From Prochlorococcus sp. MIT 0603 (GTDB lineage: Bacteria; Cyanobacteriota; Cyanobacteriia; PCC-6307; Cyanobiaceae), in the NCBI RefSeq assembly GCF_000760215.1, contig NZ_JNAW01000002.1:404300-468299 (forward strand): a stretch of DNA of 64,000 bases, in the 5' to 3' direction. Position numbers and translations under genes: made by a program. Position 1 is the first letter of the stretch; every line of letters begins with the position of its first letter. Below are positions 1 to 64,000 of the stretch, one piece after another. The notes beneath the pieces were generated by a model. It was not told the DNA's origin and ran no database searches. It was given only the letters and a program-made list of their open reading frames with translations.

Positions 1-57
1 CCCAAGGTGTTGATTATCCTTGTTTTAGGACTAACCTTAATTAATTTCAATCAGAAA

Positions 58-330
58 GTGCCAGTTTTCAAAGCAAAGGTCACTGTTCAGCTTAGATCTT
101 CAGTTTTAGATCCAGCTGGGGAAGCTGCTAAATCGGCTGCAATAAAACTTGGAATCAAAGGTGTCACAAGATTAAGGATAGGGAAATCTATAGATATTGA
201 TGTAGAAGCTTCTGATATGGAAGAAGCAAGACTACAAATTGCTGAACTTAGCGATAAATTATTGGCTAACCCTGTAATCGAGGATTGGGATTTAGAACTC
301 AATCCTTCTGATTCAGTCCCTAATATTTAA
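58..330 (+). CDS. purS: PurS subunit of phosphoribosylformylglycinamidine synthase
   Basis: Small subunit of FGAM synthase, which works with PurQ and PurL in the fourth step of de novo purine synthesis. The reading frame is open from position 7, but the conserved PurS core starts with a V-P-V-F-K-A-K stretch, so I place the start at the GTG at 58. This gives about 90 residues, the normal PurS size; the upstream 17 hydrophobic codons are probably not translated. The characteristic block LDPAGEAAKSAAIKLG followed by VTRLRIGKSIDID is present. purQ follows 12 bases downstream on the same strand, the usual cyanobacterial arrangement. Identification is firm; the start is an inference. Confidence 0.9.
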   Translation: MPVFKAKVTVQLRSSVLDPAGEAAKSAAIKLGIKGVTRLRIGKSIDIDVEASDMEEARLQIAELSDKLLANPVIEDWDLELNPSDSVPNI

Positions 331-342
331 ACTGATAAAACA

Positions 343-996
343 ATGACTATTGGTATTGTTGTTTTCCCTGGCTCAAATTGCGATAGAGATGTTTATTGGG
401 CTACAGAAGGTTGTCTTGGAATGTCTTCACGTTTCCTTTGGCATGAATCAACCGATTTGGATGGGATAGATGCTGTTGTACTTCCTGGAGGGTTTAGTTA
501 TGGAGATTATTTAAGATGTGGAGCAATAGCTAGATTTGCCCCTGTTCTTTCTTCATTGATTGAATTTGTTAATAAAGGTGGCAAGGTACTTGGAATATGT
601 AATGGGTTCCAAATACTTACAGAGCTGGGTTTGCTGCCAGGAGCTTTAACTAGGAACAAGGACTTGCATTTTATTTGCGATACAGTTCCTTTATTAATTT
701 CTAGTCAAAGAACTAAATGGTTCGAGAAGTATCAATCTAAAGAGGATTTTCTTCTCCCTATAGCGCATGGAGAAGGGCGTTATCAATGTAGTGATGACAC
801 GCTCAAGAAGTTAGAGGACGATGATTCTATAGCAATAAGATATAAAAATAATCCAAATGGATCTATAAATGATATCGCTGGCATAACAAATAAGCAAGGA
901 AATGTATTAGGAATGATGCCTCATCCTGAGCGCGCAGCTGACAAATCTTTAGATAGACTTGATGGAAGATATATCTTACAGGCTTTGTTGGATTAG
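343..996 (+). CDS. purQ: PurQ, glutaminase subunit of FGAM synthase
   Basis: Class I glutamine amidotransferase that supplies ammonia to the PurL subunit in purine synthesis. The nucleophile is Cys86 in LGICNGFQ, and the His/Glu of the triad lie at 194/196 in MMPHPERA. At 217 residues it has the usual length. It is cotranscribed with purS and ends just before a perfect inverted repeat that faces the convergent aldolase gene. Confidence 0.97.
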
Positions 997-1000
997 AGCT

Positions 1001-1047
1001 AATAATGCAACTAGAAAATCTAATTAAAGGTTTTTAGTTGCATTATT
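1001..1047. terminator. Convergent hairpin terminator between purQ and fba
   Basis: A perfect 13-base inverted repeat, AATAATGCAACTA at 1001-1013 and its complement at 1035-1047, encloses a 21-base loop. It sits five bases after the purQ stop and about 10 bases before the stop of the convergent class II aldolase, so it can end transcripts from both sides. The stem is AT-rich and has no long T-run. Confidence 0.6.
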
Positions 1048-1057
1048 TTAGACTTAC

Positions 1058-2128
1058 TTATACCCTCACAGTGCTTTTAGGATCTAAACTCCCTTTTGCA
1101 TATAGACCAGAATAGTAATTTGTACTTTCTTGTTTGATCTTACTTGCTTGGCCAGCACACCAGAATTGTTGATATCTATCAAGACAAACTTGTTTCATGT
1201 ATTTCCGTGCTGGTTTATTAAAATGTCTTGGATCAAAGTTGGTTGGATCAGCAGCTGCAGCTTCCCTTACAGCAGCAGTAAATGCCAGCCGATTGTCAGT
1301 GTCGATATTTACTTTGCGCACTCCGTTACGTATCCCTTCTTGTATTTCTTCTACAGGCACTCCGTATGTCTCAGGTATTGCTCCTCCGTATTTATTAATC
1401 ATGTCTAGCCATTCTTGAGGGACAGAGCTTGATCCATGCATTACAAGATGAGTGTTTGGTATGGCCTTATGAATTTCTGCAATTCGACTAATAGCAAGCA
1501 CTTCACCAGTTGGCTTTCGTGTGAATTTATAGGCCCCGTGACTTGTTCCAATAGCAATAGCAAGAGCATCTACTTTAGTTTTTTCAACAAAATCAGATGC
1601 TTCCGCAGGGTCTGTTAAGAGCATGTCTTTTGAGAGTTCACCTTCGAACCCATGACCGTCTTCTGCTTCTCCTTTGCCTGTCTCTAGTGATCCTAAACAT
1701 CCCAATTCACCTTCTACACTTACCCCTACTGAATGAGCGAAATCAACAACCTTTTTTGTTACGGCAACGTTATATTCGTAACTTGATGGAGTTTTGGCGT
1801 CAGCCTCTAGGGAGCCATCCATCATTACTGAGGTAAACCCATTGATAGCAGCGGAATAACATGTTGATGGATCATTCCCATGATCCTGATGCATTACTAC
1901 AGGGATGTTCGGATATGTTTCTGTTGCGGCAATGATTAAATGACGTAGGAAAATCTCTCCTGCGTAGCTACGTGCACCTCTTGAAGCCTGAAGAATAACT
2001 GGGCTATCAGTTTCTGAAGCAGCTTCCATTATTGCCTGGACTTGCTCGAGATTATTTACATTGAAGGCTGGTATGCCATAGCTATTCTCAGCTGCATGGT
2101 CAAGAAGGAGTCTTAGTGGGACAAGTGC
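1058..2128 (-). CDS. fba: Class II fructose-bisphosphate aldolase
   Basis: Zinc-dependent aldolase that interconverts fructose-1,6-bisphosphate and triose phosphates; in cyanobacteria it also acts on sedoheptulose-1,7-bisphosphate in the Calvin cycle. The frame extends to a TTG at 2161, but [20 protein letters not shown] at the ATG 2128 is the family N-terminus, giving 356 residues. Visible motifs are the metal-site block [11 protein letters not shown], a second histidine in [13 protein letters not shown], and [13 protein letters not shown] near the C-terminus. A class I aldolase lies immediately upstream on the same strand, separated by a strong terminator, so the two are probably expressed independently. 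Confidence 0.96.
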
Positions 2129-2162
2129 CATTGGTTTCTCGGTAATATCATGTGAACCCAAG

Positions 2163-2194
2163 AAAAAAGTCCTGGGCCAAAGGACCAGGACTTT
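2163..2194 (-). terminator. Intrinsic terminator of the class I aldolase gene
   Basis: A perfect 10-base stem, AAAGTCCTGG at 2166-2175 pairing with 2185-2194, has a 9-base loop. Read on the minus strand it is followed by a run of six T (2168 down to 2163). It lies between the class I aldolase stop and the class II aldolase start, so it ends the upstream transcript and leaves fba class II to its own promoter. Confidence 0.85.
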
Positions 2195-2281
2195 AGAAGA
2201 TAAAGGTATGAAATGTCACGTAATTTAGCGACAAAAAATCCTTTTTTGTGTAAAAGTTATTTTTTGATTCTGTAAAAAAAA

Positions 2282-3349
2282 TCAGTATTTATATCCAGCA
2301 ACGAATAATTGCTCATCTGAGGAAGGCTGAGATCCACTGACATAGCAGCCTTTTGAGGCTTCTGAATTGGCCTGAGCACGTGCTAATAATGCTGCTTGCC
2401 CTTTAGCGATATCTACTCCCTTCCATGCCTTGAGGCATGAATGTTGCAGAGCACGTCCATAAGAGAATCCAACATTCCAATTAGCTTTTCTTACTATTTT
2501 ATTCATTAAATTCAAATAAACTGATGCAGCTTCCTCGCTTAGTCCTCCTGAAAGAAAAACAATTCCTGGTACTGCAGCCGGAACAGATCTCTCCATAGTC
2601 CTAATTGTAATTTCCGCAACCTTTTGCGGATCTGCTTTTTCACTGCATTCAGCTCCTTGAACAGTCATAGAAGGCTTCAATAATGTCCCTTCTAGGTAGA
2701 CGCCATTGTCTTGGCAAGCAATATAAACTTCTTTTATGACTTCTTCTTGCACAGAGGCAGTTTGATTTATTCCATGAGAGCCATCCATTAATATCTCAGG
2801 CTCAATTATTGGAACCAATCCTGACTCTTGGACAGATCTTGCATATCTAGCCAAGCCCCAAGCATTTTCCTTTAATGACAATTTTGATGGACAACCATCA
2901 GCTGTTATTTGCAGTACAGCTCTCCATTTAGCAAAACGAGCACCTTGTGCGTAATAATCTGAGGCTCTTTCTACTAGACCATCTAATCCAGAACAAAAAG
3001 TTTCTACGTCTTTTGCTCCTGCAAGTGGTCTTAAGCCTTTATCTACTTTTATCCCTGGAATGATTCCAAGTTTCTCGAGTTTCTTAACCATTGATTCGCC
3101 ATCTGAATGGTTTTGAAAAAGTGTTTCTTCAAAAAGAATTGCTCCACTTATATATTCTCCTAGGCCTTTAGCGGTAAACAACATTCCCCTATAGGCCTGT
3201 CTGTTTTGTTCTGTATTTTCAATACCTATAGAGGCAAGCCTTTTACCTATAGTTTTCGTTGATTCATCTACAGCTAGAATTCCTTTTCCTGATTTTGCTA
3301 GAGAGCTAGCAGTCTTTTTTAACTCTTCCTTGTAATAAGTAAGCGGCAT
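2282..3349 (-). CDS. fda: Class I fructose-bisphosphate aldolase
   Basis: Metal-independent Schiff-base aldolase of the eukaryote-like class I family. The frame extends to 3442, but I choose the ATG at 3349 (MPLTYYKEELKKTASSLAKS), which matches the family N-terminus and gives 355 residues. The N-terminal block GKGILAVDES and the Schiff-base lysine K225 in EGTLLKPSMTVQG are intact, with the glycine-rich phosphate loop VFLSGGLSEEAAS near the C-terminus. It is unrelated in sequence to the adjacent class II enzyme; the pair are isofunctional. Its own terminator lies at 2163-2194. Confidence 0.94.
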   Translation of the reverse strand: MPLTYYKEELKKTASSLAKSGKGILAVDESTKTIGKRLASIGIENTEQNRQAYRGMLFTAKGLGEYISGAILFEETLFQNHSDGESMVKKLEKLGIIPGIKVDKGLRPLAGAKDVETFCSGLDGLVERASDYYAQGARFAKWRAVLQITADGCPSKLSLKENAWGLARYARSVQESGLVPIIEPEILMDGSHGINQTASVQEEVIKEVYIACQDNGVYLEGTLLKPSMTVQGAECSEKADPQKVAEITIRTMERSVPAAVPGIVFLSGGLSEEAASVYLNLMNKIVRKANWNVGFSYGRALQHSCLKAWKGVDIAKGQAALLARAQANSEASKGCYVSGSQPSSDEQLFVAGYKY

Positions 3350-3500
3350 GATTTTTAACGAAAAAAGTTGAATAAATTTTTTCAGATGATGGTCTACTGA
3401 TTCATATTTAATACTCATTCTCGTGTATAAAAAAATACCCACAAACAGATCATTTAATCAAAGCAATGTTTATTCAATGCGATTTGATTTTTTGTCAGGC

Positions 3501-4619
3501 TCACAAGGAAAGATTCATTCCAGAATTTGAGGACTCTATTATTTTTTCACATACTTTTTGACTATTCAAACCTTCGATTAGTCCAGGAATCATTGGAAAT
3601 CCTGAAATAATACTTTCAGCCCACCATTTATGTACTCTTAAGACCGGTGCAATTCTTCCATCTTCCCAAGTCTTTTCGAAGAGGAAATCATTGTCAGGTT
3701 TGATTTGTGAAAGTGCTTTATTTTTTTCAGCAAACCAAAGAGCAAAGCCATGTACGTAATCTTTTTGATTATCACTACCAAGTTTTAAGGTTCCATTACT
3801 CCCGTATATTTCAAGCCAACAGCCTCTCCCATTCCGTGATATTGAAGATAAAGCTACTTGAACAGGTATAGACAAGTTTGAATTTATATCTGAAAGTTCT
3901 AAATTAGCCAAACAAATATCTTCAGAGGTTACTGATTGAGCTCTATCTGTTTGTGGGTTATATCTTTCTTTTATAGAAGTTGATGTAATGGCATTTATGT
4001 TTTTTGTTGGGCCAAAGAACCAATGTAATAAATCAAAAGCATGAGTACCTAAGGCTCCAATTACTCCGCCTCCGCTCTCTTGTTGTGAATACCAGTTCCA
4101 CTCTCTACTCTCATCAGCCCGGCTACTCATTAGCCAATCTAGCTTTATAAGCCAAGGGGTGCCGATTAAATTATTGTCTAGCATCTTTTTTGCTTGCATG
4201 AATAATGGGACTGCTCGGTATTCAAAGTCAACTGCTACTGAAAGGTTTTTACTTAGAGCGATCTTTTGAAGTTCTGAAATTTCCGAGCTCTTTAACGCTA
4301 TTGGTTTTTCTAATAAAAGATGTTTACCTGCATTTAATGCCTCAAGAGCTAATCTGAAACGAGGTTCGGGAGGAGTTGCAATAATTACAGCTTTTATATT
4401 TGGATCATTTAGTAAAGATGACCAGTCTTGATAAGGTTTTAGAGAAGCATTTCTTGTATAACATTCCTTTAAGCGATTTTTACTTGGATGCCAAATTGCC
4501 ATAGGTAATAAAGTTTCACTGTTATATAAAGCTGGTAAGTGTACTTTCTCTCCAAAGCCTAATCCTGCCAATCCGACTCCGAGTTTGGGGCCATTCTTTG
4601 GTAGTGAATTTGATTGCAT
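3501..4619 (-). CDS. Gfo/Idh/MocA-family NAD(P)-dependent oxidoreductase
   Basis: Predicted sugar or polyol dehydrogenase of the glucose-fructose oxidoreductase family, 372 residues. The N-terminal Rossmann domain starts with VGLAGLGFGEKVHLPAL, followed by the family hallmark HLLLEKPIAL (Lys of EKP) near residue 100. The C-terminal dimerisation and substrate domain includes GVIGALGTHAFDLLHWF with the conserved GxHxxD-like motif. It lies 150 bases downstream of the class I aldolase on the same strand. Substrate cannot be told from sequence. Confidence 0.88.
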   Translation of the reverse strand: MQSNSLPKNGPKLGVGLAGLGFGEKVHLPALYNSETLLPMAIWHPSKNRLKECYTRNASLKPYQDWSSLLNDPNIKAVIIATPPEPRFRLALEALNAGKHLLLEKPIALKSSEISELQKIALSKNLSVAVDFEYRAVPLFMQAKKMLDNNLIGTPWLIKLDWLMSSRADESREWNWYSQQESGGGVIGALGTHAFDLLHWFFGPTKNINAITSTSIKERYNPQTDRAQSVTSEDICLANLELSDINSNLSIPVQVALSSISRNGRGCWLEIYGSNGTLKLGSDNQKDYVHGFALWFAEKNKALSQIKPDNDFLFEKTWEDGRIAPVLRVHKWWAESIISGFPMIPGLIEGLNSQKVCEKIIESSNSGMNLSL

Positions 4620-4627
4620 TTAGCTAT

Positions 4628-4999
4628 CTATTTGGAACATGCTCCATTTATTGTCTCATTAATCAGATAGTCCCCGTTTGCCGCCTCCCAATCTTTTGAT
4701 ACAAGTGGCATCCCATTTATTGCTATATCTCTATATAAGGATTTTGAACAATCAATCTCCATATTATACATTAACCCACTTGTTTCGTATGATTTATTTT
4801 TAGAAGGAAGGTAAAAAGTTTTTATCTCTATTATATTTATATCAAGTGATTGTATACTATTTTTATCCCACCATTGACGACCGTATTTAGATGGGTCAAC
4901 TTCTATCCATTGATTGTTTTGCATAAAACTATTGTTAATAGGACTAATTAGAATTATCAGACTAAATAATAAATTAAATATAGCTCTTAAGCTATTCAT
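4628..4999 (-). CDS. Conserved secreted hypothetical protein
   Basis: A 123-residue protein of unknown function. The first about 25 residues form a hydrophobic signal peptide or anchor (MNSLRAIFNLLFSLIILISP), and the rest is soluble with WIEVDPSKYGRQWWDKNSI and two cysteines that could form a disulfide. The WIEV...WWDK pattern resembles small exported cyanobacterial proteins of the surface-adhesin-like type. It ends 9 bases upstream of the Gfo/Idh gene on the same strand, so cotranscription is likely. Confidence 0.7.
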   Translation of the reverse strand: MNSLRAIFNLLFSLIILISPINNSFMQNNQWIEVDPSKYGRQWWDKNSIQSLDINIIEIKTFYLPSKNKSYETSGLMYNMEIDCSKSLYRDIAINGMPLVSKDWEAANGDYLINETINGACSK

Positions 5000-5028
5000 A
5001 AAACTTGCTTCTTGCTAAATTTCTATTT

Positions 5029-5910
5029 TTAATACCCATGTAATTTCAGCAAGGTAGAAAGAGTTGTCCTTAACTTTGTACGAGGTATTATTTTATCAAC
5101 AAAGCCATGGTCAAGTAGATATTCGGCGGTTTGGAAATTATCGGGTAGTTTTTCTCTGAGAGTTTGTTCAATGACTCTTCTTCCTGCAAAGCCTATTAGT
5201 GCTTTTGGCTCAGCTAGAATTAGATCACCTAGCATTGCAAAGCTTGCTGTTACGCCCCCAGTTGTTGGATGAGTTAGAAGTGGCATGTAAAGCTGTTTTG
5301 CCTCTCTATGTCTTTCAAGAGCGCCAGATATTTTAGCCATTTGCATAAGGCTTAACATCCCTTCTTGCATGCGTGCACCACCGGAAGCACAAATGATTAG
5401 TAATGGAAGCTGCTGAGAAGTTGCTTTTTCGATAAGTCTAGTAATTTTCTCTCCTACAACTGACCCCATGGACCCACCCATGAATCTAAAATCCATAACG
5501 GCAAGTGCTAAATCGATCTCTTCGATTTTACAAAGACCTGTTATTACACCATCTTTCATCCCAGTATTTGCTTGGCTTTCTCTTAGCCTGTCAGCATAAG
5601 CTCTTCTATCTTTAAATCCTAGTGGGTCAATAGGAGCTAGATCATTGTTTAGTACTTTGAAACTCCCTTTATCTACTAGTAACTTGATTCTTTCCTCACT
5701 ATTAATTCTATTGTGATGACCGCAGTTGCTGCAAACATTTGCATTAGAAAGTAGATCTTTTCTATATACAACTTGACCACATTCAGGGCATTTCCCCCAT
5801 AAGCCATCACCTTCATCAGTTTCTTGGACGACCTTCCCAACAAACTGATCTTTTCTTCTTGCTGCAAACCAATCGAAAAGTGACACAGGATTAAGACTTG
5901 CTAGTCCCAT
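5029..5910 (-). CDS. accD: Acetyl-CoA carboxylase carboxyltransferase beta subunit
   Basis: Carboxyltransferase beta subunit that, with AccA, moves carboxyl from biotin to acetyl-CoA to make malonyl-CoA for fatty acid synthesis. The N-terminal zinc ribbon has Cys41, Cys44, Cys60 and Cys63 (CPEC...CSNC), and the crotonase-like core includes [12 protein letters not shown] and SGGARMQEG. Its 293 residues are normal for cyanobacteria. Confidence 0.97.
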
Positions 5911-5931
5911 TAATTATCTTCATCTTACAAA

Positions 5932-6414
5932 CTAGAGGAACAACCATTGCCCTTTATCAAGAATCCAGACACTTTGAATAGAAAAGCAAATGAAAGGTGC
6001 GAATGGAAATGCTTGCCATGGCTTTAGTCTTTGTGAAATTCTGCCAATTAGGCTGAAAAATCCAGCCGCTATGAAGGCTGCTGACATTGCAATTTGAATG
6101 CCATCGATTCCAAGCCATGCTCCTCCTAAAGCAGCTACTTTCGCATCACCAAAGCCAAGAAGAGTTTTCTTGAATATCTTTTGCGATAAAAGAGATATTG
6201 TTGCCATTAGAATAAATACAACAATTGAAGCTAATAAGTGATCCTTAACTTGTATCCCGCCTAATATAATGTCATTTTTTGTAAGTAATAAAAAGATAAA
6301 TACGATTGATATTTCTATAATATATTTAGGTATTTTTAAGTATTTGAAATCATAAATAGATGTTATTAGCAATGTTGTAAATATATGAATATTTAAATAT
6401 AAATTTAAGGACAT
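5932..6414 (-). CDS. Short A24-family prepilin peptidase
   Basis: Membrane aspartyl protease related to the catalytic half of type IV prepilin peptidase, 160 residues with about four to six membrane helices. The two catalytic aspartates appear to be D22 (in SIYDFKYLKIP) and D90 in the LGFGDAK motif. It lacks the N-terminal zinc-binding methylase domain of full PilD. It lies 21 bases after accD on the same strand. The peptidase assignment is good; which pilin-like substrate it cuts cannot be seen, as no pilin gene is in this window. Confidence 0.75.
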   Translation of the reverse strand: MSLNLYLNIHIFTTLLITSIYDFKYLKIPKYIIEISIVFIFLLLTKNDIILGGIQVKDHLLASIVVFILMATISLLSQKIFKKTLLGFGDAKVAALGGAWLGIDGIQIAMSAAFIAAGFFSLIGRISQRLKPWQAFPFAPFICFSIQSVWILDKGQWLFL

Positions 6415-6500
6415 TTTGTTTTTGCTATTAATAAATTAATACTAATTGAATATCAATCTATCTATAATTCTATTATAATATCAATTTGTTATTGAGAAAA

Positions 6501-7400
6501 TCAAGAAGATCTTTTTTCTTCAATCATTCTATGAATTATAGGTGTAAGTATTAGTTCCATAGCAAAACCCATTTTGCCTCCATTCACTACTATGCTTGTT
6601 GGGCTAGACATAAATGAGTCGTTAATCATGCCTAGAAGATATTGGAAATCTATTCCCCATTTTTCTCTAGCTCCTTTTCGGAAATGGATAATTACGAAAC
6701 TTTCATCGGGTGTTGGTATATTTCTACAGATAAAGGGATTTGATGTATCAATAGTCGGAACCCTTTGAAAGTTGATATCAGTTTTACTAAACTGTGGACA
6801 TATATGATTGATATAATCTGGCATTCTTCTAAGAATAGTTTCAACAATTGTCTCTGCTGAGTATCCTCTTTCTGCATTATCTCTATGAATTTTTTGTATC
6901 CATTCAAGATTAGTAATTGGCACTACTCCTACTAGTAAGTCTGCATATTTGGCTACGTCATAACCATCTCCAACGACACCTCCGTGAAGCCCTTCATAGA
7001 AGAGCAAGTCAGTTTTCTTAGGAATATCTTCCCAAGGAGTGAATTGTCCTGGCCCTAAGGTTGTTCCAAGCCTGGAGTTATGTTCTTCTGCCTCTTCTTG
7101 GCTATGAAGGTAGTATCTCTTGCTGCCACCTCCTTTCTCTCCGTATGTTTTAAAGAGCTCTTCAAGTTTGTCGAATAGATTTGCTTCAGGACCAAAGTGA
7201 GAAAAATTCTCGCCTTTTGCAAGAGCTTCTGCCATTGCTTCCTTCATAGGAGCTCTCTCGAAGCGGTGATAACTATCCCCTTCTACAACTGCTGGGATTA
7301 TTTCTTCTCGAGCAAAAATGTGCTCGAAGGCCCTTTTTACAGTACTAGTTCCAGCTCCTGATGAACCAGTAACAGCTACAACTGGATGACGCTTCGACAT
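6501..7400 (-). CDS. prk: Phosphoribulokinase
   Basis: Calvin-cycle kinase that phosphorylates ribulose-5-phosphate to the Rubisco substrate ribulose-1,5-bisphosphate. The P-loop is at residues 11-20 (TGSSGAGTST), followed by VEGDSYHRFERAPM with the catalytic Asp, and LLFYEGLHGGVV. At 299 residues with this SSGAG N-terminus it resembles the proteobacterial-type form found in Prochlorococcus and marine Synechococcus rather than the longer plant-type form with regulatory cysteines; that comparison is from memory. Confidence 0.95.
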   Translation of the reverse strand: MSKRHPVVAVTGSSGAGTSTVKRAFEHIFAREEIIPAVVEGDSYHRFERAPMKEAMAEALAKGENFSHFGPEANLFDKLEELFKTYGEKGGGSKRYYLHSQEEAEEHNSRLGTTLGPGQFTPWEDIPKKTDLLFYEGLHGGVVGDGYDVAKYADLLVGVVPITNLEWIQKIHRDNAERGYSAETIVETILRRMPDYINHICPQFSKTDINFQRVPTIDTSNPFICRNIPTPDESFVIIHFRKGAREKWGIDFQYLLGMINDSFMSSPTSIVVNGGKMGFAMELILTPIIHRMIEEKRSS

Positions 7401-7489
7401 CTACGATACGACTTTAAAATTACCTATAGATTTTCGCAGGTCATAGTCTTTGTATTTGATTGTTCTAGACAGTTTCTTAATCTTGTAAT

Positions 7490-8581
7490 TTATTCAGAGT
7501 CTTCTAGAACGTTAATAATTTCTTGCCCCATTTTCTTGCAACCCACTTTTAACTCTGAGCTTTTGCTGAATATATCTAGAGTTCGAATGCCTTTTGAGAG
7601 AACTTTCTCAACTGCATCTTCAAGGTCCTGTGCAGCATCTTTTTCTTTAAGGCCAATTCTTAGCATCATTGCAGCAGAAAGAATCATTGCAATTGGATTA
7701 GCGAAATCTTTATTTGCTATATCTGGCGCTGAACCATGTACTGGCTCAAAAACGCCTGGACCAGATCCCCCTAGCGACGCTGATGGGAGCATCCCAATAG
7801 AACCTGTCAACATGGCAGCTTCATCACTAATAATGTCACCAAATAAATTACTTGTAAGGATGACGTCAAATTGAGCAGGGTTTCTTACTAATTGCATTGC
7901 TGCGTTATCAACATATTGATGATTTAGATCAATGTCTTGATATTGTTTTGCTGCAATAGTTACTCTTTCTCTCCATAATTGACTGACATCTAGGACATTT
8001 GCTTTATCAATTGAGCAAACCTTTCTTTTTCTTGTTGCTGCTAAATCAAAAGCTATTTTTGCTATCCGATCTATTTCATGGCTTGAATAAACCATTGTAT
8101 TAAATGCTCTTTCTCCTGCTTCTTCAGTCTTAATCCGTCCTTTTGGTTGTCCGAAATAGATTCCTCCAGTAAGTTCCCGTACTACTACTAAATCAACATC
8201 TTCAATTACTTCTTTTTTTAAGGAGCTTGATTCTATTAAGGCTTTTATAATTTTTACTGGCCTTATATTTGCAAATAGATCAAGCTCTGAACGCAATTTA
8301 AGAAGCCCTGTTTCAGGGCGAGATTCTCTTGGTAATGAGTCATATTTTGGATCACCAATAGCAGCTAGAAGAATTGCATCGCTATTTTTACAAGATCTAA
8401 GAGTATCTTCTGGTAAAGGATTACCTGTTGCGTCTATAGCTCTTCCTCCAAAATGTTTTTCTTCAAAATTTAAAGAGATTCCATGCTTCTGACAAACAAC
8501 CCTAAGAATAGCCTGAGTTACGCTTGAAATTTCAGGGCCAATCCCATCGCCTGAAAGAATAATTATTTTGTGGGAGCCCAT
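7490..8581 (-). CDS. leuB: 3-isopropylmalate dehydrogenase
   Basis: NAD-dependent oxidative decarboxylase of leucine biosynthesis, 363 residues. Seen are the N-terminal LSGDGIGPEI, the substrate loop VVVRELTGGIYFGQP with catalytic Tyr, and the metal site NLFGDIISDEAAML followed by the NAD-binding GSGPGVFEPVHGSAPDIA. It starts at an ATG 32 bases after the lpxD stop on the same strand. Confidence 0.97.
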   Translation of the reverse strand: MGSHKIIILSGDGIGPEISSVTQAILRVVCQKHGISLNFEEKHFGGRAIDATGNPLPEDTLRSCKNSDAILLAAIGDPKYDSLPRESRPETGLLKLRSELDLFANIRPVKIIKALIESSSLKKEVIEDVDLVVVRELTGGIYFGQPKGRIKTEEAGERAFNTMVYSSHEIDRIAKIAFDLAATRKRKVCSIDKANVLDVSQLWRERVTIAAKQYQDIDLNHQYVDNAAMQLVRNPAQFDVILTSNLFGDIISDEAAMLTGSIGMLPSASLGGSGPGVFEPVHGSAPDIANKDFANPIAMILSAAMMLRIGLKEKDAAQDLEDAVEKVLSKGIRTLDIFSKSSELKVGCKKMGQEIINVLEDSE

Positions 8582-8613
8582 TAGAGTTTATTTTCCTTGA
8601 ATTGAATGTAATT

Positions 8614-9651
8614 TTAGGCCTTAATATCAAGTTTCCTTATAACTTTTGCTATTTCTGGAAGTTTTTTGAAAATAGCTGAGCTCTTCAGCCATAGTTTGTT
8701 GGAGATTGCTGGGAACCCACTGATTATTTGATCAGGTTCAATATCAGTATGAATTCCACACTTCGAGCTTGCTATTACATTCTTTCCAACAGTAACTCTA
8801 TTTGCAACTCCTACTTGTCCAGCAAGAATTACATTGTCTTGGATTTTAGCTCCACCAGCAATCCCTACTTGAGCTGCCATTGCACAGTTCCTTCCAATAT
8901 TAACGCCATGTCCTATCTGAACTAAGTTATCGATTTTTGTACCTGAACTTATTCTAGTTTCACCTACGACTGGCCTGTCAATTGTAGACCCTGAACCTAT
9001 TTCAACATTATCTTCAAGAATTACATTCCCAGTTTGAGGCATCTTTTTCCATCCTCTATTTGTAGGGATAAAACCAAAGCCTTCAGAACCAATCACTGCA
9101 TTTGAATTTATTACACAATTAGCACCTAATTTTGTAAAAGGGTGGATAACACAATTTGAATGTAATATGCTCCCTTCTCCAATCTCAACATTATTATAAA
9201 TTACTACTCCTGGATGTATATCTGTATCGCGCCCTATCTTGCTTCCTTCTTCAATACATACATTTGCACCTATATATATATTATTGCCTATTTGTACACT
9301 TTTATGGATTATAGCAGAGCTATGAATACCTTTCCTCTTAATAGATTTAGTGCTAATTAATGCTAGTGTTTCTGCAAAAGCAATTCTAGGATCTTTTACA
9401 GCAACCCAAGATATATTCTTGTCAGTTGCCTTTTGAATTAAAGACTTTTGGTCAGGGATGATTAAAGCAGAAGCATTTGTTTTATCTAATTCATTTAACA
9501 AATAGCTCCCATCCTCTAAAAAACTTATTTGATTTGTTTCTGCTTTTTCTAAAGATGCAGCTGAAGTAATTTCAGGATCTGTCAATAGAGAATAATCTTT
9601 AACACTTGACTCTCCCTGTTCTAGAAATCTAATTAATTTGCTAAAAAGCAT
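8614..9651 (-). CDS. lpxD: UDP-3-O-acylglucosamine N-acyltransferase
   Basis: Acyltransferase of lipid A assembly, 345 residues. The N-terminal uridine-binding domain (to about residue 100) is followed by a left-handed beta-helix of hexapeptide repeats (for example [20 protein letters not shown]) and a short helical C-terminus. The catalytic histidine is expected in the stretch [13 protein letters not shown]. Its presence implies that this organism makes an LpxD-type lipid A anchor. Confidence 0.95.
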
Positions 9652-9685
9652 AGTTTATAAATGCGGTAAATAGAAGCGATTCAAT

Positions 9686-10780
9686 CTAAAGAAGTAATTC
9701 ACTAGAAAGTACTAAAACATCTCTGTGAACAACAATAGGAGATTGATCTGCTTTTAGTGGATTCTTTATTTTATCTCTTATTGACTCACTACTAAGAGAA
9801 CTTATTCCTTTTGCAATCTCAATTCCTTCTGATGTATGTATTTGTATAGCTTGATTTGCAGCAAAGTTTCCTTCAACATTTGTTACCCCAACAAGCAAGA
9901 GAGAAGCCCCCTTGTTTTGTATTGCATTAGAAGCACCTTCATCTACTTTGAGAACTCCATTAGCATGAAGTGCGTGGGCTAACCAGCTTTTTTTTGTGCC
10001 TATTGGCTTTTGACTTGGATGAAAGACTGTGCCACCACGGGATCCATTTAGGATCTCTCCCAAACAATTAGGCTGCCTACCATCTGCTAGATGAACCGTT
10101 ATTCCATTCTTTGTTGCAATTTGAGCAGCAATAAGCTTTGTTTTTATTCCTCCAGTGCCCCAATTGCTTGATGTGAGGGAATTTTTTTTTAAAAAGTTTA
10201 GTTCTTTAGAATTATGTACATCGGTTATGGGCTTTGCTTCTTTATTTAACTTAGGATCCTCGGAATATAGTTTATCGATATCTGTTAGTAAGACCAGTTG
10301 ATTGGCTGATATTGCTGTTGATACAAGTGCAGAGAGTGTATCATTATCCCCATATTTTAATTCTTCATTAGCAATAGAATCATTTTCGTTGATTATTGGA
10401 ATTACATCCCAGTCAAGAAGCTTTTTAATTGTCGATGAAGCGTTCTTAAAATATTCCCTTGATTGAAAGTCAGAACGTGTTAAAAGTATTTGAGCCACTT
10501 TATAATTATAATTTTTCATTGCATCTTCATAAAGAGAGATTAGATGTCCTTGACCTACAGCCGCAGCTGCTTGTAAGGAATTCATTTCATTTGGCCTGTT
10601 TCTTAATCCAAGACGATTGCAGCCTAAACCTACCGCTCCACTTGAGACAATGATGATTTGGTCGCCCTTGCTTTTAGCATTAGAAATATGTTTTGCGTAC
10701 TCGTTAATTATTTCTTTTGTATTAAAGAATTTTGTTCCTCTTAAAAGAGTTGTTCCTATTTTAATTGTCCACAATGTCAT
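9686..10780 (-). CDS. proB: Glutamate 5-kinase
   Basis: First enzyme of proline synthesis, phosphorylating the gamma-carboxyl of glutamate. It is 364 residues with an amino-acid-kinase core ([38 protein letters not shown]) and a C-terminal PUA domain from about residue 275. Its ATG overlaps the stop of the upstream YqeG-family gene by four bases, so the two are translationally coupled. Confidence 0.96.
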
Positions 10781-11286
10781 ATGTTAATGCCTCCTATTAC
10801 TTTAGCTATTGTATCTTCAACTAACTGTACTTTAGTATAAGGCTTTTCTTTACCAGCAGTATCTATTGGATTAACAAGAATTGTATAAATTCCTAGACGA
10901 TTCCCAGCAAGTATATCAGTGAAAATTCTATCTCCTATTATTGCAATTTCATTTTTATTTTTACTTGTCTTATTTATATAATTAACTAACTCTTTTACTC
11001 TTGGTTTGGATGCTTTATATGCAAAACTAAGGTTTAATTGATTGGCTATATTGCTTATTCTCTTTTTAGATGGATTGTTGCTAATAAGGTGAATATCAAA
11101 ATAAGATTTTGCTTTTCTTATCCATTCTTTTACTGAACTATGAATAACAACATCACTTCTAGGAAGAATTGTTCCATCTACATCTAGTAAAAGTGAGTTA
11201 ATGCCTTTTGAGATTATTGCTGAGTGAGAAATATTAGTAATTAAGCCACCACTATTCCATTTTGGTGTAAGAAGCTTCGAAGCCAT
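10777..11286 (-). CDS. YqeG-family HAD IIIA phosphatase
   Basis: Predicted HAD-superfamily phosphatase of the YqeG type. I choose the ATG at 11286 ([14 protein letters not shown], 169 residues) rather than the TTG at 11310; this also avoids overlap with the upstream gene. The motif I aspartates are in LLLDVDGTI and motif IV in [15 protein letters not shown]. YqeG-type enzymes include phosphatidylglycerophosphate phosphatases in some bacteria and plastids, a plausible but unproven role; a pgsA synthase is encoded in this window at 18.8-19.3 kb. The gene is coupled to proB. Confidence 0.85.
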
Positions 11287-11290
11287 ATTT

Positions 11291-11827
11291 TTAAGATTCT
11301 CTATTCTCAAGCTCTGATTCGATCATAGGTTGAATTTTGTCAAATTCTTCGCCTTCAACTACGACTGCACTGCCATCTAATATTTTACCTACAACAAAGA
11401 AAGGATCCAAAGGGATATACAACCCATACTCTTCATTATCTACTTTAAAATTTACGAGCAATTCATAGAGCTCTGAATCCTCATCAAAATCCTTCTCTTC
11501 GAGTTCTTCTTGTTCTGGCTCTTCAAGCTCTCCTGCAATAGTTAGAGTAACTGCTGATCTAATTAGTTTTAAGTCATATTCTTGAAGGACTACATCTGCC
11601 ACTTCTAGTATTGGCTCTTTCTTTTCTATTGTTTTTATTAGTTCAGGATCATTCTTTTCACTAAGCCGAAAAAGAGTTACAGGCGTATCAACTGGTGTAA
11701 GAAGAACATATTCAATTCCATCAATAGGGACAATCTGTTCAAGAAAGCAGAGTAGTTCGTTTTTTTTGCTATCTGCAACAAGAAGAGTGGGGACTTCGAT
11801 ATTATTTTGAAATTCAGAATCGGACAT
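11291..11827 (-). CDS. DUF3727 protein
   Basis: A 178-residue acidic soluble protein conserved in cyanobacteria and plastids, annotated elsewhere as DUF3727. It shows LLVADSKKNELLCFLEQIV near the N-terminus and an unusually acidic patch around residues 103-118 (LEEPEQEELEEKDFDEDSEL). Function is unknown. It lies five bases upstream of the YqeG gene and 20 bases downstream of ruvX, within the ruvX-DUF3727-yqeG-proB run. Confidence 0.85.
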   Translation of the reverse strand: MSDSEFQNNIEVPTLLVADSKKNELLCFLEQIVPIDGIEYVLLTPVDTPVTLFRLSEKNDPELIKTIEKKEPILEVADVVLQEYDLKLIRSAVTLTIAGELEEPEQEELEEKDFDEDSELYELLVNFKVDNEEYGLYIPLDPFFVVGKILDGSAVVVEGEEFDKIQPMIESELENRES

Positions 11828-11847
11828 AATAGTTTGGATAAATGGAA

Positions 11848-12306
11848 CTAAAGAGTTTTAGAGGGATTGCTTTTTGATATTGGCAGAAGATCTGGGCCTT
11901 CTCTTAACCACTGTTCAAGTAGGAGCCCTGCAACAGCACTATCAAGCTTTCCTGTTCGATCATTTTGGAGGTTGTACTTATGCCCAGCTTCCCAGCTGCT
12001 GCTATGTTCATTTACCCAAGCTAATGGTAAATCAAGCTCTGATGCAATCTTTATCCCATAGTTTTGGCAATGAATAGCCTGATTAGTCAATTTCCCATTT
12101 TCATCTAGAGGTAATCCAACAATTAATCCATTTACTTTTCTGTATAAACAATGAGCCTTAATAGTTGCTAAATCTTTTTTATAGCTTGCTCTATAAATAG
12201 CTGGAAGCTCAGTAATAGATAGGCCAAGTGGATCACATCCCGCTAACCCAATTCTTTTACGACCAAAATCTATACTTAAAATGGAAGTTGGTTTAGGTTT
12301 TATCAA
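11848..12306 (-). CDS. ruvX: Holliday junction resolvase-like RuvX/YqgF
   Basis: RNase H-fold nuclease-like protein of the YqgF family, involved in 16S rRNA 5' processing and proposed to act on Holliday junctions. The N-terminal [18 protein letters not shown] carries the first catalytic aspartate, and [14 protein letters not shown] and [13 protein letters not shown] carry the others. The 152 residues fit the family. The start is a TTG at 12306; no better in-frame start was seen. Confidence 0.92.
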
Positions 12307-12310
12307 TTTA

Positions 12311-13399
12311 CTAACGAGAGGAGACTGAAGGTGATGGCTGTGGGGAGTTGGAAGGCGTAAGCTTTTGTAGCATAGATTCTATTGTCGTCTTATTTAATAC
12401 TTTAGATTTTAATCTATTTCGTTTTAAGATTGTTTTACCTAAAAGTAGTCTTTCACTTTGTTTAATTAATCCAAGTTTATTAAATAATTTGTTTATCTGC
12501 TCATCATTGGTATTAGTTTCTATAAATAATTTGTTCTTAGATAAAGATAATTTATTTAAAACTTGAGTTAATCCATTGTTCAATCTATTATCCCATATAA
12601 TATCTCTTAAAAACTTTAGAGTTGTAATTTCATCAGGGAAATCTTGTTTTATCAAGCCAGCGATAACGGAAGAAAATCCTTCATTGTTGCAAAACAACAA
12701 TCCAGTATAGTCATTTGATAGATTAATGATATCTAACAACTGACGATCAATAATCTCTCTTAAATGTACTGATTCACCAGCCATTTCAAGTTTCCATAGC
12801 GATCTTGCATTTGATTTATTTATTCTCTCCCATGTAAATATATTGTTTTCACTATTATCAATAGTATGTAAACTATTGGACTTTTTAAAAGGTTCATGAT
12901 TATTTGATTTAAATGACCATATATTTATAATTTTATGTGGCTGAAAGCCTAGTTCTCTCGCAATTGAAAGTTCATCTATGCAATCTGTTGGATATTTAAC
13001 TAGCCAATTCGTTTGTGCTCTTGGGACCAAATCTAAGGATTTCTTCATTAAACTAAATTTAACTTCACGTAGGCTGTTAAATATTGGTTCTTTGAAAACC
13101 TTAGGTAGAGAAATAGACCAACACGTACCTCTTTTGTTGCTTGGCTTAAGTATTACTGATGCTAGCAATCTATTTCCTTCTAAAGCAACAAGACAACGTG
13201 GCTGAATACTTGTAATTCTATTATTGATGGATTCTTCTGCTTTCGCAACACCATTGGTTATAAGTAAAGAATGAAAATTTGGTATGAATTTTTGATGATC
13301 TTTAAAGGGGAATTGGAATAAATGGCTTAAACCAAGCAATTCAACCCTAATAGTGTTAGTTCCTTTCTCTTGCAAACGTGTAGCGAGGAGTTTTTCCAA
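12311..13399 (-). CDS. Conserved hypothetical protein, GNAT-like
   Basis: A 362-residue soluble protein that I do not recognise with certainty. The layout ([20 protein letters not shown] near residue 95, and a C-terminal part with [20 protein letters not shown]) resembles a pair of GNAT acetyltransferase folds, in particular the end pattern N...L...LGF/LGL. The start is a TTG at 13399. It ends four bases before ruvX begins, so it is probably cotranscribed with it. Confidence 0.6.
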
Positions 13400-13435
13400 C
13401 TCTATCTATAGGTTGCTGTATTTACCTTAATTATA

Positions 13436-14587
13436 TTAAGAAGGCCTAATAATAACTATAGGCGTTTGTTGATCTGCATTTCCAGCTGGATTTGTAGTAA
13501 GAGCTCTAGTTATTTGATAATGATCTGCTCCTTTGCTTGAACCTAGAATCTTTACTCTGCCTAAATCATTTACATCTACCACTGCTATTTGTATACCAAG
13601 CTCTTTAGATAAGCAATCACAATAGGCCTCTACTTTCTCTGGTCCAAGTACTATCATTTGATCATACGGAGGGGTAGTGCCTGTTATGTCATCTATAAGC
13701 CTGGCTTGTTCTCCAGCAAGACGATAAAACATACCTTTTATCTTGATAACTTTGAACAAAGAGCCAATGATCCAAGCAAATATAACTCGCAATGGCCCAA
13801 CTTCGTTGATTAATGATTGCATTCCACAAGCAGTAGCTAAGCTACTTGTAGGATGAAAAAACATGCAAAGAAATCTAGAGAGATAATCAGTTCTTAATGA
13901 ATCAGGATGATGGTATCTCCCTTGCATTATTGCTAAGGGAGTTTCTCCAATTGTGAGAATATCTCCTGGCAAGATTAATTTAGAGGTGTAATTACTAATT
14001 ACATTAATGGGATCATCAAGGATCCCTAGCTTGTGAGTCTTAATAGTTATAAGAGAAAAATTGTAAAAACTCCTTATTGAATTTGGTTCTAAACCTTTTG
14101 GATAATCTATAGGAATAACAAATCCATCATGAAGTCTCTGTCTACCAAAAGGTCCATAGTTAATCCAATAAATATCCAACCAAATGCTTTCTAGTCTTTT
14201 TAATAATTTCTGTCCAGACTTTTCATTAAGTTTAATTTTAATTTGTATATCAGTAGATGCTTTACTTTTAACTATAAAGGCTTGCCAGTATCCATCATTT
14301 CTATTTGCAATTTCGGTATTTTTAGATTTTATTGATGTTTTAATTTTAATTTTATTAACACTGTGATTAGATATTAATATAGGATTTATAGTAAATTCTG
14401 GAACCATTACTTCCATTCTGTTATGTGGATTGGAAATATTTAATATACCTTCTATTTCAATAACAGATTTCTTTTTAATAACTTTCCAATTAGCAGGAGC
14501 CAATTTTAGTGGAGAAAGCCTCTTTAAATAATGTGATAATTGCAAAGAAGCTAAAATACAAGAAAATATAATTATAGTAACTTCCAT
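13436..14587 (-). CDS. Coenzyme F420-0:L-glutamate ligase-like protein
   Basis: A 383-residue protein with one N-terminal membrane helix (residues 2-18), a beta-rich middle part and a C-terminal domain resembling F420-0 gamma-glutamyl ligase (CofE/FbiB type). Relevant blocks are LILPGDILTIGETPLAIMQG, DDITGTTPPYDQMIVLGPEK and IAVVDVNDLGRVKILGSSKG. I know of no complete F420 pathway in Prochlorococcus, so the substrate is probably something else; this is inference. It lies 36 bases upstream of the GNAT-like gene on the same strand. Confidence 0.75.
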   Translation of the reverse strand: MEVTIIIFSCILASLQLSHYLKRLSPLKLAPANWKVIKKKSVIEIEGILNISNPHNRMEVMVPEFTINPILISNHSVNKIKIKTSIKSKNTEIANRNDGYWQAFIVKSKASTDIQIKIKLNEKSGQKLLKRLESIWLDIYWINYGPFGRQRLHDGFVIPIDYPKGLEPNSIRSFYNFSLITIKTHKLGILDDPINVISNYTSKLILPGDILTIGETPLAIMQGRYHHPDSLRTDYLSRFLCMFFHPTSSLATACGMQSLINEVGPLRVIFAWIIGSLFKVIKIKGMFYRLAGEQARLIDDITGTTPPYDQMIVLGPEKVEAYCDCLSKELGIQIAVVDVNDLGRVKILGSSKGADHYQITRALTTNPAGNADQQTPIVIIRPS

Positions 14588-14688
14588 TTTAATATATTGA
14601 TAAATGGTGAATTAATCTTAACCTACTATATTCTTTATTTATACATCTAAGATTATTTAATATTAAAAACATTATATTTAATATAAAT

Positions 14689-15243
14689 TCATCTTGGATC
14701 AGTATATCCATCTTTTGATGCATCGCTATTATATTCATTAAAGCTTTTTATTGAAATATTAAAGTCAGGAGGTTCCAGCCCAGTTGCAAGGCTTATGGCT
14801 GTATTTATCTTTTCTATTGATACCTGACCTTCTTCATCTAGAATAACATTACCTTCGCCATCAATTATTACAATTTGGGGTATGTTACCATGCCAATAAT
14901 ATGCTGGATTAGTATAATCTTTTGTTTTGATGCCCTGAAGATCATCAGTTGTTAAAGGAATTATATCTATTGAGGAAGTCCACAACAATTTTAAGCCTGA
15001 TATAACAGGTGCAAATTCTTTGCTAGTAGCACTATCATCAAGGTAATAAAAAATTACACTTGTTCGCTTGTTCTTAAGGGAGTCATTGATTGTAGATTGT
15101 GGTGGGACCAGTGATCCATTGCCTGCATAGATAGGAAAAATATTGCCATCAAAACTATTAGTATCCCTAGCGGCAAAAGCTGGCGTAATAAAAACAAGTA
15201 AAGTAAATACAAGTATGAACAATGGTTTTACAAAAAAGCGCAT
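14689..15243 (-). CDS. Thioredoxin-fold thylakoid protein, probable photosystem I accumulation factor
   Basis: A 184-residue exported or lumenal protein. Residues 1-24 form a signal peptide ending in AFA-ARD. The mature part begins DTNSFDGNIFPIYAGNGSLV and has a thioredoxin-like fold (SVIFYYLDDSATSKEFAPVI; NIPQIVIIDGEGNVILDEEG) but no CxxC pair, so it is unlikely to be redox-active. It resembles the cyanobacterial family annotated as thylakoid membrane photosystem I accumulation factor; I recall this match rather than having searched. Confidence 0.72.
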   Translation of the reverse strand: MRFFVKPLFILVFTLLVFITPAFAARDTNSFDGNIFPIYAGNGSLVPPQSTINDSLKNKRTSVIFYYLDDSATSKEFAPVISGLKLLWTSSIDIIPLTTDDLQGIKTKDYTNPAYYWHGNIPQIVIIDGEGNVILDEEGQVSIEKINTAISLATGLEPPDFNISIKSFNEYNSDASKDGYTDPR

Positions 15244-15311
15244 TCTTTTATCCTTTTATTTATATGTTAGATATATACATGAGTAAATATTGATTCAAAA
15301 GAAGAAGGTAA

Positions 15312-16928
15312 TCATCTTGAAATAGTTCGACCCATTCCTTGTGCAATTCCTTTGCCCACCAAACCAATTGCTCGACCCAGTACGTTTGTTAATAGTACAA
15401 CCATTAAATCACCAATATATTTTAGCAACGATTGAAGTTGTGGAGATAACGCATCTCTTGCCTCAACTAAAAGCGTTATTTGTTTTTGCCACCAGTCTAA
15501 CCTTTTCAGATCATTATCCCTAGCTTCATTGATTAATACAGAATCTATTTTACCATTGTTTAATGTAAATAATTCACGCTTACTTTCATATAATTGGATA
15601 GGAAGCTCTATTAGGTGATGCCATCTTCGTTGGCTATTTAGTTGGTTTCTAAGCCTTTCAAGCTCTCTTGTTGAAACAAGAGCAGGTGCTAATAGATATT
15701 CCCTTAACTCTGGCCATTCAGAACATAAACTTATTAATTCAGAACTAATAAGTTCACCTGTACGTATTAGCCAATTCATTATAAGTGTTTCTAGTTTTAG
15801 TAGAGATCTAGGATCATCTGATGAAAGTATACTGCCTTCTACTAATAGAGGTTTCTCTAGAACCAATGTATCAAGCATTAATGAAGGTCTTGGTAGCTCT
15901 TCATCTACTTCGTTTAGGTCAATAGTTTCTAATAGTTGATCTGCTATAGATGTTATTTTGCCGTTTTTCATCAATCTAGTATATGAACCAGAAAGTTGTC
16001 TAATTGCTTGTTTGCGGATTTCATTTTCTAATGAAATCCATTCTTCGACATAGTTATCATTTAGCTTATCTCTTTTTTGAAAATTACTTATAATATTATC
16101 AATCTGATGCAAAAGAGCTGATAATAAAACTCTCTGATTCTCTTCATTTAACGCTTGAATTGCAAAGATGCTGCCTGTGTTATTTCCTATGCCAGATTTG
16201 ATTGATTGACCAGTTCGCTCAAGAATCTGCGACCAGACAGCTTTTGAGCCTCTCCCAGGAATAGTAATATTTGTTGAATAGTATCTTGTTTCTTTAGGCT
16301 TATTGGAATTATTTAATATATAGGAAATATGTATTGGTGCCCAAATTCTAAGTAAAAGAGCTTTAGCACTTTTTATCTCTCTTCGCCTTCCATTAATAAC
16401 TAGTGATCTTAATAAATTATTTGACTTAACAGTTGATAATAAATTTAAACTATTTAATTCTTTGCTTATACTTTCAAGACTATTTGCTAATAAACCATTA
16501 CCTAGTGAATGTAATATTGATAGTTTTTCATAGTCTTTCTTTAAGGGTTCGTTTAGTCTGACGACTCTTCCTCCATTAAAAAGATTCGTAATAGTCTCTT
16601 TTAACAAATGAATATCTGGATTTTGTAGTATCCCTTCGCATTCGCAATTAAGGATCTCATTTGGATTAAGTGATGTTCTAGCTGGCAGTAATAAAAGTAA
16701 TGGGGAAGGTTTCCACTTGTCTTTTAGGAGCATTATTTCATTCATTGTGATACTTTCTATTTCTAAACTTTCAACGGACCAAATCACAAGAGAAGGATGC
16801 TGTGTTAGCTCTTCTTTTTTAAGAAAGACCTGTAGGTTGGAATCATATGAATTTAATTGAATTGATAATGATTCACCAAGTAGATCTGGTGCTATAAGTA
16901 AAACTTGCTTAGGTGCGTCTTCAATCAA
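15312..16928 (-). CDS. DUF3685 protein with receiver-like N-terminus
   Basis: A 538-residue protein of the cyanobacteria/plastid family DUF3685. The N-terminal about 120 residues look like a degenerate response-regulator receiver (QVLLIAPDLLGESLSIQL...) and the remainder is mostly helical, ending in a hydrophobic segment (IGDLMVVLLTNVLGRAIGLV) that may contact the membrane. Function is unknown. The start is a TTG at 16928; no ATG lies nearby in frame. Confidence 0.75.
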   Translation of the reverse strand: MIEDAPKQVLLIAPDLLGESLSIQLNSYDSNLQVFLKKEELTQHPSLVIWSVESLEIESITMNEIMLLKDKWKPSPLLLLLPARTSLNPNEILNCECEGILQNPDIHLLKETITNLFNGGRVVRLNEPLKKDYEKLSILHSLGNGLLANSLESISKELNSLNLLSTVKSNNLLRSLVINGRRREIKSAKALLLRIWAPIHISYILNNSNKPKETRYYSTNITIPGRGSKAVWSQILERTGQSIKSGIGNNTGSIFAIQALNEENQRVLLSALLHQIDNIISNFQKRDKLNDNYVEEWISLENEIRKQAIRQLSGSYTRLMKNGKITSIADQLLETIDLNEVDEELPRPSLMLDTLVLEKPLLVEGSILSSDDPRSLLKLETLIMNWLIRTGELISSELISLCSEWPELREYLLAPALVSTRELERLRNQLNSQRRWHHLIELPIQLYESKRELFTLNNGKIDSVLINEARDNDLKRLDWWQKQITLLVEARDALSPQLQSLLKYIGDLMVVLLTNVLGRAIGLVGKGIAQGMGRTISR

Positions 16929-17027
16929 ATGACTTTTATTGTACTGATAACCTAAACGTAACTAACTTTGCCTTCGTCATCCAGTCTTTTTGGATATAAA
17001 TGTTTCTTTTACTTTAATAACTTTTGT

Positions 17028-17798
17028 TTATGCAAAATCTTTGTTTTGATTAGTCAAATCTTGCATGCTTTGGTTGTTTACAATATGAAGCGCTTCCTTG
17101 AGATCAATTGCCCCGTCATAAAGAGCCCTCCCAACAATTACTCCACAAACCCCACTTTTTTCTAAACCAGTTATTGAAAGGATGTCTGAGATATTACCTA
17201 TACCACCAGAAGCAATTACTGGGACGGTTGAAGCTGATGCCATTTTTTGAAGGAATTTAAGATTAGGACCTTTTAACGTTCCGTCTGTTGATATATCAGT
17301 AGTGATTATTTCTGCGATGTCAGTTTTTGAAAATGTTCTAATTAGTTCTTCAGCTTCGGTATCACTTTTGTTTACCCATCCTCTAGTGGCTACTTTCCCG
17401 TCTTTTGCGTCTATTCCTACTATAATTTTTCCAGGATGTTTAGATGCAAGTAATTGAACAGTTTCAGGAGATTCAATAGCAATAGTTCCAAGGATAACCC
17501 TATCAATTCCTTCCTTTATTAATTCTTCGGCTCTTTGTGTAGTTCTAATTCCACCTCCTATCTGAACTGGAATTCTCAGGGCTTTTTTTATAGATTTAAT
17601 TATATGGTCATTTACAGGCTTCCCTGTTTTCGCGCCATCTAGATCTACTATATGCAATCTTTTCGCTCCCATGCGCTCCCATGTAAGGGCTTGCTCTATA
17701 GGATTACTATTGAATTCGGTGACTTGACCATAGTTCCCTTGAAGTAATCTCACGCATTTACCATTTAGCAAATCAATGGCTGGAATGATCTCAATCAC
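17028..17798 (-). CDS. hisA: HisA, ProFAR isomerase
   Basis: Phosphoribosylformimino-5-aminoimidazole carboxamide ribotide isomerase of histidine synthesis, a (beta/alpha)8 barrel. The frame is open to 17849, but the family N-terminus IEIIPAIDLLNGKCVRLLQG starts right after the GTG at 17798, giving 256 residues. Catalytic Asp residues are in PAIDLLNG and ITTDISTDGTLKG, and the phosphate-binding loops are VQIGGGIRT and VIASGGIGN. Confidence 0.95.
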   Translation of the reverse strand: MIEIIPAIDLLNGKCVRLLQGNYGQVTEFNSNPIEQALTWERMGAKRLHIVDLDGAKTGKPVNDHIIKSIKKALRIPVQIGGGIRTTQRAEELIKEGIDRVILGTIAIESPETVQLLASKHPGKIIVGIDAKDGKVATRGWVNKSDTEAEELIRTFSKTDIAEIITTDISTDGTLKGPNLKFLQKMASASTVPVIASGGIGNISDILSITGLEKSGVCGVIVGRALYDGAIDLKEALHIVNNQSMQDLTNQNKDFA

Positions 17799-17893
17799 AA
17801 ATAATTGTTTCTCTACATATATCCTGCATTGCAATGGTTTTGTTTGCAAAGCTCTTAACGCGCTTCAATAGAGAAGTAATTTGCTTTACTACT

Positions 17894-18811
17894 TTGAAAA
17901 CTTTATTTATGGGAGGTACTCGCTTTGTGGGGAAGGCCTTGGTTCGTAATTTTATGGAGAAAGGTTATGACATTACGATTTTTACAAGAGGTAAAAAGGA
18001 GCCCCCACAAAACATCAGACATATTAATGGCGATCGAAATACAGATGATATAAAGAAATTAGCAGGATTGAAATTCGATGTAATTGTTGATAGCTCTGGA
18101 AGATCACTTCAAGAGACTAAAGAATTAATAGAAGTTGTAGGAACTCCTAATCATAGACTTATATATATAAGTTCTGCGGGGGTGTATGCAGATACTGGGG
18201 AATGGCCGGTAGATGAATCTTCTTTAATTGATCCTAATAGCAGGCATATAGGTAAAGTAGAAACTGAGGAATGGCTTAAGACGACTGGCATCCCTTTTAC
18301 AAGTTTTCGTCCAACTTATATTTATGGACCTGGTAATTATAACCCTATAGAAAAATGGTTCTTTGATCGCATTATCTATGAAAGGCCTATTCCTATTCCT
18401 TTAGAAGGTGATACTATTACTCAACTTGGTCATGTCTCTGATTTGGCCGATGCAATAACGTTAAGTTTAGATTCAAGTAATTCAAGTAATAAAATTTATA
18501 ATGTTTCAGGCAAAAAAGGAGTTACTTTTAAGGGTTTATTAAGCATAGCTGCAAAAGCTTGTGGTAAAGATCCTAGAAAAATAAGAATTGAGTCTTTCAA
18601 TCCAAAAGGCCTAGATAAGAAAGAGCGGAAGCTTTTCCCATTAAGGCTTAATCACTTTTTGACAGATATTAGTCTGATTCAAAATGATCTAAATTGGCAA
18701 CCGAAATTCAATCTTGAAGAAGGATTCTCAGATAGTTATAAGAATGACTATCTTTTAAATGCAACTCAAAGCCCTGATTTTAATTCTGATATTACACTGA
18801 TTGGATCTTAA
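17894..18811 (+). CDS. NAD-dependent epimerase/dehydratase (CSP41-like)
   Basis: Extended short-chain dehydrogenase fold protein, similar to the plastid RNA-binding CSP41 group. The frame is open from 17834, but the Rossmann motif MGGTRFVGKALV should sit at the N-terminus, so I favour the TTG at 17894 (305 residues). This also removes overlap with hisA on the other strand. It retains YISSAGVYADTG and SFRPTYIYGPGNY, but a classical YxxxK is not obvious, as in other CSP41-like proteins. Its 3' end overlaps the pgsA 3' end by 20 bases. Confidence 0.82.
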   Translation: MKTLFMGGTRFVGKALVRNFMEKGYDITIFTRGKKEPPQNIRHINGDRNTDDIKKLAGLKFDVIVDSSGRSLQETKELIEVVGTPNHRLIYISSAGVYADTGEWPVDESSLIDPNSRHIGKVETEEWLKTTGIPFTSFRPTYIYGPGNYNPIEKWFFDRIIYERPIPIPLEGDTITQLGHVSDLADAITLSLDSSNSSNKIYNVSGKKGVTFKGLLSIAAKACGKDPRKIRIESFNPKGLDKKERKLFPLRLNHFLTDISLIQNDLNWQPKFNLEEGFSDSYKNDYLLNATQSPDFNSDITLIGS

Positions 18812-19319
18812 TATATTTATAAGCAGAGATTATAGAAGCTATAAAGGATAACCAGAAGAATAAGTATCCAAGTGTTTTTATAATTAGAATATTGTTAGGG
18901 TATATGAGGAATATTACGCTAAAAAATTGCAGAAAAGTTTTTAATTTACCAGTAATAGAAGCTTTAATTGCCTTCTTATTACTTTTTCTCCAGGATGTAA
19001 TTACCAACTCTCTAGTAAATAATATCCATACTGCCCATATTGGAAGTATTCCATTTTTAGTTAACCATAAAAAAGGAGCAATTAATAAAATTTTATCTGC
19101 TAATGGATCAATTTCCGCTCCCCAACTAGTACCTCCTCCTGCTTTCCTAGCCATAAATCCATCCAACCAATCACTTATCCCGCCAAGTATAATTAATAGC
19201 AATGCTATAAATATCTTGTTAAATGAAAGTGAAATTAATATTGGCAATCCAATAATTATTCGAAAATTAGTTGTTACGTTGGCTATTCTGCGATAAAGTA
19301 TTTTTCTTTCAGTTGACAT
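18792..19319 (-). CDS. pgsA: CDP-diacylglycerol-glycerol-3-phosphate 3-phosphatidyltransferase
   Basis: Integral membrane enzyme that makes phosphatidylglycerophosphate, the precursor of the phosphatidylglycerol needed in thylakoids. The 175 residues include the CDP-alcohol phosphotransferase signature D-G-x2-A-R-x8-G-x3-D-x3-D, seen here as DWLDGFMARKAGGGTSWGAE followed by IDPLADK. About five membrane helices are visible. It is convergent with and overlaps the epimerase gene. Confidence 0.95.
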   Translation of the reverse strand: MSTERKILYRRIANVTTNFRIIIGLPILISLSFNKIFIALLLIILGGISDWLDGFMARKAGGGTSWGAEIDPLADKILLIAPFLWLTKNGILPIWAVWILFTRELVITSWRKSNKKAIKASITGKLKTFLQFFSVIFLIYPNNILIIKTLGYLFFWLSFIASIISAYKYIKIQSV

Positions 19320-19472
19320 TTATATGTTTATTTATAACTACATGAAATATAACATATAAGTTACTCTTATTCTTAATAAACATAAGCCTCTATATATTTC
19401 AATCTATCTGGGATTTTAAGATTTGTTGATTTATTTTTATCAATGTGCGAATATCATAGATGATTATTTAGT

Positions 19473-19556
19473 ATGATGACCTTATTTTTATTGTTTGTCT
19501 TAGCAGCATCATTGGTTTCAATGGTCTACATAGTTCGTCGTCTAGAGGAGAATTGA
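19473..19556 (+). CDS. Candidate 27-residue single-helix membrane protein
   Basis: An ATG-initiated 27-codon frame in the 300-base gap after pgsA encodes MMTLFLLFVLAASLVSMVYI followed by VRRLEEN. This is one hydrophobic helix with a positive, then acidic, C-terminus, the layout of small photosystem or cytochrome b6f subunits. I do not recognise it as any named subunit, and no strong ribosome binding site precedes it. The rest of 19320-19620 shows nothing else I can support. Confidence 0.4.
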   Translation: MMTLFLLFVLAASLVSMVYIVRRLEEN

Positions 19557-19620
19557 AATCTATTTTCAGTTTGCAATCCTTTTATCAATTATGAATTGAT
19601 TCGAACTATAGGTATATTCT

Positions 19621-20229
19621 ATGAATGTAAAAAGAATTAGATTAGATTCTGGCTTAGATCTCAAAGATTCACTAGAGAGTCTCAGTAGGGATTCTAATAT
19701 TAATGGATTTATATTAGGAGTTGTAGGAGACCTTTCTAAAGCAACTATACAATGTCCTGGAAATAATAAAGCAAGTACTTTGAATGGTCATCTGGAAATA
19801 ATATCTTTAAATGGTTCTTTATCCTCTGGTTCAGTACATTTACACTTAAGTGTTTCCGATGGTGAATGTCATGTTTGGGGAGGGCATTTAGAAAGCGGTT
19901 CTATTGTTCATAAAGGAGCAGATATATTAATTGGTTTGTTGCAAGAGCAATCATCTCTAGCTGAGAATATTACAACTTCTATAAATAACGATGTTGCTTC
20001 GCCACTGCAAGTTGCAGTATTACCTAATTGCCCTTGGTCTAAAAGGATTATTAGATTACTATCGTCCGGAGAAATACCCTATAATATAATTAGTGTAGAA
20101 GAAGAATCCACTTTTATAAACATAAAAAATATCACAGGAAGTTCAACTTTTCCTCAGGTTTTTATTAAAGGAAAGTATATTGGTGGTTATGATCAATTTC
20201 TCAAACTTTATACCTCAGGTCAGCTATAA
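19621..20229 (+). CDS. PPC/DUF296 domain fused to a glutaredoxin-like domain
   Basis: A 202-residue two-domain protein. Residues 1-115 form a PPC (DUF296) domain with the conserved histidine cluster VHLHLSVSDGECHVWGGHLE (His 73, 75, 84, 89), which in this family binds metal or supports trimerisation. Residues 128-202 look like a monothiol glutaredoxin: NCPWS (Cys137), the cis-proline segment STFPQVFIKG and GGYDQF. The PPC part is related to plant AT-hook proteins, but no AT-hook is present. Two more plus-strand genes follow closely. Confidence 0.78.
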   Translation: MNVKRIRLDSGLDLKDSLESLSRDSNINGFILGVVGDLSKATIQCPGNNKASTLNGHLEIISLNGSLSSGSVHLHLSVSDGECHVWGGHLESGSIVHKGADILIGLLQEQSSLAENITTSINNDVASPLQVAVLPNCPWSKRIIRLLSSGEIPYNIISVEEESTFINIKNITGSSTFPQVFIKGKYIGGYDQFLKLYTSGQL

Positions 20230-20237
20230 TAAACTAA

Positions 20238-20468
20238 ATGAATATCATATCTTTCTTTGAAAAAAGTAATAAATACTGGAAACTGAAACCATTTTGGTGC
20301 AAGCCTTTCTCAATTATAATTACTGGCATTTTTATTTTGATTATTGGCTTCAAAATTTTTTCAATGTTTTGGATTAGGACAATCATATCTTTAATTATTT
20401 TTTCATGGTGGGCTCTTTTCTTGATTATTGCACCATATTCCTATGACCAAATAGAATTACCTGATTAA
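20238..20468 (+). CDS. Small conserved cyanobacterial membrane protein
   Basis: A 76-residue protein with two membrane helices (about residues 24-44 and 47-66) preceded by YWKLKPFWCKPFSIIITG. This W-x-KP-x-WC-x-PWSI-like pattern resembles a small cyanobacterial membrane family (possibly DUF6737; uncertain). It starts nine bases after the PPC-glutaredoxin gene and ends eight bases before the acetyltransferase gene, so an operon is likely. Confidence 0.7.
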   Translation: MNIISFFEKSNKYWKLKPFWCKPFSIIITGIFILIIGFKIFSMFWIRTIISLIIFSWWALFLIIAPYSYDQIELPD

Positions 20469-20475
20469 CATTTAA

Positions 20476-21363
20476 ATGAAGACCAATTTTTATATTAGAC
20501 CATTAGAAGAAATTGACATTAATACAGTTACATATTGGGCTCGTAATGAGGGCTTTGCTCCTGGTCTTGAGGACGTTAACATTTATAAAAATACTGATAC
20601 TCAAGGTCTGTGGATAGGGGCTTTAGATTCTCAACCAATAGGCTGCATAGCAGGAGTAAAATATAATTCCAATTATGGATTCCTTGGACTATTTATTGTA
20701 GATCAACCTTATAGAGGTAGAGGATATGGCCTACAACTTTGGAAGCATGTAATTCATCACTTGGACGATATTTCTTGTTTAGGATTAGAAGCAGCACCTA
20801 ATAGAATTACAGATTATGAATCTTGGGGCTTTAAAACCTCTTCTATAACTACTCGTTGGGAACTAAATAGTGCACCTTGCATATCTGCATTGAAAAACTT
20901 CTCATATAATGTAGATAAATATATGCTTTTAGAAGGCAATCAAATACCACCTAATATAATCACTAATTATGATAAAAATAAGGAAAACACACCTAGACCC
21001 CATTTCCTATCTAATTGGTTAAATCATAAGTCTGGAACTGTCATAGCAATAGTAGATCATTCTGGGGAATGCGTTGCTTTTTGCCGTATTAGGCCTTGTC
21101 TTTTGAAAAATGGTATTGGTTATAGAATTGGCCCACTTGTTGCTGATAGTTCTCTGTTAGCTAAATTAATTCTAAAACATCTTGTATTGAGATATCAGGG
21201 TACGATATTAATCGATTCACCTGGTATAAATATTAAAGCTAATAAGTTATTTAGGTCTTTAGGTTCCAGTTCTATATCTTATACGGTAAGAATGTATAAA
21301 GGCAGTCAACCATCTATTTCGATGAATGAGATCTATGGTCTAGCTTGCCTTGAACTTGGATAA
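20476..21363 (+). CDS. GNAT-family N-acetyltransferase
   Basis: A 295-residue acetyltransferase. The N-terminal GNAT fold holds the acetyl-CoA loop as YRGRGYGLQLWKHV (R/Q-x-x-G-x-G/A) near residue 80. The C-terminal half, from about residue 180 (SGTVIAIVDHSGECVAFCRI), looks like a second, degenerate GNAT-like domain of the YitH/HolE type. The substrate is unknown. Confidence 0.82.
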   Translation: MKTNFYIRPLEEIDINTVTYWARNEGFAPGLEDVNIYKNTDTQGLWIGALDSQPIGCIAGVKYNSNYGFLGLFIVDQPYRGRGYGLQLWKHVIHHLDDISCLGLEAAPNRITDYESWGFKTSSITTRWELNSAPCISALKNFSYNVDKYMLLEGNQIPPNIITNYDKNKENTPRPHFLSNWLNHKSGTVIAIVDHSGECVAFCRIRPCLLKNGIGYRIGPLVADSSLLAKLILKHLVLRYQGTILIDSPGINIKANKLFRSLGSSSISYTVRMYKGSQPSISMNEIYGLACLELG

Positions 21364-21374
21364 TCTATACTACA

Positions 21375-21581
21375 TTATTGTGTTCTGGCTTCACTCTTAT
21401 TGCGCAAGATTATCTTTTCTTTATTAAGTTCTTGTTCTAATTGTTGTATTAACTTAGAAACAAGTGATTGAAACTCTGGTTGACAACCTTTGAATGCTGC
21501 TTTATGACGTATCGATTCATTTCTAGTGCGTAAGTCAGTTAACATTAACTGCAATGAATCGATTATTGGGTTGGTCTCCAT
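21375..21581 (-). CDS. Conserved small helical protein
   Basis: A 68-residue protein, mostly alpha-helical and charged, with one cysteine (KGCQPEF). I do not recognise a family. It lies five bases downstream of the SDR gene stop on the same strand and is convergent with the acetyltransferase gene, so it is probably the last gene of a two-gene unit. Confidence 0.6.
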   Translation of the reverse strand: METNPIIDSLQLMLTDLRTRNESIRHKAAFKGCQPEFQSLVSKLIQQLEQELNKEKIILRNKSEARTQ

Positions 21582-21586
21582 TGAAT

Positions 21587-22279
21587 TTATGCTTCGATTG
21601 GTTCTTCTACATTTATATTAAAGCTTTGAATAGCTTTTTTCATAGTTATTTTCTGATTTTCTTCATTACTAGTTACTTCTATAATAGTGCCGATTGCTTC
21701 CTTTGTATTTAGCGCCTCTATGCAACTCTTTGCAACTAGTCTTCTAGGGATAGATCCTTCGTCTTGTGAATTGCTTTTTGTATATAGTATAGATTGTTTC
21801 TCTAGATTATCTTCATCTTCTTTAAGTCCGCCAGGTCTGATTATTGTCCAATCAATCCCACTGTTTATAACTTTACTCTCACCAAATTTTTTCCATAAGA
21901 GAATTAAGCCAAAAAGATTAAGCGGATGAAATAATTTCCCAACACATAATGAACTAACAAGAATAATCCTTTTAACCCCATTCTTCTTGCAACTTTCGAC
22001 TTGATTATTAACTCCTAGGGCATCAACTCTAGATGGACCTGTTAAATCTATATTAGCTCTAGCACCTGTGGCAATTATTAATACATCTATACCTTTAAGG
22101 GCATCATTTAATTCGTCACTATTAAATAAAGATAACCTGATTGTTTTACACGAAGATAATGAATTTGGTATAACGGAATCTTTTCTTACTATTAGGCTAA
22201 CATCATTTTTGTTCTTCAGTGCCTCTTCTGCGATTCTATATCCAGTTTTACCTGATGCACCACTTACAGCAATTTTCAT
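21587..22279 (-). CDS. Atypical SDR NAD(P)-binding oxidoreductase
   Basis: A 230-residue Rossmann-fold protein of the atypical short-chain dehydrogenase type (NAD(P)H-binding, DUF2867/YwnB-like). The cofactor loop is VSGASGKTGYRIAEE at the N-terminus, and VKRIILVSSLCVGKLFHPL and DWTIIRPGGLKEDEDN are typical. Many cyanobacterial and plastid homologues are annotated only as sugar-epimerase-like. No specific substrate can be named. Confidence 0.82.
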   Translation of the reverse strand: MKIAVSGASGKTGYRIAEEALKNKNDVSLIVRKDSVIPNSLSSCKTIRLSLFNSDELNDALKGIDVLIIATGARANIDLTGPSRVDALGVNNQVESCKKNGVKRIILVSSLCVGKLFHPLNLFGLILLWKKFGESKVINSGIDWTIIRPGGLKEDEDNLEKQSILYTKSNSQDEGSIPRRLVAKSCIEALNTKEAIGTIIEVTSNEENQKITMKKAIQSFNINVEEPIEA

Positions 22280-22351
22280 ATTAAAATTTATAGGTGTAAT
22301 TATTATATCCTTTTTAGTTTTAAAGTTATTGAAGATTTGAAAAGATTCTAT

Positions 22352-23005
22352 TTAAGCTTTTGTGTGTATAAAAGGTTTTTTTCTTAGTGGGTACAGTTCT
22401 TTGCATATATCACATCTAGTCCCATCACAGCCTCTTGCTGAGCAATAAGCCCGACCATAATAAATTATCTGAAGATGTAATTTGTTCCATTTTTCTTTTG
22501 GGAAAATTTTTTTGAGGTCTTTTTCAGTTTCCCTTACATTTTTGCCTGAGGTTAACCCCCACCTTTGCGCCAGCCTATGAATATGAGTATCTACAGGAAA
22601 TGATGGCACTCCAAATGCTTGAGCCATAACCACACTTGCTGTTTTATGGCCAACACCTGGCAATGATTCAAGAAGACTAAGTTCCTTTGGTACTTCATTT
22701 TGATATTTATTTAGGATTATTTTCGATAATTTAAATATGTTCTTAGCTTTTGTATTTGCAAGACCAAGTTGTTTGATGTATGAGTAAATATGTTTTTCTC
22801 CTAGCTTATATAAATCTTTTGCACTATTACCATGTTTAAACAACTCAGGAGTCAACTCGTTTACTTTCTTGTCAGTGGATTGTGCACTTAGTAATACTGA
22901 TACAAGAAGCGTGAATGCATTATTGTGATATAAAGGTATTGGAGGGTTAGGAAAAGTTTCATCTAGTCTGTGAATTATTAATTTAGATCTTTGAATTCTG
23001 TTCAT
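22352..23005 (-). CDS. nth: Endonuclease III, base-excision DNA glycosylase
   Basis: Bifunctional glycosylase/AP lyase that removes oxidised pyrimidines. The helix-hairpin-helix LLESLPGVGHKTASVVM has the catalytic Lys121, and the catalytic Asp139 follows in PVDTHIHRL. The C-terminal 4Fe-4S region is unusual: cysteines at 188, 193, 198 and 201 (C-x4-C-x4-C-x2-C) rather than the usual C-x6-C-x2-C-x5-C. It has 217 residues and is divergent from the ABC ATPase gene, with a 20-base gap. Confidence 0.94.
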   Translation of the reverse strand: MNRIQRSKLIIHRLDETFPNPPIPLYHNNAFTLLVSVLLSAQSTDKKVNELTPELFKHGNSAKDLYKLGEKHIYSYIKQLGLANTKAKNIFKLSKIILNKYQNEVPKELSLLESLPGVGHKTASVVMAQAFGVPSFPVDTHIHRLAQRWGLTSGKNVRETEKDLKKIFPKEKWNKLHLQIIYYGRAYCSARGCDGTRCDICKELYPLRKKPFIHTKA

Positions 23006-23025
23006 CTTTTTTATGCTTTTAAATT

Positions 23026-24090
23026 GTGAAAGAAGTACACCTGCAAATTACTGACCTTAGTCATCACTATGGAGATATTACTAGTAACGAGCTTTCTTTA
23101 AATTCTATAAATTTATCTCTATATAAAGGTGAACTTCTTGGCTTGTTAGGTCCTTCAGGTTGCGGCAAAACGACATTATTACGATTGATTGCTGGGTTTG
23201 AGACGCCTACTCAAGGCTCCATATCAATTGATAACCAAGTTATTTCATCATCTATTTATACTTGCCCTCCTGAAAAGAGAGGCATAGGTATGGTTTTCCA
23301 GGATTATGCACTTTTCCCTCATTTGGATGTTTGGAATAATATTTGTTTTGGATTAAAGCCTTCCCAAGATAAAAGTAGAGCCTACTGGCTTCTTGAATTA
23401 CTTGGTCTAAATGACTTGCAGAAAAGATATCCACATGAATTATCAGGAGGACAACGCCAACGACTCGGACTTGCAAGAGCATTAGCTCCTGGAACTTCTT
23501 TAGTGCTATTGGATGAACCTTTTAGCAGCCTAGATGTAGAAGTACGGTATAGATTAAGAAATCAATTAAGCGATGTTTTGAAAACTTGTTCGGCCACCGC
23601 GATTTTAGTAACACATGACCCTCAAGAAGCACTTGGTATATGTGATCGTGTAGCAGTAATGCGTGCAGGTGTTATTCATCAATGCTCGACCCCTCTTGAT
23701 TTACTAACAAATCCAGATACTCCTTTCATTGGACATTTTGTATCTCAAAATAATTTAGTTAAAATACATTTGAAAAATGGTTCATATAGCTCACCATTTG
23801 GAGATATTTTGGTCCAGACACATCTTCTTAAGTCTCCACCTCATACCCTAATGTTTGATGAAATATCGCTAGAGCTATTTCCATCGCCCGAAGGTAAAGC
23901 TATCATTAAAGGAAAGGAGTTTAATAATACAAACTGGATTTTTCGTGTTCAATATGATGATCAAGTCCTTAGAGTCTCATCACCTTTAGATTCTGATATG
24001 CAAATTGGTGATAGTTGCAAGATTAAGTTTATTTCTGGTAAATATGGTTATCTTTTCCCTGGTTGCATATCATGTGTTCTTAAATCATAA
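23026..24090 (+). CDS. ABC transporter ATPase, Fe3+/sulfate/spermidine type
   Basis: A 354-residue ATPase of the FbpC/CysA/PotA group. Motifs are Walker A LLGPSGCGKTTLLR, Q-loop MVFQDYALFPH, signature LSGGQRQRLGLARAL, Walker B LVLLDEPFSSLD and the switch histidine in ILVTHDPQEAL. The C-terminal about 110 residues form a TOBE-like regulatory region. It is most like the iron(III) importer ATPase (FutC/FbpC), and a ferritin lies downstream, but no permease or binding protein is in this window, so iron specificity is inference. The start is a GTG at 23026. Confidence 0.85.
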   Translation: MKEVHLQITDLSHHYGDITSNELSLNSINLSLYKGELLGLLGPSGCGKTTLLRLIAGFETPTQGSISIDNQVISSSIYTCPPEKRGIGMVFQDYALFPHLDVWNNICFGLKPSQDKSRAYWLLELLGLNDLQKRYPHELSGGQRQRLGLARALAPGTSLVLLDEPFSSLDVEVRYRLRNQLSDVLKTCSATAILVTHDPQEALGICDRVAVMRAGVIHQCSTPLDLLTNPDTPFIGHFVSQNNLVKIHLKNGSYSSPFGDILVQTHLLKSPPHTLMFDEISLELFPSPEGKAIIKGKEFNNTNWIFRVQYDDQVLRVSSPLDSDMQIGDSCKIKFISGKYGYLFPGCISCVLKS

Positions 24091-24122
24091 AAAGAAGTTG
24101 ATTTGTTGGTTAGGGATATGAT

Positions 24123-24263
24123 TTATCTGCCACATTGACATTTTCCACCTTTCCAATTTGAGCATTTAGAGCGTTTACATTTTTTCTTTTTATTAATATA
24201 AAACAAGTCTTTTTTATATAGCAAACAGTATTTGTCTTTACTTTTATCATCTATACTATACAA
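24123..24263 (-). CDS. Candidate 46-residue cysteine-rich small protein
   Basis: In the 330-base gap before ferritin, a minus-strand frame from a TTG at 24263 encodes a lysine-rich protein. Its C-terminal half is KCKRSKCSNWKGGKCQCGR, with cysteines spaced C-x4-C-x7-C-x-C, and one further cysteine lies at residue 13. This looks like a small metal-binding peptide, but there is no ATG in frame. An ATG-initiated 46-codon frame (24110-24250) overlaps it in another phase without the cysteine pattern. Only one, or neither, is likely real. Confidence 0.3.
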   Translation of the reverse strand: MYSIDDKSKDKYCLLYKKDLFYINKKKKCKRSKCSNWKGGKCQCGR

Positions 24264-24274
24264 AATCTTTCATG

Positions 24275-24293
24275 GCAATTGAGATTCATTATC
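24275..24293. promoter_or_regulatory. Fur-box-like sequence upstream of ferritin
   Basis: The minus-strand 19-mer GATAATGAATCTCAATTGC matches the classical Fur consensus GATAATGATAATCATTATC at 13 of 19 positions by hand alignment, with the left half exact over eight bases. It lies about 125 bases upstream of ferritin and about 12 bases upstream of the candidate cysteine-rich frame on the other strand. In this AT-rich genome partial matches are expected, so it is a candidate only. Confidence 0.3.
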
Positions 24294-24417
24294 ATATTCG
24301 AATTAACCTTTTACGACCTATTGTATGTATTTTTATAATTACCTTGTATCATTTGTATATGCATTCATCTGAAGGAGTCCTTTGGTTGTTTGTTTAATCG
24401 CTTCATGATTATTCAAC

Positions 24418-24975
24418 ATGACTGAGACCATACTGAATAAGCTGAACCTCAGCTCAAGTCCAGCAGGCCGTGCAATAGCTCAGCCTATGGACTCTCATTT
24501 GATAGAACTTCTTTATCAGCATTTAACCATTGAGAGGAATGCAAGCGCACAGTATTTTGCAATCTCAATTTGGTTTGCAGAAAGAGATCTAACTGGATTT
24601 GCAGAATTTTTCAAACAGGAGTCTTTCGATGAACACGAACATGCTTGTAATATTGCCAATTATTTAGTAGCGAGAGGCCAAACGGTAGTTCTTCATGATA
24701 TTTCAGCTCCAAAACAGCAATGGTCATCTATAGAGGAAGTAATAGCTGATTCTTTTCAAATGGAAGCAGATGTAACAACATCTATTCATCAGCTCTATTC
24801 ATCTGCAGAGAGATCGAATGACACAAGAACAACAGTCTTTTTAGACCCTATTATTGAAGCACAAATAAAATCAGAAGATACTTTTGCGCATATATTATCT
24901 AGAGTTCAGTTTGCAGATAATCAACCATCAGCATTATTAATAATAGATGGCGAATTTAATACTAATAAGAATTAA
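24418..24975 (+). CDS. Bacterial non-heme ferritin
   Basis: Iron-storage ferritin of 185 residues. The ferroxidase ligands are placed as in the family: E39 and Y46 in TIERNASAQYF, E72 and H75 in FDEHEHA, E116 in QMEAD, and Q149 in EAQIKSED. It stores Fe(III) in a 24-subunit cage, buffering iron needed for photosystem I. The neighbours are an iron-type ABC ATPase upstream and, convergent, a CRP-family regulator operon. The start is the ATG at 24418. Confidence 0.92.
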   Translation: MTETILNKLNLSSSPAGRAIAQPMDSHLIELLYQHLTIERNASAQYFAISIWFAERDLTGFAEFFKQESFDEHEHACNIANYLVARGQTVVLHDISAPKQQWSSIEEVIADSFQMEADVTTSIHQLYSSAERSNDTRTTVFLDPIIEAQIKSEDTFAHILSRVQFADNQPSALLIIDGEFNTNKN

Positions 24976-24995
24976 GTAATGTTTTTTATTTAGAC

Positions 24996-25259
24996 CTAAA
25001 GAGGTCTGTTACATAATTCATATAAGAACAATTTTGAGATGCTTGATTGAAATTTACTCCTGAACTGTTCTGATATATCTATTAACTCAAGCCTTCTTTG
25101 TTTCAATGAGATTATTTCATTTAAAAGTCTCTCCCTAAGTATTTTATCCTTTGAATTTTGCAAGGAGATAGTTACAGTTTTATATCTATGACGTATATAT
25201 TCAATCTCCCTACAGAGGCTTCCTATTAGTGAATCTGAAATTGTTAGTGATTTATTCAT
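24996..25259 (-). CDS. Small coiled-coil hypothetical protein
   Basis: An 87-residue, charged, mostly helical protein (IEYIRHRYKTVTISLQNSKD...) without a recognised domain. It begins five bases after the stop of the CRP-family regulator gene on the same strand, so the two are very likely cotranscribed and may be functionally linked. Confidence 0.6.
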   Translation of the reverse strand: MNKSLTISDSLIGSLCREIEYIRHRYKTVTISLQNSKDKILRERLLNEIISLKQRRLELIDISEQFRSKFQSSISKLFLYELCNRPL

Positions 25260-25264
25260 ATTAA

Positions 25265-25858
25265 TTATGCTGATAATGGGGATTCTTCTACAAACTCTGG
25301 GGCTAAGCTCAAGGTGCTTTCTCCTGATGGAGCTAGAAGAAGGTCGGCCGACCTAAGTCTGCTGATTAAGCGAGTTGATGTGACACGAGTTGAGCCAATT
25401 AGTTCGCCTATCCTCTCGTGAGTCAACCTAAAAGGAAGTTGGCACCAATCTCCACATCTTCTACCTAATCTATTTACTAGTAAAGCAAATAATGCTTGTA
25501 GCCTTTGTTCTGCATTACCTAGGTGTCTAATTCTTAGAAGTTGAAGTGTCCATTCGTTAACTGCGTCAAAACCATTTGCTTCAGAGGCTTCTGTATCACT
25601 TCTAAAGCAAAGTTGAGTAAGAGCCTCAACACAAATGCCTTCACTGCAGAGCCTGTCAGTTCTGAGTTGGTCACCTGATTGAAGGAATGCAAGAGTCATA
25701 CCTTCAGTCTCTTCACAAGGACAATAGACTCTTGCGATTCCATCAATTACTTCTAGACAAGAACCTCCAGTTCTAGCTGATGGATCAATCAATACTGTTT
25801 GGCCTACGGACAATCTGACTTTAGGCACCGGACCGTCTGGCAAGAAACGATAATTCAT
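25265..25858 (-). CDS. CRP/FNR-family transcriptional regulator
   Basis: A 197-residue transcription factor with a shortened N-terminal beta-barrel sensor domain (residues 10-90) containing several cysteines (CPCEE, RLCSEGICVEA), a dimerisation helix near 105-130 and a C-terminal winged helix (FRLTHERIGELIGSTRVTST). It lacks a recognisable cAMP-binding signature, so the ligand is unknown; the cysteines could sense redox or metal, which is inference. It sits between ferritin and an antenna gene. Its upstream region holds a dyad and a long inverted repeat. Confidence 0.88.
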   Translation of the reverse strand: MNYRFLPDGPVPKVRLSVGQTVLIDPSARTGGSCLEVIDGIARVYCPCEETEGMTLAFLQSGDQLRTDRLCSEGICVEALTQLCFRSDTEASEANGFDAVNEWTLQLLRIRHLGNAEQRLQALFALLVNRLGRRCGDWCQLPFRLTHERIGELIGSTRVTSTRLISRLRSADLLLAPSGESTLSLAPEFVEESPLSA

Positions 25859-25871
25859 TTACCGGTAGTTG

Positions 25872-25945
25872 CTCTTGCTATTGAGAATAAATATCAACTT
25901 ACACCAGAAGAGCGCTCTTTTGCAATAGATTCTCAATAGCAAGAG
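25872..25945. repeat. Perfect 17-base inverted repeat upstream of the CRP-family gene
   Basis: CTCTTGCTATTGAGAAT at 25872-25888 is exactly repeated as its reverse complement at 25929-25945, with a 40-base spacer. The left arm begins 14 bases upstream of the regulator's ATG (25858), so the structure lies in its leader or promoter. It could be a paired operator or an RNA stem in the 5' leader. There is no T-run, so an intrinsic terminator is unlikely. Confidence 0.6.
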
Positions 25946-25954
25946 GGTACTTGC
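25939..25954. promoter_or_regulatory. CRP-type dyad operator candidate
   Basis: GCAAG-N6-CTTGC at 25939-25954 is a perfect 5-6-5 dyad, the geometry of CRP/FNR-family sites (half-sites with a 6-base spacer), although the half-site differs from E. coli CRP and from NtcA (GTA-N8-TAC). It lies about 85 bases upstream of the CRP-family gene start, consistent with autoregulation. The left arm of the long inverted repeat holds another single half-site. Confidence 0.4.
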
Positions 25955-26071
25955 GATTCTTGTCGTTTTGATCGTCGTATTTGTGATATTTTTTACATCT
26001 TTTGTCTGGAATTCTTTATTTTTGGAGAACATTTATAACTTCCATGAGTAGGCAATTAATGAATTCTGGAT

Positions 26072-26108
26072 AAAAAAAGAGCCTTCTTTTTGAGAAGACT
26101 CTTTTTTT
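26072..26108. terminator. Bidirectional intrinsic terminator downstream of pcb copy 1
   Basis: The hairpin AAAAAAAGAG-c-CTTCT with its complement AGAAG-a-CTCTTTTTTT is flanked by A and T runs on both sides. It lies about 50 bases after the antenna gene stop on the minus strand and shields the CRP-family gene from readthrough. Confidence 0.85.
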
Positions 26109-26156
26109 ATTAAAGCCAAATTTACGCAAAGGTATTAATTTTGGATATTTGGCTGG

Positions 26157-27212
26157 TTAGCCAGCTGTGATTTTAGCGTCTTCCATATTGTCGAACGCCT
26201 TGCCCACTCGCTTGAAGTCAAACCCCATACCTCTCAAGGCATGCCATAGATGTCCTTGAAGGAAGAAGAATCCAAGATAAAAGTGAACATTTGATAGCCA
26301 AGCTCTTGCTGTATGTGCATCGGCAGGCAAATCAGCTGTATCTACAAAATAAGGAGCAAACTCAAACTTAAGACTTAGAACCTCTCCATAGAGATCTGTT
26401 GGATAGATAGTAGTATTTGATGCGCACCAAAATGCTGCAACAAATGCACAATAAGCAACACCAGCTAAGGAGTAAGAGAGAACAGATTCAGCTGATAGAA
26501 GACCCTTCCCTTTAAATTCGGTGTATGTTCCATATTGTTTTGTAGCAATATGAAAAGCACCACCAATAATTAGGAAAAATGCTAGGAATGCATGCCCGCC
26601 CATTACATCTTCCAAACTATTAATAGTTAAGAAGTCAGCCTGATGGTTCCATATCATCCCAAGATCTAGGTTGTACTGAATTGTCCTAGTAACACCTTGA
26701 GCACTATCGTAGATTCCATGGATTCTTGCCCATTCAACGAATTGTATGTTTCCAAGGCCCAGGAAAATCAAGTGATGCCCGAGAATAAAAGTCAGCCTGT
26801 CTGGATCATCCCATTCAAAGTCAAACTTTTTAGCTCTTGAACCATCAGGATAATTCCCAAGATCCCCTTCATATCTCATCGAATGTAAAAGGCCACCGGC
26901 CCCAAGCACTCCAGAGAAAATCAGATGTAATACAGCTATGACAGTACAACCATATGGTTCTGTAATAACACCATTTGATACTCCACCAATGCCAAGACCA
27001 GCTAGATGAGGAAGGCAAATAAGGTTTTGATTGCCCATCGGCAATGATGAGTCATAACGAGCGAGTTCAAAGAGAGTAAAAGCTCCAGCCCAGAACATCA
27101 TCAAACCAGCATGTGCTGCATGGGCTGCGATGAATTTTCCTGAACGGTTCGTCGTCCCTGAGTTGCCCGCATACCAAGCGTAAGTAACGTTTGGGTTCCC
27201 GTAGGTCTGCAC
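26157..27212 (-). CDS. pcb: Prochlorophyte chlorophyll a/b-binding antenna protein, copy 1
   Basis: A 351-residue Pcb protein of the CP43/IsiA superfamily: six membrane helices that bind divinyl chlorophyll a and b and form an antenna around a photosystem. The conserved start MQTYGNPNVTYAWYAG uses a GTG codon. Helix histidines are seen in AAHAAHAGLM, ICLPHLAGLG, ILGHHLIFLG, WNHQADF and GFFFLQGHLWHALRG. It lacks the large lumenal loop of CP43. The neighbouring CRP-type regulator and ferritin suggest an iron-responsive copy, comparable to the iron-induced PcbC of strain SS120; that is inference. Confidence 0.95.
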   Translation of the reverse strand: MQTYGNPNVTYAWYAGNSGTTNRSGKFIAAHAAHAGLMMFWAGAFTLFELARYDSSLPMGNQNLICLPHLAGLGIGGVSNGVITEPYGCTVIAVLHLIFSGVLGAGGLLHSMRYEGDLGNYPDGSRAKKFDFEWDDPDRLTFILGHHLIFLGLGNIQFVEWARIHGIYDSAQGVTRTIQYNLDLGMIWNHQADFLTINSLEDVMGGHAFLAFFLIIGGAFHIATKQYGTYTEFKGKGLLSAESVLSYSLAGVAYCAFVAAFWCASNTTIYPTDLYGEVLSLKFEFAPYFVDTADLPADAHTARAWLSNVHFYLGFFFLQGHLWHALRGMGFDFKRVGKAFDNMEDAKITAG

Positions 27213-27300
27213 GAGAGAAATTTTTAAAGGCTCTATTAAATTATTGGACTCTTAAAGAACTGAGTAATCGCATTTCACATTGCTTATTACTAATGTAGCT

Positions 27301-27306
27301 TTTATA
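27301..27306 (-). promoter_or_regulatory. Candidate -10 element for pcb copy 1
   Basis: TATAAA on the minus strand (27306 down to 27301) would place a transcript start near 27294 and a leader of about 80 bases before the GTG at 27212. No clear -35 box is seen. The spacing resembles that proposed for the other pcb gene. The 27213-27430 gap between divergent genes holds nothing else that I can support. Confidence 0.3.
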
Positions 27307-27430
27307 CTTGATTTTGTATTCATCTGCTACTTCCTATGTCTAATATTTGATAAGTGTATGTTAATTGATACTCTTATAGAATTATTTTAACAACCTTCCG
27401 TTTATTCCAAACCGTTTTTTTTTTTTAGAT

Positions 27431-28162
27431 GTGAGTTTTATTTCAGGATCAGATTTAAATAAGCTTCTTAACGATCACTTTGAATTTGATCTTATTTATA
27501 CTAAAACACTCTTTATAATTTTGGGACTTTTAGGAGATTTTGACAGCTTTGAATATATCCAGTCTATTTTACCTTATTTAGAAAAACTACGAGAAGCACA
27601 TATTAATTTAGTTATTATTGGAATTGGTGACAATACCTCTAAAAAATACTTTTGCGATTATACAAAATTACCCTATGAATATTTAAATACTGTGCCGGAT
27701 TCAAAAATCCACAATAAACTTTGTCTAGAGTCAGGTCTAGATTTACCGATAAACCCTATATTCAACCTTACTCTTATGTGCCTAGGCATTAACTCACCAG
27801 GGACAATTAAAGAGGTGTTACGGGGATATACAGGCGACAAATATGCTAAGCAGATATTTAATTCACAACAAACAATAGATTTTTTCACATTGCTAAAATT
27901 TAAAGCAGAAATATTTGATTTAATATCAAAAGATGGCTCCCTTAGACCATTTGAGCTGGCTTCGATGAGACTAATGAACATGTTAGAAGTTATTTCCAAA
28001 TGGAATATCTATATGAATAATCATTCTTGTCTTACTCAAAGAAGTGGAACATTTTTAATAGGCTCAAATCAAGAACTCTTATATTCTTATAAGTCTAGGG
28101 GGCTTTTAAGTTTCTCAGAAACGATGTCTAATCCTATGCAATTTCTTCAAGAATGGCTTTGA
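27431..28162 (+). CDS. Peroxiredoxin-like (AhpC/TSA) family protein
   Basis: A 243-residue protein with a thioredoxin-fold core: FIILGLLGDFDSFEYIQSIL, then LREAHINLVIIGIGDNTSKK, and a C-terminal RSGTFLIGSNQELLYSYKSR, typical of the PRX-like2 AhpC/TSA group. The usual peroxidatic cysteine after the first strand is replaced by GDFDSFEY, so peroxidase activity is doubtful. The start is a GTG at 27431. A tiny zinc-ribbon membrane protein gene follows 13 bases downstream. Confidence 0.7.
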   Translation: MSFISGSDLNKLLNDHFEFDLIYTKTLFIILGLLGDFDSFEYIQSILPYLEKLREAHINLVIIGIGDNTSKKYFCDYTKLPYEYLNTVPDSKIHNKLCLESGLDLPINPIFNLTLMCLGINSPGTIKEVLRGYTGDKYAKQIFNSQQTIDFFTLLKFKAEIFDLISKDGSLRPFELASMRLMNMLEVISKWNIYMNNHSCLTQRSGTFLIGSNQELLYSYKSRGLLSFSETMSNPMQFLQEWL

Positions 28163-28175
28163 TCATTTTTATAAT

Positions 28176-28382
28176 ATGAGCTATAAAGTATGCAAGCGAT
28201 GTGGTTCAAGTGACCTCATAGCAGATAGGGCTTTAGCCGGACGTTTGATTTGCAGTGTATGTGGCTCATCTTCTTTAAAAAATTCTTATAATTTCATTAA
28301 TAAAAGCCTTTTGCCAAAATCTTATGGAAAGTTTATTTTCTATTTATTATTAGCTTTTTTCATAATATTTATTATATTTTAA
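28176..28382 (+). CDS. Small zinc-ribbon membrane protein
   Basis: A 68-residue protein with an N-terminal zinc ribbon (CKRCGSSDLIADRALAGRLI followed by CSVCGS, two CxxC knuckles about 17 residues apart) and one C-terminal membrane helix (FIFYLLLAFFIIFIIF). The layout suggests a membrane-tethered metal or protein-binding tag. It is probably cotranscribed with the preceding peroxiredoxin-like gene and overlaps the 3' end of the convergent ABC ATPase gene by four bases. Confidence 0.7.
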   Translation: MSYKVCKRCGSSDLIADRALAGRLICSVCGSSSLKNSYNFINKSLLPKSYGKFIFYLLLAFFIIFIIF

Positions 28383-29185
28383 ATTGCAGGCATTGCTGCC
28401 CAATAACCATTTTTATTTAATACAGTAACTTGATAATCATATAAGCTACTTATATTTTCAGAAGTTATTATTTTATGTGGTTCCCCGTCTGCAATTATAT
28501 TATTATCTTTTAATAAGATAATCCTATTGGTTTCTGGTATTATATTTTCTATATTATTTGTAGAGTACAATAAAGTTATACCATTGCTACTTAAAAGGCT
28601 TAAAGTTCTTAATAGTTTAAATTTTGATTTTATATCTAACATGCTTGTTGGTTCATCTAGAATAAGTACTTTAGGATTATTTATTATAGCTCTAGCAATT
28701 AACACCCTTCTTTTTTGACCATCAGAAAGTAGATTATAAGGTATATTAATTATGGTTTCTAAATCCATATTTTTAACAATGAGGTTATAATTCTCTAAAT
28801 CCTGAGAATTAATTAATCCCTTGTTTACAAGTCCAAAAGTTCCTTGATAGCCAGACAATATTACTTCAGATGTTATCATTTGACTTTTTATTCTTGAATC
28901 TATTTCAGTAAGTACAAATCCAATTCTAGTTCGAAGTTCCCATATATTAATGTTATTCAAATTAAATAATTTGATATAAGAGTCCTTTTTGGCTAGTGGG
29001 TAGATTAACTTAACAATAGCCTTGATAATTGTCGACTTACCAGAACCGTTTGAGCCTATAATAACAGTATTATCAAAAGAAGATATTCGAAGGTTTAGAT
29101 TCTTAAGTACCGTTTTATTTTTATAACATATATCTATATTTTTAAATTCAACCCAGTCATTACTTTTCAAAGTTGCTGACTCCAC
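28379..29185 (-). CDS. Stand-alone ABC ATPase
   Basis: A 268-residue ATP-binding subunit: Walker A VIIGSNGSGKSTIIKAIV, degenerate signature LLSDGQKRRVLIARAI (LSDGQ instead of LSGGQ), Walker B VLILDEPTSMLD. The switch histidine is replaced (TLLYSTNNIENI). This resembles the YlmA/ModF-like group of iron-complex ABC ATPases. No permease lies nearby. It starts 82 bases after the Rieske oxygenase stop on the same strand. Confidence 0.82.
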   Translation of the reverse strand: MESATLKSNDWVEFKNIDICYKNKTVLKNLNLRISSFDNTVIIGSNGSGKSTIIKAIVKLIYPLAKKDSYIKLFNLNNINIWELRTRIGFVLTEIDSRIKSQMITSEVILSGYQGTFGLVNKGLINSQDLENYNLIVKNMDLETIINIPYNLLSDGQKRRVLIARAIINNPKVLILDEPTSMLDIKSKFKLLRTLSLLSSNGITLLYSTNNIENIIPETNRIILLKDNNIIADGEPHKIITSENISSLYDYQVTVLNKNGYWAAMPAI

Positions 29186-29267
29186 ATTATATATAGTTCC
29201 CAGCTAGAAAAAAGGAAAATAGCCAAGTACAACCAATTAAGCCATATAGGCCTTTGATTGTTTTTCA

Positions 29268-30602
29268 TTAGAGCAATAAAAAGATACCTACAGGGACTAG
29301 AAGCCTTATAGCAACATTTATGATTAAACTTCTGGAGTTCTCATTTTCTAACTTTGGATTGGCTGGTGGATATAACATAGATATGTCTTGATGAACAGTA
29401 TTTGTATCTGTATTAGTTGGATATAGCTCCCAAGGCTTGTCTTTTGTATCTGAACTTTTAAACCAATCCCAATAATACTGAACCATCTTATCTTCACCTA
29501 GCAATTTAACATTGTCTTTCTCAAGAAAACCCATTTGCTCGTTATAAGTTTGTGTTCTTAAAATCATATAATCTTCTGCAAAAACTTTATAGAATACACG
29601 ACGTTGTAACTGCTTAAATAATAGTAATTTTGTAATCAAGGTATTCCTCATGAATTTCCTATAGTGCCTGACTATTACCCTTGATTGATTTTTGGATAAA
29701 GGTATATGATCCAAAACCTGAATATAACGTGCTTTTTTGGGATCACCTTTATATATTACTATCCTTCCTGGGGGGAGGAACTTTATCCTTATAAACTCAC
29801 CTTTGTCTTTGTCTTTGTATTTGTATATACTTTCAATCTGTGTAACTTCTTTTGTTATTTCTTGATTAAAACTTGTAATAACTTTCCTGTTAACCTCATT
29901 GTCCGGTATTGTTTCACCATGAACCCAGAACAAATGAAGTATATCTAGGTGGTTCTCTAATATTCGTGCCCATTCACATTTGAAATCGACTACTACTTCT
30001 TCATATGAGTAGTCATTAATGTCGAATCCATAGTTATTAAGTAAGCTAGAATCTAGTGAATTGCTTATGGTAAAATCATTTAAATTAGTTTTTGCTTTAC
30101 CTGTGTAGTAAATATAAATATAATCACCAATTTCTTTGCAAACATATTGATATAAATGTATCTTACTTGCGTAGTTATCGTAGTTATCGTCAACAATATG
30201 ATTACAAGTGATTCTACTTAAGTTTGTACATTTTCCATCAGAAGAGAATCTTGCGCCATGGTAAGGGCAGACTAGTTCTCCATCTATAACTTCACCCCCT
30301 ATAAAGGATGCACCTCTATGCGGACAAAGGTCTTTTACGCATCTCAACTCAGATTGTTTGTCCTTATAGACAACGAGAGGCTCGTTGAACATTGTGAAAA
30401 AGTATGCTTTCCCTTTGCTTAATTCTTTTACACTACAAACCGCATACCATCCTAATAGTCCAGTTTTTAGTTGGTTAGATGGCTTTTGAGCTTTGCTGTT
30501 AATAGCAGAATCGTCATTATTACTTGTAGATATGGTGTTTTCTAATGAGCTACCCGTGCCCAGTTGAACCTTATTAAATTGTGCGATTCCTTCGTCATTC
30601 AT
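29268..30602 (-). CDS. Membrane-anchored Rieske non-heme iron oxygenase (PaO/CAO-like)
   Basis: A 444-residue oxygenase. The Rieske 2Fe-2S centre is C93-x-H95 ... C112-x2-H115 (CPHRGAS; CPYHGARF), and the mononuclear iron site is D220-x2-H223-x4-H228 (HLDILHLFWVHGE). The C-terminal about 17 residues (VAIRLLVPVGIFLLL) form a membrane anchor. This is the architecture of the pheophorbide a oxygenase/Tic55/chlorophyllide a oxygenase group. It lies between two pcb genes. The divergent Prochlorococcus chlorophyllide a oxygenase, which makes chlorophyll b, is a Rieske protein of this kind, so this is a candidate; a PaO-like or unrelated substrate cannot be excluded. Confidence 0.85.
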   Translation of the reverse strand: MNDEGIAQFNKVQLGTGSSLENTISTSNNDDSAINSKAQKPSNQLKTGLLGWYAVCSVKELSKGKAYFFTMFNEPLVVYKDKQSELRCVKDLCPHRGASFIGGEVIDGELVCPYHGARFSSDGKCTNLSRITCNHIVDDNYDNYASKIHLYQYVCKEIGDYIYIYYTGKAKTNLNDFTISNSLDSSLLNNYGFDINDYSYEEVVVDFKCEWARILENHLDILHLFWVHGETIPDNEVNRKVITSFNQEITKEVTQIESIYKYKDKDKGEFIRIKFLPPGRIVIYKGDPKKARYIQVLDHIPLSKNQSRVIVRHYRKFMRNTLITKLLLFKQLQRRVFYKVFAEDYMILRTQTYNEQMGFLEKDNVKLLGEDKMVQYYWDWFKSSDTKDKPWELYPTNTDTNTVHQDISMLYPPANPKLENENSRSLIINVAIRLLVPVGIFLLL

Positions 30603-30784
30603 AGCTTGCGTTAACTTAAAGCATTGATTTCGCCCTAAGTTAATTTTGATACTACCCTAAAGGTCTTGAAAGATGGTGATGGGGATATTTATTTAAAGGA
30701 TCTGTAGCTTGATTTTAAGTAAAGGGGTGACACAGCTGAAATTATTTCGAGTTGTAATTGTCCCTTCGTTTATTTATATGTACT

Positions 30785-30988
30785 TTATTGCTGTTGTAAA
30801 TCTGATTGTTTAAGAGCTGTTTTGCTCTCTAAGTATTCAGTAGCTTCCTCGAGATCATTGCAAAACTTGCAGGTTCCAAGGTAGCAACCAAGGTATCTTT
30901 GAAATGAACTCTTACCTCCAGATAGCTCGTATGTATGGACTGTTCCGCCTTGTGGTGTGGTTAGAACAAGTTCAGGTGCTGAGCTCAT
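30785..30988 (-). CDS. Small conserved hypothetical protein with CxxxxxCxxC
   Basis: A 67-residue soluble protein (MSSAPELVLTTPQGGTVHTY...) with cysteines in GCYLGTCKFCNDLEEA, a possible metal or redox site. It appears to be one of the small picocyanobacterial proteins of unknown function. On the opposite strand a 28-codon hydrophobic GTG frame (30727-30813) overlaps its 3' end and is probably chance. Confidence 0.65.
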   Translation of the reverse strand: MSSAPELVLTTPQGGTVHTYELSGGKSSFQRYLGCYLGTCKFCNDLEEATEYLESKTALKQSDLQQQ

Positions 30989-31922
30989 TTAAATTAAAAG
31001 CTTTTTTAAAAAATGCAATTTGCCCCGCCTTTGCGCAATGAGTAATTAGACCTATATAAAGCTTAGTGATTACTTCTAGGAATTATTTATAACTGTTATG
31101 AGGTATGCATTTAATTTTGACGAATTTAAAAAGACTGCCTAAAAAAGTGTATACGTTTTCGGCAGTAATGAATATAGTAAATACCTTACTCCCTAGATAA
31201 AATAATACTTTTACTAGCTATCATTGAATAACATATAAATATTTATCTTTTTTTTAAACTATAGGAATACTTTGATAGCAATATAATCTTTGGATATTTA
31301 TTTATACTTAGATATATGACTAAGCAGATATTAAAAGGAATAATAACAAGTATATATTTATTTCACGTGCTAATATTTTAATAATTGTATTTAAAGTAGC
31401 TTGTTGTTCTGACTGGTCTCAACCTACAGCTAAACAATTATGTAGCTCTCTTTTGGTTTCGGTAATAATGCCTCTCAACTCATCAGATTTAGTTATTATT
31501 TCCAAAGTTCTCAGTGAGACTTCTTAGAAGAATATTCCTTGATTTTCTGGATTTATCTTTGTCGCTCCTTTTAGCTTCGATCCAGTGAGTTATCTTTTGT
31601 ACATCATAATTTAAATAAAGAATTTCTCATTGGTTTTTAATTTGTTTATTCGGGGAGTCTTAACCAATATGATTGGAATATATGAGCTTACTAGAGATGA
31701 ACTTTGTCTTTGCGATTTGAAGTATCGCTCAAAATAACTGGTATGACAGCATCGTGGGCTCATTTCTGCTCCTATTGTAAATGGATTTCATCCATGAACC
31801 AATTTTTAAATAATTCTATAATTAGTAGCGATCGGTAACAGTTTCAATAAGCGATGTAAATTTTCTAGCCTTCTTTCGCAACTTTTGTATATCTTGGATC
31901 CGTATTTTATTACATATTACTC
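30989..31922. other. Gene-poor interval upstream of pcb copy 2
   Basis: About 930 bases without a convincing gene. It holds only micro-frames. One is 31611-31763 (minus, 50 codons) with a strong ribosome binding site AGGAG six bases before its ATG. Another is 31669-31737 (plus, 22 codons, starting MIGIYELTRDELCLCDLKY). A third is a fragment near 31415-31520 (minus) reading KSDELRGIITETKRELHNC without an ATG. These look like decayed gene remnants or chance. The last about 100 bases are the antenna gene leader. No tRNA, repeat family or known small RNA was recognised. Confidence 0.5.
31817..31822 (+). promoter_or_regulatory. Candidate -10 element for pcb copy 2
   Basis: A perfect TATAAT lies about 100 bases before the GTG start, predicting a transcript start near 31829 and a leader of about 93 bases. 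No -35 consensus is seen, which is common in picocyanobacteria. Both pcb genes share the block CTCGTGCAGACCTACGG across the start codon. Confidence 0.4.
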
Positions 31923-32984
31923 GTGCAGACCTACGGAGACCCCAACGTTTCCTATGCATGGTATGCGGCAAATGCTGGCGCTGTTACTAACAAATCCGGC
32001 AGATTTATTTCATCGCATATTGCGCATACGGGCCTCATTTGCTTCGGAGCCGGTGCAAACACCCTTTTTGAATTAGCTCGTTACAACCCTGATGTGCCAA
32101 TGGGCTCACAGGGACTTGTTGTTCTTCCTCATCTTGCAGGGCTTGGTTTAGGTGGAATTTCTAATGGTGTTTTTACTGACACTTACCAGTTGTTAGTCGT
32201 AGCCATACTTCATCTGATTCTTTCAGGTGTTTATGGCGGTGGTGGTATGCTCCACGCCTTTAGATACGAGGAAAAACTAGAGAGTTATCCTTCTACATCA
32301 AGAGCAAATAAGTTTAAGTTTGATTGGAATGATCCAGACAGACTTACCTTTATTCTTGGTCACCATTTGCTTTTCCTTGCAGCTGGCAACATTCAGTTTG
32401 TTGAATGGGCTAAGTGGCATGGAATTTATGATTCTGCATCTGGAGCTGTTCGTCAGGTTGAATACAACCTAGACCTTGGCATGATCTGGAATCATCAATT
32501 TGACTTCCTTTCTATAAGTAGCTTGGAAGACATTATGGGTGGACATGCTTTCTTGGCATTCTTTATGGCTGCTGGAGGAATTTTCCACATCCTTACTAAG
32601 AATTATGGTGAGTACAACTCATTTAAAGGAGCTGACATCCTTTCTGCTGAATTTGTACTTTCAACATCATTAGCAGGTGCTGCTTATACAGCATTTGTTG
32701 CCGCATTATGGTGTGCATCTAATACCACCATTTACCCAGTTGATCTTTATGGTCAGATTCTTGAGTTTAAATTAGGAATTGCACCTTATTGGATTGATAC
32801 TGATACATCCCTAGCCGCTGATGCACACACAGGTCGTGCATGGTTGACCAATGTTCACTTCTTCATTGGATTCTTCTATCTTCAAGGTCATTTCTTCCAT
32901 GGTTTAAGAGCCCTTGGATTTGACTTCAGAAGTATCGGCAGATTGTTTGACAATCTTGAGTCAACAGAAACTTCCCTTAATTAG
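31923..32984 (+). CDS. pcb: Prochlorophyte chlorophyll a/b-binding antenna protein, copy 2
   Basis: A second 353-residue Pcb protein with the same six-helix CP43/IsiA-type architecture. It starts at a GTG with MQTYGDPNVSYAWYAANAGA, and the helix histidines are conserved (ISSHIAHTGLI, VLPHLAGLG, ILGHHLLFLA, WNHQFDF, GHFFHGLRALGF). It is clearly diverged from copy 1, so the two are not a recent duplication; they may serve different photosystems or conditions. It has its own strong terminator and stands alone on the plus strand. Confidence 0.96.
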   Translation: MQTYGDPNVSYAWYAANAGAVTNKSGRFISSHIAHTGLICFGAGANTLFELARYNPDVPMGSQGLVVLPHLAGLGLGGISNGVFTDTYQLLVVAILHLILSGVYGGGGMLHAFRYEEKLESYPSTSRANKFKFDWNDPDRLTFILGHHLLFLAAGNIQFVEWAKWHGIYDSASGAVRQVEYNLDLGMIWNHQFDFLSISSLEDIMGGHAFLAFFMAAGGIFHILTKNYGEYNSFKGADILSAEFVLSTSLAGAAYTAFVAALWCASNTTIYPVDLYGQILEFKLGIAPYWIDTDTSLAADAHTGRAWLTNVHFFIGFFYLQGHFFHGLRALGFDFRSIGRLFDNLESTETSLN

Positions 32985-33020
32985 AGAAGTTTAAATAGGC
33001 TTAAGGCTTGTTAAAAAAAA

Positions 33021-33050
33021 GGAAGCCCCAATCCTGGGGCTTCCTTTTTT
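33021..33050 (+). terminator. Intrinsic terminator of pcb copy 2
   Basis: A perfect 10-base GC-rich stem, GGAAGCCCCA at 33021-33030 and its complement at 33035-33044, with loop ATCC and a run of six T. It lies 37 bases after the antenna gene stop. The A-run on the left makes it potentially bidirectional. Confidence 0.93.
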
Positions 33051-33185
33051 GATGGTTAAATTCTTGCTAATATTGTAAATTGTATTATTTGATTTAAATT
33101 AAAATCGATTCTCAAAAGATATTATATGAATATTATTTTTAGCTGATGATCTAATTTTCTCTTGTATATTAAGGAAAAAGTATTA

Positions 33186-33377
33186 ATGTCACTCAAAGAT
33201 CAACTAGGAACAAAGGTCTTTACTAAGGAAGGTACAGACCAGGACAGAAAAGGGAAGGTGCTTCCTATGAAGCCTGAGAATATATTGCCAATTTGGCAAT
33301 TGTTAATAGCTGGGCTGAGTGCAGTCATATGTGTAATACCTATAGTTATTAATTTATTCAATCAGGCTAACCATTAG
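33186..33377 (+). CDS. Small single-helix membrane protein
   Basis: A 63-residue protein; I choose the ATG at 33186 (MSLKDQLGTKVFTKEGTDQD), 24 bases into the open frame. A charged N-terminal half is followed by one membrane helix (IWQLLIAGLSAVICVIPIVI). It resembles thylakoid accessory proteins in layout but lacks the ExxNxR signature of high-light-inducible proteins. Function is unknown; it follows pcb copy 2 but is separated from it by a strong terminator. The 33378-33635 gap shows nothing I can support. Confidence 0.6.
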   Translation: MSLKDQLGTKVFTKEGTDQDRKGKVLPMKPENILPIWQLLIAGLSAVICVIPIVINLFNQANH

Positions 33378-33635
33378 ATTATCTAGCCTTCAACAGGTCG
33401 AACTTTTTCTTTTCCTGCTGTAGGCTTTTTATCTTATAATTTCAATTATCTGATCTTTGGTTTGGCTTGTTACTTATTCTTTTTCTTAACTTCTAAAGAA
33501 ATCAAGTTGAGAATAGTAAAATTATTTCTACAAGATAAATAGATCAATATAAGCTGATTTTTTAATCTTTTTATTCCCTCTTAATCAAATATTATTCCAA
33601 ACTATTAATTAATAATTTGTCTCTGGACATCATAC

Positions 33636-34901
33636 TTAAGGTTTAAATGACTTGTTAAATAAAAAGATCAATGAACGAGTTGCTAAGGTTAAAGTTAAGT
33701 TTATAAGCAATAAAGATAAAGTCTTCTTGTTAAATCCTTTTGTGTAATAATTTATTCTTCTATTGACTTCTATCAGTTTTTTAAATGGGGATATGCTTGA
33801 GAATATTATAAGCTTTAATTGTGAGAACAGTTTATATTTAGTGTATATTAATTCTATTTTTGTTGTTTCTTTTTTCAAAAGAGTGAAATTACTATATTTC
33901 GGACTTTGATTTTTTATATCAACAACAATTTGATTAAATAAGTTAGCAATATTCTTCGAGCTGTATCCACATACTACTGAATCATATGTATCCATAGATA
34001 TAGAGGTAAGTTTACTATCATTATTTTTAATGTAATTTTGACAATATAAACCTTGAGATTCTCCTCGAGGTATTTCTTGAATTGGTATGAAAGAAGAATC
34101 TAAGGTTACATATTTTCTTTGAGGTAAGATCTCAGAAAAACAAATACAGCCATTTAAAGCATATTGTATTAGCCTACTTTTCCTCTGAAGCTGTAAGTAT
34201 TGAGGGAAGTTTTTTTTTCCATAAGTGTCTCTAGGAGCTATAGAGGTTGAATTGTAGAAAAACTTTGTATTTCTAATTATTTTATGAAGATCATCATTGC
34301 TTAGAGGATTTAATGTGGAGTCATGAATGAATAAATTAGGGAAATACTTATTTAGATCTTCAAAGAGTGATTTTCTTCCTTTTCTGTCAAATCTTCCTAT
34401 AAAACTAAAATCATATTTCCTTTGTTTCAATGGAATAAGTGAGGAATAAGAGGTATTTGCATAAATAAAAGAAGAGATCTCATGATTAAACAATGATCCA
34501 TCATATGTTGGTATTCCATATACTTCAAAAAATGATCGATATTCTGGTTCTTCGAGAAGAACCCCATCGAATAGAAATTGTGAATAAACATAAGAAGTCT
34601 GATAATGCTCTGCAATATCTCCTAAGCAAACCAGCAAATAGTAATTCTTTTTAAGCAAAGATAACTCTCTACATGAAAGATCAGGTAGATTAATAAAAAT
34701 GATAATATCTTTAACAAGAGTGTCCGTTTCTGTTTTTAATTTAATATCTAATAATGATTGATATTTTAATATATTTATTTTATGGAATTGACGATGAATA
34801 TCTATAAAATCTATTTTCCTTAGAAGGATCTCTATTACCTCTATTTTTATCTTTGCTTCGCTTTTTACTGCAAGATAAATTGATGGAGATCTTATATGCA
34901 T
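33636..34901 (-). CDS. Glycosyltransferase-like protein (CgeB-like)
   Basis: A 421-residue, very AT-rich gene. The middle segment YDFSFIGRFDRKGRKSLFED and the later block KSRLIQYALNGCICFSEILP resemble CgeB-type glycosyltransferases, where a V-S-F-V-G strand and an R-x-F-E-A-L-A-x-G-A helix bind the sugar nucleotide. The C-terminal about 20 residues are hydrophobic. It stands alone next to a tRNA remnant and looks like accessory cell-surface material; its enzymatic role is uncertain. Confidence 0.5.
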   Translation of the reverse strand: MHIRSPSIYLAVKSEAKIKIEVIEILLRKIDFIDIHRQFHKINILKYQSLLDIKLKTETDTLVKDIIIFINLPDLSCRELSLLKKNYYLLVCLGDIAEHYQTSYVYSQFLFDGVLLEEPEYRSFFEVYGIPTYDGSLFNHEISSFIYANTSYSSLIPLKQRKYDFSFIGRFDRKGRKSLFEDLNKYFPNLFIHDSTLNPLSNDDLHKIIRNTKFFYNSTSIAPRDTYGKKNFPQYLQLQRKSRLIQYALNGCICFSEILPQRKYVTLDSSFIPIQEIPRGESQGLYCQNYIKNNDSKLTSISMDTYDSVVCGYSSKNIANLFNQIVVDIKNQSPKYSNFTLLKKETTKIELIYTKYKLFSQLKLIIFSSISPFKKLIEVNRRINYYTKGFNKKTLSLLLINLTLTLATRSLIFLFNKSFKP

Positions 34902-35055
34902 TGACTCTCTTAAGGCTGAATTAGTGAAATAGACACTTTTGTACGTCCACTAACCTACCAAGCTGCCCTAATATTCTATGCATTTTAAATGGAAGAGCTA
35001 TAGCAATAGTAAAACCATAGTTATAGAAGTAAAAAACGCCAGCTTGCGACTAACG

Positions 35056-35110
35056 TTTTAATTGGTGGAGGGGGCTTTGATCTCCCGACCTTCGGGTTAA
35101 TAGCCCGACG
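35056..35110 (-). pseudogene. Decayed 3' half of initiator tRNA-Met (att-like remnant)
   Basis: This stretch repeats the last about 50 bases of the intact initiator tRNA gene at 35287-35363 with a few changes. It covers the anticodon stem (CGTCGGGCT then TTAACCCG), the AGGTCGGGAG T-arm start, the CCA end and the same AATTAAAA flank. The anticodon loop reads CTATTAA instead of CTCATAA and the 5' half is missing, so it cannot be a functional tRNA. A duplicated tRNA 3' end in direct orientation is the usual scar of tRNA-targeted integration. Confidence 0.75.
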
Positions 35111-35137
35111 TTTTATAGCATAGGAATATGTCCCTAA

Positions 35138-35168
35138 GTGGGTACTTGAGTGGGTACTTGAGTTGGTA
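35138..35168. repeat. Short tandem repeat, about 12-base unit
   Basis: The unit GTGGGTACTTGA occurs twice in tandem, followed by a partial third copy (GTTGGTAC). On the minus strand it would read V-P-T-Q repeated. It lies between the decayed and the intact tRNA copies, inside the interval expected to hold the remains of the inserted element. Confidence 0.6.
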
Positions 35169-35255
35169 CCTCCATGCGAAATACTTAAGCTATAACTGGA
35201 ATATTTTCATTTCGTCTCTTTATTTACATTTAGCTATTAATAGTCATAAAGCATT

Positions 35256-35283
35256 AAAAAAAGCCTGTCATAGCAGGCCTTTT
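35256..35283 (-). terminator. Terminator downstream of initiator tRNA-Met
   Basis: The hairpin GCCTG-N6-CAGGC at 35263-35278 is followed on the minus strand by seven T (complement of 35262-35256). It lies just past the CCA end of tRNA-Met and would end its transcript. Confidence 0.7.
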
Positions 35284-35286
35284 AAT

Positions 35287-35363
<77 letters not shown>

Positions 35364-35412
35364 ATGACATAGATAGCATACATGCGTATGTACATAAAAT
35401 ATCTCAGATTAT

Positions 35413-36393
35413 TTACTTTTCCTGAAATCTCAGCTCTCCTTTGACTTCAAGTTTTACTTCTGGATTGATAACCATTACTTTTTCTTCAAGTTCCTCCAGG
35501 CTTGCAGGCGTAATCCATTCAAGTTGCTTTAACAAGTGAAGAGCAACAGCGTGTTTTGCTCGCCTTGAACCATCTTCAGCTTTTATTGCTATTCCCATGC
35601 AGTCACCAATTTTGCTTAAGCATTGAATACCTTCTGATCCGCCTTTGCAAATTAACTGACCATGAGATCTTTTTATTACTTCAGTGTCAAAACGCCCTTC
35701 CCCTGCAACTAGCTCTGGTTGCCTAATCATCGCCCTGCTAATTTGTTCTAGTTCGCTTTGACTAGACCCATTTAGTTGGGCATAGAGAAAAGCCATTTGA
35801 TATAGCTTTAGCATTAAAGTTGGAGAACCACAGTTGTCTATTGCCAATGTAAGGTCTTTACTTTCTATTTTTAAAAGCTCAGCTACTTTTCGATTTATTT
35901 CTATCTGGAGTGGGTGATCTGCTTCCAAATACGTATCTAATTGCCAATTCATTTTCATACATGTTGCTAGAAAAGCAGCATGTTTCCCTGAACAATTATG
36001 TTCTAGGGGACTTGTCTTTTCTGCGGGAATGGGGCATTGAAGATGTTCTACTGCAACATCAGAATGCCATAGGAGTTTAAAAGCCTCCCTGGCATGAGTC
36101 TTTGTTCCGGAATGCGATCCGCATGCAATTGCTAGAACTTTTTCATCACACATAACCTTTTTATAAGCACCACTACTGATGAAAGGTATTGTTTGAAATG
36201 GTTTCAATGCAGAACGAATAAATGTTGAATATTCAGAATTTCCTGCACTCATTAATACTCTGCCTTTCTTATCGCATACAACAGCATGTACATTATGAAT
36301 TGACTCTATAATTGAATTTCGCTTAAGTAAAACCTTAAGCCTAGGTGTATTTTTATTAATATCTTTTTGATTTAACTTGCTTTTGAAATCCAT
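35413..36393 (-). CDS. Asparaginase II family protein
   Basis: A 326-residue protein of the cyanobacterial/Rhizobium type L-asparaginase II family, which hydrolyses asparagine to aspartate and ammonia. Typical blocks are FIRSALKPFQTIPFISSGAY, CGSHSGTKTHAREAF, HNCSGKHAAFLATC and AIDNCGSPTLML. It is unrelated to classic AnsA/AnsB. It begins three bases after the CGLD27-family gene stop on the same strand. Confidence 0.9.
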   Translation of the reverse strand: MDFKSKLNQKDINKNTPRLKVLLKRNSIIESIHNVHAVVCDKKGRVLMSAGNSEYSTFIRSALKPFQTIPFISSGAYKKVMCDEKVLAIACGSHSGTKTHAREAFKLLWHSDVAVEHLQCPIPAEKTSPLEHNCSGKHAAFLATCMKMNWQLDTYLEADHPLQIEINRKVAELLKIESKDLTLAIDNCGSPTLMLKLYQMAFLYAQLNGSSQSELEQISRAMIRQPELVAGEGRFDTEVIKRSHGQLICKGGSEGIQCLSKIGDCMGIAIKAEDGSRRAKHAVALHLLKQLEWITPASLEELEEKVMVINPEVKLEVKGELRFQEK

Positions 36394-36396
36394 TAT

Positions 36397-36897
36397 TTAA
36401 TAGATAAGATATAGGTATATCCCTAAAATTAGAATAATAATAGATAATAATGCATACAGAGATGATCTTATTCTTATAATTACTGGGGATACTTCTTCTT
36501 TGGAAATTAAGTTTTCTCTGCATTTCCATGTTTCTGGTTTTACCCATATTTGTCCATCATGCCAATCACTTTCTTCATAAGCAATAGTCCTAGATAATAG
36601 CCTTTTATTTATATATCCCCAACCTAAAGATTGTCTTAATAGAAAAAGAAAAGGTACTATAGAACTTGTAATCAACGAAATGATTGAGAGTTTAGTTAGG
36701 TCATTTTGTAGAGCATAACTTCCGCTACATATTATCAGGAATATTGGGTAGGATAGTAGCCATATATATACTAAATATCTATAGAAAGAGGAATGATCTT
36801 TAGTTGCTATTGAGAAGAAGACTGAAGATTTAAGCTCAATGAATTCTTGGGTTGGCCTTTGTTTTAAAGGCACAGGTGAATTTATACTAAGAGACAT
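36397..36897 (-). CDS. CGLD27-family (DUF1230) membrane protein
   Basis: A 166-residue membrane protein of the CGLD27 family conserved in cyanobacteria and chloroplasts. It carries PVPLKQRPTQEFIELKSSVF near the N-terminus, two central helices (residues 40-62 and 70-90), GWGYINKRLLSRTIAYEESD and a C-terminal helix. Work on plant homologues links the family to chloroplast function, but the molecular role is unknown. It is part of a close-packed run, DUF3318-rsfS-CGLD27-asparaginase. Confidence 0.87.
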   Translation of the reverse strand: MSLSINSPVPLKQRPTQEFIELKSSVFFSIATKDHSSFYRYLVYIWLLSYPIFLIICSGSYALQNDLTKLSIISLITSSIVPFLFLLRQSLGWGYINKRLLSRTIAYEESDWHDGQIWVKPETWKCRENLISKEEVSPVIIRIRSSLYALLSIIILILGIYLYLIY

Positions 36898-36901
36898 ATT
36901 T

Positions 36902-37264
36902 CTATTCCTCGTTAATTGTATCTAAATAATTATAAATAATTCCATTGCTCCAAAATGATTCCAACTCATAATATTTTCTCTCTCTAGGTTGGAAAACATT
37001 GATGATTATATCACCGTAATCAAGAAGTGCCCATTTCCCTTCATTTACTCCTTCTTTACGTAGGGGGAGTATATTTGCTTTGCTATCTAATTCATCTTCT
37101 ATAGATCTAACAATTGATCTGACTTGCACATCAGATAGTCCTTCACTAATCATTATCCAATCTGCAATACTAGAAACCATTTCGATTTGAATCATTTGTA
37201 TATTTACTGCCTTTAAGTTATCAGCTGCTTTGGCTGCCAATTTAATTAAGTGATTACTATCCAT
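36902..37264 (-). CDS. rsfS: Ribosomal silencing factor RsfS
   Basis: RsfS (YbeB/Iojap) binds ribosomal protein uL14 and blocks subunit joining when nutrients are low. I choose the ATG at 37264 (MDSNHLIKLAAKAADNLKAV, 120 residues), which overlaps the upstream stop as ATGGATAG, a coupled arrangement; the frame is open to 37336. Diagnostic blocks are ADWIMISEGLSDVQVRSIV, KWALLDYGDIIINVF and RKYYELESFW. Confidence 0.93.
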   Translation of the reverse strand: MDSNHLIKLAAKAADNLKAVNIQMIQIEMVSSIADWIMISEGLSDVQVRSIVRSIEDELDSKANILPLRKEGVNEGKWALLDYGDIIINVFQPRERKYYELESFWSNGIIYNYLDTINEE

Positions 37265-37892
37265 ATACATTTTCACTGGTAATTGATTGTCGTGATCCTT
37301 GTTGCTCAGCCATTTCGGCTCTAGCTTTTTCCGCACTCTTTCGAAGTGCTTCTAAACGATCTTCAAAAAAACTTCTCTTTTTCTTTTTTCTAGTGTTTTC
37401 TATTAGTTCTTTCAATGCTCCACCTAAGCTCTTATATGCATTTGGGACGCTATAACCAAATCTACATGCTAGATCTATAGCTCTTTCATCCGCAGAAATA
37501 GCATCTTGAAGTCTTTTTTCAGAATTGTTTTTTAAATAGAGCCTATATCCTGCAAAACCTGATAAACCAAGAGCCATAATCAATAGCAGGCCATCTTGCA
37601 CCCAAAGCTCTCCAATTGCACCGCCTAGTCCTATTGCAAGTGCTGCCATCTCCCAGCCGTCTCGTGGAATTGTATCGTTTTGAATCCTTCCTACTTCGTG
37701 CCAAAAAAGTAAATTTCTATGATCCAGAGCAAGGTTTTCCCATTGCTCTATATCAATCTGGATTTCCACTTCGTCCCTTCCGATTTCTTCCAGGTCTATC
37801 AGAGGTGGGTCTATAGCGGCAGCAGCCTCTACGAAAACCCAGCTTTGGTTTTCGGGAGGTAATAGCCCTTTTAGCCGCTGGAGCTCGCTCAT
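37257..37892 (-). CDS. DUF3318 membrane protein
   Basis: A 211-residue cyanobacterial protein. The N-terminal soluble part contains ALDHRNLLFWHEVGRIQ (a HEVGR motif reminiscent of an HE-type metal site, but short of a full HExxH). It is followed by two membrane helices around residues 83-118 and a charged coiled-coil tail. Function is unknown. It is translationally coupled to rsfS downstream and divergent from carB. Confidence 0.82.
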   Translation of the reverse strand: MSELQRLKGLLPPENQSWVFVEAAAAIDPPLIDLEEIGRDEVEIQIDIEQWENLALDHRNLLFWHEVGRIQNDTIPRDGWEMAALAIGLGGAIGELWVQDGLLLIMALGLSGFAGYRLYLKNNSEKRLQDAISADERAIDLACRFGYSVPNAYKSLGGALKELIENTRKKKKRSFFEDRLEALRKSAEKARAEMAEQQGSRQSITSENVYG

Positions 37893-38015
37893 AATTTCAG
37901 CTTCCCAATTTAAACAATTTAGCTATTATTCTGAATGTTAGTTGCGACTTTGTTAGCTGACTCTTATCAGCTTTTATAGAAGCGAACTGAAACTCAGAAC
38001 AAATTATTAAAACCA

Positions 38016-41000
38016 ATGCCACGACGTAACGATATACGTCGCATATTAATTCTAGGTTCTGGACCTATTGTCATTGGTCAGGCCTGTGAATTCGACTATT
38101 CAGGAACACAAGCTTGCAAAGCTTTAAAAAAAGAGGGTTTTGAAGTGATTTTGGTTAATTCCAATCCTGCTTCAATCATGACAGACCCTGAAATGGCAGA
38201 CAGAACTTATATTGAACCTCTTACATCAGATGTAATTACAAAAATAATTGAGTTAGAAGAGCCAGACGCATTATTGCCAACAATGGGTGGCCAAACTGCC
38301 CTTAATGCTGCAGTTCAACTTGCAGAGCAAGGGATCCTTAACAAATATTCAGTTGAATTGATTGGAGCAGATTTGGAATCAATTAAAAAGGCTGAAGACA
38401 GATTGCTTTTTAAAGGTTGTATGGAGAAAATAGGAGTCAATGTATGTCCTTCTGGAATAGCTAATAATCTTGAAGAAGCTTTACAAGTCGGTGCAAATAT
38501 ATCTTCATTCCCAAGAATTATTCGACCAGCTTTTACTTTAGGAGGAAGTGGAGGTGGAATTGCTTATAACAATGAGGAATTTTTATCTATTTGTAAATCG
38601 GGTTTAGATGCTAGCCCAGTGTCTCAAATACTTATAGAAAAATCATTATTGGGCTGGAAAGAGTTTGAGCTTGAGGTTATGAGAGATACTGCAGATAATG
38701 TAGTAATTATTTGCAGTATTGAAAATATTGACCCAATGGGTGTTCATACAGGTGACTCAATAACAGTAGCTCCAGCGCAAACATTAACCGACCGCGAATA
38801 TCAAAGACTAAGAGATCAATCCATTCAAATTATTAGAGAGATTGGAGTAGAAACTGGTGGTAGCAATGTCCAATTTGCTGTTAACCCAATAGATGGAGAA
38901 GTTGTAGTTATAGAAATGAATCCAAGAGTTAGTAGATCTTCAGCATTGGCTAGTAAGGCTACTGGCTTCCCTATCGCTAAGATCGCTGCACTTCTTTCAA
39001 TTGGCTATAGATTGGATGAAATTATTAATGACATTACTGCTAAAACCCCGTCTTGCTTTGAACCAACTATTGATTATGTAGTTACAAAAATCCCTAGATT
39101 TGCTTTTGAAAAGTTTGCTGGAACTCCTCCTGTTTTAACTACATCAATGAAATCGGTAGGAGAAGTAATGGCAATTGGTAGATGTTTTGAGGAATCATTT
39201 CAGAAAGCATTGAGATCATTGGAAATTGGACTTACTGGTTGGTCTTATGATTGCAGTAAAACTCTTCTTAACAAGATTGATATTGATCGTCTTTTGCGAG
39301 AGCCAACTCCAGATAGACTTATGGCTATTAAGTTCGCAATGAATATTGGTAAAAGTGATGAATATATAAACTCTCTTTCCAAAATCGACCATTGGTTTCT
39401 TTCTAAACTACGTAACATTTTAATGGCAGAGAATAATTATTTAATTAATAAAGATATTTCTGATATGACTAAAGAAGTACTTTTCGAACTTAAACAACTT
39501 GGCTTTTCGGATTCGCAAATAGCTTATCATTTAAAAGTTAGTGAATTTGATATTAGATCATTAAGAAAAGAACTTAATATACTACCAGTTTATAAAACAG
39601 TTGATACTTGTGCTTCTGAGTTTGAATCTTCTACACCATATCACTATTCTACATATGAATTACCATTCAAAACTATACTTGAAAATGGTCAATTAATTGA
39701 GAAAGAAACAGCTAACGAAATAACTTATAATAATGATAGCAAGGTTCTTATCTTGGGAGGAGGACCTAATAGAATTGGGCAGGGAATAGAGTTTGATTAT
39801 TGTTGTTGCCATGCTTCTTATCAATTACAGAAAGAAAATTACAAGACAATAATGTTAAACAGTAACCCTGAAACAGTCTCAACTGATTACGATACTAGTG
39901 ATAGTCTTTATTTTGAACCTTTAACTTTAGAAGATGTTCTAAATGTAATTGAGTTGGAAAAACCTGAAGGTATAATTGTTCAATTTGGAGGCCAAACCCC
40001 GTTGAAATTATCAATGCCAATTCTCAATTGGCTGAAATCAGATGATGGCTTGAAAACTGGAAGTCGAATTTTGGGTACTTCTCCTCTTTCAATAGATCAG
40101 GCTGAGGATAGAGAGCAATTTGAGGCTGTTTTGAGTGACTTAAATATACGTCAGCCTTTAAATGGAATAGCAAGATCTTTAAAAGAGGCACATCTTATAG
40201 CTGCAAATATTACTTTCCCTTTAGTAGTCCGACCTTCTTATGTATTAGGAGGTCGGGCAATGGAAATTGTCTATGACAATGATGAATTGAATACTTATAT
40301 GACGAAAGCTGTAAAAGTAGAACCTGATCACCCAGTTTTAATAGATCAATATTTAGAAAATGCTATAGAAGTAGATGTAGATGCTCTGTCTGATTCCGAA
40401 GGCAATGTTGTAATAGCTGGTCTAATGGAACATATAGAACCAGCTGGTATTCATTCTGGTGATTCTGCATGCTGTCTTCCTTCAATATCACTATCAAAAA
40501 TGTCAATAGAAGTAATAACTAAATGGACGACATCTTTAGCTCATTCATTAAATGTTGTTGGTTTAATAAACTTACAATTTGCGGTTCAAAAGGATGATAA
40601 AGGAATTGAGAAAGTATTTATTATAGAAGCCAATCCAAGAGCGTCCAGAACAGTTCCTTTTGTTTCTAAAGCAACAGGATTCCCTATAGCTCGTATTGCT
40701 ACAAGTTTGTTGATTGGTAAAACAATTTCTCAGGCTGGCTTGGACGAAGAGCCTGTCCCTCCATTGCAATCTATTAAAGAAGCAGTACTGCCATTTAGAC
40801 GTTTCCCTGGATCAGACAGTGTTTTGGGCCCAGAAATGCGTTCAACTGGTGAAGTGATGTCTACAGCAAAAGATTTTGGAATGGCATATGCAAAATCTGA
40901 ACTTTCTGCAGGAGAAGCTTTACCTACAGATGGCATTGTATTTCTTTCGACCCATGATCGAGATAAGCAAGGCTTAATACCAATTGCTAAAAGACTTATC

Positions 41001-41354
41001 ACCTTGGGTTTTGGCCTTATAGCTACTTCAGGAACAGCTGAAATACTTTCCAATGCAGGCATTGAAGTTGCTTCAGTACTAAAAGTACATGAAGGGAGGC
41101 CAAATATTGAGGATTTAATTCGCTCTGGTGAAATCCAACTGATAATTAATACCCCTATAGGAAGACAAGCTATTCATGATGACAAATATCTGAGAAGAGC
41201 TGCGCTTGATTATTCTGTTCCAACTCTTACAACACTACCTGGAGCAAAAGCAGCTGTTGAGGCTATAAATTCACTTCAAAAGGAATCAATGTCTGTAAAT
41301 GCCTTACAAGATATTCATATAAACAGATATATAGATACTTCTTTTAATAAATAA
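38016..41354 (+). CDS. carB: Carbamoyl-phosphate synthase large subunit
   Basis: A 1112-residue synthetase that makes carbamoyl phosphate for arginine and pyrimidine synthesis, using ammonia from CarA. The two homologous ATP-grasp halves start at [20 protein letters not shown] and, near residue 577, [20 protein letters not shown]. The C-terminal allosteric (MGS-like) domain contains [20 protein letters not shown]. It is full length. carA is not in this window. Confidence 0.98.
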
Positions 41355-41588
41355 TTAGTTATTTGCTAATGGGGGAATATCCTTTAGCTTCTCACTTAAT
41401 TCTTTAATTAAACTTTGTCTGCCAACGGCTAAAACTTTTAACGTGTCCTCATGAAGTCTTAATTGACTATCTGCAATTTGCAGTCCTTTCACCAATTCCT
41501 TTACATCATTGGGAAGTGAATTAATGTTATAACGCTTTTCATCAAATGTGAGTATAGGATCTGCCTGATTGGCTTCGTAGTCTGCCAT
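41355..41588 (-). CDS. DUF6447-family small protein
   Basis: A 77-residue soluble protein with PILTFDEKRYNINSLPNDVK and LRLHEDTLKVLAVGRQSLIK, matching a small cyanobacterial family that I recall as DUF6447. Function is unknown. Its stop abuts the carB stop with no spacer, convergently, and it lies downstream of the ABC exporter on the same strand. Confidence 0.75.
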   Translation of the reverse strand: MADYEANQADPILTFDEKRYNINSLPNDVKELVKGLQIADSQLRLHEDTLKVLAVGRQSLIKELSEKLKDIPPLANN

Positions 41589-41640
41589 TGAAATTTTATT
41601 GATTTGATTATTATTATTTTAAATCTCAGTCCAGCTTCAA

Positions 41641-43398
41641 TCAAGGTGTTTGATTAATATTTTTAATGTCTCTAATAAATTGCTTTTCACATAGCTCCCT
41701 ATATTTACCTGCCTTATTCATTAATTCATCATGTTGACCTGTCTCAGCAATTGAACCATTCTCTATGTAAATGATTTTATCTGCTTCTTGAGTAGTTGCT
41801 AATCTATGAGCAATTATTAGAACTGTTCTATTTTTCATTGCCTGATCTAGAGCCATCTGAACAGATTTCTCTGACTCAGCATCAAGTGCACTTGTCGCTT
41901 CATCTAATAATAAAATAGAAGGGTTGCCAAGTATTGCTCTAGCGATTGAAATTCTCTGCAGTTGACCTCCAGACAGGTTTGTACCTCTTTCTTCTATATG
42001 AGTTGAGTAATTACTTGGCATATTCATTATGAACTCATGAGCATTTGCTATTTTAGATGCCGTTATAATCTCTTCTTTTGTGTAATTCCTGCCAAAACTT
42101 ATACTATCTAATATAGTTCCAGATAGTATATTCATTTTCTGAGGTACTATTGCTATTTTACTTCTAACTTGATAAGAGTCTACAGTAGATAAATCATTTC
42201 CATTAATATAAATCTTACCATTTTGTGGCTTGATAAATTTTAAAAGCAATGAGAAAATTGTACTTTTACCGGCTCCCGATGGACCTACTAGAGCAATTTT
42301 CTCACCAGACCTAATCTTTAAATTAATATTATTAATAACTTGATCACCGTTTTTGTAAGAGAAGCAAACATCTTTGATTTCAATCTCACCTCCATTATTT
42401 AAATTTGCAGTTAAAAGATTTTCTTCATTATCTTCTTTGGGAAGACGATTTATTTCTCTCAATCTCTTTAGAGAAGCTTGACCTTGCTGAAGCTCGTTGA
42501 AATTCGTGGTTAGATGACTTATTGGGTCTATTAACATTAATAAAGCTGCAAAATAGCTGCTAAATCCCTGACCATCTATAGCGCCAGACTGAATTCTAAG
42601 AGCGCCAATTGCAAGAACTATTAATATGCCTAGTGCTTCAATAAAACCTATTACAGGATGTTGTAAAGCTATTTGCTTTAGAGCTTTATACTTTGCTTTT
42701 CTATGGATATCTACTTGATTATCGAATCTTTGTTGCAACCAATTCTCAGCACCGTAGGCTTTTATTAGTGGAAGCACTTGTATAGATTCTGATAGTAAGC
42801 TAGCTAGATTGCTTATCTTTTGTTGGCTTTTTTCTTCAGTTATTAATACTTTCTCTCCAAATTTTCCTACAAGTAAGGTTATAATAGGAGCTAGTAGTAG
42901 TGTCGCAATTGACAGATTGATATCTATATAAATCATATAAGTTATCACTGCAATAAGTTGAAATATACATGGAATTGTATCTTGAACAGTTTTGTAAATT
43001 ACTTCACCTACACGATCAGCATCTTCAGTAAGTCTGTAGGTAATATCCCCAGTTGATAATTTTTCTAGTGATTGAATATCTATTTTCTGAAGCTTCTTAA
43101 ATAAATCCTGCCTTATTTTTTGACTTGTCTTTAATGCTGGTCTTGCCAAAATAGTATCTTGAATATATTGCGCAGTTTTTTGAAGTAAAAATATAATTAA
43201 TGCTTGAGTTATTATATTAAGAACTAGCTGTAAGTCTCCTTTGCCAATAGCTGGAATTAATCTTCCCGCCAGCCAAGCAAGAACTGGCCAGCAACATACA
43301 TATATCAACATAAATGCACCACCAGCAATTAACTCTCTCAAATAGGGAATTAAATGAGAGACTAATTTTTTGAAGCTAAGATTAGTATTTGAAATCAT
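41641..43398 (-). CDS. ABC exporter (MsbA-like half-transporter)
   Basis: A 585-residue fused membrane-ATPase exporter. Six helices lie in residues 1-320, then the ATPase: Walker A IALVGPSGAGKSTIFSL, signature NLSGGQLQRISIARAI, Walker B ILLLDEATSALD and switch histidine LIIAHRLATT. It probably acts as a homodimer. Such proteins flip lipids, including lipid A, or export peptides; the substrate is not visible here. It is divergent from the S4-domain gene with a 22-base gap. Confidence 0.9.
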   Translation of the reverse strand: MISNTNLSFKKLVSHLIPYLRELIAGGAFMLIYVCCWPVLAWLAGRLIPAIGKGDLQLVLNIITQALIIFLLQKTAQYIQDTILARPALKTSQKIRQDLFKKLQKIDIQSLEKLSTGDITYRLTEDADRVGEVIYKTVQDTIPCIFQLIAVITYMIYIDINLSIATLLLAPIITLLVGKFGEKVLITEEKSQQKISNLASLLSESIQVLPLIKAYGAENWLQQRFDNQVDIHRKAKYKALKQIALQHPVIGFIEALGILIVLAIGALRIQSGAIDGQGFSSYFAALLMLIDPISHLTTNFNELQQGQASLKRLREINRLPKEDNEENLLTANLNNGGEIEIKDVCFSYKNGDQVINNINLKIRSGEKIALVGPSGAGKSTIFSLLLKFIKPQNGKIYINGNDLSTVDSYQVRSKIAIVPQKMNILSGTILDSISFGRNYTKEEIITASKIANAHEFIMNMPSNYSTHIEERGTNLSGGQLQRISIARAILGNPSILLLDEATSALDAESEKSVQMALDQAMKNRTVLIIAHRLATTQEADKIIYIENGSIAETGQHDELMNKAGKYRELCEKQFIRDIKNINQTP

Positions 43399-43420
43399 GA
43401 TTTTATTTTGAAGTATTTTT

Positions 43421-43639
43421 ATGAAATTGGATCAATTTTTAAAATGGCTTGGTTTGGCTCAAACAGGTGGTCAAGCTAAACACCTTATACTCTCTGGCCA
43501 AGTTACTGTAAATGGTATAACTGAAATGAAACGTGGCAGAAAGCTTTTTCATGGCGATCTTGTTTGCTTAGCAAAGAAAGAGTACATCTTTTCAAATAAT
43601 CAACCATCAGGCCGTAAGTTAGACAATAACGATCAATAA
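43421..43639 (+). CDS. S4-domain RNA-binding protein (YaaA/RlbA type)
   Basis: A 72-residue protein consisting of one S4 RNA-binding domain: [45 protein letters not shown]. Related small S4 proteins associate with ribosomes. It precedes tpiA by ten bases and is probably in the same transcript. Confidence 0.85.
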
Positions 43640-43649
43640 GAGGCTAAGA

Positions 43650-44381
43650 GTGAGAAAACCACTGATTGCCGGTAACTGGAAGATGCATATGACATGTGCA
43701 TCGGCCATTGAATATATGGAGACATTTCTTCCTTTATCAAAAGAATTCCCTTTAGACCGTGAGGTCGTTATAGCGCCACCTTTTACAGCTATATCAACAC
43801 TTGCTATTGCAGTTAAAAACTCCATCGTTAACATTTCAAGTCAGAATGTTCATTGGGAGGATAAAGGGGCTTTTACTGCAGAGATATCACCTTCTATGCT
43901 GTTAGAACATAATGTTGCTTATGCAATTGTTGGTCATTCCGAACCAAGAAAATATTTTAGTGAAAGTGATGAACAAATTAACCTTAGAGCTAGATCTGCA
44001 CAATCGAATGGATTAATTCCTATTGTCTGCGTAGGAGAAACCATTGAGCAAAGAGAAAAAGGTGAAGCAGAACGAGTAATAAGAAGACAGGTAGAGCAGG
44101 GATTAGAACAGACTGACCTTTCTAAGTTGGTAATTGCTTATGAGCCAATATGGGCAATAGGAACAGGTAAAACTTGTGAGTCAAATGAGGCCAATCGAAT
44201 TTGCGGATTAATTCGTCAATGGTCAGGGTACTCAGATCTAATTATCCAATATGGGGGTTCAGTAAAGCCTGGGAATATTGATGAAATAATGTCAATGAGA
44301 GATATTGATGGTGTGTTAGTAGGAGGAGCATCGCTAGACCCTAATGATTTCGCAAGAATTGCAAATTACCAATCAAATTAA
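43650..44381 (+). CDS. tpiA: Triosephosphate isomerase
   Basis: A 243-residue barrel enzyme interconverting dihydroxyacetone phosphate and glyceraldehyde-3-phosphate in glycolysis and the Calvin cycle. Catalytic residues are visible: Asn/Lys in AGNWKMH, His in [11 protein letters not shown], Glu in [13 protein letters not shown], and the phosphate loop [14 protein letters not shown]. It starts at GTG 43650. The folP frame begins 38 bases before its stop. Confidence 0.97.
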
Positions 44382-45204
44382 TAATCCTTGGCCTAAGGGT
44401 TGGAGGGAAAATTTAAAGATTATGGCAGTAATAAATATTACTCCTGATTCTTTTAGTGATGGAGGTCGTTTCCTTGATCCAAAAACAGCACTAAATAAAG
44501 CAACTGATGTTATAGATTCAGGCGCAGATATTCTAGATATTGGTGGCCAAAGTACAAGGCCTGGAGCACAGTTAATCAGTTGCGAAGAAGAACTTAATAG
44601 AATAACTCCTGTCATTACTTTATTGCGTAAAGAGCACCCTAATCAATTACTCTCAATTGATACATTTTACTCAAAAGTAGCAAAAAAAGCCTTGGATTTA
44701 GGTGTTAATTGGGTTAACGATATTAGCGGGGGCAGATTTGATTCTGACATTCTTAATGTTGTAGCAGATTCAGGTGCTCCTTTTGTTATTAATCACAGTA
44801 GAGGCAATAGTTCAAATATGAATACATTTGCTAATTACCAAAATGTCACTACTGAGGTTTATGAAGAACTTCAGAGAGCTATTGATCATGCTTACTCTGC
44901 AGGAGTATCGAAAAAACAAATAATTATAGATCCAGGTATAGGATTTGCTAAGAATAATTTTCATAATATAGATTTATTATATAATTTGGAGAAGTTTACA
45001 AATAGTAGATTCCCAGTCTTAGTTGGTCCTTCTAGAAAGAAATTTATTGGTCATACTTTAAATCAACCAGATCCTATGAAACGTATATTTGGAACTGCAG
45101 CAGTAGTTTGTAGATGTGTTCAAGCAAAAGTTGATATGGTTAGAGTTCATGATGTATCGGAAATGAAACAGGTGATTGATATGTCAAATGCTTTGTGGAA
45201 TTAA
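44344..45204 (+). CDS. folP: Dihydropteroate synthase
   Basis: Folate enzyme joining p-aminobenzoate to dihydropterin pyrophosphate. Signatures are [49 protein letters not shown] and [10 protein letters not shown]. The ATG at 44344 overlaps the tpiA 3' end by 38 bases. A shorter start at 44422 would cut into the first strand, so the longer form is preferred. It has 286 residues. Confidence 0.95.
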
Positions 45205-45226
45205 CTTTATATTAATTTAAAGTTAA
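45201..45226. terminator. Weak convergent hairpin between folP and chlH
   Basis: TTAACTTTA at 45201-45209 pairs with TAAAGTTAA at 45218-45226 across an 8-base loop. It spans the folP stop and precedes the chlH stop, so it could act on both transcripts. The all-AT stem makes it weak. Confidence 0.35.
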
Positions 45227-45232
45227 TGATAC

Positions 45233-48200
45233 TTAATCAGTATCTACACCTTCAATTTTATCTTCGACTTCTTGGTATAACTCTTTAAGTTGTTCTATAT
45301 TCTCTTCAGACGTATCCCAATAACCCCTACCATTAACTTCTAGAAGTGTTCCAACAATTCTTCTAAAACTATGAGGATTAAGCTCCATTAATTTTTTCCT
45401 CATTTCAGGATCATTTATAAATGTTTCATTGGATTCTTCGTATACAAAGTTATCCACTTGACCACTAGTAGCACTCCACCCCAAGGTGTAATTCAATCTA
45501 TTGGATACTTCTCTAACTCCTTCATAACCAGAGTTAAGCATTCCTTCATACCATTTAGGGTTTAGTAGCTTTGTTCTTGAATCAAGTCTAATTGTTTCGC
45601 TTAAAGATCTAACTTGTGCATTTGCTGTAGTGGTGTCAGCTATATAGCTATTTGGCTTTTTGCCGTCATCTCGTAACTTTGATATTAAGTTTGTTGGATC
45701 AGAATCAAAGTAGTGGCTCACGTCTGTCAAAGATATTTCTGATGAATCAAGATTTTGAAAAGTAACATCTGCTGTTTTCATAACTGATTCAAAAACTTCT
45801 CTTTTCTGATTCATTTCCCCAGGATTATCTGCATTAAATGCATATGTTTTTCTAGAAAGGTACATCTCCTGAAGTTCATTCTCTTCTTCCCAAGTAGAGT
45901 TTTCAACTGCAAGGTTTACATTTGAACTATAACTTCCACTTGAATTGGAAAATACTCTGCATGAAGCTTCTCTAATAGAAATACCTTCAGCTTCAGACTG
46001 AGCAAGTGAATGTTTTCTTACAAAGTTTTCTTCAATTGGTTCTTCAGCTTCAGCAGCCATTTTTACGGCTTGATCTATTAGCGCCATTTGGTTTATAAAT
46101 AAATCTCTAAATACTCCAGAGCAATTAACTACTACATCTATCCGTGGTCTCCCAAGCTCTTCTAGAGGTATTAACTCTAGTTTATTTACTCTACCTACAG
46201 AATCCGGCTTTGGTTTAACTCCTACAAACCAAAGAATTTGTGCAAGGGATTCACCGTAAGTTTTTATATTATCAGTTCCCCAAAGTACACAAGCTATAGT
46301 TTCCGGCCAATCTCCTTGCTCTTCTTTTTGCTTTTCAATTAGTTTATCTACAACTCCTTTTGCTGAAGCAACTGCAGCTGCAGTTGGAATTGATTGTGGA
46401 TCTAAGGCATGAATATTTTTGCCACTAGGTAAAACATTCGGATTTCTTATTGGGTCTCCTCCTGGCCCTGGAAGTACATAGTCTCCATCCAAAGCCTTTA
46501 ATAGACTATCCATTTCTTTGTCGGCACATATTTGATTAAGACAGAAACGAAGATAATCAAATAGTTTATCTAATTCTTTAACATTAATATTTTTAAAGCC
46601 ATTCTTTTGGCATGCGTTCATCCATGGTGAAGGAAAGTTTAATCCAAGTATTTGTAGAAATTCTATTAATCGAGTTATTAGACTTTTATTTAGACTTACT
46701 CTTCCATCTGAACCTGTTAAAGAAATAACCATAGCTCTAACAGCTGATCTAGCTGTATCTGTAATTCTTTTATTCATTTCAACAGCGAATAATTCTCCAT
46801 TGTTATTGCCTTTATAAATATCTTCGATATTTTTTCCTATTGATTCAGCTAATAAACCAGGAAGAGATCTTATTTCTTCTTGCTCTCTTTCCAAAGCTGC
46901 AATACTTACTAAACTTGCTATTGCCTCCTCTGCAGTTGGAGGCATTCCTATAGTATGCAAACCACAAGGAAGTAATCTGCTTTCTATTTCCATAAGCTGT
47001 CCATATATTGCTCCAACAATCGAGTCTCGTTTTTCCAAACTTAAGGTTGCTGCATCTTCATCTGGAAGCGTTACATCCTTGTCAAGATTACATTTTTTTG
47101 ATGTTTCTATAATGGCATTTACTATCTGAATTCCTCTACTATTTTCTCTTAACTGTTGATACGATCCAACTAATTCACTTAATTCTTTTAGACCTTTGTA
47201 TAAACCTGCGTTTTCTGCTGGCGGAGTTAAATAACTAATTGTTGAAGCATATCCTCGCCTTTTTGCAATTGTTGCTTCTGATGGGTTATTTGCTGCGTAG
47301 TAATAGAGATTTGGTAAACCACCAATTAACGAATCTGGATAACAAGTATCACTCATACCCATTTGTTTTCCTGGCATGAATTCTAATGATCCATGTGTAC
47401 CAAAATGAAGTACTGCATCGGCATCCCAGACCTTTTCTAGATAGGTGTAATAAGCAGCAAAACCATGATGAGGACTTGCACTTTTGGAATAAAGTAATCT
47501 CATTGGATCTCCTTCATATCCAAATGTTGGCTGAACTCCTATAAATACATTTCCAAAATGACATCCATATATTAATAAGTTTTGACCATCACTGTTAAGG
47601 TTCCCAGGAGGCTTTCCCCAATTTTCTTCTAAACGCGCTGAATAAGGAGTTAATCTCTCGTATTCATTAACACTCATTCTATGAGCAATTGTTAATTCAG
47701 GAGAGCCTTCAAGTGCTTCTGGATCGTTAATTAATTTATGCATTAATCCTTTAGCATCTGTTGGTAATCCTTGGATGTCATAACCTTTTGATTTCATTTC
47801 TTCGAGAACTCTAAAGATAGACCCAAATACATTTAGATAAGCTGCTGTTCCTACATTTCCTTTGTCTGGAGGAAAACTAAAGACTGTGATTGCTAATTTC
47901 TTTTCACTTCTTGGTTTTATTCTTAAGGACGACCATTTAATAGCCCTTTGGGCAATTGCATCAACTCTGTCTTGAAGTGTATGAGCTTTTCCAGTTGCGT
48001 CATCTCTACCAGATAAAACAATAGGCTCAATTGCTCCATCAAGTTCAGGAATTGCAATTTGTAGAGCAACTTGAACTGGATGAAGGCCTAGATCGCTTCC
48101 TTCCCATTCTTGAGTTGTTTGGAATACTAAAGGCAATGCAACCATATAAGGTCTATTTAATTTCTTCAGGGCTTCAATTGCTTTTGGATGATCTTGTCTG

Positions 48201-49246
48201 GCAGGGCCGCCGACTAATGCAAAGCCAGTAAGAGATACTACTCCGTCCACCAATGGATTATCTGTTTCTAATTGATCGTAAAAAAACTCTTTAACTGGTT
48301 TAGAAAAATCAAGGCCTCCACAAAAAACAGGTATAACTGTTGCGCCTCTGTATTCGAGCTCTTGGATTACGGCCACATAATGTGCATCATCCCCAGTCAC
48401 TATATGGCTTCTCTGAAGAACTAAGCCTATAACAGGACCTTCCCTTGCTTTTTTACTTAGATCTTTTCTATTTTTGCTCCAATCAAGATAATCATTTAAA
48501 TCTTCATACATTTTTGAGGCTAAAGGATGCCATATACCTAGATCTGGAAATACTTCTGGTTCCTTAACTTCAATGCCTAAATCAGATTCATTTTCAATAT
48601 TTGCAAATACATATTTGTCTGCTAATAGTAAGAAGAAATTTTTTAAATTCTCTGGTGTACCTCCTAACCAATATTGAAAGCCGAGTATAAAGTTTCTAGC
48701 ATCTTGAGCTTTCTCAACAGGTAAATATTTAAGTATGGATGGAAGTGTATTTAATAGCTTTAGCATTGAATCTTGGAAGCCTGCACCACCAGCTTCCTTC
48801 CTCTTTTTCATAAAATCACCAATCAGGCTTTTGCTTTGTCCTAATTGGGCCATAGAAAAGGAACCAAGTTTATTAAGCCTCATCACTTCAGGCATTGATG
48901 GGAATATCACAGCAGCTTTTAAACTCTCTCTGTGGGGTTCAACTGCTTCAACGACCTTTTGAGCTAGGTCTTCTATAAAAATTAGTGATCCAATAAAGAC
49001 ATCTGCTTCTGCAATATCAGATTTGAAATCTGAAAAATTTGATTCATCTCTTAATTCTTCAATGAGATATCCATTTAGATCTATCCCTACGGATCCTTTT
49101 TGTTCATTAAGTGCTTTGGCTGCTTCGGTTAAAGAATTTTGGTATTGAGGTTCTAAAACTAGGTAAACTATTTTCATTATAAATTTATGGTTTTGCCCTT
49201 CAACAGGAGAGACTCTGCGATTTGCTGAGCGAACCTGTGTAAACAT
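45233..49246 (-). CDS. chlH: Magnesium chelatase subunit ChlH
   Basis: The 1337-residue porphyrin-binding subunit that, with ChlI and ChlD, inserts Mg into protoporphyrin IX as the first committed step to chlorophyll. The start [18 protein letters not shown] is the normal cyanobacterial N-terminus, so the full frame is used rather than the internal Met before [12 protein letters not shown]. Conserved blocks are [40 protein letters not shown] and, near the C-terminus, [21 protein letters not shown]. No chlI or chlD lies nearby. Confidence 0.98.
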
Positions 49247-49372
49247 CTCTCTATTTGCTAGGTATTTTGACCAAGCCTACTTTTATTAGTGTCTTTACTG
49301 TGGCTTTTACTTAATTGCTGTTACATCTCACTTTACGAATTCATATCATTAGTTAAATAAACCTTTTCTCCG

Positions 49373-50224
49373 ATGCATTTAGATACCAATCAAAAAACAC
49401 CAGTTCTTGTTGCTGGAGCTCTAGGTAAAATGGGGTCTGAGGTGATTAAAGCAATTTGCAAATCTAGTGACTGTAAATTAATTGGGGCAATAGATAATAA
49501 TGAGAATGAACAAGGGAAGGATATTGGTATTGCATTAGGTATAAATGAGTTGGAGATTCCTATAACATCTGATTTAGAAGGTTCATTGTGCTTAGCAAGC
49601 CAAACATATAGAGATGCAACTACTGGAAATGGTGCTGTATTAGTTGATTTTACTCATCCAAATGTCGTTTATGATCATGTTAGAGCTGCAATAGCTTATG
49701 GAGTAAATCCTGTAATAGGTACCACAGGCCTTACTTCTATCCAAATTAAAGAATTGAGTGATTTTGCAGAAAAGTCATCAATTGGAACTGCAATTATACC
49801 TAATTTTTCAGTAGGTATGGTCTTATTACAGCAAGCAGTCGTTGCAGCATCTGGTTTTTATGATCATGTTGAATTAATAGAATCCCATCACAATCAAAAG
49901 GCAGATGCACCAAGCGGTACATGTATAAAAACAGCAGAATTAGCAGAAGAACTAAGTAAGACTTTTAATGATTCAAACGTAAAAGAACATGAATCATTAA
50001 AAGGCTGTAGAGGTGGTTTAAGTAAAAATGGTATTCGAATCCATTCAATTCGTCTTCCAGGCATAGTTGCTCAACAACAAGTTATATTTGGTTCTTCTGG
50101 AGAGACATATACGTTATGCCATAACACCATTGATAGATCAGCCTATATGCCAGGAGTCTTGCTTGTTATTAGTAAAGTTAGAAGATTAGAGTCTCTAGTT
50201 TATGGGCTCGAAAAGCTTCTCTGA
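49373..50224 (+). CDS. dapB: 4-hydroxy-tetrahydrodipicolinate reductase
   Basis: Lysine and diaminopimelate pathway reductase of 283 residues. Seen are the N-terminal dinucleotide loop [36 protein letters not shown], and the active-site signature [14 protein letters not shown] with catalytic His and Lys. It is divergent from chlH with a 126-base gap and followed 18 bases later by a membrane protein gene. Confidence 0.97.
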
Positions 50225-50242
50225 ATTTACCTTGAAAAAAGT

Positions 50243-50890
50243 ATGCTAATCCCATTACGACCAAAAGAGCTAGAAAGGCTTATACCATCTGTTGCTACAA
50301 GTACTCAATTTGTATCAGCATTAGGTAATCCTAGAAAGATCTTACAAAGAATAATCATTTCATCTATAGGCGGAGTTATTACTTTATTAATAAGTCAAAG
50401 TCAAGTTACTAGTCAGTTCTATTCAATATGGTTGATTTTAGGAGTTATTTTCCTTTTATATATTTTATGGGGCCCTATCTTAGAAGCTAGTAGAAAAAAT
50501 TCTAAGATTAGAAAATATGCATTTAGTGCTATTTTTGAAGGTAAAGTTAGTTCTATCTATACACAAGAACGAATAGAAAATAGACAAGAACAAGCAAATA
50601 GGAAGGGCGAGCTTGAACTAGTCGAAAATAGAAGGACATGGTTAATACTCGAACTAGGTGATAATGATGGATATCTTAGTAAAGTACAATTCCCTTTAGA
50701 CAACAAGCATCAAACAATTAACGAAGGCGATATGATCAGATGTCTTGTATTTAGCAATAAAAGAGATTTCTCAAATATATCTAATATAACTGATGCTTGG
50801 CTACCTAAAAGAGGCCTTTGGGTTGGAGAATATCCATTCTTATTGAGACCAGCTTTTGAAGAGATATGTTATATGAGAATCAGACATTAA
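50243..50890 (+). CDS. Conserved cyanobacterial membrane protein
   Basis: A 215-residue protein beginning MLIPLRPKELERLIPSVATS, with two membrane helices around residues 38-72 and a soluble C-terminal domain (TWLILELGDNDGYLSKVQFP; GLWVGEYPFLLRPAF). Homologues in cyanobacteria are often labelled phosphate ABC transporter permease, a name the two-helix architecture does not support. Function is unknown. It is probably cotranscribed with dapB. Confidence 0.75.
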   Translation: MLIPLRPKELERLIPSVATSTQFVSALGNPRKILQRIIISSIGGVITLLISQSQVTSQFYSIWLILGVIFLLYILWGPILEASRKNSKIRKYAFSAIFEGKVSSIYTQERIENRQEQANRKGELELVENRRTWLILELGDNDGYLSKVQFPLDNKHQTINEGDMIRCLVFSNKRDFSNISNITDAWLPKRGLWVGEYPFLLRPAFEEICYMRIRH

Positions 50891-50945
50891 TTTTTAAATA
50901 ATCACTTGCTAAGTACAGCTTAATTTTTATTTGCTATTGAACATT

Positions 50946-52106
50946 ATGAATCTTGATCTAAATGCAAAGGTTATAGGAGGGGGAGCTACAGGTGCATTGC
51001 TTTCATTAGCACTCTGTAAAGAAAAATTAAACGTAAGTATTTTTGAGAATCAGACATATGAATCTATTATTTCTAGAGACAGAGTTTATGCTATAACTCA
51101 TTCGTCAAGAAGATTATTTCAAAAACTAAATATCTGGTCAGAAATTAGAGAGTATTTAAACCCATTCAATAGTTTAATAATTGAAGACTCAATTATTAAT
51201 AAAAAATTTTTACTAGAAACTAAGGACTTATCCATTGATAGTCAAAAATATAATGCTATTGGCTGGACGATAGATCACAAGGAACTCATGAATTTCCTTT
51301 TTAACAAGCTTGGTAATTATCCAAATATTAAACTATATTTTGATTGTAAACAATCATTTTCTGATGATAATATCGGATATGACTATTATTTTGCTGCTGA
51401 TGGACTCTCGTCTTTATATAGAACAAAATGGAATATAAAACGCCATTATTTCAGATATCATCAAGCATGTGTTACCTTTAAAATAATTTTGAGAGGAGAT
51501 AATCTCAATCAAGCATATGAAATCTTTAAACAAGATGGTCCAATGGCCATACTGCCCGTAAAAGCAGGGCAGTATCAAATAGTTTTGAGTTCATCATTAC
51601 AAAAATGCGAACAAATAATAAATCTATCAACCTCTAGATTCTTCGATTATATTGCTCCATTATTTCCATCTCATTTGGAAGTAGATCAATTAGTCAATCA
51701 GCCTCAATCTTTTCCTTTGTGTTTTTCATTAGCTAGAAACTTACGCAAGGGTAATAAATTCCTACTTGGGGAATCAGCACATTCACTTCACCCTGTTGGT
51801 GGACAGGGCCTTAACCTTTCTATTAGAGATATTGATTCTATTATTACCATGATTTATCATGACAATAAAAATAATAGAAAATATCATGTAAAAAAAATTA
51901 ATCGAGATAATTATTCATGTCGACGCTATATTGATATTATAGTAACATCATTATTGACTGATTCTTTAGTTAGATTCTTTTCAAATAAAAACACTGTCTT
52001 AACAATTTTACGCAGATTAGTATTTATTTTTCTTATTAAATTTACTTACCTTCGTAAAATTATACTATCTATTATGACAGATGGAATTTTAGACATTAAA
52101 CTATAA
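50946..52106 (+). CDS. UbiH/VisC-type FAD-dependent hydroxylase
   Basis: A 386-residue flavoprotein monooxygenase. I choose the ATG at 50946 (MNLDLNAKVIGGGATGALLS) over the TTG 15 bases upstream. The FAD-binding GGGATGALLSLAL and the second motif LLGESAHSLHPVGGQGLN are intact. In cyanobacteria such enzymes may act on quinone or other prenylated aromatics; the substrate is unproven. Its AT content is high and the region after residue 300 is poorly conserved. Confidence 0.82.
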   Translation: MNLDLNAKVIGGGATGALLSLALCKEKLNVSIFENQTYESIISRDRVYAITHSSRRLFQKLNIWSEIREYLNPFNSLIIEDSIINKKFLLETKDLSIDSQKYNAIGWTIDHKELMNFLFNKLGNYPNIKLYFDCKQSFSDDNIGYDYYFAADGLSSLYRTKWNIKRHYFRYHQACVTFKIILRGDNLNQAYEIFKQDGPMAILPVKAGQYQIVLSSSLQKCEQIINLSTSRFFDYIAPLFPSHLEVDQLVNQPQSFPLCFSLARNLRKGNKFLLGESAHSLHPVGGQGLNLSIRDIDSIITMIYHDNKNNRKYHVKKINRDNYSCRRYIDIIVTSLLTDSLVRFFSNKNTVLTILRRLVFIFLIKFTYLRKIILSIMTDGILDIKL

Positions 52107-52133
52107 ATCAATTTTGGATATTATTAGATTATA

Positions 52134-52352
52134 ATGATTTATACAAGCTACAAAAGAAATCCTCCTTCAGAGTACTTTTGTAATTACTTAAAAAAGGAAT
52201 TTTCATTAAACGATAAAGCAATTAATTTATGTATTAAACATAGTCAGTTAGAAAATGCGCCCATATCAATAATTCTATGGAACTTTGGTCTCATTACCCT
52301 CAAACAATATCAACTACTTATTGATTGGATTCATCAGAATAAAAAAGATTGA
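52134..52352 (+). CDS. DUF2949-like small protein
   Basis: A 72-residue protein: an N-terminal helix pair (YLKKEFSLNDKAINLCIKHS) followed by PISIILWNFGLITLKQYQLL, which matches the cyanobacterial DUF2949 pattern of an LPxxLWQYGLISLxQLxxLxDWL-like core. Function is unknown. Confidence 0.78.
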   Translation: MIYTSYKRNPPSEYFCNYLKKEFSLNDKAINLCIKHSQLENAPISIILWNFGLITLKQYQLLIDWIHQNKKD

Positions 52353-52512
52353 TTAATTTTCTTTATAGTTTGCTATGATTATTGAGTATATTATAATTAC
52401 CAACTTTTATTTTATTGACCATACTAAATTCTAGGCAAATCCTTCATTATCTAACCCTCCTTATTAATGATCTTCCTTTTATCAATGCACATTCATATCT
52501 AAGATGAAATAA

Positions 52513-52548
52513 AATACTTATGCTTATTGATCGATAAGCATAAGTATT
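52513..52548. other. Perfect 15-base hairpin upstream of the DUF3038 gene
   Basis: AATACTTATGCTTAT at 52513-52527 and its exact complement at 52534-52548 enclose a 6-base loop, TGATCG. It lies 25 bases upstream of the DUF3038 gene start and about 160 bases after the DUF2949 gene. No T-run follows, so it may be a weak terminator for the upstream transcript, or an operator or leader stem of the downstream pair. Confidence 0.55.
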
Positions 52549-52572
52549 CTATTTATGATCTAATATTATTCC

Positions 52573-53133
52573 ATGACTTCACTAATCACACATAATTTCT
52601 TGGGATTCCAAACTTCTAAAGTACGTAGAGCCTTAGAAAAGATCGATTTACTCTTCTTGGCTATTGAAGCAATAGATATTAACGCTTCACAATCTTTTGA
52701 CTTTGCATCAAGAAAGCTTGATCTATTAACTGTCTTTCCTAACTCTATTGAGATCTGGAAATCAAGATGCCACAATCCTATTCGTAGATCAGCTAGAAAT
52801 TCTTCTATATCAACAGAATCTTTTAATGCCTTATTAGTCCTTCTTTCGTCTATGACGGGTCAACTCTATCCACAGATACGAGTTCTTTTGTCAACAAGAG
52901 GATATGACCCAATGAATGATATTAAATTCGAGCAATTTAGAACAAGGTTTTCTGAATTGATTTCTGAAAGGATGAATTTAAGAAGAGGAGCCGTAAGGAA
53001 ATACCTTAACAAGGCTGAGACTTCAAAAACTTTTCACCGTAAACTATTAATGATCTTAGCTCTTTCCTCTGGTCCAGGTGGATTATATCGCCTTTCCTCT
53101 AGTATATTTGATCCTTTGAATGCTATGCTATAA
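52573..53133 (+). CDS. DUF3038 protein
   Basis: A 186-residue soluble helical protein of a cyanobacteria-restricted family (LEKIDLLFLAIEAIDINASQ; LRRGAVRKYLNKAETSKTFH; LALSSGPGGLYRLSSSIFD). Function is unknown. It is followed two bases later by a DUF4335 gene; the two families are commonly adjacent, suggesting a functional pair. Confidence 0.83.
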   Translation: MTSLITHNFLGFQTSKVRRALEKIDLLFLAIEAIDINASQSFDFASRKLDLLTVFPNSIEIWKSRCHNPIRRSARNSSISTESFNALLVLLSSMTGQLYPQIRVLLSTRGYDPMNDIKFEQFRTRFSELISERMNLRRGAVRKYLNKAETSKTFHRKLLMILALSSGPGGLYRLSSSIFDPLNAML

Positions 53134-53135
53134 CT

Positions 53136-53744
53136 ATGAAAATTAGTAGAAAATTTACAGAAGGAATAGCTAGATTAGATCTTGAAGGTATACCTGACCA
53201 ATCATTGGGACATGATCAAAATACCATAGGAATTCTTATGAATTGGAGATTAGACTTGATAGGACTATCAGTTTTAGAAGGAAAGATTGAAAATTTGGTT
53301 AACCTGATTTATGTAATATCTACTTATTCTAGATATTGTATTTCAGGTATTTATAAGCCTGTAAATGATGAAAGCGGATCTATATCCTTATCCAATGAAT
53401 CTAATTTTCATAAGCTTAAGCTAATTAGTACGAAAAGCAATATAAAGCCACTAACTTTAGAATTAGATGATGCTGAATTAGCTGACCTAACTAAATGCCT
53501 CGACAAGGTAACTAATGATACCAATTTGGCAATTCAATGGAATATTCCAAACTCCAAAAAGCTTTTTCGAAGTCAGTTAATAAGTAATTTATATGATCCT
53601 ATCAGGATCATATACCCAATTACTGGTCTTGCTATATTCTCTCTCACAGTATTACTTTTTTACAATTATCCTCGATCAATTCAACCAGAGACCACAGTAG
53701 GCTCATCAGTTCTACCAAGTAGATCAGAAAATAAAATAGATTAA
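53136..53744 (+). CDS. DUF4335 protein
   Basis: A 202-residue protein of a cyanobacterial family. The N-terminal strand-rich part is RKFTEGIARLDLEGIPD and GILMNWRLDLIGLSVLEG, the central part has LELDDAELADLTKCLDKV, and a membrane helix near residues 164-182 is followed by a short polar tail. The gene is paired with the DUF3038 gene. Function is unknown. Confidence 0.82.
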   Translation: MKISRKFTEGIARLDLEGIPDQSLGHDQNTIGILMNWRLDLIGLSVLEGKIENLVNLIYVISTYSRYCISGIYKPVNDESGSISLSNESNFHKLKLISTKSNIKPLTLELDDAELADLTKCLDKVTNDTNLAIQWNIPNSKKLFRSQLISNLYDPIRIIYPITGLAIFSLTVLLFYNYPRSIQPETTVGSSVLPSRSENKID

Positions 53745-53803
53745 TATCTTGACGGATTACATTTTCAGGTCAGAATTAAAAAAATAATATAAATATATCT
53801 TTA

Positions 53804-54172
53804 ATGGTACTGTCAGGTCCTAATAAGAAGAGAAAGCAAGCTAGGAGCTTCATTTTTAGGGGTAAAAACGGAAAAAAGAAAGTCAGGCAAATAATAGAAG
53901 CAATTCTAATGTTGGTAATAGGATCAAATTTAATTGTATTTTTAAATACACTTCCGTCTGATTTTATAACAACAAGGCTCTCCAAAGAGATTTGGATTCA
54001 ACTATATACTGCTTTAAGTAGTATTTTCAATTCTCTATCTAGTATTTGTGTTGCTCTAATCGTAATAACCCTTTTGATCGCTAGTTTACTATTGATCCTA
54101 GGCGGAATATTTAGGCTACTTGTTATTTATAGTCGAAGGAAATCAAAGTCTAGTAAAAATAAATCTGATTAA
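53804..54172 (+). CDS. Hypothetical two-helix membrane protein
   Basis: A 122-residue protein with a strongly basic N-terminus (NKKRKQARSFIFRGKNGKKK), one helix at about 30-48 and a second at about 80-108, then a basic tail. I do not recognise a family. The opposite strand also has an open frame of 69 codons, but only the plus frame shows membrane-protein logic and positive flanks. Confidence 0.55.
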   Translation: MVLSGPNKKRKQARSFIFRGKNGKKKVRQIIEAILMLVIGSNLIVFLNTLPSDFITTRLSKEIWIQLYTALSSIFNSLSSICVALIVITLLIASLLLILGGIFRLLVIYSRRKSKSSKNKSD

Positions 54173-54306
54173 TTACTGAAATTATATATTCATAAAAAAT
54201 AATGATATAATACTTTAATGAAATGTATTTATAGTTTACCTAAAACAAAATATTAATATTAGGTTATTAAACAAAACTCTTTCTCACCTTAATTAAAATC
54301 TTTGAT

Positions 54307-54711
54307 ATGTCAGAAAAGCGTTTCTCAATATTATTTATTTTATTTAGCCAAATATTAGTCCTTAGATATTTATTAAGCCTATATTTTAATGGCTCACTGT
54401 TCTGGATACCTGTAGGCATTTCATTTGTTCTAGTGCTTATGATATTAATTACCGATGACAAATCAATTTATCGCCTTACAAGTAATTTCAGCCTTAATAG
54501 GCAAATTCAGATATCAGCGTATTTAGTTCTATGCTTTATATATATATTCGCTTGTTTGGCTGGCTTAATACTCTTAACCAAATTGATACCTATTAATGAT
54601 TACAGCATTACTTTGGTTCCATTTATAGCATTATATATTTGCGTATTTGGTTCAATTGTTGGTATAACTCATAAGCTATTTTCCGCCATGCGAAACAACG
54701 CAAAGTATTAA
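54307..54711 (+). CDS. Hypothetical four-helix membrane protein
   Basis: A 134-residue protein with four membrane helices (about residues 6-26, 30-48, 70-92, 100-122) and small polar ends. No family is recognised. It is an isolated gene in the run of small proteins that extends to petN. The preceding gap, 54173-54306, holds nothing that I can support. Confidence 0.55.
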   Translation: MSEKRFSILFILFSQILVLRYLLSLYFNGSLFWIPVGISFVLVLMILITDDKSIYRLTSNFSLNRQIQISAYLVLCFIYIFACLAGLILLTKLIPINDYSITLVPFIALYICVFGSIVGITHKLFSAMRNNAKY

Positions 54712-54777
54712 CAAATAATAACTCTGCTTATAATTTTACCTATATTATTATAATAGATAAAATTAATTATTAACTTT

Positions 54778-55092
54778 ATGTTGTCTGTAATTAAGTACAG
54801 TTCTGAGGACTGTGGCACTTGCCACCGTATGAGTCATTATGATGCATCAGTAACCATAGAGATGAATCTTGAATTTATTGATGTTCCTATGCAGGATACT
54901 AATCAATACAGAAAGTATAGAAGAATACTAATATCTAAATATCCAAACAAAGAAGGAATGGGATGGCCCACATATTTAATTGTTGAGGAACCTTTGGCTG
55001 ACTTTAAAATAATAGGAGAGATTAAAGGAGGAATGTCAAAAGGTGAATTTAGAGAGAATTTAAATGATATTATTAATACTAGTAATTTATAA
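54778..55092 (+). CDS. Small thioredoxin-like protein
   Basis: A 104-residue thioredoxin-fold protein with the active site ECGTCH-type motif SSEDCGTCHRMSHYDAS near residue 12 and a cis-proline segment GMGWPTYLIVEE. A redox-active C-x-x-C pair is present (Cys12, Cys15). No signal peptide is seen, so it is likely cytosolic. Its partner is unknown. Confidence 0.75.
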   Translation: MLSVIKYSSEDCGTCHRMSHYDASVTIEMNLEFIDVPMQDTNQYRKYRRILISKYPNKEGMGWPTYLIVEEPLADFKIIGEIKGGMSKGEFRENLNDIINTSNL

Positions 55093-55097
55093 GTTAA

Positions 55098-55274
55098 TCA
55101 TTGTTTAGGATATAGTTTTTCAATATTTTTCTTTTGTTGTTCTTTTTTACTTTTATCAATTAAATAATCTCTTCTTCTCCTTGCTATAAGTCCTGGTAAG
55201 TACCATAAGACAGAAAAAAAGACCAACATAAATATTGGATTTTTCCATGTCATAAAAGCTATTTGATCAAGCAT
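55098..55274 (-). CDS. 58-residue small membrane protein
   Basis: An ATG frame on the minus strand encodes MLDQIAFMTWKNPIFMLVFF, continuing into a helix that ends at WYLPGLIARRRRDYLID with a basic stop-transfer and a lysine-rich tail. The pattern of one hydrophobic helix followed by RRRRDYL is well formed and typical of small thylakoid proteins, so I think the gene is real. It is convergent with the thioredoxin-like gene (gap of five bases). Function is unknown. Confidence 0.6.
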   Translation of the reverse strand: MLDQIAFMTWKNPIFMLVFFSVLWYLPGLIARRRRDYLIDKSKKEQQKKNIEKLYPKQ

Positions 55275-55352
55275 TAATTTGTATGAATATATTTATATTA
55301 TATACCATTTTTTAAGTAAAACCTCGTCAAATGTATATGCTTTATGTTTCTA

Positions 55353-55448
55353 TTAACCAAGTAGATTTAGCCGTAAAATAATCAAAAATGTTAAGCACAA
55401 GACTATTGAACCAATTGAAGCCATAGCCAATAAGAGGGATAGATTCAT
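55353..55448 (-). CDS. 31-residue single-helix membrane protein
   Basis: An ATG frame encodes MNLSLLLAMASIGSIVLCLT followed by FLIILRLNLLG, essentially a single membrane helix. The size is like cytochrome b6f or photosystem minor subunits, but I cannot match it to PetL, PetM, PsbX, PsaM or similar. It lies 78 bases upstream of the 58-residue gene on the same strand. Confidence 0.45.
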   Translation of the reverse strand: MNLSLLLAMASIGSIVLCLTFLIILRLNLLG

Positions 55449-55608
55449 GAATAAATAGCTAATATAATTAATACATAAATGGTGACTTTTTCACTTATTA
55501 TACCTTGATATTTTTACTTTGTGGATTCATTATATAAATAATAGTACAAATGCTACGCTTTCAACTATAAATTAATCTATTATCATTAGACTCTAGTCTT
55601 AATAATAT

Positions 55609-55989
55609 CTATTTGGTTTTAGACTTTACTTTTTTGATTAATGTATAAGTTGTTTTTTTGCCCATCTTGTCTGGAACAGTAATACTACAACCCTTGTCGC
55701 GTTTTATATTGCACTTTTTATTAGCTTTAGTAGTCTTCCATGTACATGGAACCTCTGATACTACAGAGGACGTGATTTTCCATCCATTTTCAAGATATGA
55801 CTCAATACTGTTTTTATTGCAAGCAACTGATATTTCAATCGACTCAGTAATATATACATCTGTAGATTTTGCTTTACCTCCCTTGTGGAGCAAACCTCCA
55901 CCTTGTTCTATAAGTGAACAGCCACTTAATATAAATATAGAGCCAAGCATTAATAAGCCTGTTGTCTTTCTATAGGTTATCATTCGCAT
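55609..55989 (-). CDS. Putative lipoprotein
   Basis: A 126-residue exported protein. The N-terminal segment TTGLLMLGSIFILSGCSLIE has a clear lipobox (LSGC), predicting cleavage before the cysteine and lipid anchoring. The mature part has four further cysteines (VACNK, VPCTW, KKCNIKRDKGCS) that could form two disulfides. No family is recognised. The 55449-55608 gap shows nothing I can support. Confidence 0.65.
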   Translation of the reverse strand: MRMITYRKTTGLLMLGSIFILSGCSLIEQGGGLLHKGGKAKSTDVYITESIEISVACNKNSIESYLENGWKITSSVVSEVPCTWKTTKANKKCNIKRDKGCSITVPDKMGKKTTYTLIKKVKSKTK

Positions 55990-56057
55990 TCTTTAGATTC
56001 TCATTTATAATACTCCATACAATAAAAAATATTATACGTATTAGCAAATTAATAAAT

Positions 56058-56258
56058 TTATTTCTTCTTTTTTGATTTGCTCTTCTTTGGATCAATAACG
56101 GTCAATAATTCTTCCATTTTAGTCATTAAGTCTTTTATATTATTAGCTTCAGGCAGCTGTAATTCTTCTGTAACAGCAAGATGTATCGTCCTTAGCTCTG
56201 CACGCAAGTGTTTTAGATGAGTCTTGACAGCCTCTTTCTTTTCTTTAGCTGTTGCCAT
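56058..56258 (-). CDS. Small lysine-rich helical protein
   Basis: A 66-residue, strongly helical protein (MATAKEKKEAVKTHLKHLRA...) ending in a lysine-rich tail (DPKKSKSKKKK). The composition suggests nucleic-acid or ribosome association, but there is no recognised domain. Confidence 0.55.
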   Translation of the reverse strand: MATAKEKKEAVKTHLKHLRAELRTIHLAVTEELQLPEANNIKDLMTKMEELLTVIDPKKSKSKKKK

Positions 56259-56359
56259 TGATTTATAAATATTGCATATAAGTATATAACCTTTTACTAT
56301 TTAATGGAATTAATCTCTCATAAAGTAAGATTTTATTAATCTTTTATAGATTATATTTC

Positions 56360-56512
56360 ATGAAATTCAAGTTTCTTGACTTAGCTTATAAAAAGGTTTG
56401 GGTCCCTTTGTTCGGCAGAGTTCTATTTAAATTGGTTTACTTCATTGAACGTGAGAAGCCTACTCAATTACCTACATACCGTATTGAGGACAAATTTGAC
56501 GAAGATTCTTAG
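56360..56512 (+). CDS. 50-residue small protein
   Basis: An ATG frame encodes MKFKFLDLAYKKVWVPLFGR, then a short amphipathic or weakly hydrophobic segment (VLFKLVYFIE) and a polar tail ending FDEDS. Aromatic-rich, basic at the front and acidic at the back; I do not recognise it. It is convergent with the next minus-strand gene, four bases away. Confidence 0.45.
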   Translation: MKFKFLDLAYKKVWVPLFGRVLFKLVYFIEREKPTQLPTYRIEDKFDEDS

Positions 56513-56515
56513 GGT

Positions 56516-56899
56516 CTAGTCCAATATAGATATATTCCCCCCATTGCAATAGTTCAAAGCAACAATAAATTTATTTGATTTGGTCAGGTTTATTGTTTTG
56601 TCTTTAGTTTTTAAAAGTGAAATAGTGTTACTCACGCATTTATTTGTATTAGCTGAATATTTTATTACTGGGTTGATATAGATAACTGAGCTTACTATTA
56701 ATAAAGTTAAATAGACTTTGCTTTTATTATTATCATAATAATTTGCTGACTTACTTTTGATTTTCAGGATTTTTCTTAGCAAGTCTTCAGGCAGACCAAT
56801 TTGTACAAACAGAAGCTCAACCCACCAGGGAAGTTTGCCTTTCCTTTTTGTTAATTCAGGTTTATCACGATTAGCTCTGCCTTCGTCAGATTTTGTCAT
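56516..56899 (-). CDS. Hypothetical protein with one membrane helix
   Basis: A 127-residue protein. The N-terminal half is basic and contains GKLPWWVELLFVQIGLPEDL, a block that I think recurs in picocyanobacterial hypothetical proteins. A membrane helix lies near residues 63-78 (VYLTLLIVSSVIYINP), and two cysteines follow in the C-terminal half. Function is unknown. The 56900-57086 gap holds nothing that I can support. Confidence 0.55.
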   Translation of the reverse strand: MTKSDEGRANRDKPELTKRKGKLPWWVELLFVQIGLPEDLLRKILKIKSKSANYYDNNKSKVYLTLLIVSSVIYINPVIKYSANTNKCVSNTISLLKTKDKTINLTKSNKFIVALNYCNGGNISILD

Positions 56900-57086
56900 T
56901 TCCTTGATTTTCGTATTAAGTGGCAGATCCTTGCCTATTTTCTTTAATATATCTTAAAACCAATATTTTTATCAGAATTAATCATAAAGTTTATTTTTGC
57001 AACAGATTCCTATTACTATCATTCCTTCTTATTCCATTATTTACTTTTTTACTATAATTTAATTTAGGTTTTGCTTAGATTTTCTA

Positions 57087-57356
57087 ATGGCAAAGAGAAG
57101 ACGTAAATTGTCCAAGGACTTTGAAAAACTTATTTCATCATCAAAAAAAGGAAATGAGCTAATTCTTGCTAAAATACATGATATATATGATGACGATATT
57201 CGAGAAGAATATGCTCTAGCATTTGCTCCTGTTAAATTTAAGTTAGACGAAATATCAACTAACTATGATTCATTAGGTATTACTGAGGAATCTGCAAATA
57301 TGTATGATAATTATACTTCTATGTTGGAGAGTTTTAAGAATGAATATGAAATATAA
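57087..57356 (+). CDS. Hypothetical acidic protein
   Basis: An 89-residue soluble protein with a basic start (MAKRRRKLSKDFEKLISSSK) and an acidic, tyrosine-rich remainder (DIYDDDIREEYALAFAPV). No family is recognised. Confidence 0.5.
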   Translation: MAKRRRKLSKDFEKLISSSKKGNELILAKIHDIYDDDIREEYALAFAPVKFKLDEISTNYDSLGITEESANMYDNYTSMLESFKNEYEI

Positions 57357-57373
57357 TTAAATTATTATGATTC

Positions 57374-57595
57374 CTATTTATAGGGTATTACTTTTATTGG
57401 TATTGGGCCTTTCCTAATACTGTCTTGCTTGCTTTTACTTGCTTCTTTATTCTCAGTAAACTCTCTAATGCATTTTTGGTAATTTGAGGTTCTTACACAG
57501 ATACTCTTTATATCTCTTCTTGTTAATGCTGTTGTTGGATATTGATCAATTACTAATAGTGCTATGCAAATTATGATCGATTTAATGATTTTCAT
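57374..57595 (-). CDS. Small secreted hypothetical protein
   Basis: A 73-residue protein with a signal-peptide-like N-terminus (MKIIKSIIICIALLVIDQYP) and two cysteines 11 residues apart in the mature part (SICVRTSNYQKCIREF). It is probably exported; function is unknown. Confidence 0.5.
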   Translation of the reverse strand: MKIIKSIIICIALLVIDQYPTTALTRRDIKSICVRTSNYQKCIREFTENKEASKSKQDSIRKGPIPIKVIPYK

Positions 57596-57712
57596 TCCCC
57601 TTGCATCTATTTACATTGTTAATATTACCTCTGGCATTTATTTGCATAGCTAATATTTCTGTTTGCAAATAAAATGGTTATTCTCTTTTCAGCTTATTAA
57701 TTTAATATAAAA

Positions 57713-57838
57713 ATGCTATTTAACAGTAATGAGGTAGATGAGGCCATGTCTTCACTTAAAGAGCAATTGCTTGATGACATGACTAAGGCCATTTTAACTC
57801 CAAAAGAGGACCTTGCCGATTCTAATGAAGTTAGTTAA
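57713..57838 (+). CDS. 41-residue acidic small protein
   Basis: An ATG frame encodes MLFNSNEVDEAMSSLKEQLL, continuing helical and acidic to EDLADSNEVS. It could be a small regulatory peptide. Its 3' end overlaps the DUF2103 gene stop on the other strand by eight bases. Confidence 0.4.
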   Translation: MLFNSNEVDEAMSSLKEQLLDDMTKAILTPKEDLADSNEVS

Positions 57839-58127
57839 GAAGACTTTCTATCTTTTCAGTTAATTCAATCTTTGAGTAATCAGTAAGAATATAGACTTCT
57901 TGAGCTGATCTTCCTTTTCTAGCATTAAGTTTATACCCCCCCTTCACTTCCCTAGATATTACTAATTTAAAGCTAACAGACTTACCTTTGACTCTTGTTA
58001 TAGCACCTGGTGTTATGGTCTTAATATTTTTATCATTGACTATCTTTTTGAGGAGGGATATTAACCCTTCTACGTAGCTGCTATGAGTAAGAACTAACCG
58101 TCCCAATCTCATTTTAAAAACTGCCAT
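57831..58127 (-). CDS. DUF2103 protein
   Basis: A 98-residue protein matching the DUF2103 pattern: GRLVLTHSSYVEGLISLLKK, then IKTITPGAITRVKGKSVSFK and GGYKLNARKGRSAQEVYILT. The family is annotated as predicted metal-binding, but the function is unproven. The LTHS histidine may be a ligand. Confidence 0.8.
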   Translation of the reverse strand: MAVFKMRLGRLVLTHSSYVEGLISLLKKIVNDKNIKTITPGAITRVKGKSVSFKLVISREVKGGYKLNARKGRSAQEVYILTDYSKIELTEKIESLLN

Positions 58128-58208
58128 TACAAAATATACTGATTTCTTTCAGATGTCTAATTTAGATGTTTGAATTTGATGTATAATATAATTATTGCTA
58201 TATAGAAA

Positions 58209-58310
58209 ATGCTTTTTACTTTTGCTTGGGCCTCACTGGCCGCAATATTTACATTTTCAATAGCTATGGTTGTCTGGGGAAGAAATGGTGATGGATCAAT
58301 TGATATATAA
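58209..58310 (+). CDS. petN: Cytochrome b6f complex subunit PetN
   Basis: A 33-residue single-helix subunit (subunit VIII) of the cytochrome b6f complex, which carries electrons from plastoquinol to plastocyanin. The ATG frame reads [20 protein letters not shown] followed by [13 protein letters not shown], matching the family almost exactly (LAWASLA...[11 protein letters not shown]). A second frame with a membrane helix starts inside its 3' end. Confidence 0.93.
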
Positions 58311-58452
58311 TTTTCAGCGATTTACTTCTAATATTAATAGCTCCTCTTACATTACAATTCTTATCTTATCCTTATTAGTATTTATTACTTTATCAATTGC
58401 ATATCTAACATTCATTGATTTTAAGGATAAGCGTAGGAATAATATTGGTTAG
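58291..58452 (+). CDS. Small membrane protein overlapping petN
   Basis: A 53-residue frame from the ATG at 58291 ([20 protein letters not shown]), with one membrane helix and a cytoplasmic-type end [13 protein letters not shown]. It overlaps the last 20 bases of petN in another phase, so translation would be coupled. An earlier GTG start at 58270 is possible. The end resembles small cyanobacterial proteins with a ...VEWRDRRR tail; that comparison is from memory. Confidence 0.5.
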
Positions 58453-58460
58453 AATATTCT

Positions 58461-59099
58461 TTAATTGCCTTCCTTTCTCTTCTTAGCTTCATTGTCTATT
58501 ATCTTAAATAATTCTATAGCCTCTTTAATCTTTTTGGTATTAGCTTGATATTGAATTAAATCTTTGTTTGCTCTAGACTCAGAAAAGCCTAGCTTGGTCA
58601 ATGCTTTAGAGCAGTTTTCTCTATCTTTTTCCTTATTCCCTTCTGTTTTATTAGTAAGTTCATATAATCCAATGCTATGTAATCTGGAATAATAATTACC
58701 CTTGTATATTAGATCTTTAATATTAATACCTTTTTGTGAGGAAGGTGCTTCTTCATGGTTACTATTAAGCATGTCAATAATAGAGCAATCTTTGTTAATT
58801 GTTTCGATTGCAGCAGAGTAATCTTCCATTCTTTGGAAGTCTATATTGCAGGACTTGCATAGGGATATCATTATTTCCTTTAAATGATTAGAAGGTTGGT
58901 AGCCTTTTGTGAAGTTTTCAAATGATGACTTTAATCCATAGGAAAAGATGCCATCCTGTACAAATTCTTTTTGATTGCTAACTAAGTTCAATTCAACTAG
59001 GTATTCATCTATTACTTTTCTGTATATAGAAGGTATTACATAAGGAAACTCCTTATGGAAGATCTGCTTGCTTTCAGAGATGGTTTTACGTTCACTCAA
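58461..59099 (-). CDS. thf1: Thf1/Psb29 thylakoid protein
   Basis: A 212-residue protein of the Thf1/Psb29 family, needed for photosystem II repair and FtsH heterocomplex stability in cyanobacteria and plants. It shows TISESKQIFHKEFPYVIPSI, YRKVIDEYLVELNLVSNQKE, FSYGLKSSFENFTKGYQPSN and a charged coiled-coil C-terminus. It is divergent from clpP, and ftsH lies just beyond it, a telling protease neighbourhood. Confidence 0.88.
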   Translation of the reverse strand: MSERKTISESKQIFHKEFPYVIPSIYRKVIDEYLVELNLVSNQKEFVQDGIFSYGLKSSFENFTKGYQPSNHLKEIMISLCKSCNIDFQRMEDYSAAIETINKDCSIIDMLNSNHEEAPSSQKGINIKDLIYKGNYYSRLHSIGLYELTNKTEGNKEKDRENCSKALTKLGFSESRANKDLIQYQANTKKIKEAIELFKIIDNEAKKRKEGN

Positions 59100-59179
59100 A
59101 TCTTTTTTGATTAAATTCTAATAAGACGTTAGCTCTTGCAATATAACCGTTAATATCGTGGAAACCGATCACTTTGATC

Positions 59180-59770
59180 ATGATCCCAATAGTTGTAGAA
59201 GAAACTGGTCGTGGAGAAAGAGCCTTTGACATTTACTCGAGACTTTTAAGAGAAAGGATTGTTTTTTTAGGACAACAGGTTACTAATGAGTCTGCTCAGA
59301 GAATTGTGGCTCAGCTGCTTTTTCTTGAAGCTGAAGATCCTGATAAGGATATCTTCCTCTATATAAACTCTCCTGGAGGCTCTGTTTATGATGGTTTTGG
59401 TATCTTTGACACTATTCAACACATCAAACCAGACGTCCATACAGTTTGTGTTGGTTTAGCTGCAAGTATGGGAGCTTTCCTTTTATGTGCAGGAGCTAAA
59501 GGTAAAAGGAGCAGTCTTCAGCACTCAAGAATTATGATTCATCAGCCCTTGGGAGGAGCTAGGGGTCAGGCTACAGATATTCGAATTCAAGCGGATGAAA
59601 TTCTTTTCTTAAAAGATAAGCTAAACACTGAATTATCTAACCGCACAGGTCAATCTTTGAAAAAGATTGCAGAAGACACAGATAGGGATTTTTATATGTC
59701 TCCTTCAGAAGCAATCCAATATGGCCTTATAGATAATGTTTTAAATCAAAAGCCTGTTAGCATCCTGTAA
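59180..59770 (+). CDS. clpP: ATP-dependent Clp protease proteolytic subunit
   Basis: A 196-residue serine protease subunit. I choose the ATG at 59180 ([20 protein letters not shown]) over the TTG six bases upstream. The active site is Ser96 in GLAASMGAF and His121 in [10 protein letters not shown], with the Asp in the C-terminal third. It forms a barrel with other Clp subunits. It is convergent with ftsH, four bases apart. Confidence 0.97.
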
Positions 59771-59774
59771 GGAT

Positions 59775-61691
59775 TTAGCTAGTCAATATATTCTCTGTTC
59801 GATATTTTTCTGGTACTTCTGTAAATTGTTTAACAACATTAATTAGTTCATCACCATCAATTGTTTCTTTTTCCACTAACAAATCTACTAATTTATCAAT
59901 TGCTTCTCTATTAGAAGAAACTATTTCAAGGGTTAATTCATAACATTCTTTTACTATTTTTCTAACTTGCTCATCTATTTGTTGTGATATGGAATCTGAT
60001 ATATCTGACCTCGTCATAAGGTCTCTCCCAATAAAGACTTCTTGTGAATCATTTTCAAGAGAAATAGGTCCAAGTCTACTCATTCCAAATCTTGTAACCA
60101 TTTGGCGTGCCATAGAAGCAACTTGTTGAATGTCACCTCCTGCTCCAGTTGTAACTTCACCTCTACCAAAAACAATATCCTCAGCGGCTCTTCCTCCAAG
60201 AGCTCCCATTATTCTTGCTTTTAATTGAGCCCTACTAACAAGAGTTTGGTCTTCATCTGGAGAAAACCAAGTTAGGCCCTTGGCTTGTCCCCTTGGGATA
60301 AGAGTAACTTTTTGAACAGGGTCATGATCTTTTAAAAGTGTGCCAACAATTGCATGTCCAATCTCGTGATAGGCAATTAATCTTTTACTTCTTCCATCGG
60401 TAAGAGGCTGTCCTTCCATGCCTGCAATGATTCGATCGACAGCATCATCAATTTCTGATATTCCTATCTTTTCCTTTCTTCTTCTGGCAGTAAGAATTGC
60501 CGCTTCATTTAAAAGATTTGCTAAATCTGCACCAGTAAAACCAGGCGTGCGTCTAGCAATACTCTCTAACGAAAGGTTTTCATCAATCTTCTTATTCTTT
60601 GAATGTACTTTAAGAATAGATAATCTGCCCTTAATATCTGGAGCATCCACTGACACTTGCCTGTCAAATCTGCCAGGTCTTAGTAAGGCTGAATCTAGTA
60701 CATCAGGCCTATTGGTAGCAGCAATAATTATAATTCCACTATTTCCTTCAAACCCATCCATTTCTGTTAGGAGTTGATTAAGTGTTTGCTCTCTTTCATC
60801 ATTTCCTCCACCTATTCCTGCTCCTCTTTGTCTACCAACAGCATCAATTTCATCTATGAATATTAAACAAGGACTGTTTTCTTTAGCCCTTTTAAATAAA
60901 TCTCTAACTCGACTAGCGCCTACACCTACAAACATTTCAACAAATTCAGAACCTGATAAAGAAAAGAAAGGTACACCAGCTTCCCCTGCAATAGCTTTGG
61001 CTAATAAGGTTTTGCCAGTTCCAGGAGGGCCCACAAGTAAAACACCTTTAGGGATTTGGGCTCCTACTGATGTAAATCTTTCAGGCTGTTTTAAGAAGGT
61101 AACGACCTCTTGTAAGTCTTGTTTTGCTTCTTCCACTCCAGCTACATCGTCAAACATAACGCCAGTCTCAGCTTCCATTGCGAATCTGGCTTTGGTTTTC
61201 CCAAATTGCATTGCTTGCCCTGGCCCACCTGGCATGGAATTAGATCTTCTTGCTAGAAATACGAGACCAACTATTAGAAGAATCGGGAAGATTAAGTTAC
61301 CTAAAAAGCCAATGCTTGCAGGAGTGGTTTTAACAGGATGTATATCAAAACTTATCCCTTCATTTTTTAAACGGTCTATTAGAGCTGGTGTTAGCCCGGG
61401 AAGATCAACTCTGATTTTTTGAATTCTGTTGTCTAAATCTGGATCAACAGCTTCTACGATTGCATTCCTTCCTCCATCAAAAATATCAACTGAGGTAACC
61501 CTTCCTGAATCAACATAATCAATAAAGCGTCCATAACTCATTCTTGAAACAGCAGTATTTCTCTGCATTGCAGAAGAGTTGCTTTGTTGTATAGAACCAT
61601 TGCTGCCATTGGATAAAATTTGCCAAGCTATCAGCAGGACAACGATTATGGGGATTATCCACAATGCTATTGATTTAAATCTTTGATTCAT
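59775..61691 (-). CDS. ftsH: ATP-dependent zinc metalloprotease FtsH
   Basis: A 638-residue membrane protease. It has two N-terminal helices (residues 9-25 and about 130-147), the AAA+ domain (Walker [15 protein letters not shown], Walker [32 protein letters not shown]) and the zinc site [12 protein letters not shown]. FtsH degrades damaged D1 in photosystem II repair; which of the cyanobacterial paralogues this is cannot be fixed by eye. Its neighbours clpP and thf1 act in the same process. Confidence 0.97.
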
Positions 61692-61796
61692 GTAACAGTC
61701 AAATTTGTCTTATTCTAAGAGAATTAATGCCCTAACTGTTGGAATTTTTCAATAATTTCTGAATGAATTTCATCGATGAAAATTCTATGTCGTAAG

Positions 61797-63026
61797 TTAC
61801 AAGCTACGTAAAGCAACAATAGGATCAAGTTTTGCAGCTCTTTTGGCTGGGAGAACTCCAAAGATTAGACCAATTGAACCTGAAAGACTTACGGTAAATA
61901 GTATTACTTTTGCTTCAATATTAGCTGGTAAAGATGTTGTTAATGAAATAACATTGACTGAACCTAAGCCTATAAATGTTCCTAATACCCCCCCCAGTAT
62001 TGCTAATATAAGAGATTCTACAAGAAACTGTAAAAGTATATCCATATCTCTAGCACCAATTGCTTTTCTTAAACCAATTTCTTCTGTTCTTTCACTTACA
62101 GAAACAAGCATTATATTCATAATCCCAATACCACCTACCAGCAATGAAATTCCTCCTATAGCCGCCAACATTAATGTTAAGCCTCCTGTTATTGTAGATA
62201 CTATTGTTAGGGCATCTTTTTGAGACCTTACAGCAAAGTCATCGTCTTTTAATATGCTATGTCTTTGCCTAAGAAGATTACTTATTTGAAATTTTGCTGC
62301 ATTAATGTCCTTTGAACTTTTAGCCTGAATACTTATAAAGCTTAAACTAATCCCATATGTTGGATCTTTGCCTGTTATCTTGTTGACCATAGTCGTTAAA
62401 GGTATATATATATTTTTATCCTGATTGCTCCCAAAGACAGCTCCTTTAGGTTCCATTATTCCTATAACATCAAATGATTGATCCTTAATTCTTATTTTTT
62501 GACCTAAGGGACTTTTGGTATTAAATAAATCGTTCTTTAACTCTGAACCTATAATTGCTACATTCCTTACACTGCCTTGGTCTTTTTCTGTTATAAACCT
62601 TCCATTTGCAATATCAAAACTTCTTACTTTGAGGAAATCTGATGTGACTCCAAGCACAGTAGAACTAAAACTTTTTGATTGATATTGTACTATTTCACTT
62701 GATGATATTTGAGGTGCAACCCTTTTAATAGAAGGTACTTGTTCTTTTATAGCAATAGCATCATTTAGGGTTAAATTTCTTGGAAATGCAACACCTCTTC
62801 TTCTTGTATTGTTATTACCTGGAACTACAAATAAAACATTAGCACCAAGGTTGCTTAACTGATTAGAAGCAAGCTTTTGAGCACCTTTACCTACACCTAA
62901 TAATGTTATCACTGAAGCATTACCTATTACTATTCCTAGCATCGTTAAAGAACTTCTTAGCTTATTAGATTTTAATGTCTTAACAGACATTAAAAATATT
63001 TCTTTTAAAGATACTTTCCCGGACAT
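61797..63026 (-). CDS. MacB-type ABC transporter permease
   Basis: A 409-residue permease of the MacB/FtsX architecture: an N-terminal helix (KLRSSLTMLGIVIGNASVIT), a periplasmic MacB-PCD domain of about 200 residues and three C-terminal helices (GGISLLVGGIGIMNIMLVSV with the SERTEEIGLRKAIGA loop). The partner ATPase is not in this window. It may export lipoproteins, peptides or lipids. It begins nine bases after the pyk stop on the same strand. Confidence 0.9.
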   Translation of the reverse strand: MSGKVSLKEIFLMSVKTLKSNKLRSSLTMLGIVIGNASVITLLGVGKGAQKLASNQLSNLGANVLFVVPGNNNTRRRGVAFPRNLTLNDAIAIKEQVPSIKRVAPQISSSEIVQYQSKSFSSTVLGVTSDFLKVRSFDIANGRFITEKDQGSVRNVAIIGSELKNDLFNTKSPLGQKIRIKDQSFDVIGIMEPKGAVFGSNQDKNIYIPLTTMVNKITGKDPTYGISLSFISIQAKSSKDINAAKFQISNLLRQRHSILKDDDFAVRSQKDALTIVSTITGGLTLMLAAIGGISLLVGGIGIMNIMLVSVSERTEEIGLRKAIGARDMDILLQFLVESLILAILGGVLGTFIGLGSVNVISLTTSLPANIEAKVILFTVSLSGSIGLIFGVLPAKRAAKLDPIVALRSL

Positions 63027-63034
63027 TGATACTT

Positions 63035-64000
63035 CTAATTTATTGAATTGTTTGGTATGCCTTTATATATTATCCCTTGATCTAGATCCAATGTTATGAT
63101 TTCGCCGTTATGAAATTTATTGCAAGCATCATTTACGCTACTTATTATTGCTATTGACTTGTCGTTCTCATCAGAAAACTTTATTGATTCTTGACCTTCA
63201 AAAATAATACCTGAGATATTTACTTGTGAAGTTGGGTTATATTTAACATCCTTAGAAATTACAAGTATCTCTTGAGATTTGATCTCGGATAAATCCTTAA
63301 GTTTTCTTATTAATCTTAATTTGCCACTTACCCTACCTGATCCTGATGAATGACCGTTTGCTACTACATCAGTAACAATTCCAACTTTGATCAAATCTGT
63401 TGAGCCACTTATGCCTGTTAATGTTCCAGCGGTTTCTACTACTAAATCGCCAGGATTCAATATGCCTAGCTCTGTTGCTAGCTTCATTGCATTACTAAAA
63501 GTTTGAGTTGTACTTTTTTGTATTTCCTCAATTAGTAAAGCCGAGACTCCCCATACTAATTGGAGTCGTCTGGCAACACTAACTTCACTTGTAATCGCAA
63601 TAATAGGCGTCGCTGGACGAAATTTACTTACATTGTGAGCCGTTGCTCCACTTTTGGTTAGTGGAAGGATTGCTGCAGCATTAAGCTGCCTTGCAATAGT
63701 ACTTACTGCTGCGCTTATAGCATTTGGGATAGTACTTGGCAGATGACTTTCAAGGGCTCTTTGGGGATAATCTCTCTCGATTCTTCTGGCAATTGTTGCC
63801 ATTGTTCTGACAGCTTCTATTGGATAATCACCAACAGCCGTTTCATTCGAGAGCATTACTGCATCTGTTCCATCAAGTATTGCATTGGCAACATCACTTA
63901 CTTCTGCTCTTGTTGGCCTTGGACATGAGGCCATTGAATCAAGCATTTGCGTTGCTGTAATTATTGGTATGCCAAGGCTGTTAGATTTTTTTATTAGTTC
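63035..64000 (-). CDS. pyk: Pyruvate kinase, C-terminal part (gene runs off the window)
   Basis: The 3' 321 codons of pyruvate kinase; the frame is open to the window edge and continues beyond it. It contains the signature IITATQMLDSMASCPRPTRA and LDGTDAVMLSNETAVGDYPI of the catalytic barrel, the C-terminal allosteric domain (ILPLTKSGATAHNVSKFRPA) and an extra about 110-residue tail resembling the phosphohistidine-swivel extension of long cyanobacterial and Bacillus pyruvate kinases. It makes pyruvate and ATP from phosphoenolpyruvate. The start is not visible. Confidence 0.95.
   Translation of the reverse strand, partial: ELIKKSNSLGIPIITATQMLDSMASCPRPTRAEVSDVANAILDGTDAVMLSNETAVGDYPIEAVRTMATIARRIERDYPQRALESHLPSTIPNAISAAVSTIARQLNAAAILPLTKSGATAHNVSKFRPATPIIAITSEVSVARRLQLVWGVSALLIEEIQKSTTQTFSNAMKLATELGILNPGDLVVETAGTLTGISGSTDLIKVGIVTDVVANGHSSGSGRVSGKLRLIRKLKDLSEIKSQEILVISKDVKYNPTSQVNISGIIFEGQESIKFSDENDKSIAIISSVNDACNKFHNGEIITLDLDQGIIYKGIPNNSIN

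Follow-up and report, generated by a model that had tools for sequence, protein, structure and literature searches.

PcCAO is a divergent Rieske protein, and its expression in a cyanobacterium yields chlorophyll b. PMC3441193, with reference to Satoh & Tanaka 2006, describes its gene as Prochlorococcus-specific and as encoding the chlorophyll b synthase; in PMC10284923 it appears under the Cyanorak number CK_2331 as a predicted chlorophyll b synthase that is used as a Prochlorococcus marker. The reaction of chlorophyllide a oxygenase (CAO) is given as two oxidations of the C7 methyl group (PMC7242693), and the four CAO enzymes studied in PMC9615114 include none from Prochlorococcus.

Our analysis of one stretch of Prochlorococcus sp. 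MIT 0603 DNA, 64,000 nt long and referred to as a whole as the window, identified a 444-aa ORF which, judged from sequence comparisons, is almost certainly the orthologue of PcCAO in this species of Prochlorococcus. A sequence-only reading had proposed this ORF as a candidate chlorophyll b synthase and had placed it and the two pcb ORFs around it correctly; its guess was right, and the gene is worth annotating, although it is no discovery, being already known and, like its arrangement, ordinary for Prochlorococcus. The link to the published PcCAO is made by elimination and distribution, the two having been compared at the level of description. In either case the genome yielded no other Rieske oxygenase, both are restricted to Prochlorococcus and occur where phycobilisome gene sets are missing, and at this level of description no difference was found. 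With canonical CAO of Prochlorothrix, green algae and plants the protein shares, again by description, the combination of a Rieske centre and a mononuclear iron, and the proposed reaction (PMC9615114, PMC7242693). The gene and the relevant parts of its product are:

29268..30602, minus strand: PcCAO orthologue (almost certain), a Rieske non-heme iron oxygenase of 444 aa predicted to convert (divinyl) chlorophyll(ide) a to b, assigned from domains, uniqueness and distribution.
30258..30326, minus strand: Rieske [2Fe-2S] ligand motif C93-x-H95 ... C112-x2-H115, the ligand columns being invariant in 28 aligned proteins.
29919..29945, minus strand: mononuclear iron motif D220-x2-H223-x4-H228, present in 73/73 distinct orthologues.
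29571..29573, minus strand: D344, likely third iron ligand (a putative role), within F-x-EDY; residue invariant (n=28), motif in 73/73.
29277..29333, minus strand: hydrophobic C-terminus, residues 424-442, a probable membrane anchor from Kyte-Doolittle values, the predicted model and the orthologues.

The 444-aa protein matches the Rieske domain PF00355 with 77.4 bits and a VanA_C-type catalytic domain with 34.1 bits. All eight residues C93, H95, C112, H115, D220, H223, H228 and D344 are invariant in the alignment of 28 proteins, where the residue numbering is one lower than in the window protein; we take H223 and H228 to be iron ligands and D220 to be the bridge. The mononuclear and EDY motifs occur in every one of the 73 distinct orthologue proteins (the window protein counted). 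The strict form of the Rieske motif, CPHRG...CPYHG, is found in 68 of them, and the other five (from G082, G041 and G129, and both from G108) retain C-x-H...C-x2-H with altered residues adjoining the Rieske ligands. The earlier description of a Rieske protein with its iron ligands is therefore borne out by the Rieske site and the mononuclear-iron motif, with D344 as the likely third ligand of the oxygenase; the assignment of D344 rests on its invariance and on the motif, because four alignments from a profile search against solved structures leave the third-ligand region uncovered. A C-terminal membrane anchor had likewise been claimed. The C-terminus is indeed hydrophobic (Kyte-Doolittle 1.85 over residues 424-442, with a best C-terminal 19-residue window of at least 1.6 in 68/73 distinct orthologues) and forms a helix at 424-442 in the predicted model (pLDDT ~49-74), but its use as an anchor is only plausible. 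The model, with a mean pLDDT of 73.2, matches Rieske monooxygenases in fold, best of all the dicamba monooxygenase DdmC, at a Z of 25.7 and with 307 residues superposed to 3.6 A at 16% identity. DdmC and SxtT/GxtA share the fold of the model at Z ~23-26 but differ from the window protein in sequence (16-20% identity) and in their substrates, and their alignment with the model stops at about residue 391, leaving its C-terminal part uncovered.

The host genome (1.75 Mb in 7 contigs, given as 100% complete) contains two Rieske domains, that of the 444-aa ORF and that of PetC, which adjoins apocytochrome f. Because the second Rieske protein is PetC, no Rieske-type rival of PcCAO was found in this genome; the sequence-only reading had named a PcCAO orthologue elsewhere in the genome as the finding that would speak against it, and the whole-genome search found no other Rieske oxygenase. 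The identification as chlorophyll b synthase is supported by this uniqueness and by the distribution of the gene, and its observed basis consists of the fold, the metal-site motifs, the single occurrence in the genome and the tie between its presence and genomes that lack phycobilisome gene sets; the reaction is one that we infer from what is published on PcCAO and on the enzymology of CAO. The PcCAO orthologue would act as a Rieske/mononuclear-iron oxygenase, probably held at the membrane via its C-terminus, and would carry out two oxidations that turn the C7 methyl of (divinyl) chlorophyll(ide) a into a formyl group; the resulting (divinyl) chlorophyll(ide) b would then be loaded onto Pcb antennae. 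Membrane attachment, a trimer and an electron donor are presumed for the enzyme.

The distribution of the gene was followed in 251 family genomes, a sample taken from a larger group, and matches to phycobilisome domains were counted in the same 251. The Pcb count was rejected as a marker of Prochlorococcus: 124/251 genomes pass the TIGR03041 cut-off, phycobilisome-bearing ones (e.g. G132) among them, presumably via IsiA. The phycobilisome-domain count was used as marker because TIGR03041 alone is non-diagnostic. A close orthologue is present in 77 of the 251 genomes (E <= 3.4e-56), one of which (G004) has a broken copy only and another (G178) a fragment, and the next best match after these 77 comes at E 1.6e-16 (59 bits, 25% identity). 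At most two phycobilisome-domain matches were found in 98 genomes and at least three in 153; all 77 PcCAO-bearing genomes belong to the first group, and none to the second (0/153). Within the first group, PcCAO is present in 40/40 genomes of at least 95% completeness and in 44/47 of at least 90%. The 21 of the 98 without it are all at most 94% complete, a number of absences somewhat above the 14.7 +/- 3.2 predicted from incompleteness. Every one of the 46 named loci that a search for close relatives returned is from Prochlorococcus, and the label 'Prochlorococcus-specific' for the orthologues rests on these 46. Such a distribution, specific to Prochlorococcus and lacking in phycobilisome-bearing relatives, fits PcCAO, and its tight link to the lack of phycobilisomes over 251 genomes is a useful addition to what was known of the gene. 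One genome, G108, has two divergent PcCAO genes. No relative was found in the viral contigs searched, and phage records gave just six distant Rieske matches, all named Acinetobacter phage.

The term 'PaO/CAO-type', which had been applied to the protein, proved too loose: a weak PaO match exists, but its score against PF08417 (22.1 bits alone, 25.5 bits in the genome search) falls under the Pfam gathering cut-off of 27. Among 14 selected genomes, the PaO domain scores under the cut-off in all six Prochlorococcus-like ones (20.1-25.5 bits) and over it in all eight phycobilisome-bearing ones (85.6-93.7 bits). A distant kinship is real, since 27 of 28 orthologues show the weak PaO match at E <= 0.01 (best E 9.4e-6). 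The PaO-family Rieske oxygenases of phycobilisome-bearing picocyanobacteria have the same Rieske and mononuclear motifs, and many are of similar length, but they are ~20-27% identical to the window protein over the aligned parts (one fragment reaches 38% over 79 columns) and their motif context differs, with CPHRL in 29/30 and NVLDVSH in 28/30 of those sampled. In a thinned tree of 73 proteins, built by a quick method from PcCAO proteins and other Rieske oxygenases of the family without canonical CAO, the PcCAO group (57 rows) stands by itself, with support, at one end of a very long branch; L067 and L153 are flagged in it as long rows and 18 rows for odd letter make-up. The separation of PcCAO from the PaO family is a further useful result. 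A pheophorbide a oxygenase-like enzyme (PaO/Tic55/PTC52) for pigment turnover would agree with the weak domain match of the window protein and its orthologues and with the broad Rieske oxygenase superfamily common to both, yet it is a very improbable reading: the sub-threshold scores of the Prochlorococcus-like genomes stand against a PaO-family gene in each of the eight phycobilisome-bearing relatives, the occurrence of the gene together with Pcb antennae and its absence elsewhere would go unexplained, and no Rieske enzyme would remain in the genome for making chlorophyll b.

We consider it slightly less probable still that the ORF encodes a Rieske oxygenase for another substrate and that an unrelated enzyme makes the chlorophyll b of this organism. 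The substrate of a Rieske oxygenase is neither readable from its sequence nor fixed by family membership, and the fold neighbours use many substrates; against this, PcCAO has been described as the Prochlorococcus-specific chlorophyll b synthase (PMC3441193, PMC10284923), and the genome yielded no further Rieske oxygenase that could be set beside the 444-aa one.

The PcCAO orthologue had been noticed as a Rieske gene between two pcb genes. These do flank it, but its immediate neighbours are others, with genes for an ABC ATPase and for a peroxiredoxin-like protein on one side and a 67-aa ORF on the other:

24418..24975, plus strand: ferritin, a frequent neighbour.
25265..25858, minus strand: Crp-family regulator, a frequent neighbour.
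26157..27212, minus strand: Pcb antenna gene of the photosystem-I-type group, equivalent by gene order to SS120 pcbC and sharing 98% identity with the G001 gene at 804379.
27431..28162, plus strand: AhpC/TSA_2 peroxiredoxin-like protein, a frequent neighbour.
28379..29185, minus strand: lone ABC ATPase; in 45/46 named loci it lies downstream of PcCAO and on its strand.
30785..30988, minus strand: unnamed 67-aa ORF upstream of PcCAO and on its strand, conserved in 43/46 named loci.
31923..32984, plus strand: Pcb antenna gene of the photosystem-I-type group, equivalent by gene order to SS120 pcbG and sharing 95% identity with the G001 gene at 809698.

The two flanking ORFs score 547 and 498 bits against TIGR03041 (cut-off 335), which places them in the Pcb family, and eight genes of the genome exceed this cut-off. 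G001, whose one PcCAO orthologue is 74% identical to the window protein, shares the order pcb, peroxiredoxin-like, ABC, PcCAO, pcb, and its eight Pcb positions run in the order of the SS120 accessions (PMC2644788), from which the flanking genes would correspond to SS120 pcbC and pcbG, names that derive from gene order. In a Pcb tree (unrooted, with a midpoint-placed root, without a CP43 outgroup and with one IsiA-like protein; its row L173 is a neighbouring gene identical to L206), both flanking genes fall, with support 97, in a group of 11 of the 38 rows, apart from the other 27. This group also holds the IsiA-like protein and the G082 pcb that adjoins crp and ferritin, and, with names again by gene order, it unites the flanking genes with SS120 PcbC/PcbG, MIT9313 PcbB and IsiA. 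Group I of the Prochlorococcus Pcb proteins is thought to serve photosystem I (PMC2644788), and the flanking Pcb proteins appear from the tree to be photosystem-I-type antennae, probably not the main photosystem-II antennae. Chlorophyll b binding by them would follow from their family, and 'users of the pigment' is a fair description of them. The evolution of pcb genes is treated in PMC11559063, in the available portion of which the word 'oxygenase' does not occur.

A pcb gene beside PcCAO, which the sequence-only reading had called suggestive but no proof, is frequent but not universal, and such proximity is weak evidence. A downstream pcb is found in 36/46 named loci (those of L008 and L042 being just 31-37% alike), is absent from six and cannot be judged in four whose contigs end too early, and an upstream pcb is found in 8/46, all close relatives of the window. 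Six further genomes (L154, L158, L169-L172) have no pcb beside PcCAO. G082, G041 and G129 have no gene of the locus near it, and in G082 a crp-ferritin locus with a pcb, itself without PcCAO, lies ~300 kb from PcCAO. Conserved adjacency was rejected as proof of function, the neighbouring genes being kept in order too; it partly reflects general synteny, because Crp, ferritin and transporter genes are also conserved. At the gathering threshold, tRNA is the only Rfam match in the window.

The ABC ATPase gene follows PcCAO by 71-1201 bases in 45 of the 46 named loci, the contig of the remaining one coming to an end, and was not found in L157, G082, G041 or G129. A close relative of it is present in 22/30 phycobilisome-bearing genomes (E < 1e-48). 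In eight such regions inspected, the other locus genes do not adjoin it, save in one case where a match to the ABC gene at 23026-24090 lies ~4 kb away. Insertion of PcCAO into a conserved locus of these relatives was considered and rejected, no empty site being seen in the eight regions because the other locus genes are not beside the ABC relatives (with that one partial exception).

The 67-aa ORF lies on the PcCAO strand in all the named loci that have it, within 700 bases of PcCAO in 32 and at ~3-3.8 kb in 11; of the three named loci without it, L048 begins inside PcCAO. In a search of 38 selected genomes, it was found in 7/8 Prochlorococcus-like ones, that of the window included (E 8e-11 or better; G108 is without it), while among the 30 phycobilisome-bearing ones four gave weak matches (E 0.002-0.004) and 26 none. 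The 67-aa gene and the ABC ATPase are, as conserved neighbours, candidate partners of PcCAO; a strict partnership of the 67-aa gene with PcCAO is spoken against because the two are apart in G082, G041, G129 and G043. It is conceivable, although we regard it as unlikely, that PcCAO and the genes around it form an ancient functional island, linking the synthesis of chlorophyll b to iron status and to antennae of the photosystem-I type (67-aa protein, PcCAO, ABC ATPase, peroxiredoxin-like protein, photosystem-I-type pcb, Crp regulator and ferritin). On this reading PcCAO may be helped by the 67-aa protein or by the ATPase, and two divergent PcCAO enzymes would have been retained in one lineage. 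The 67-aa ORF matches no family in Pfam or NCBIfam, and a motif common among its homologues is GGTIHxY...GGK...GCYLGxCKFCN.

The gene for the Rieske oxygenase PcCAO, the chlorophyll b synthase orthologue, is followed by a lone ABC ATPase gene in 45 of the 46 named Prochlorococcus loci, and an unnamed upstream ORF with a C-x5-C-x2-C motif is kept, on the PcCAO strand, in 43 of them. These two genes and the ORFs beyond the second pcb antenna gene lie in the window as follows:

28379-29185, minus strand, lone ABC ATPase, after PcCAO
30785-30988, minus strand, 67-aa ORF, upstream of PcCAO
33162-33377, plus strand, 71-aa ORF, downstream of the second pcb, containing a single hydrophobic stretch
33636-34901, minus strand, 421-aa ORF

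Relatives of the ABC ATPase are also present in 22 of 30 phycobilisome-bearing genomes, and in the eight phycobilisome-bearing regions read they stand outside a PcCAO-type neighbourhood. The 67-aa ORF, which matches nothing in Pfam or NCBIfam, is located away from PcCAO in genomes G082, G041, G129 and G043.

Genome G108 (assembly 85% complete, 1% contamination) has a pair of divergent PcCAO genes that share 56% identity across 389 residues. They lie on contigs L152 and L153, whose gene order matches that of G082; one gene is at the same place as in G082 and the other adjoins the ABC gene in the locus of the Crp-family regulator and ferritin. This pair suggests either an old duplication followed by later loss or a mixed assembly.

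The 421-aa ORF had no match in Pfam or NCBIfam and no relative among the PcCAO loci searched. The 71-aa ORF, with no family match, has counterparts in six of the 46 named loci (L003-L006, L008 and L042). In the last of these, from genome G004, PcCAO itself (8001-9331) is broken by stop codons, which may reflect decay or sequencing error, and the pcb downstream of it is strongly diverged (31% match).
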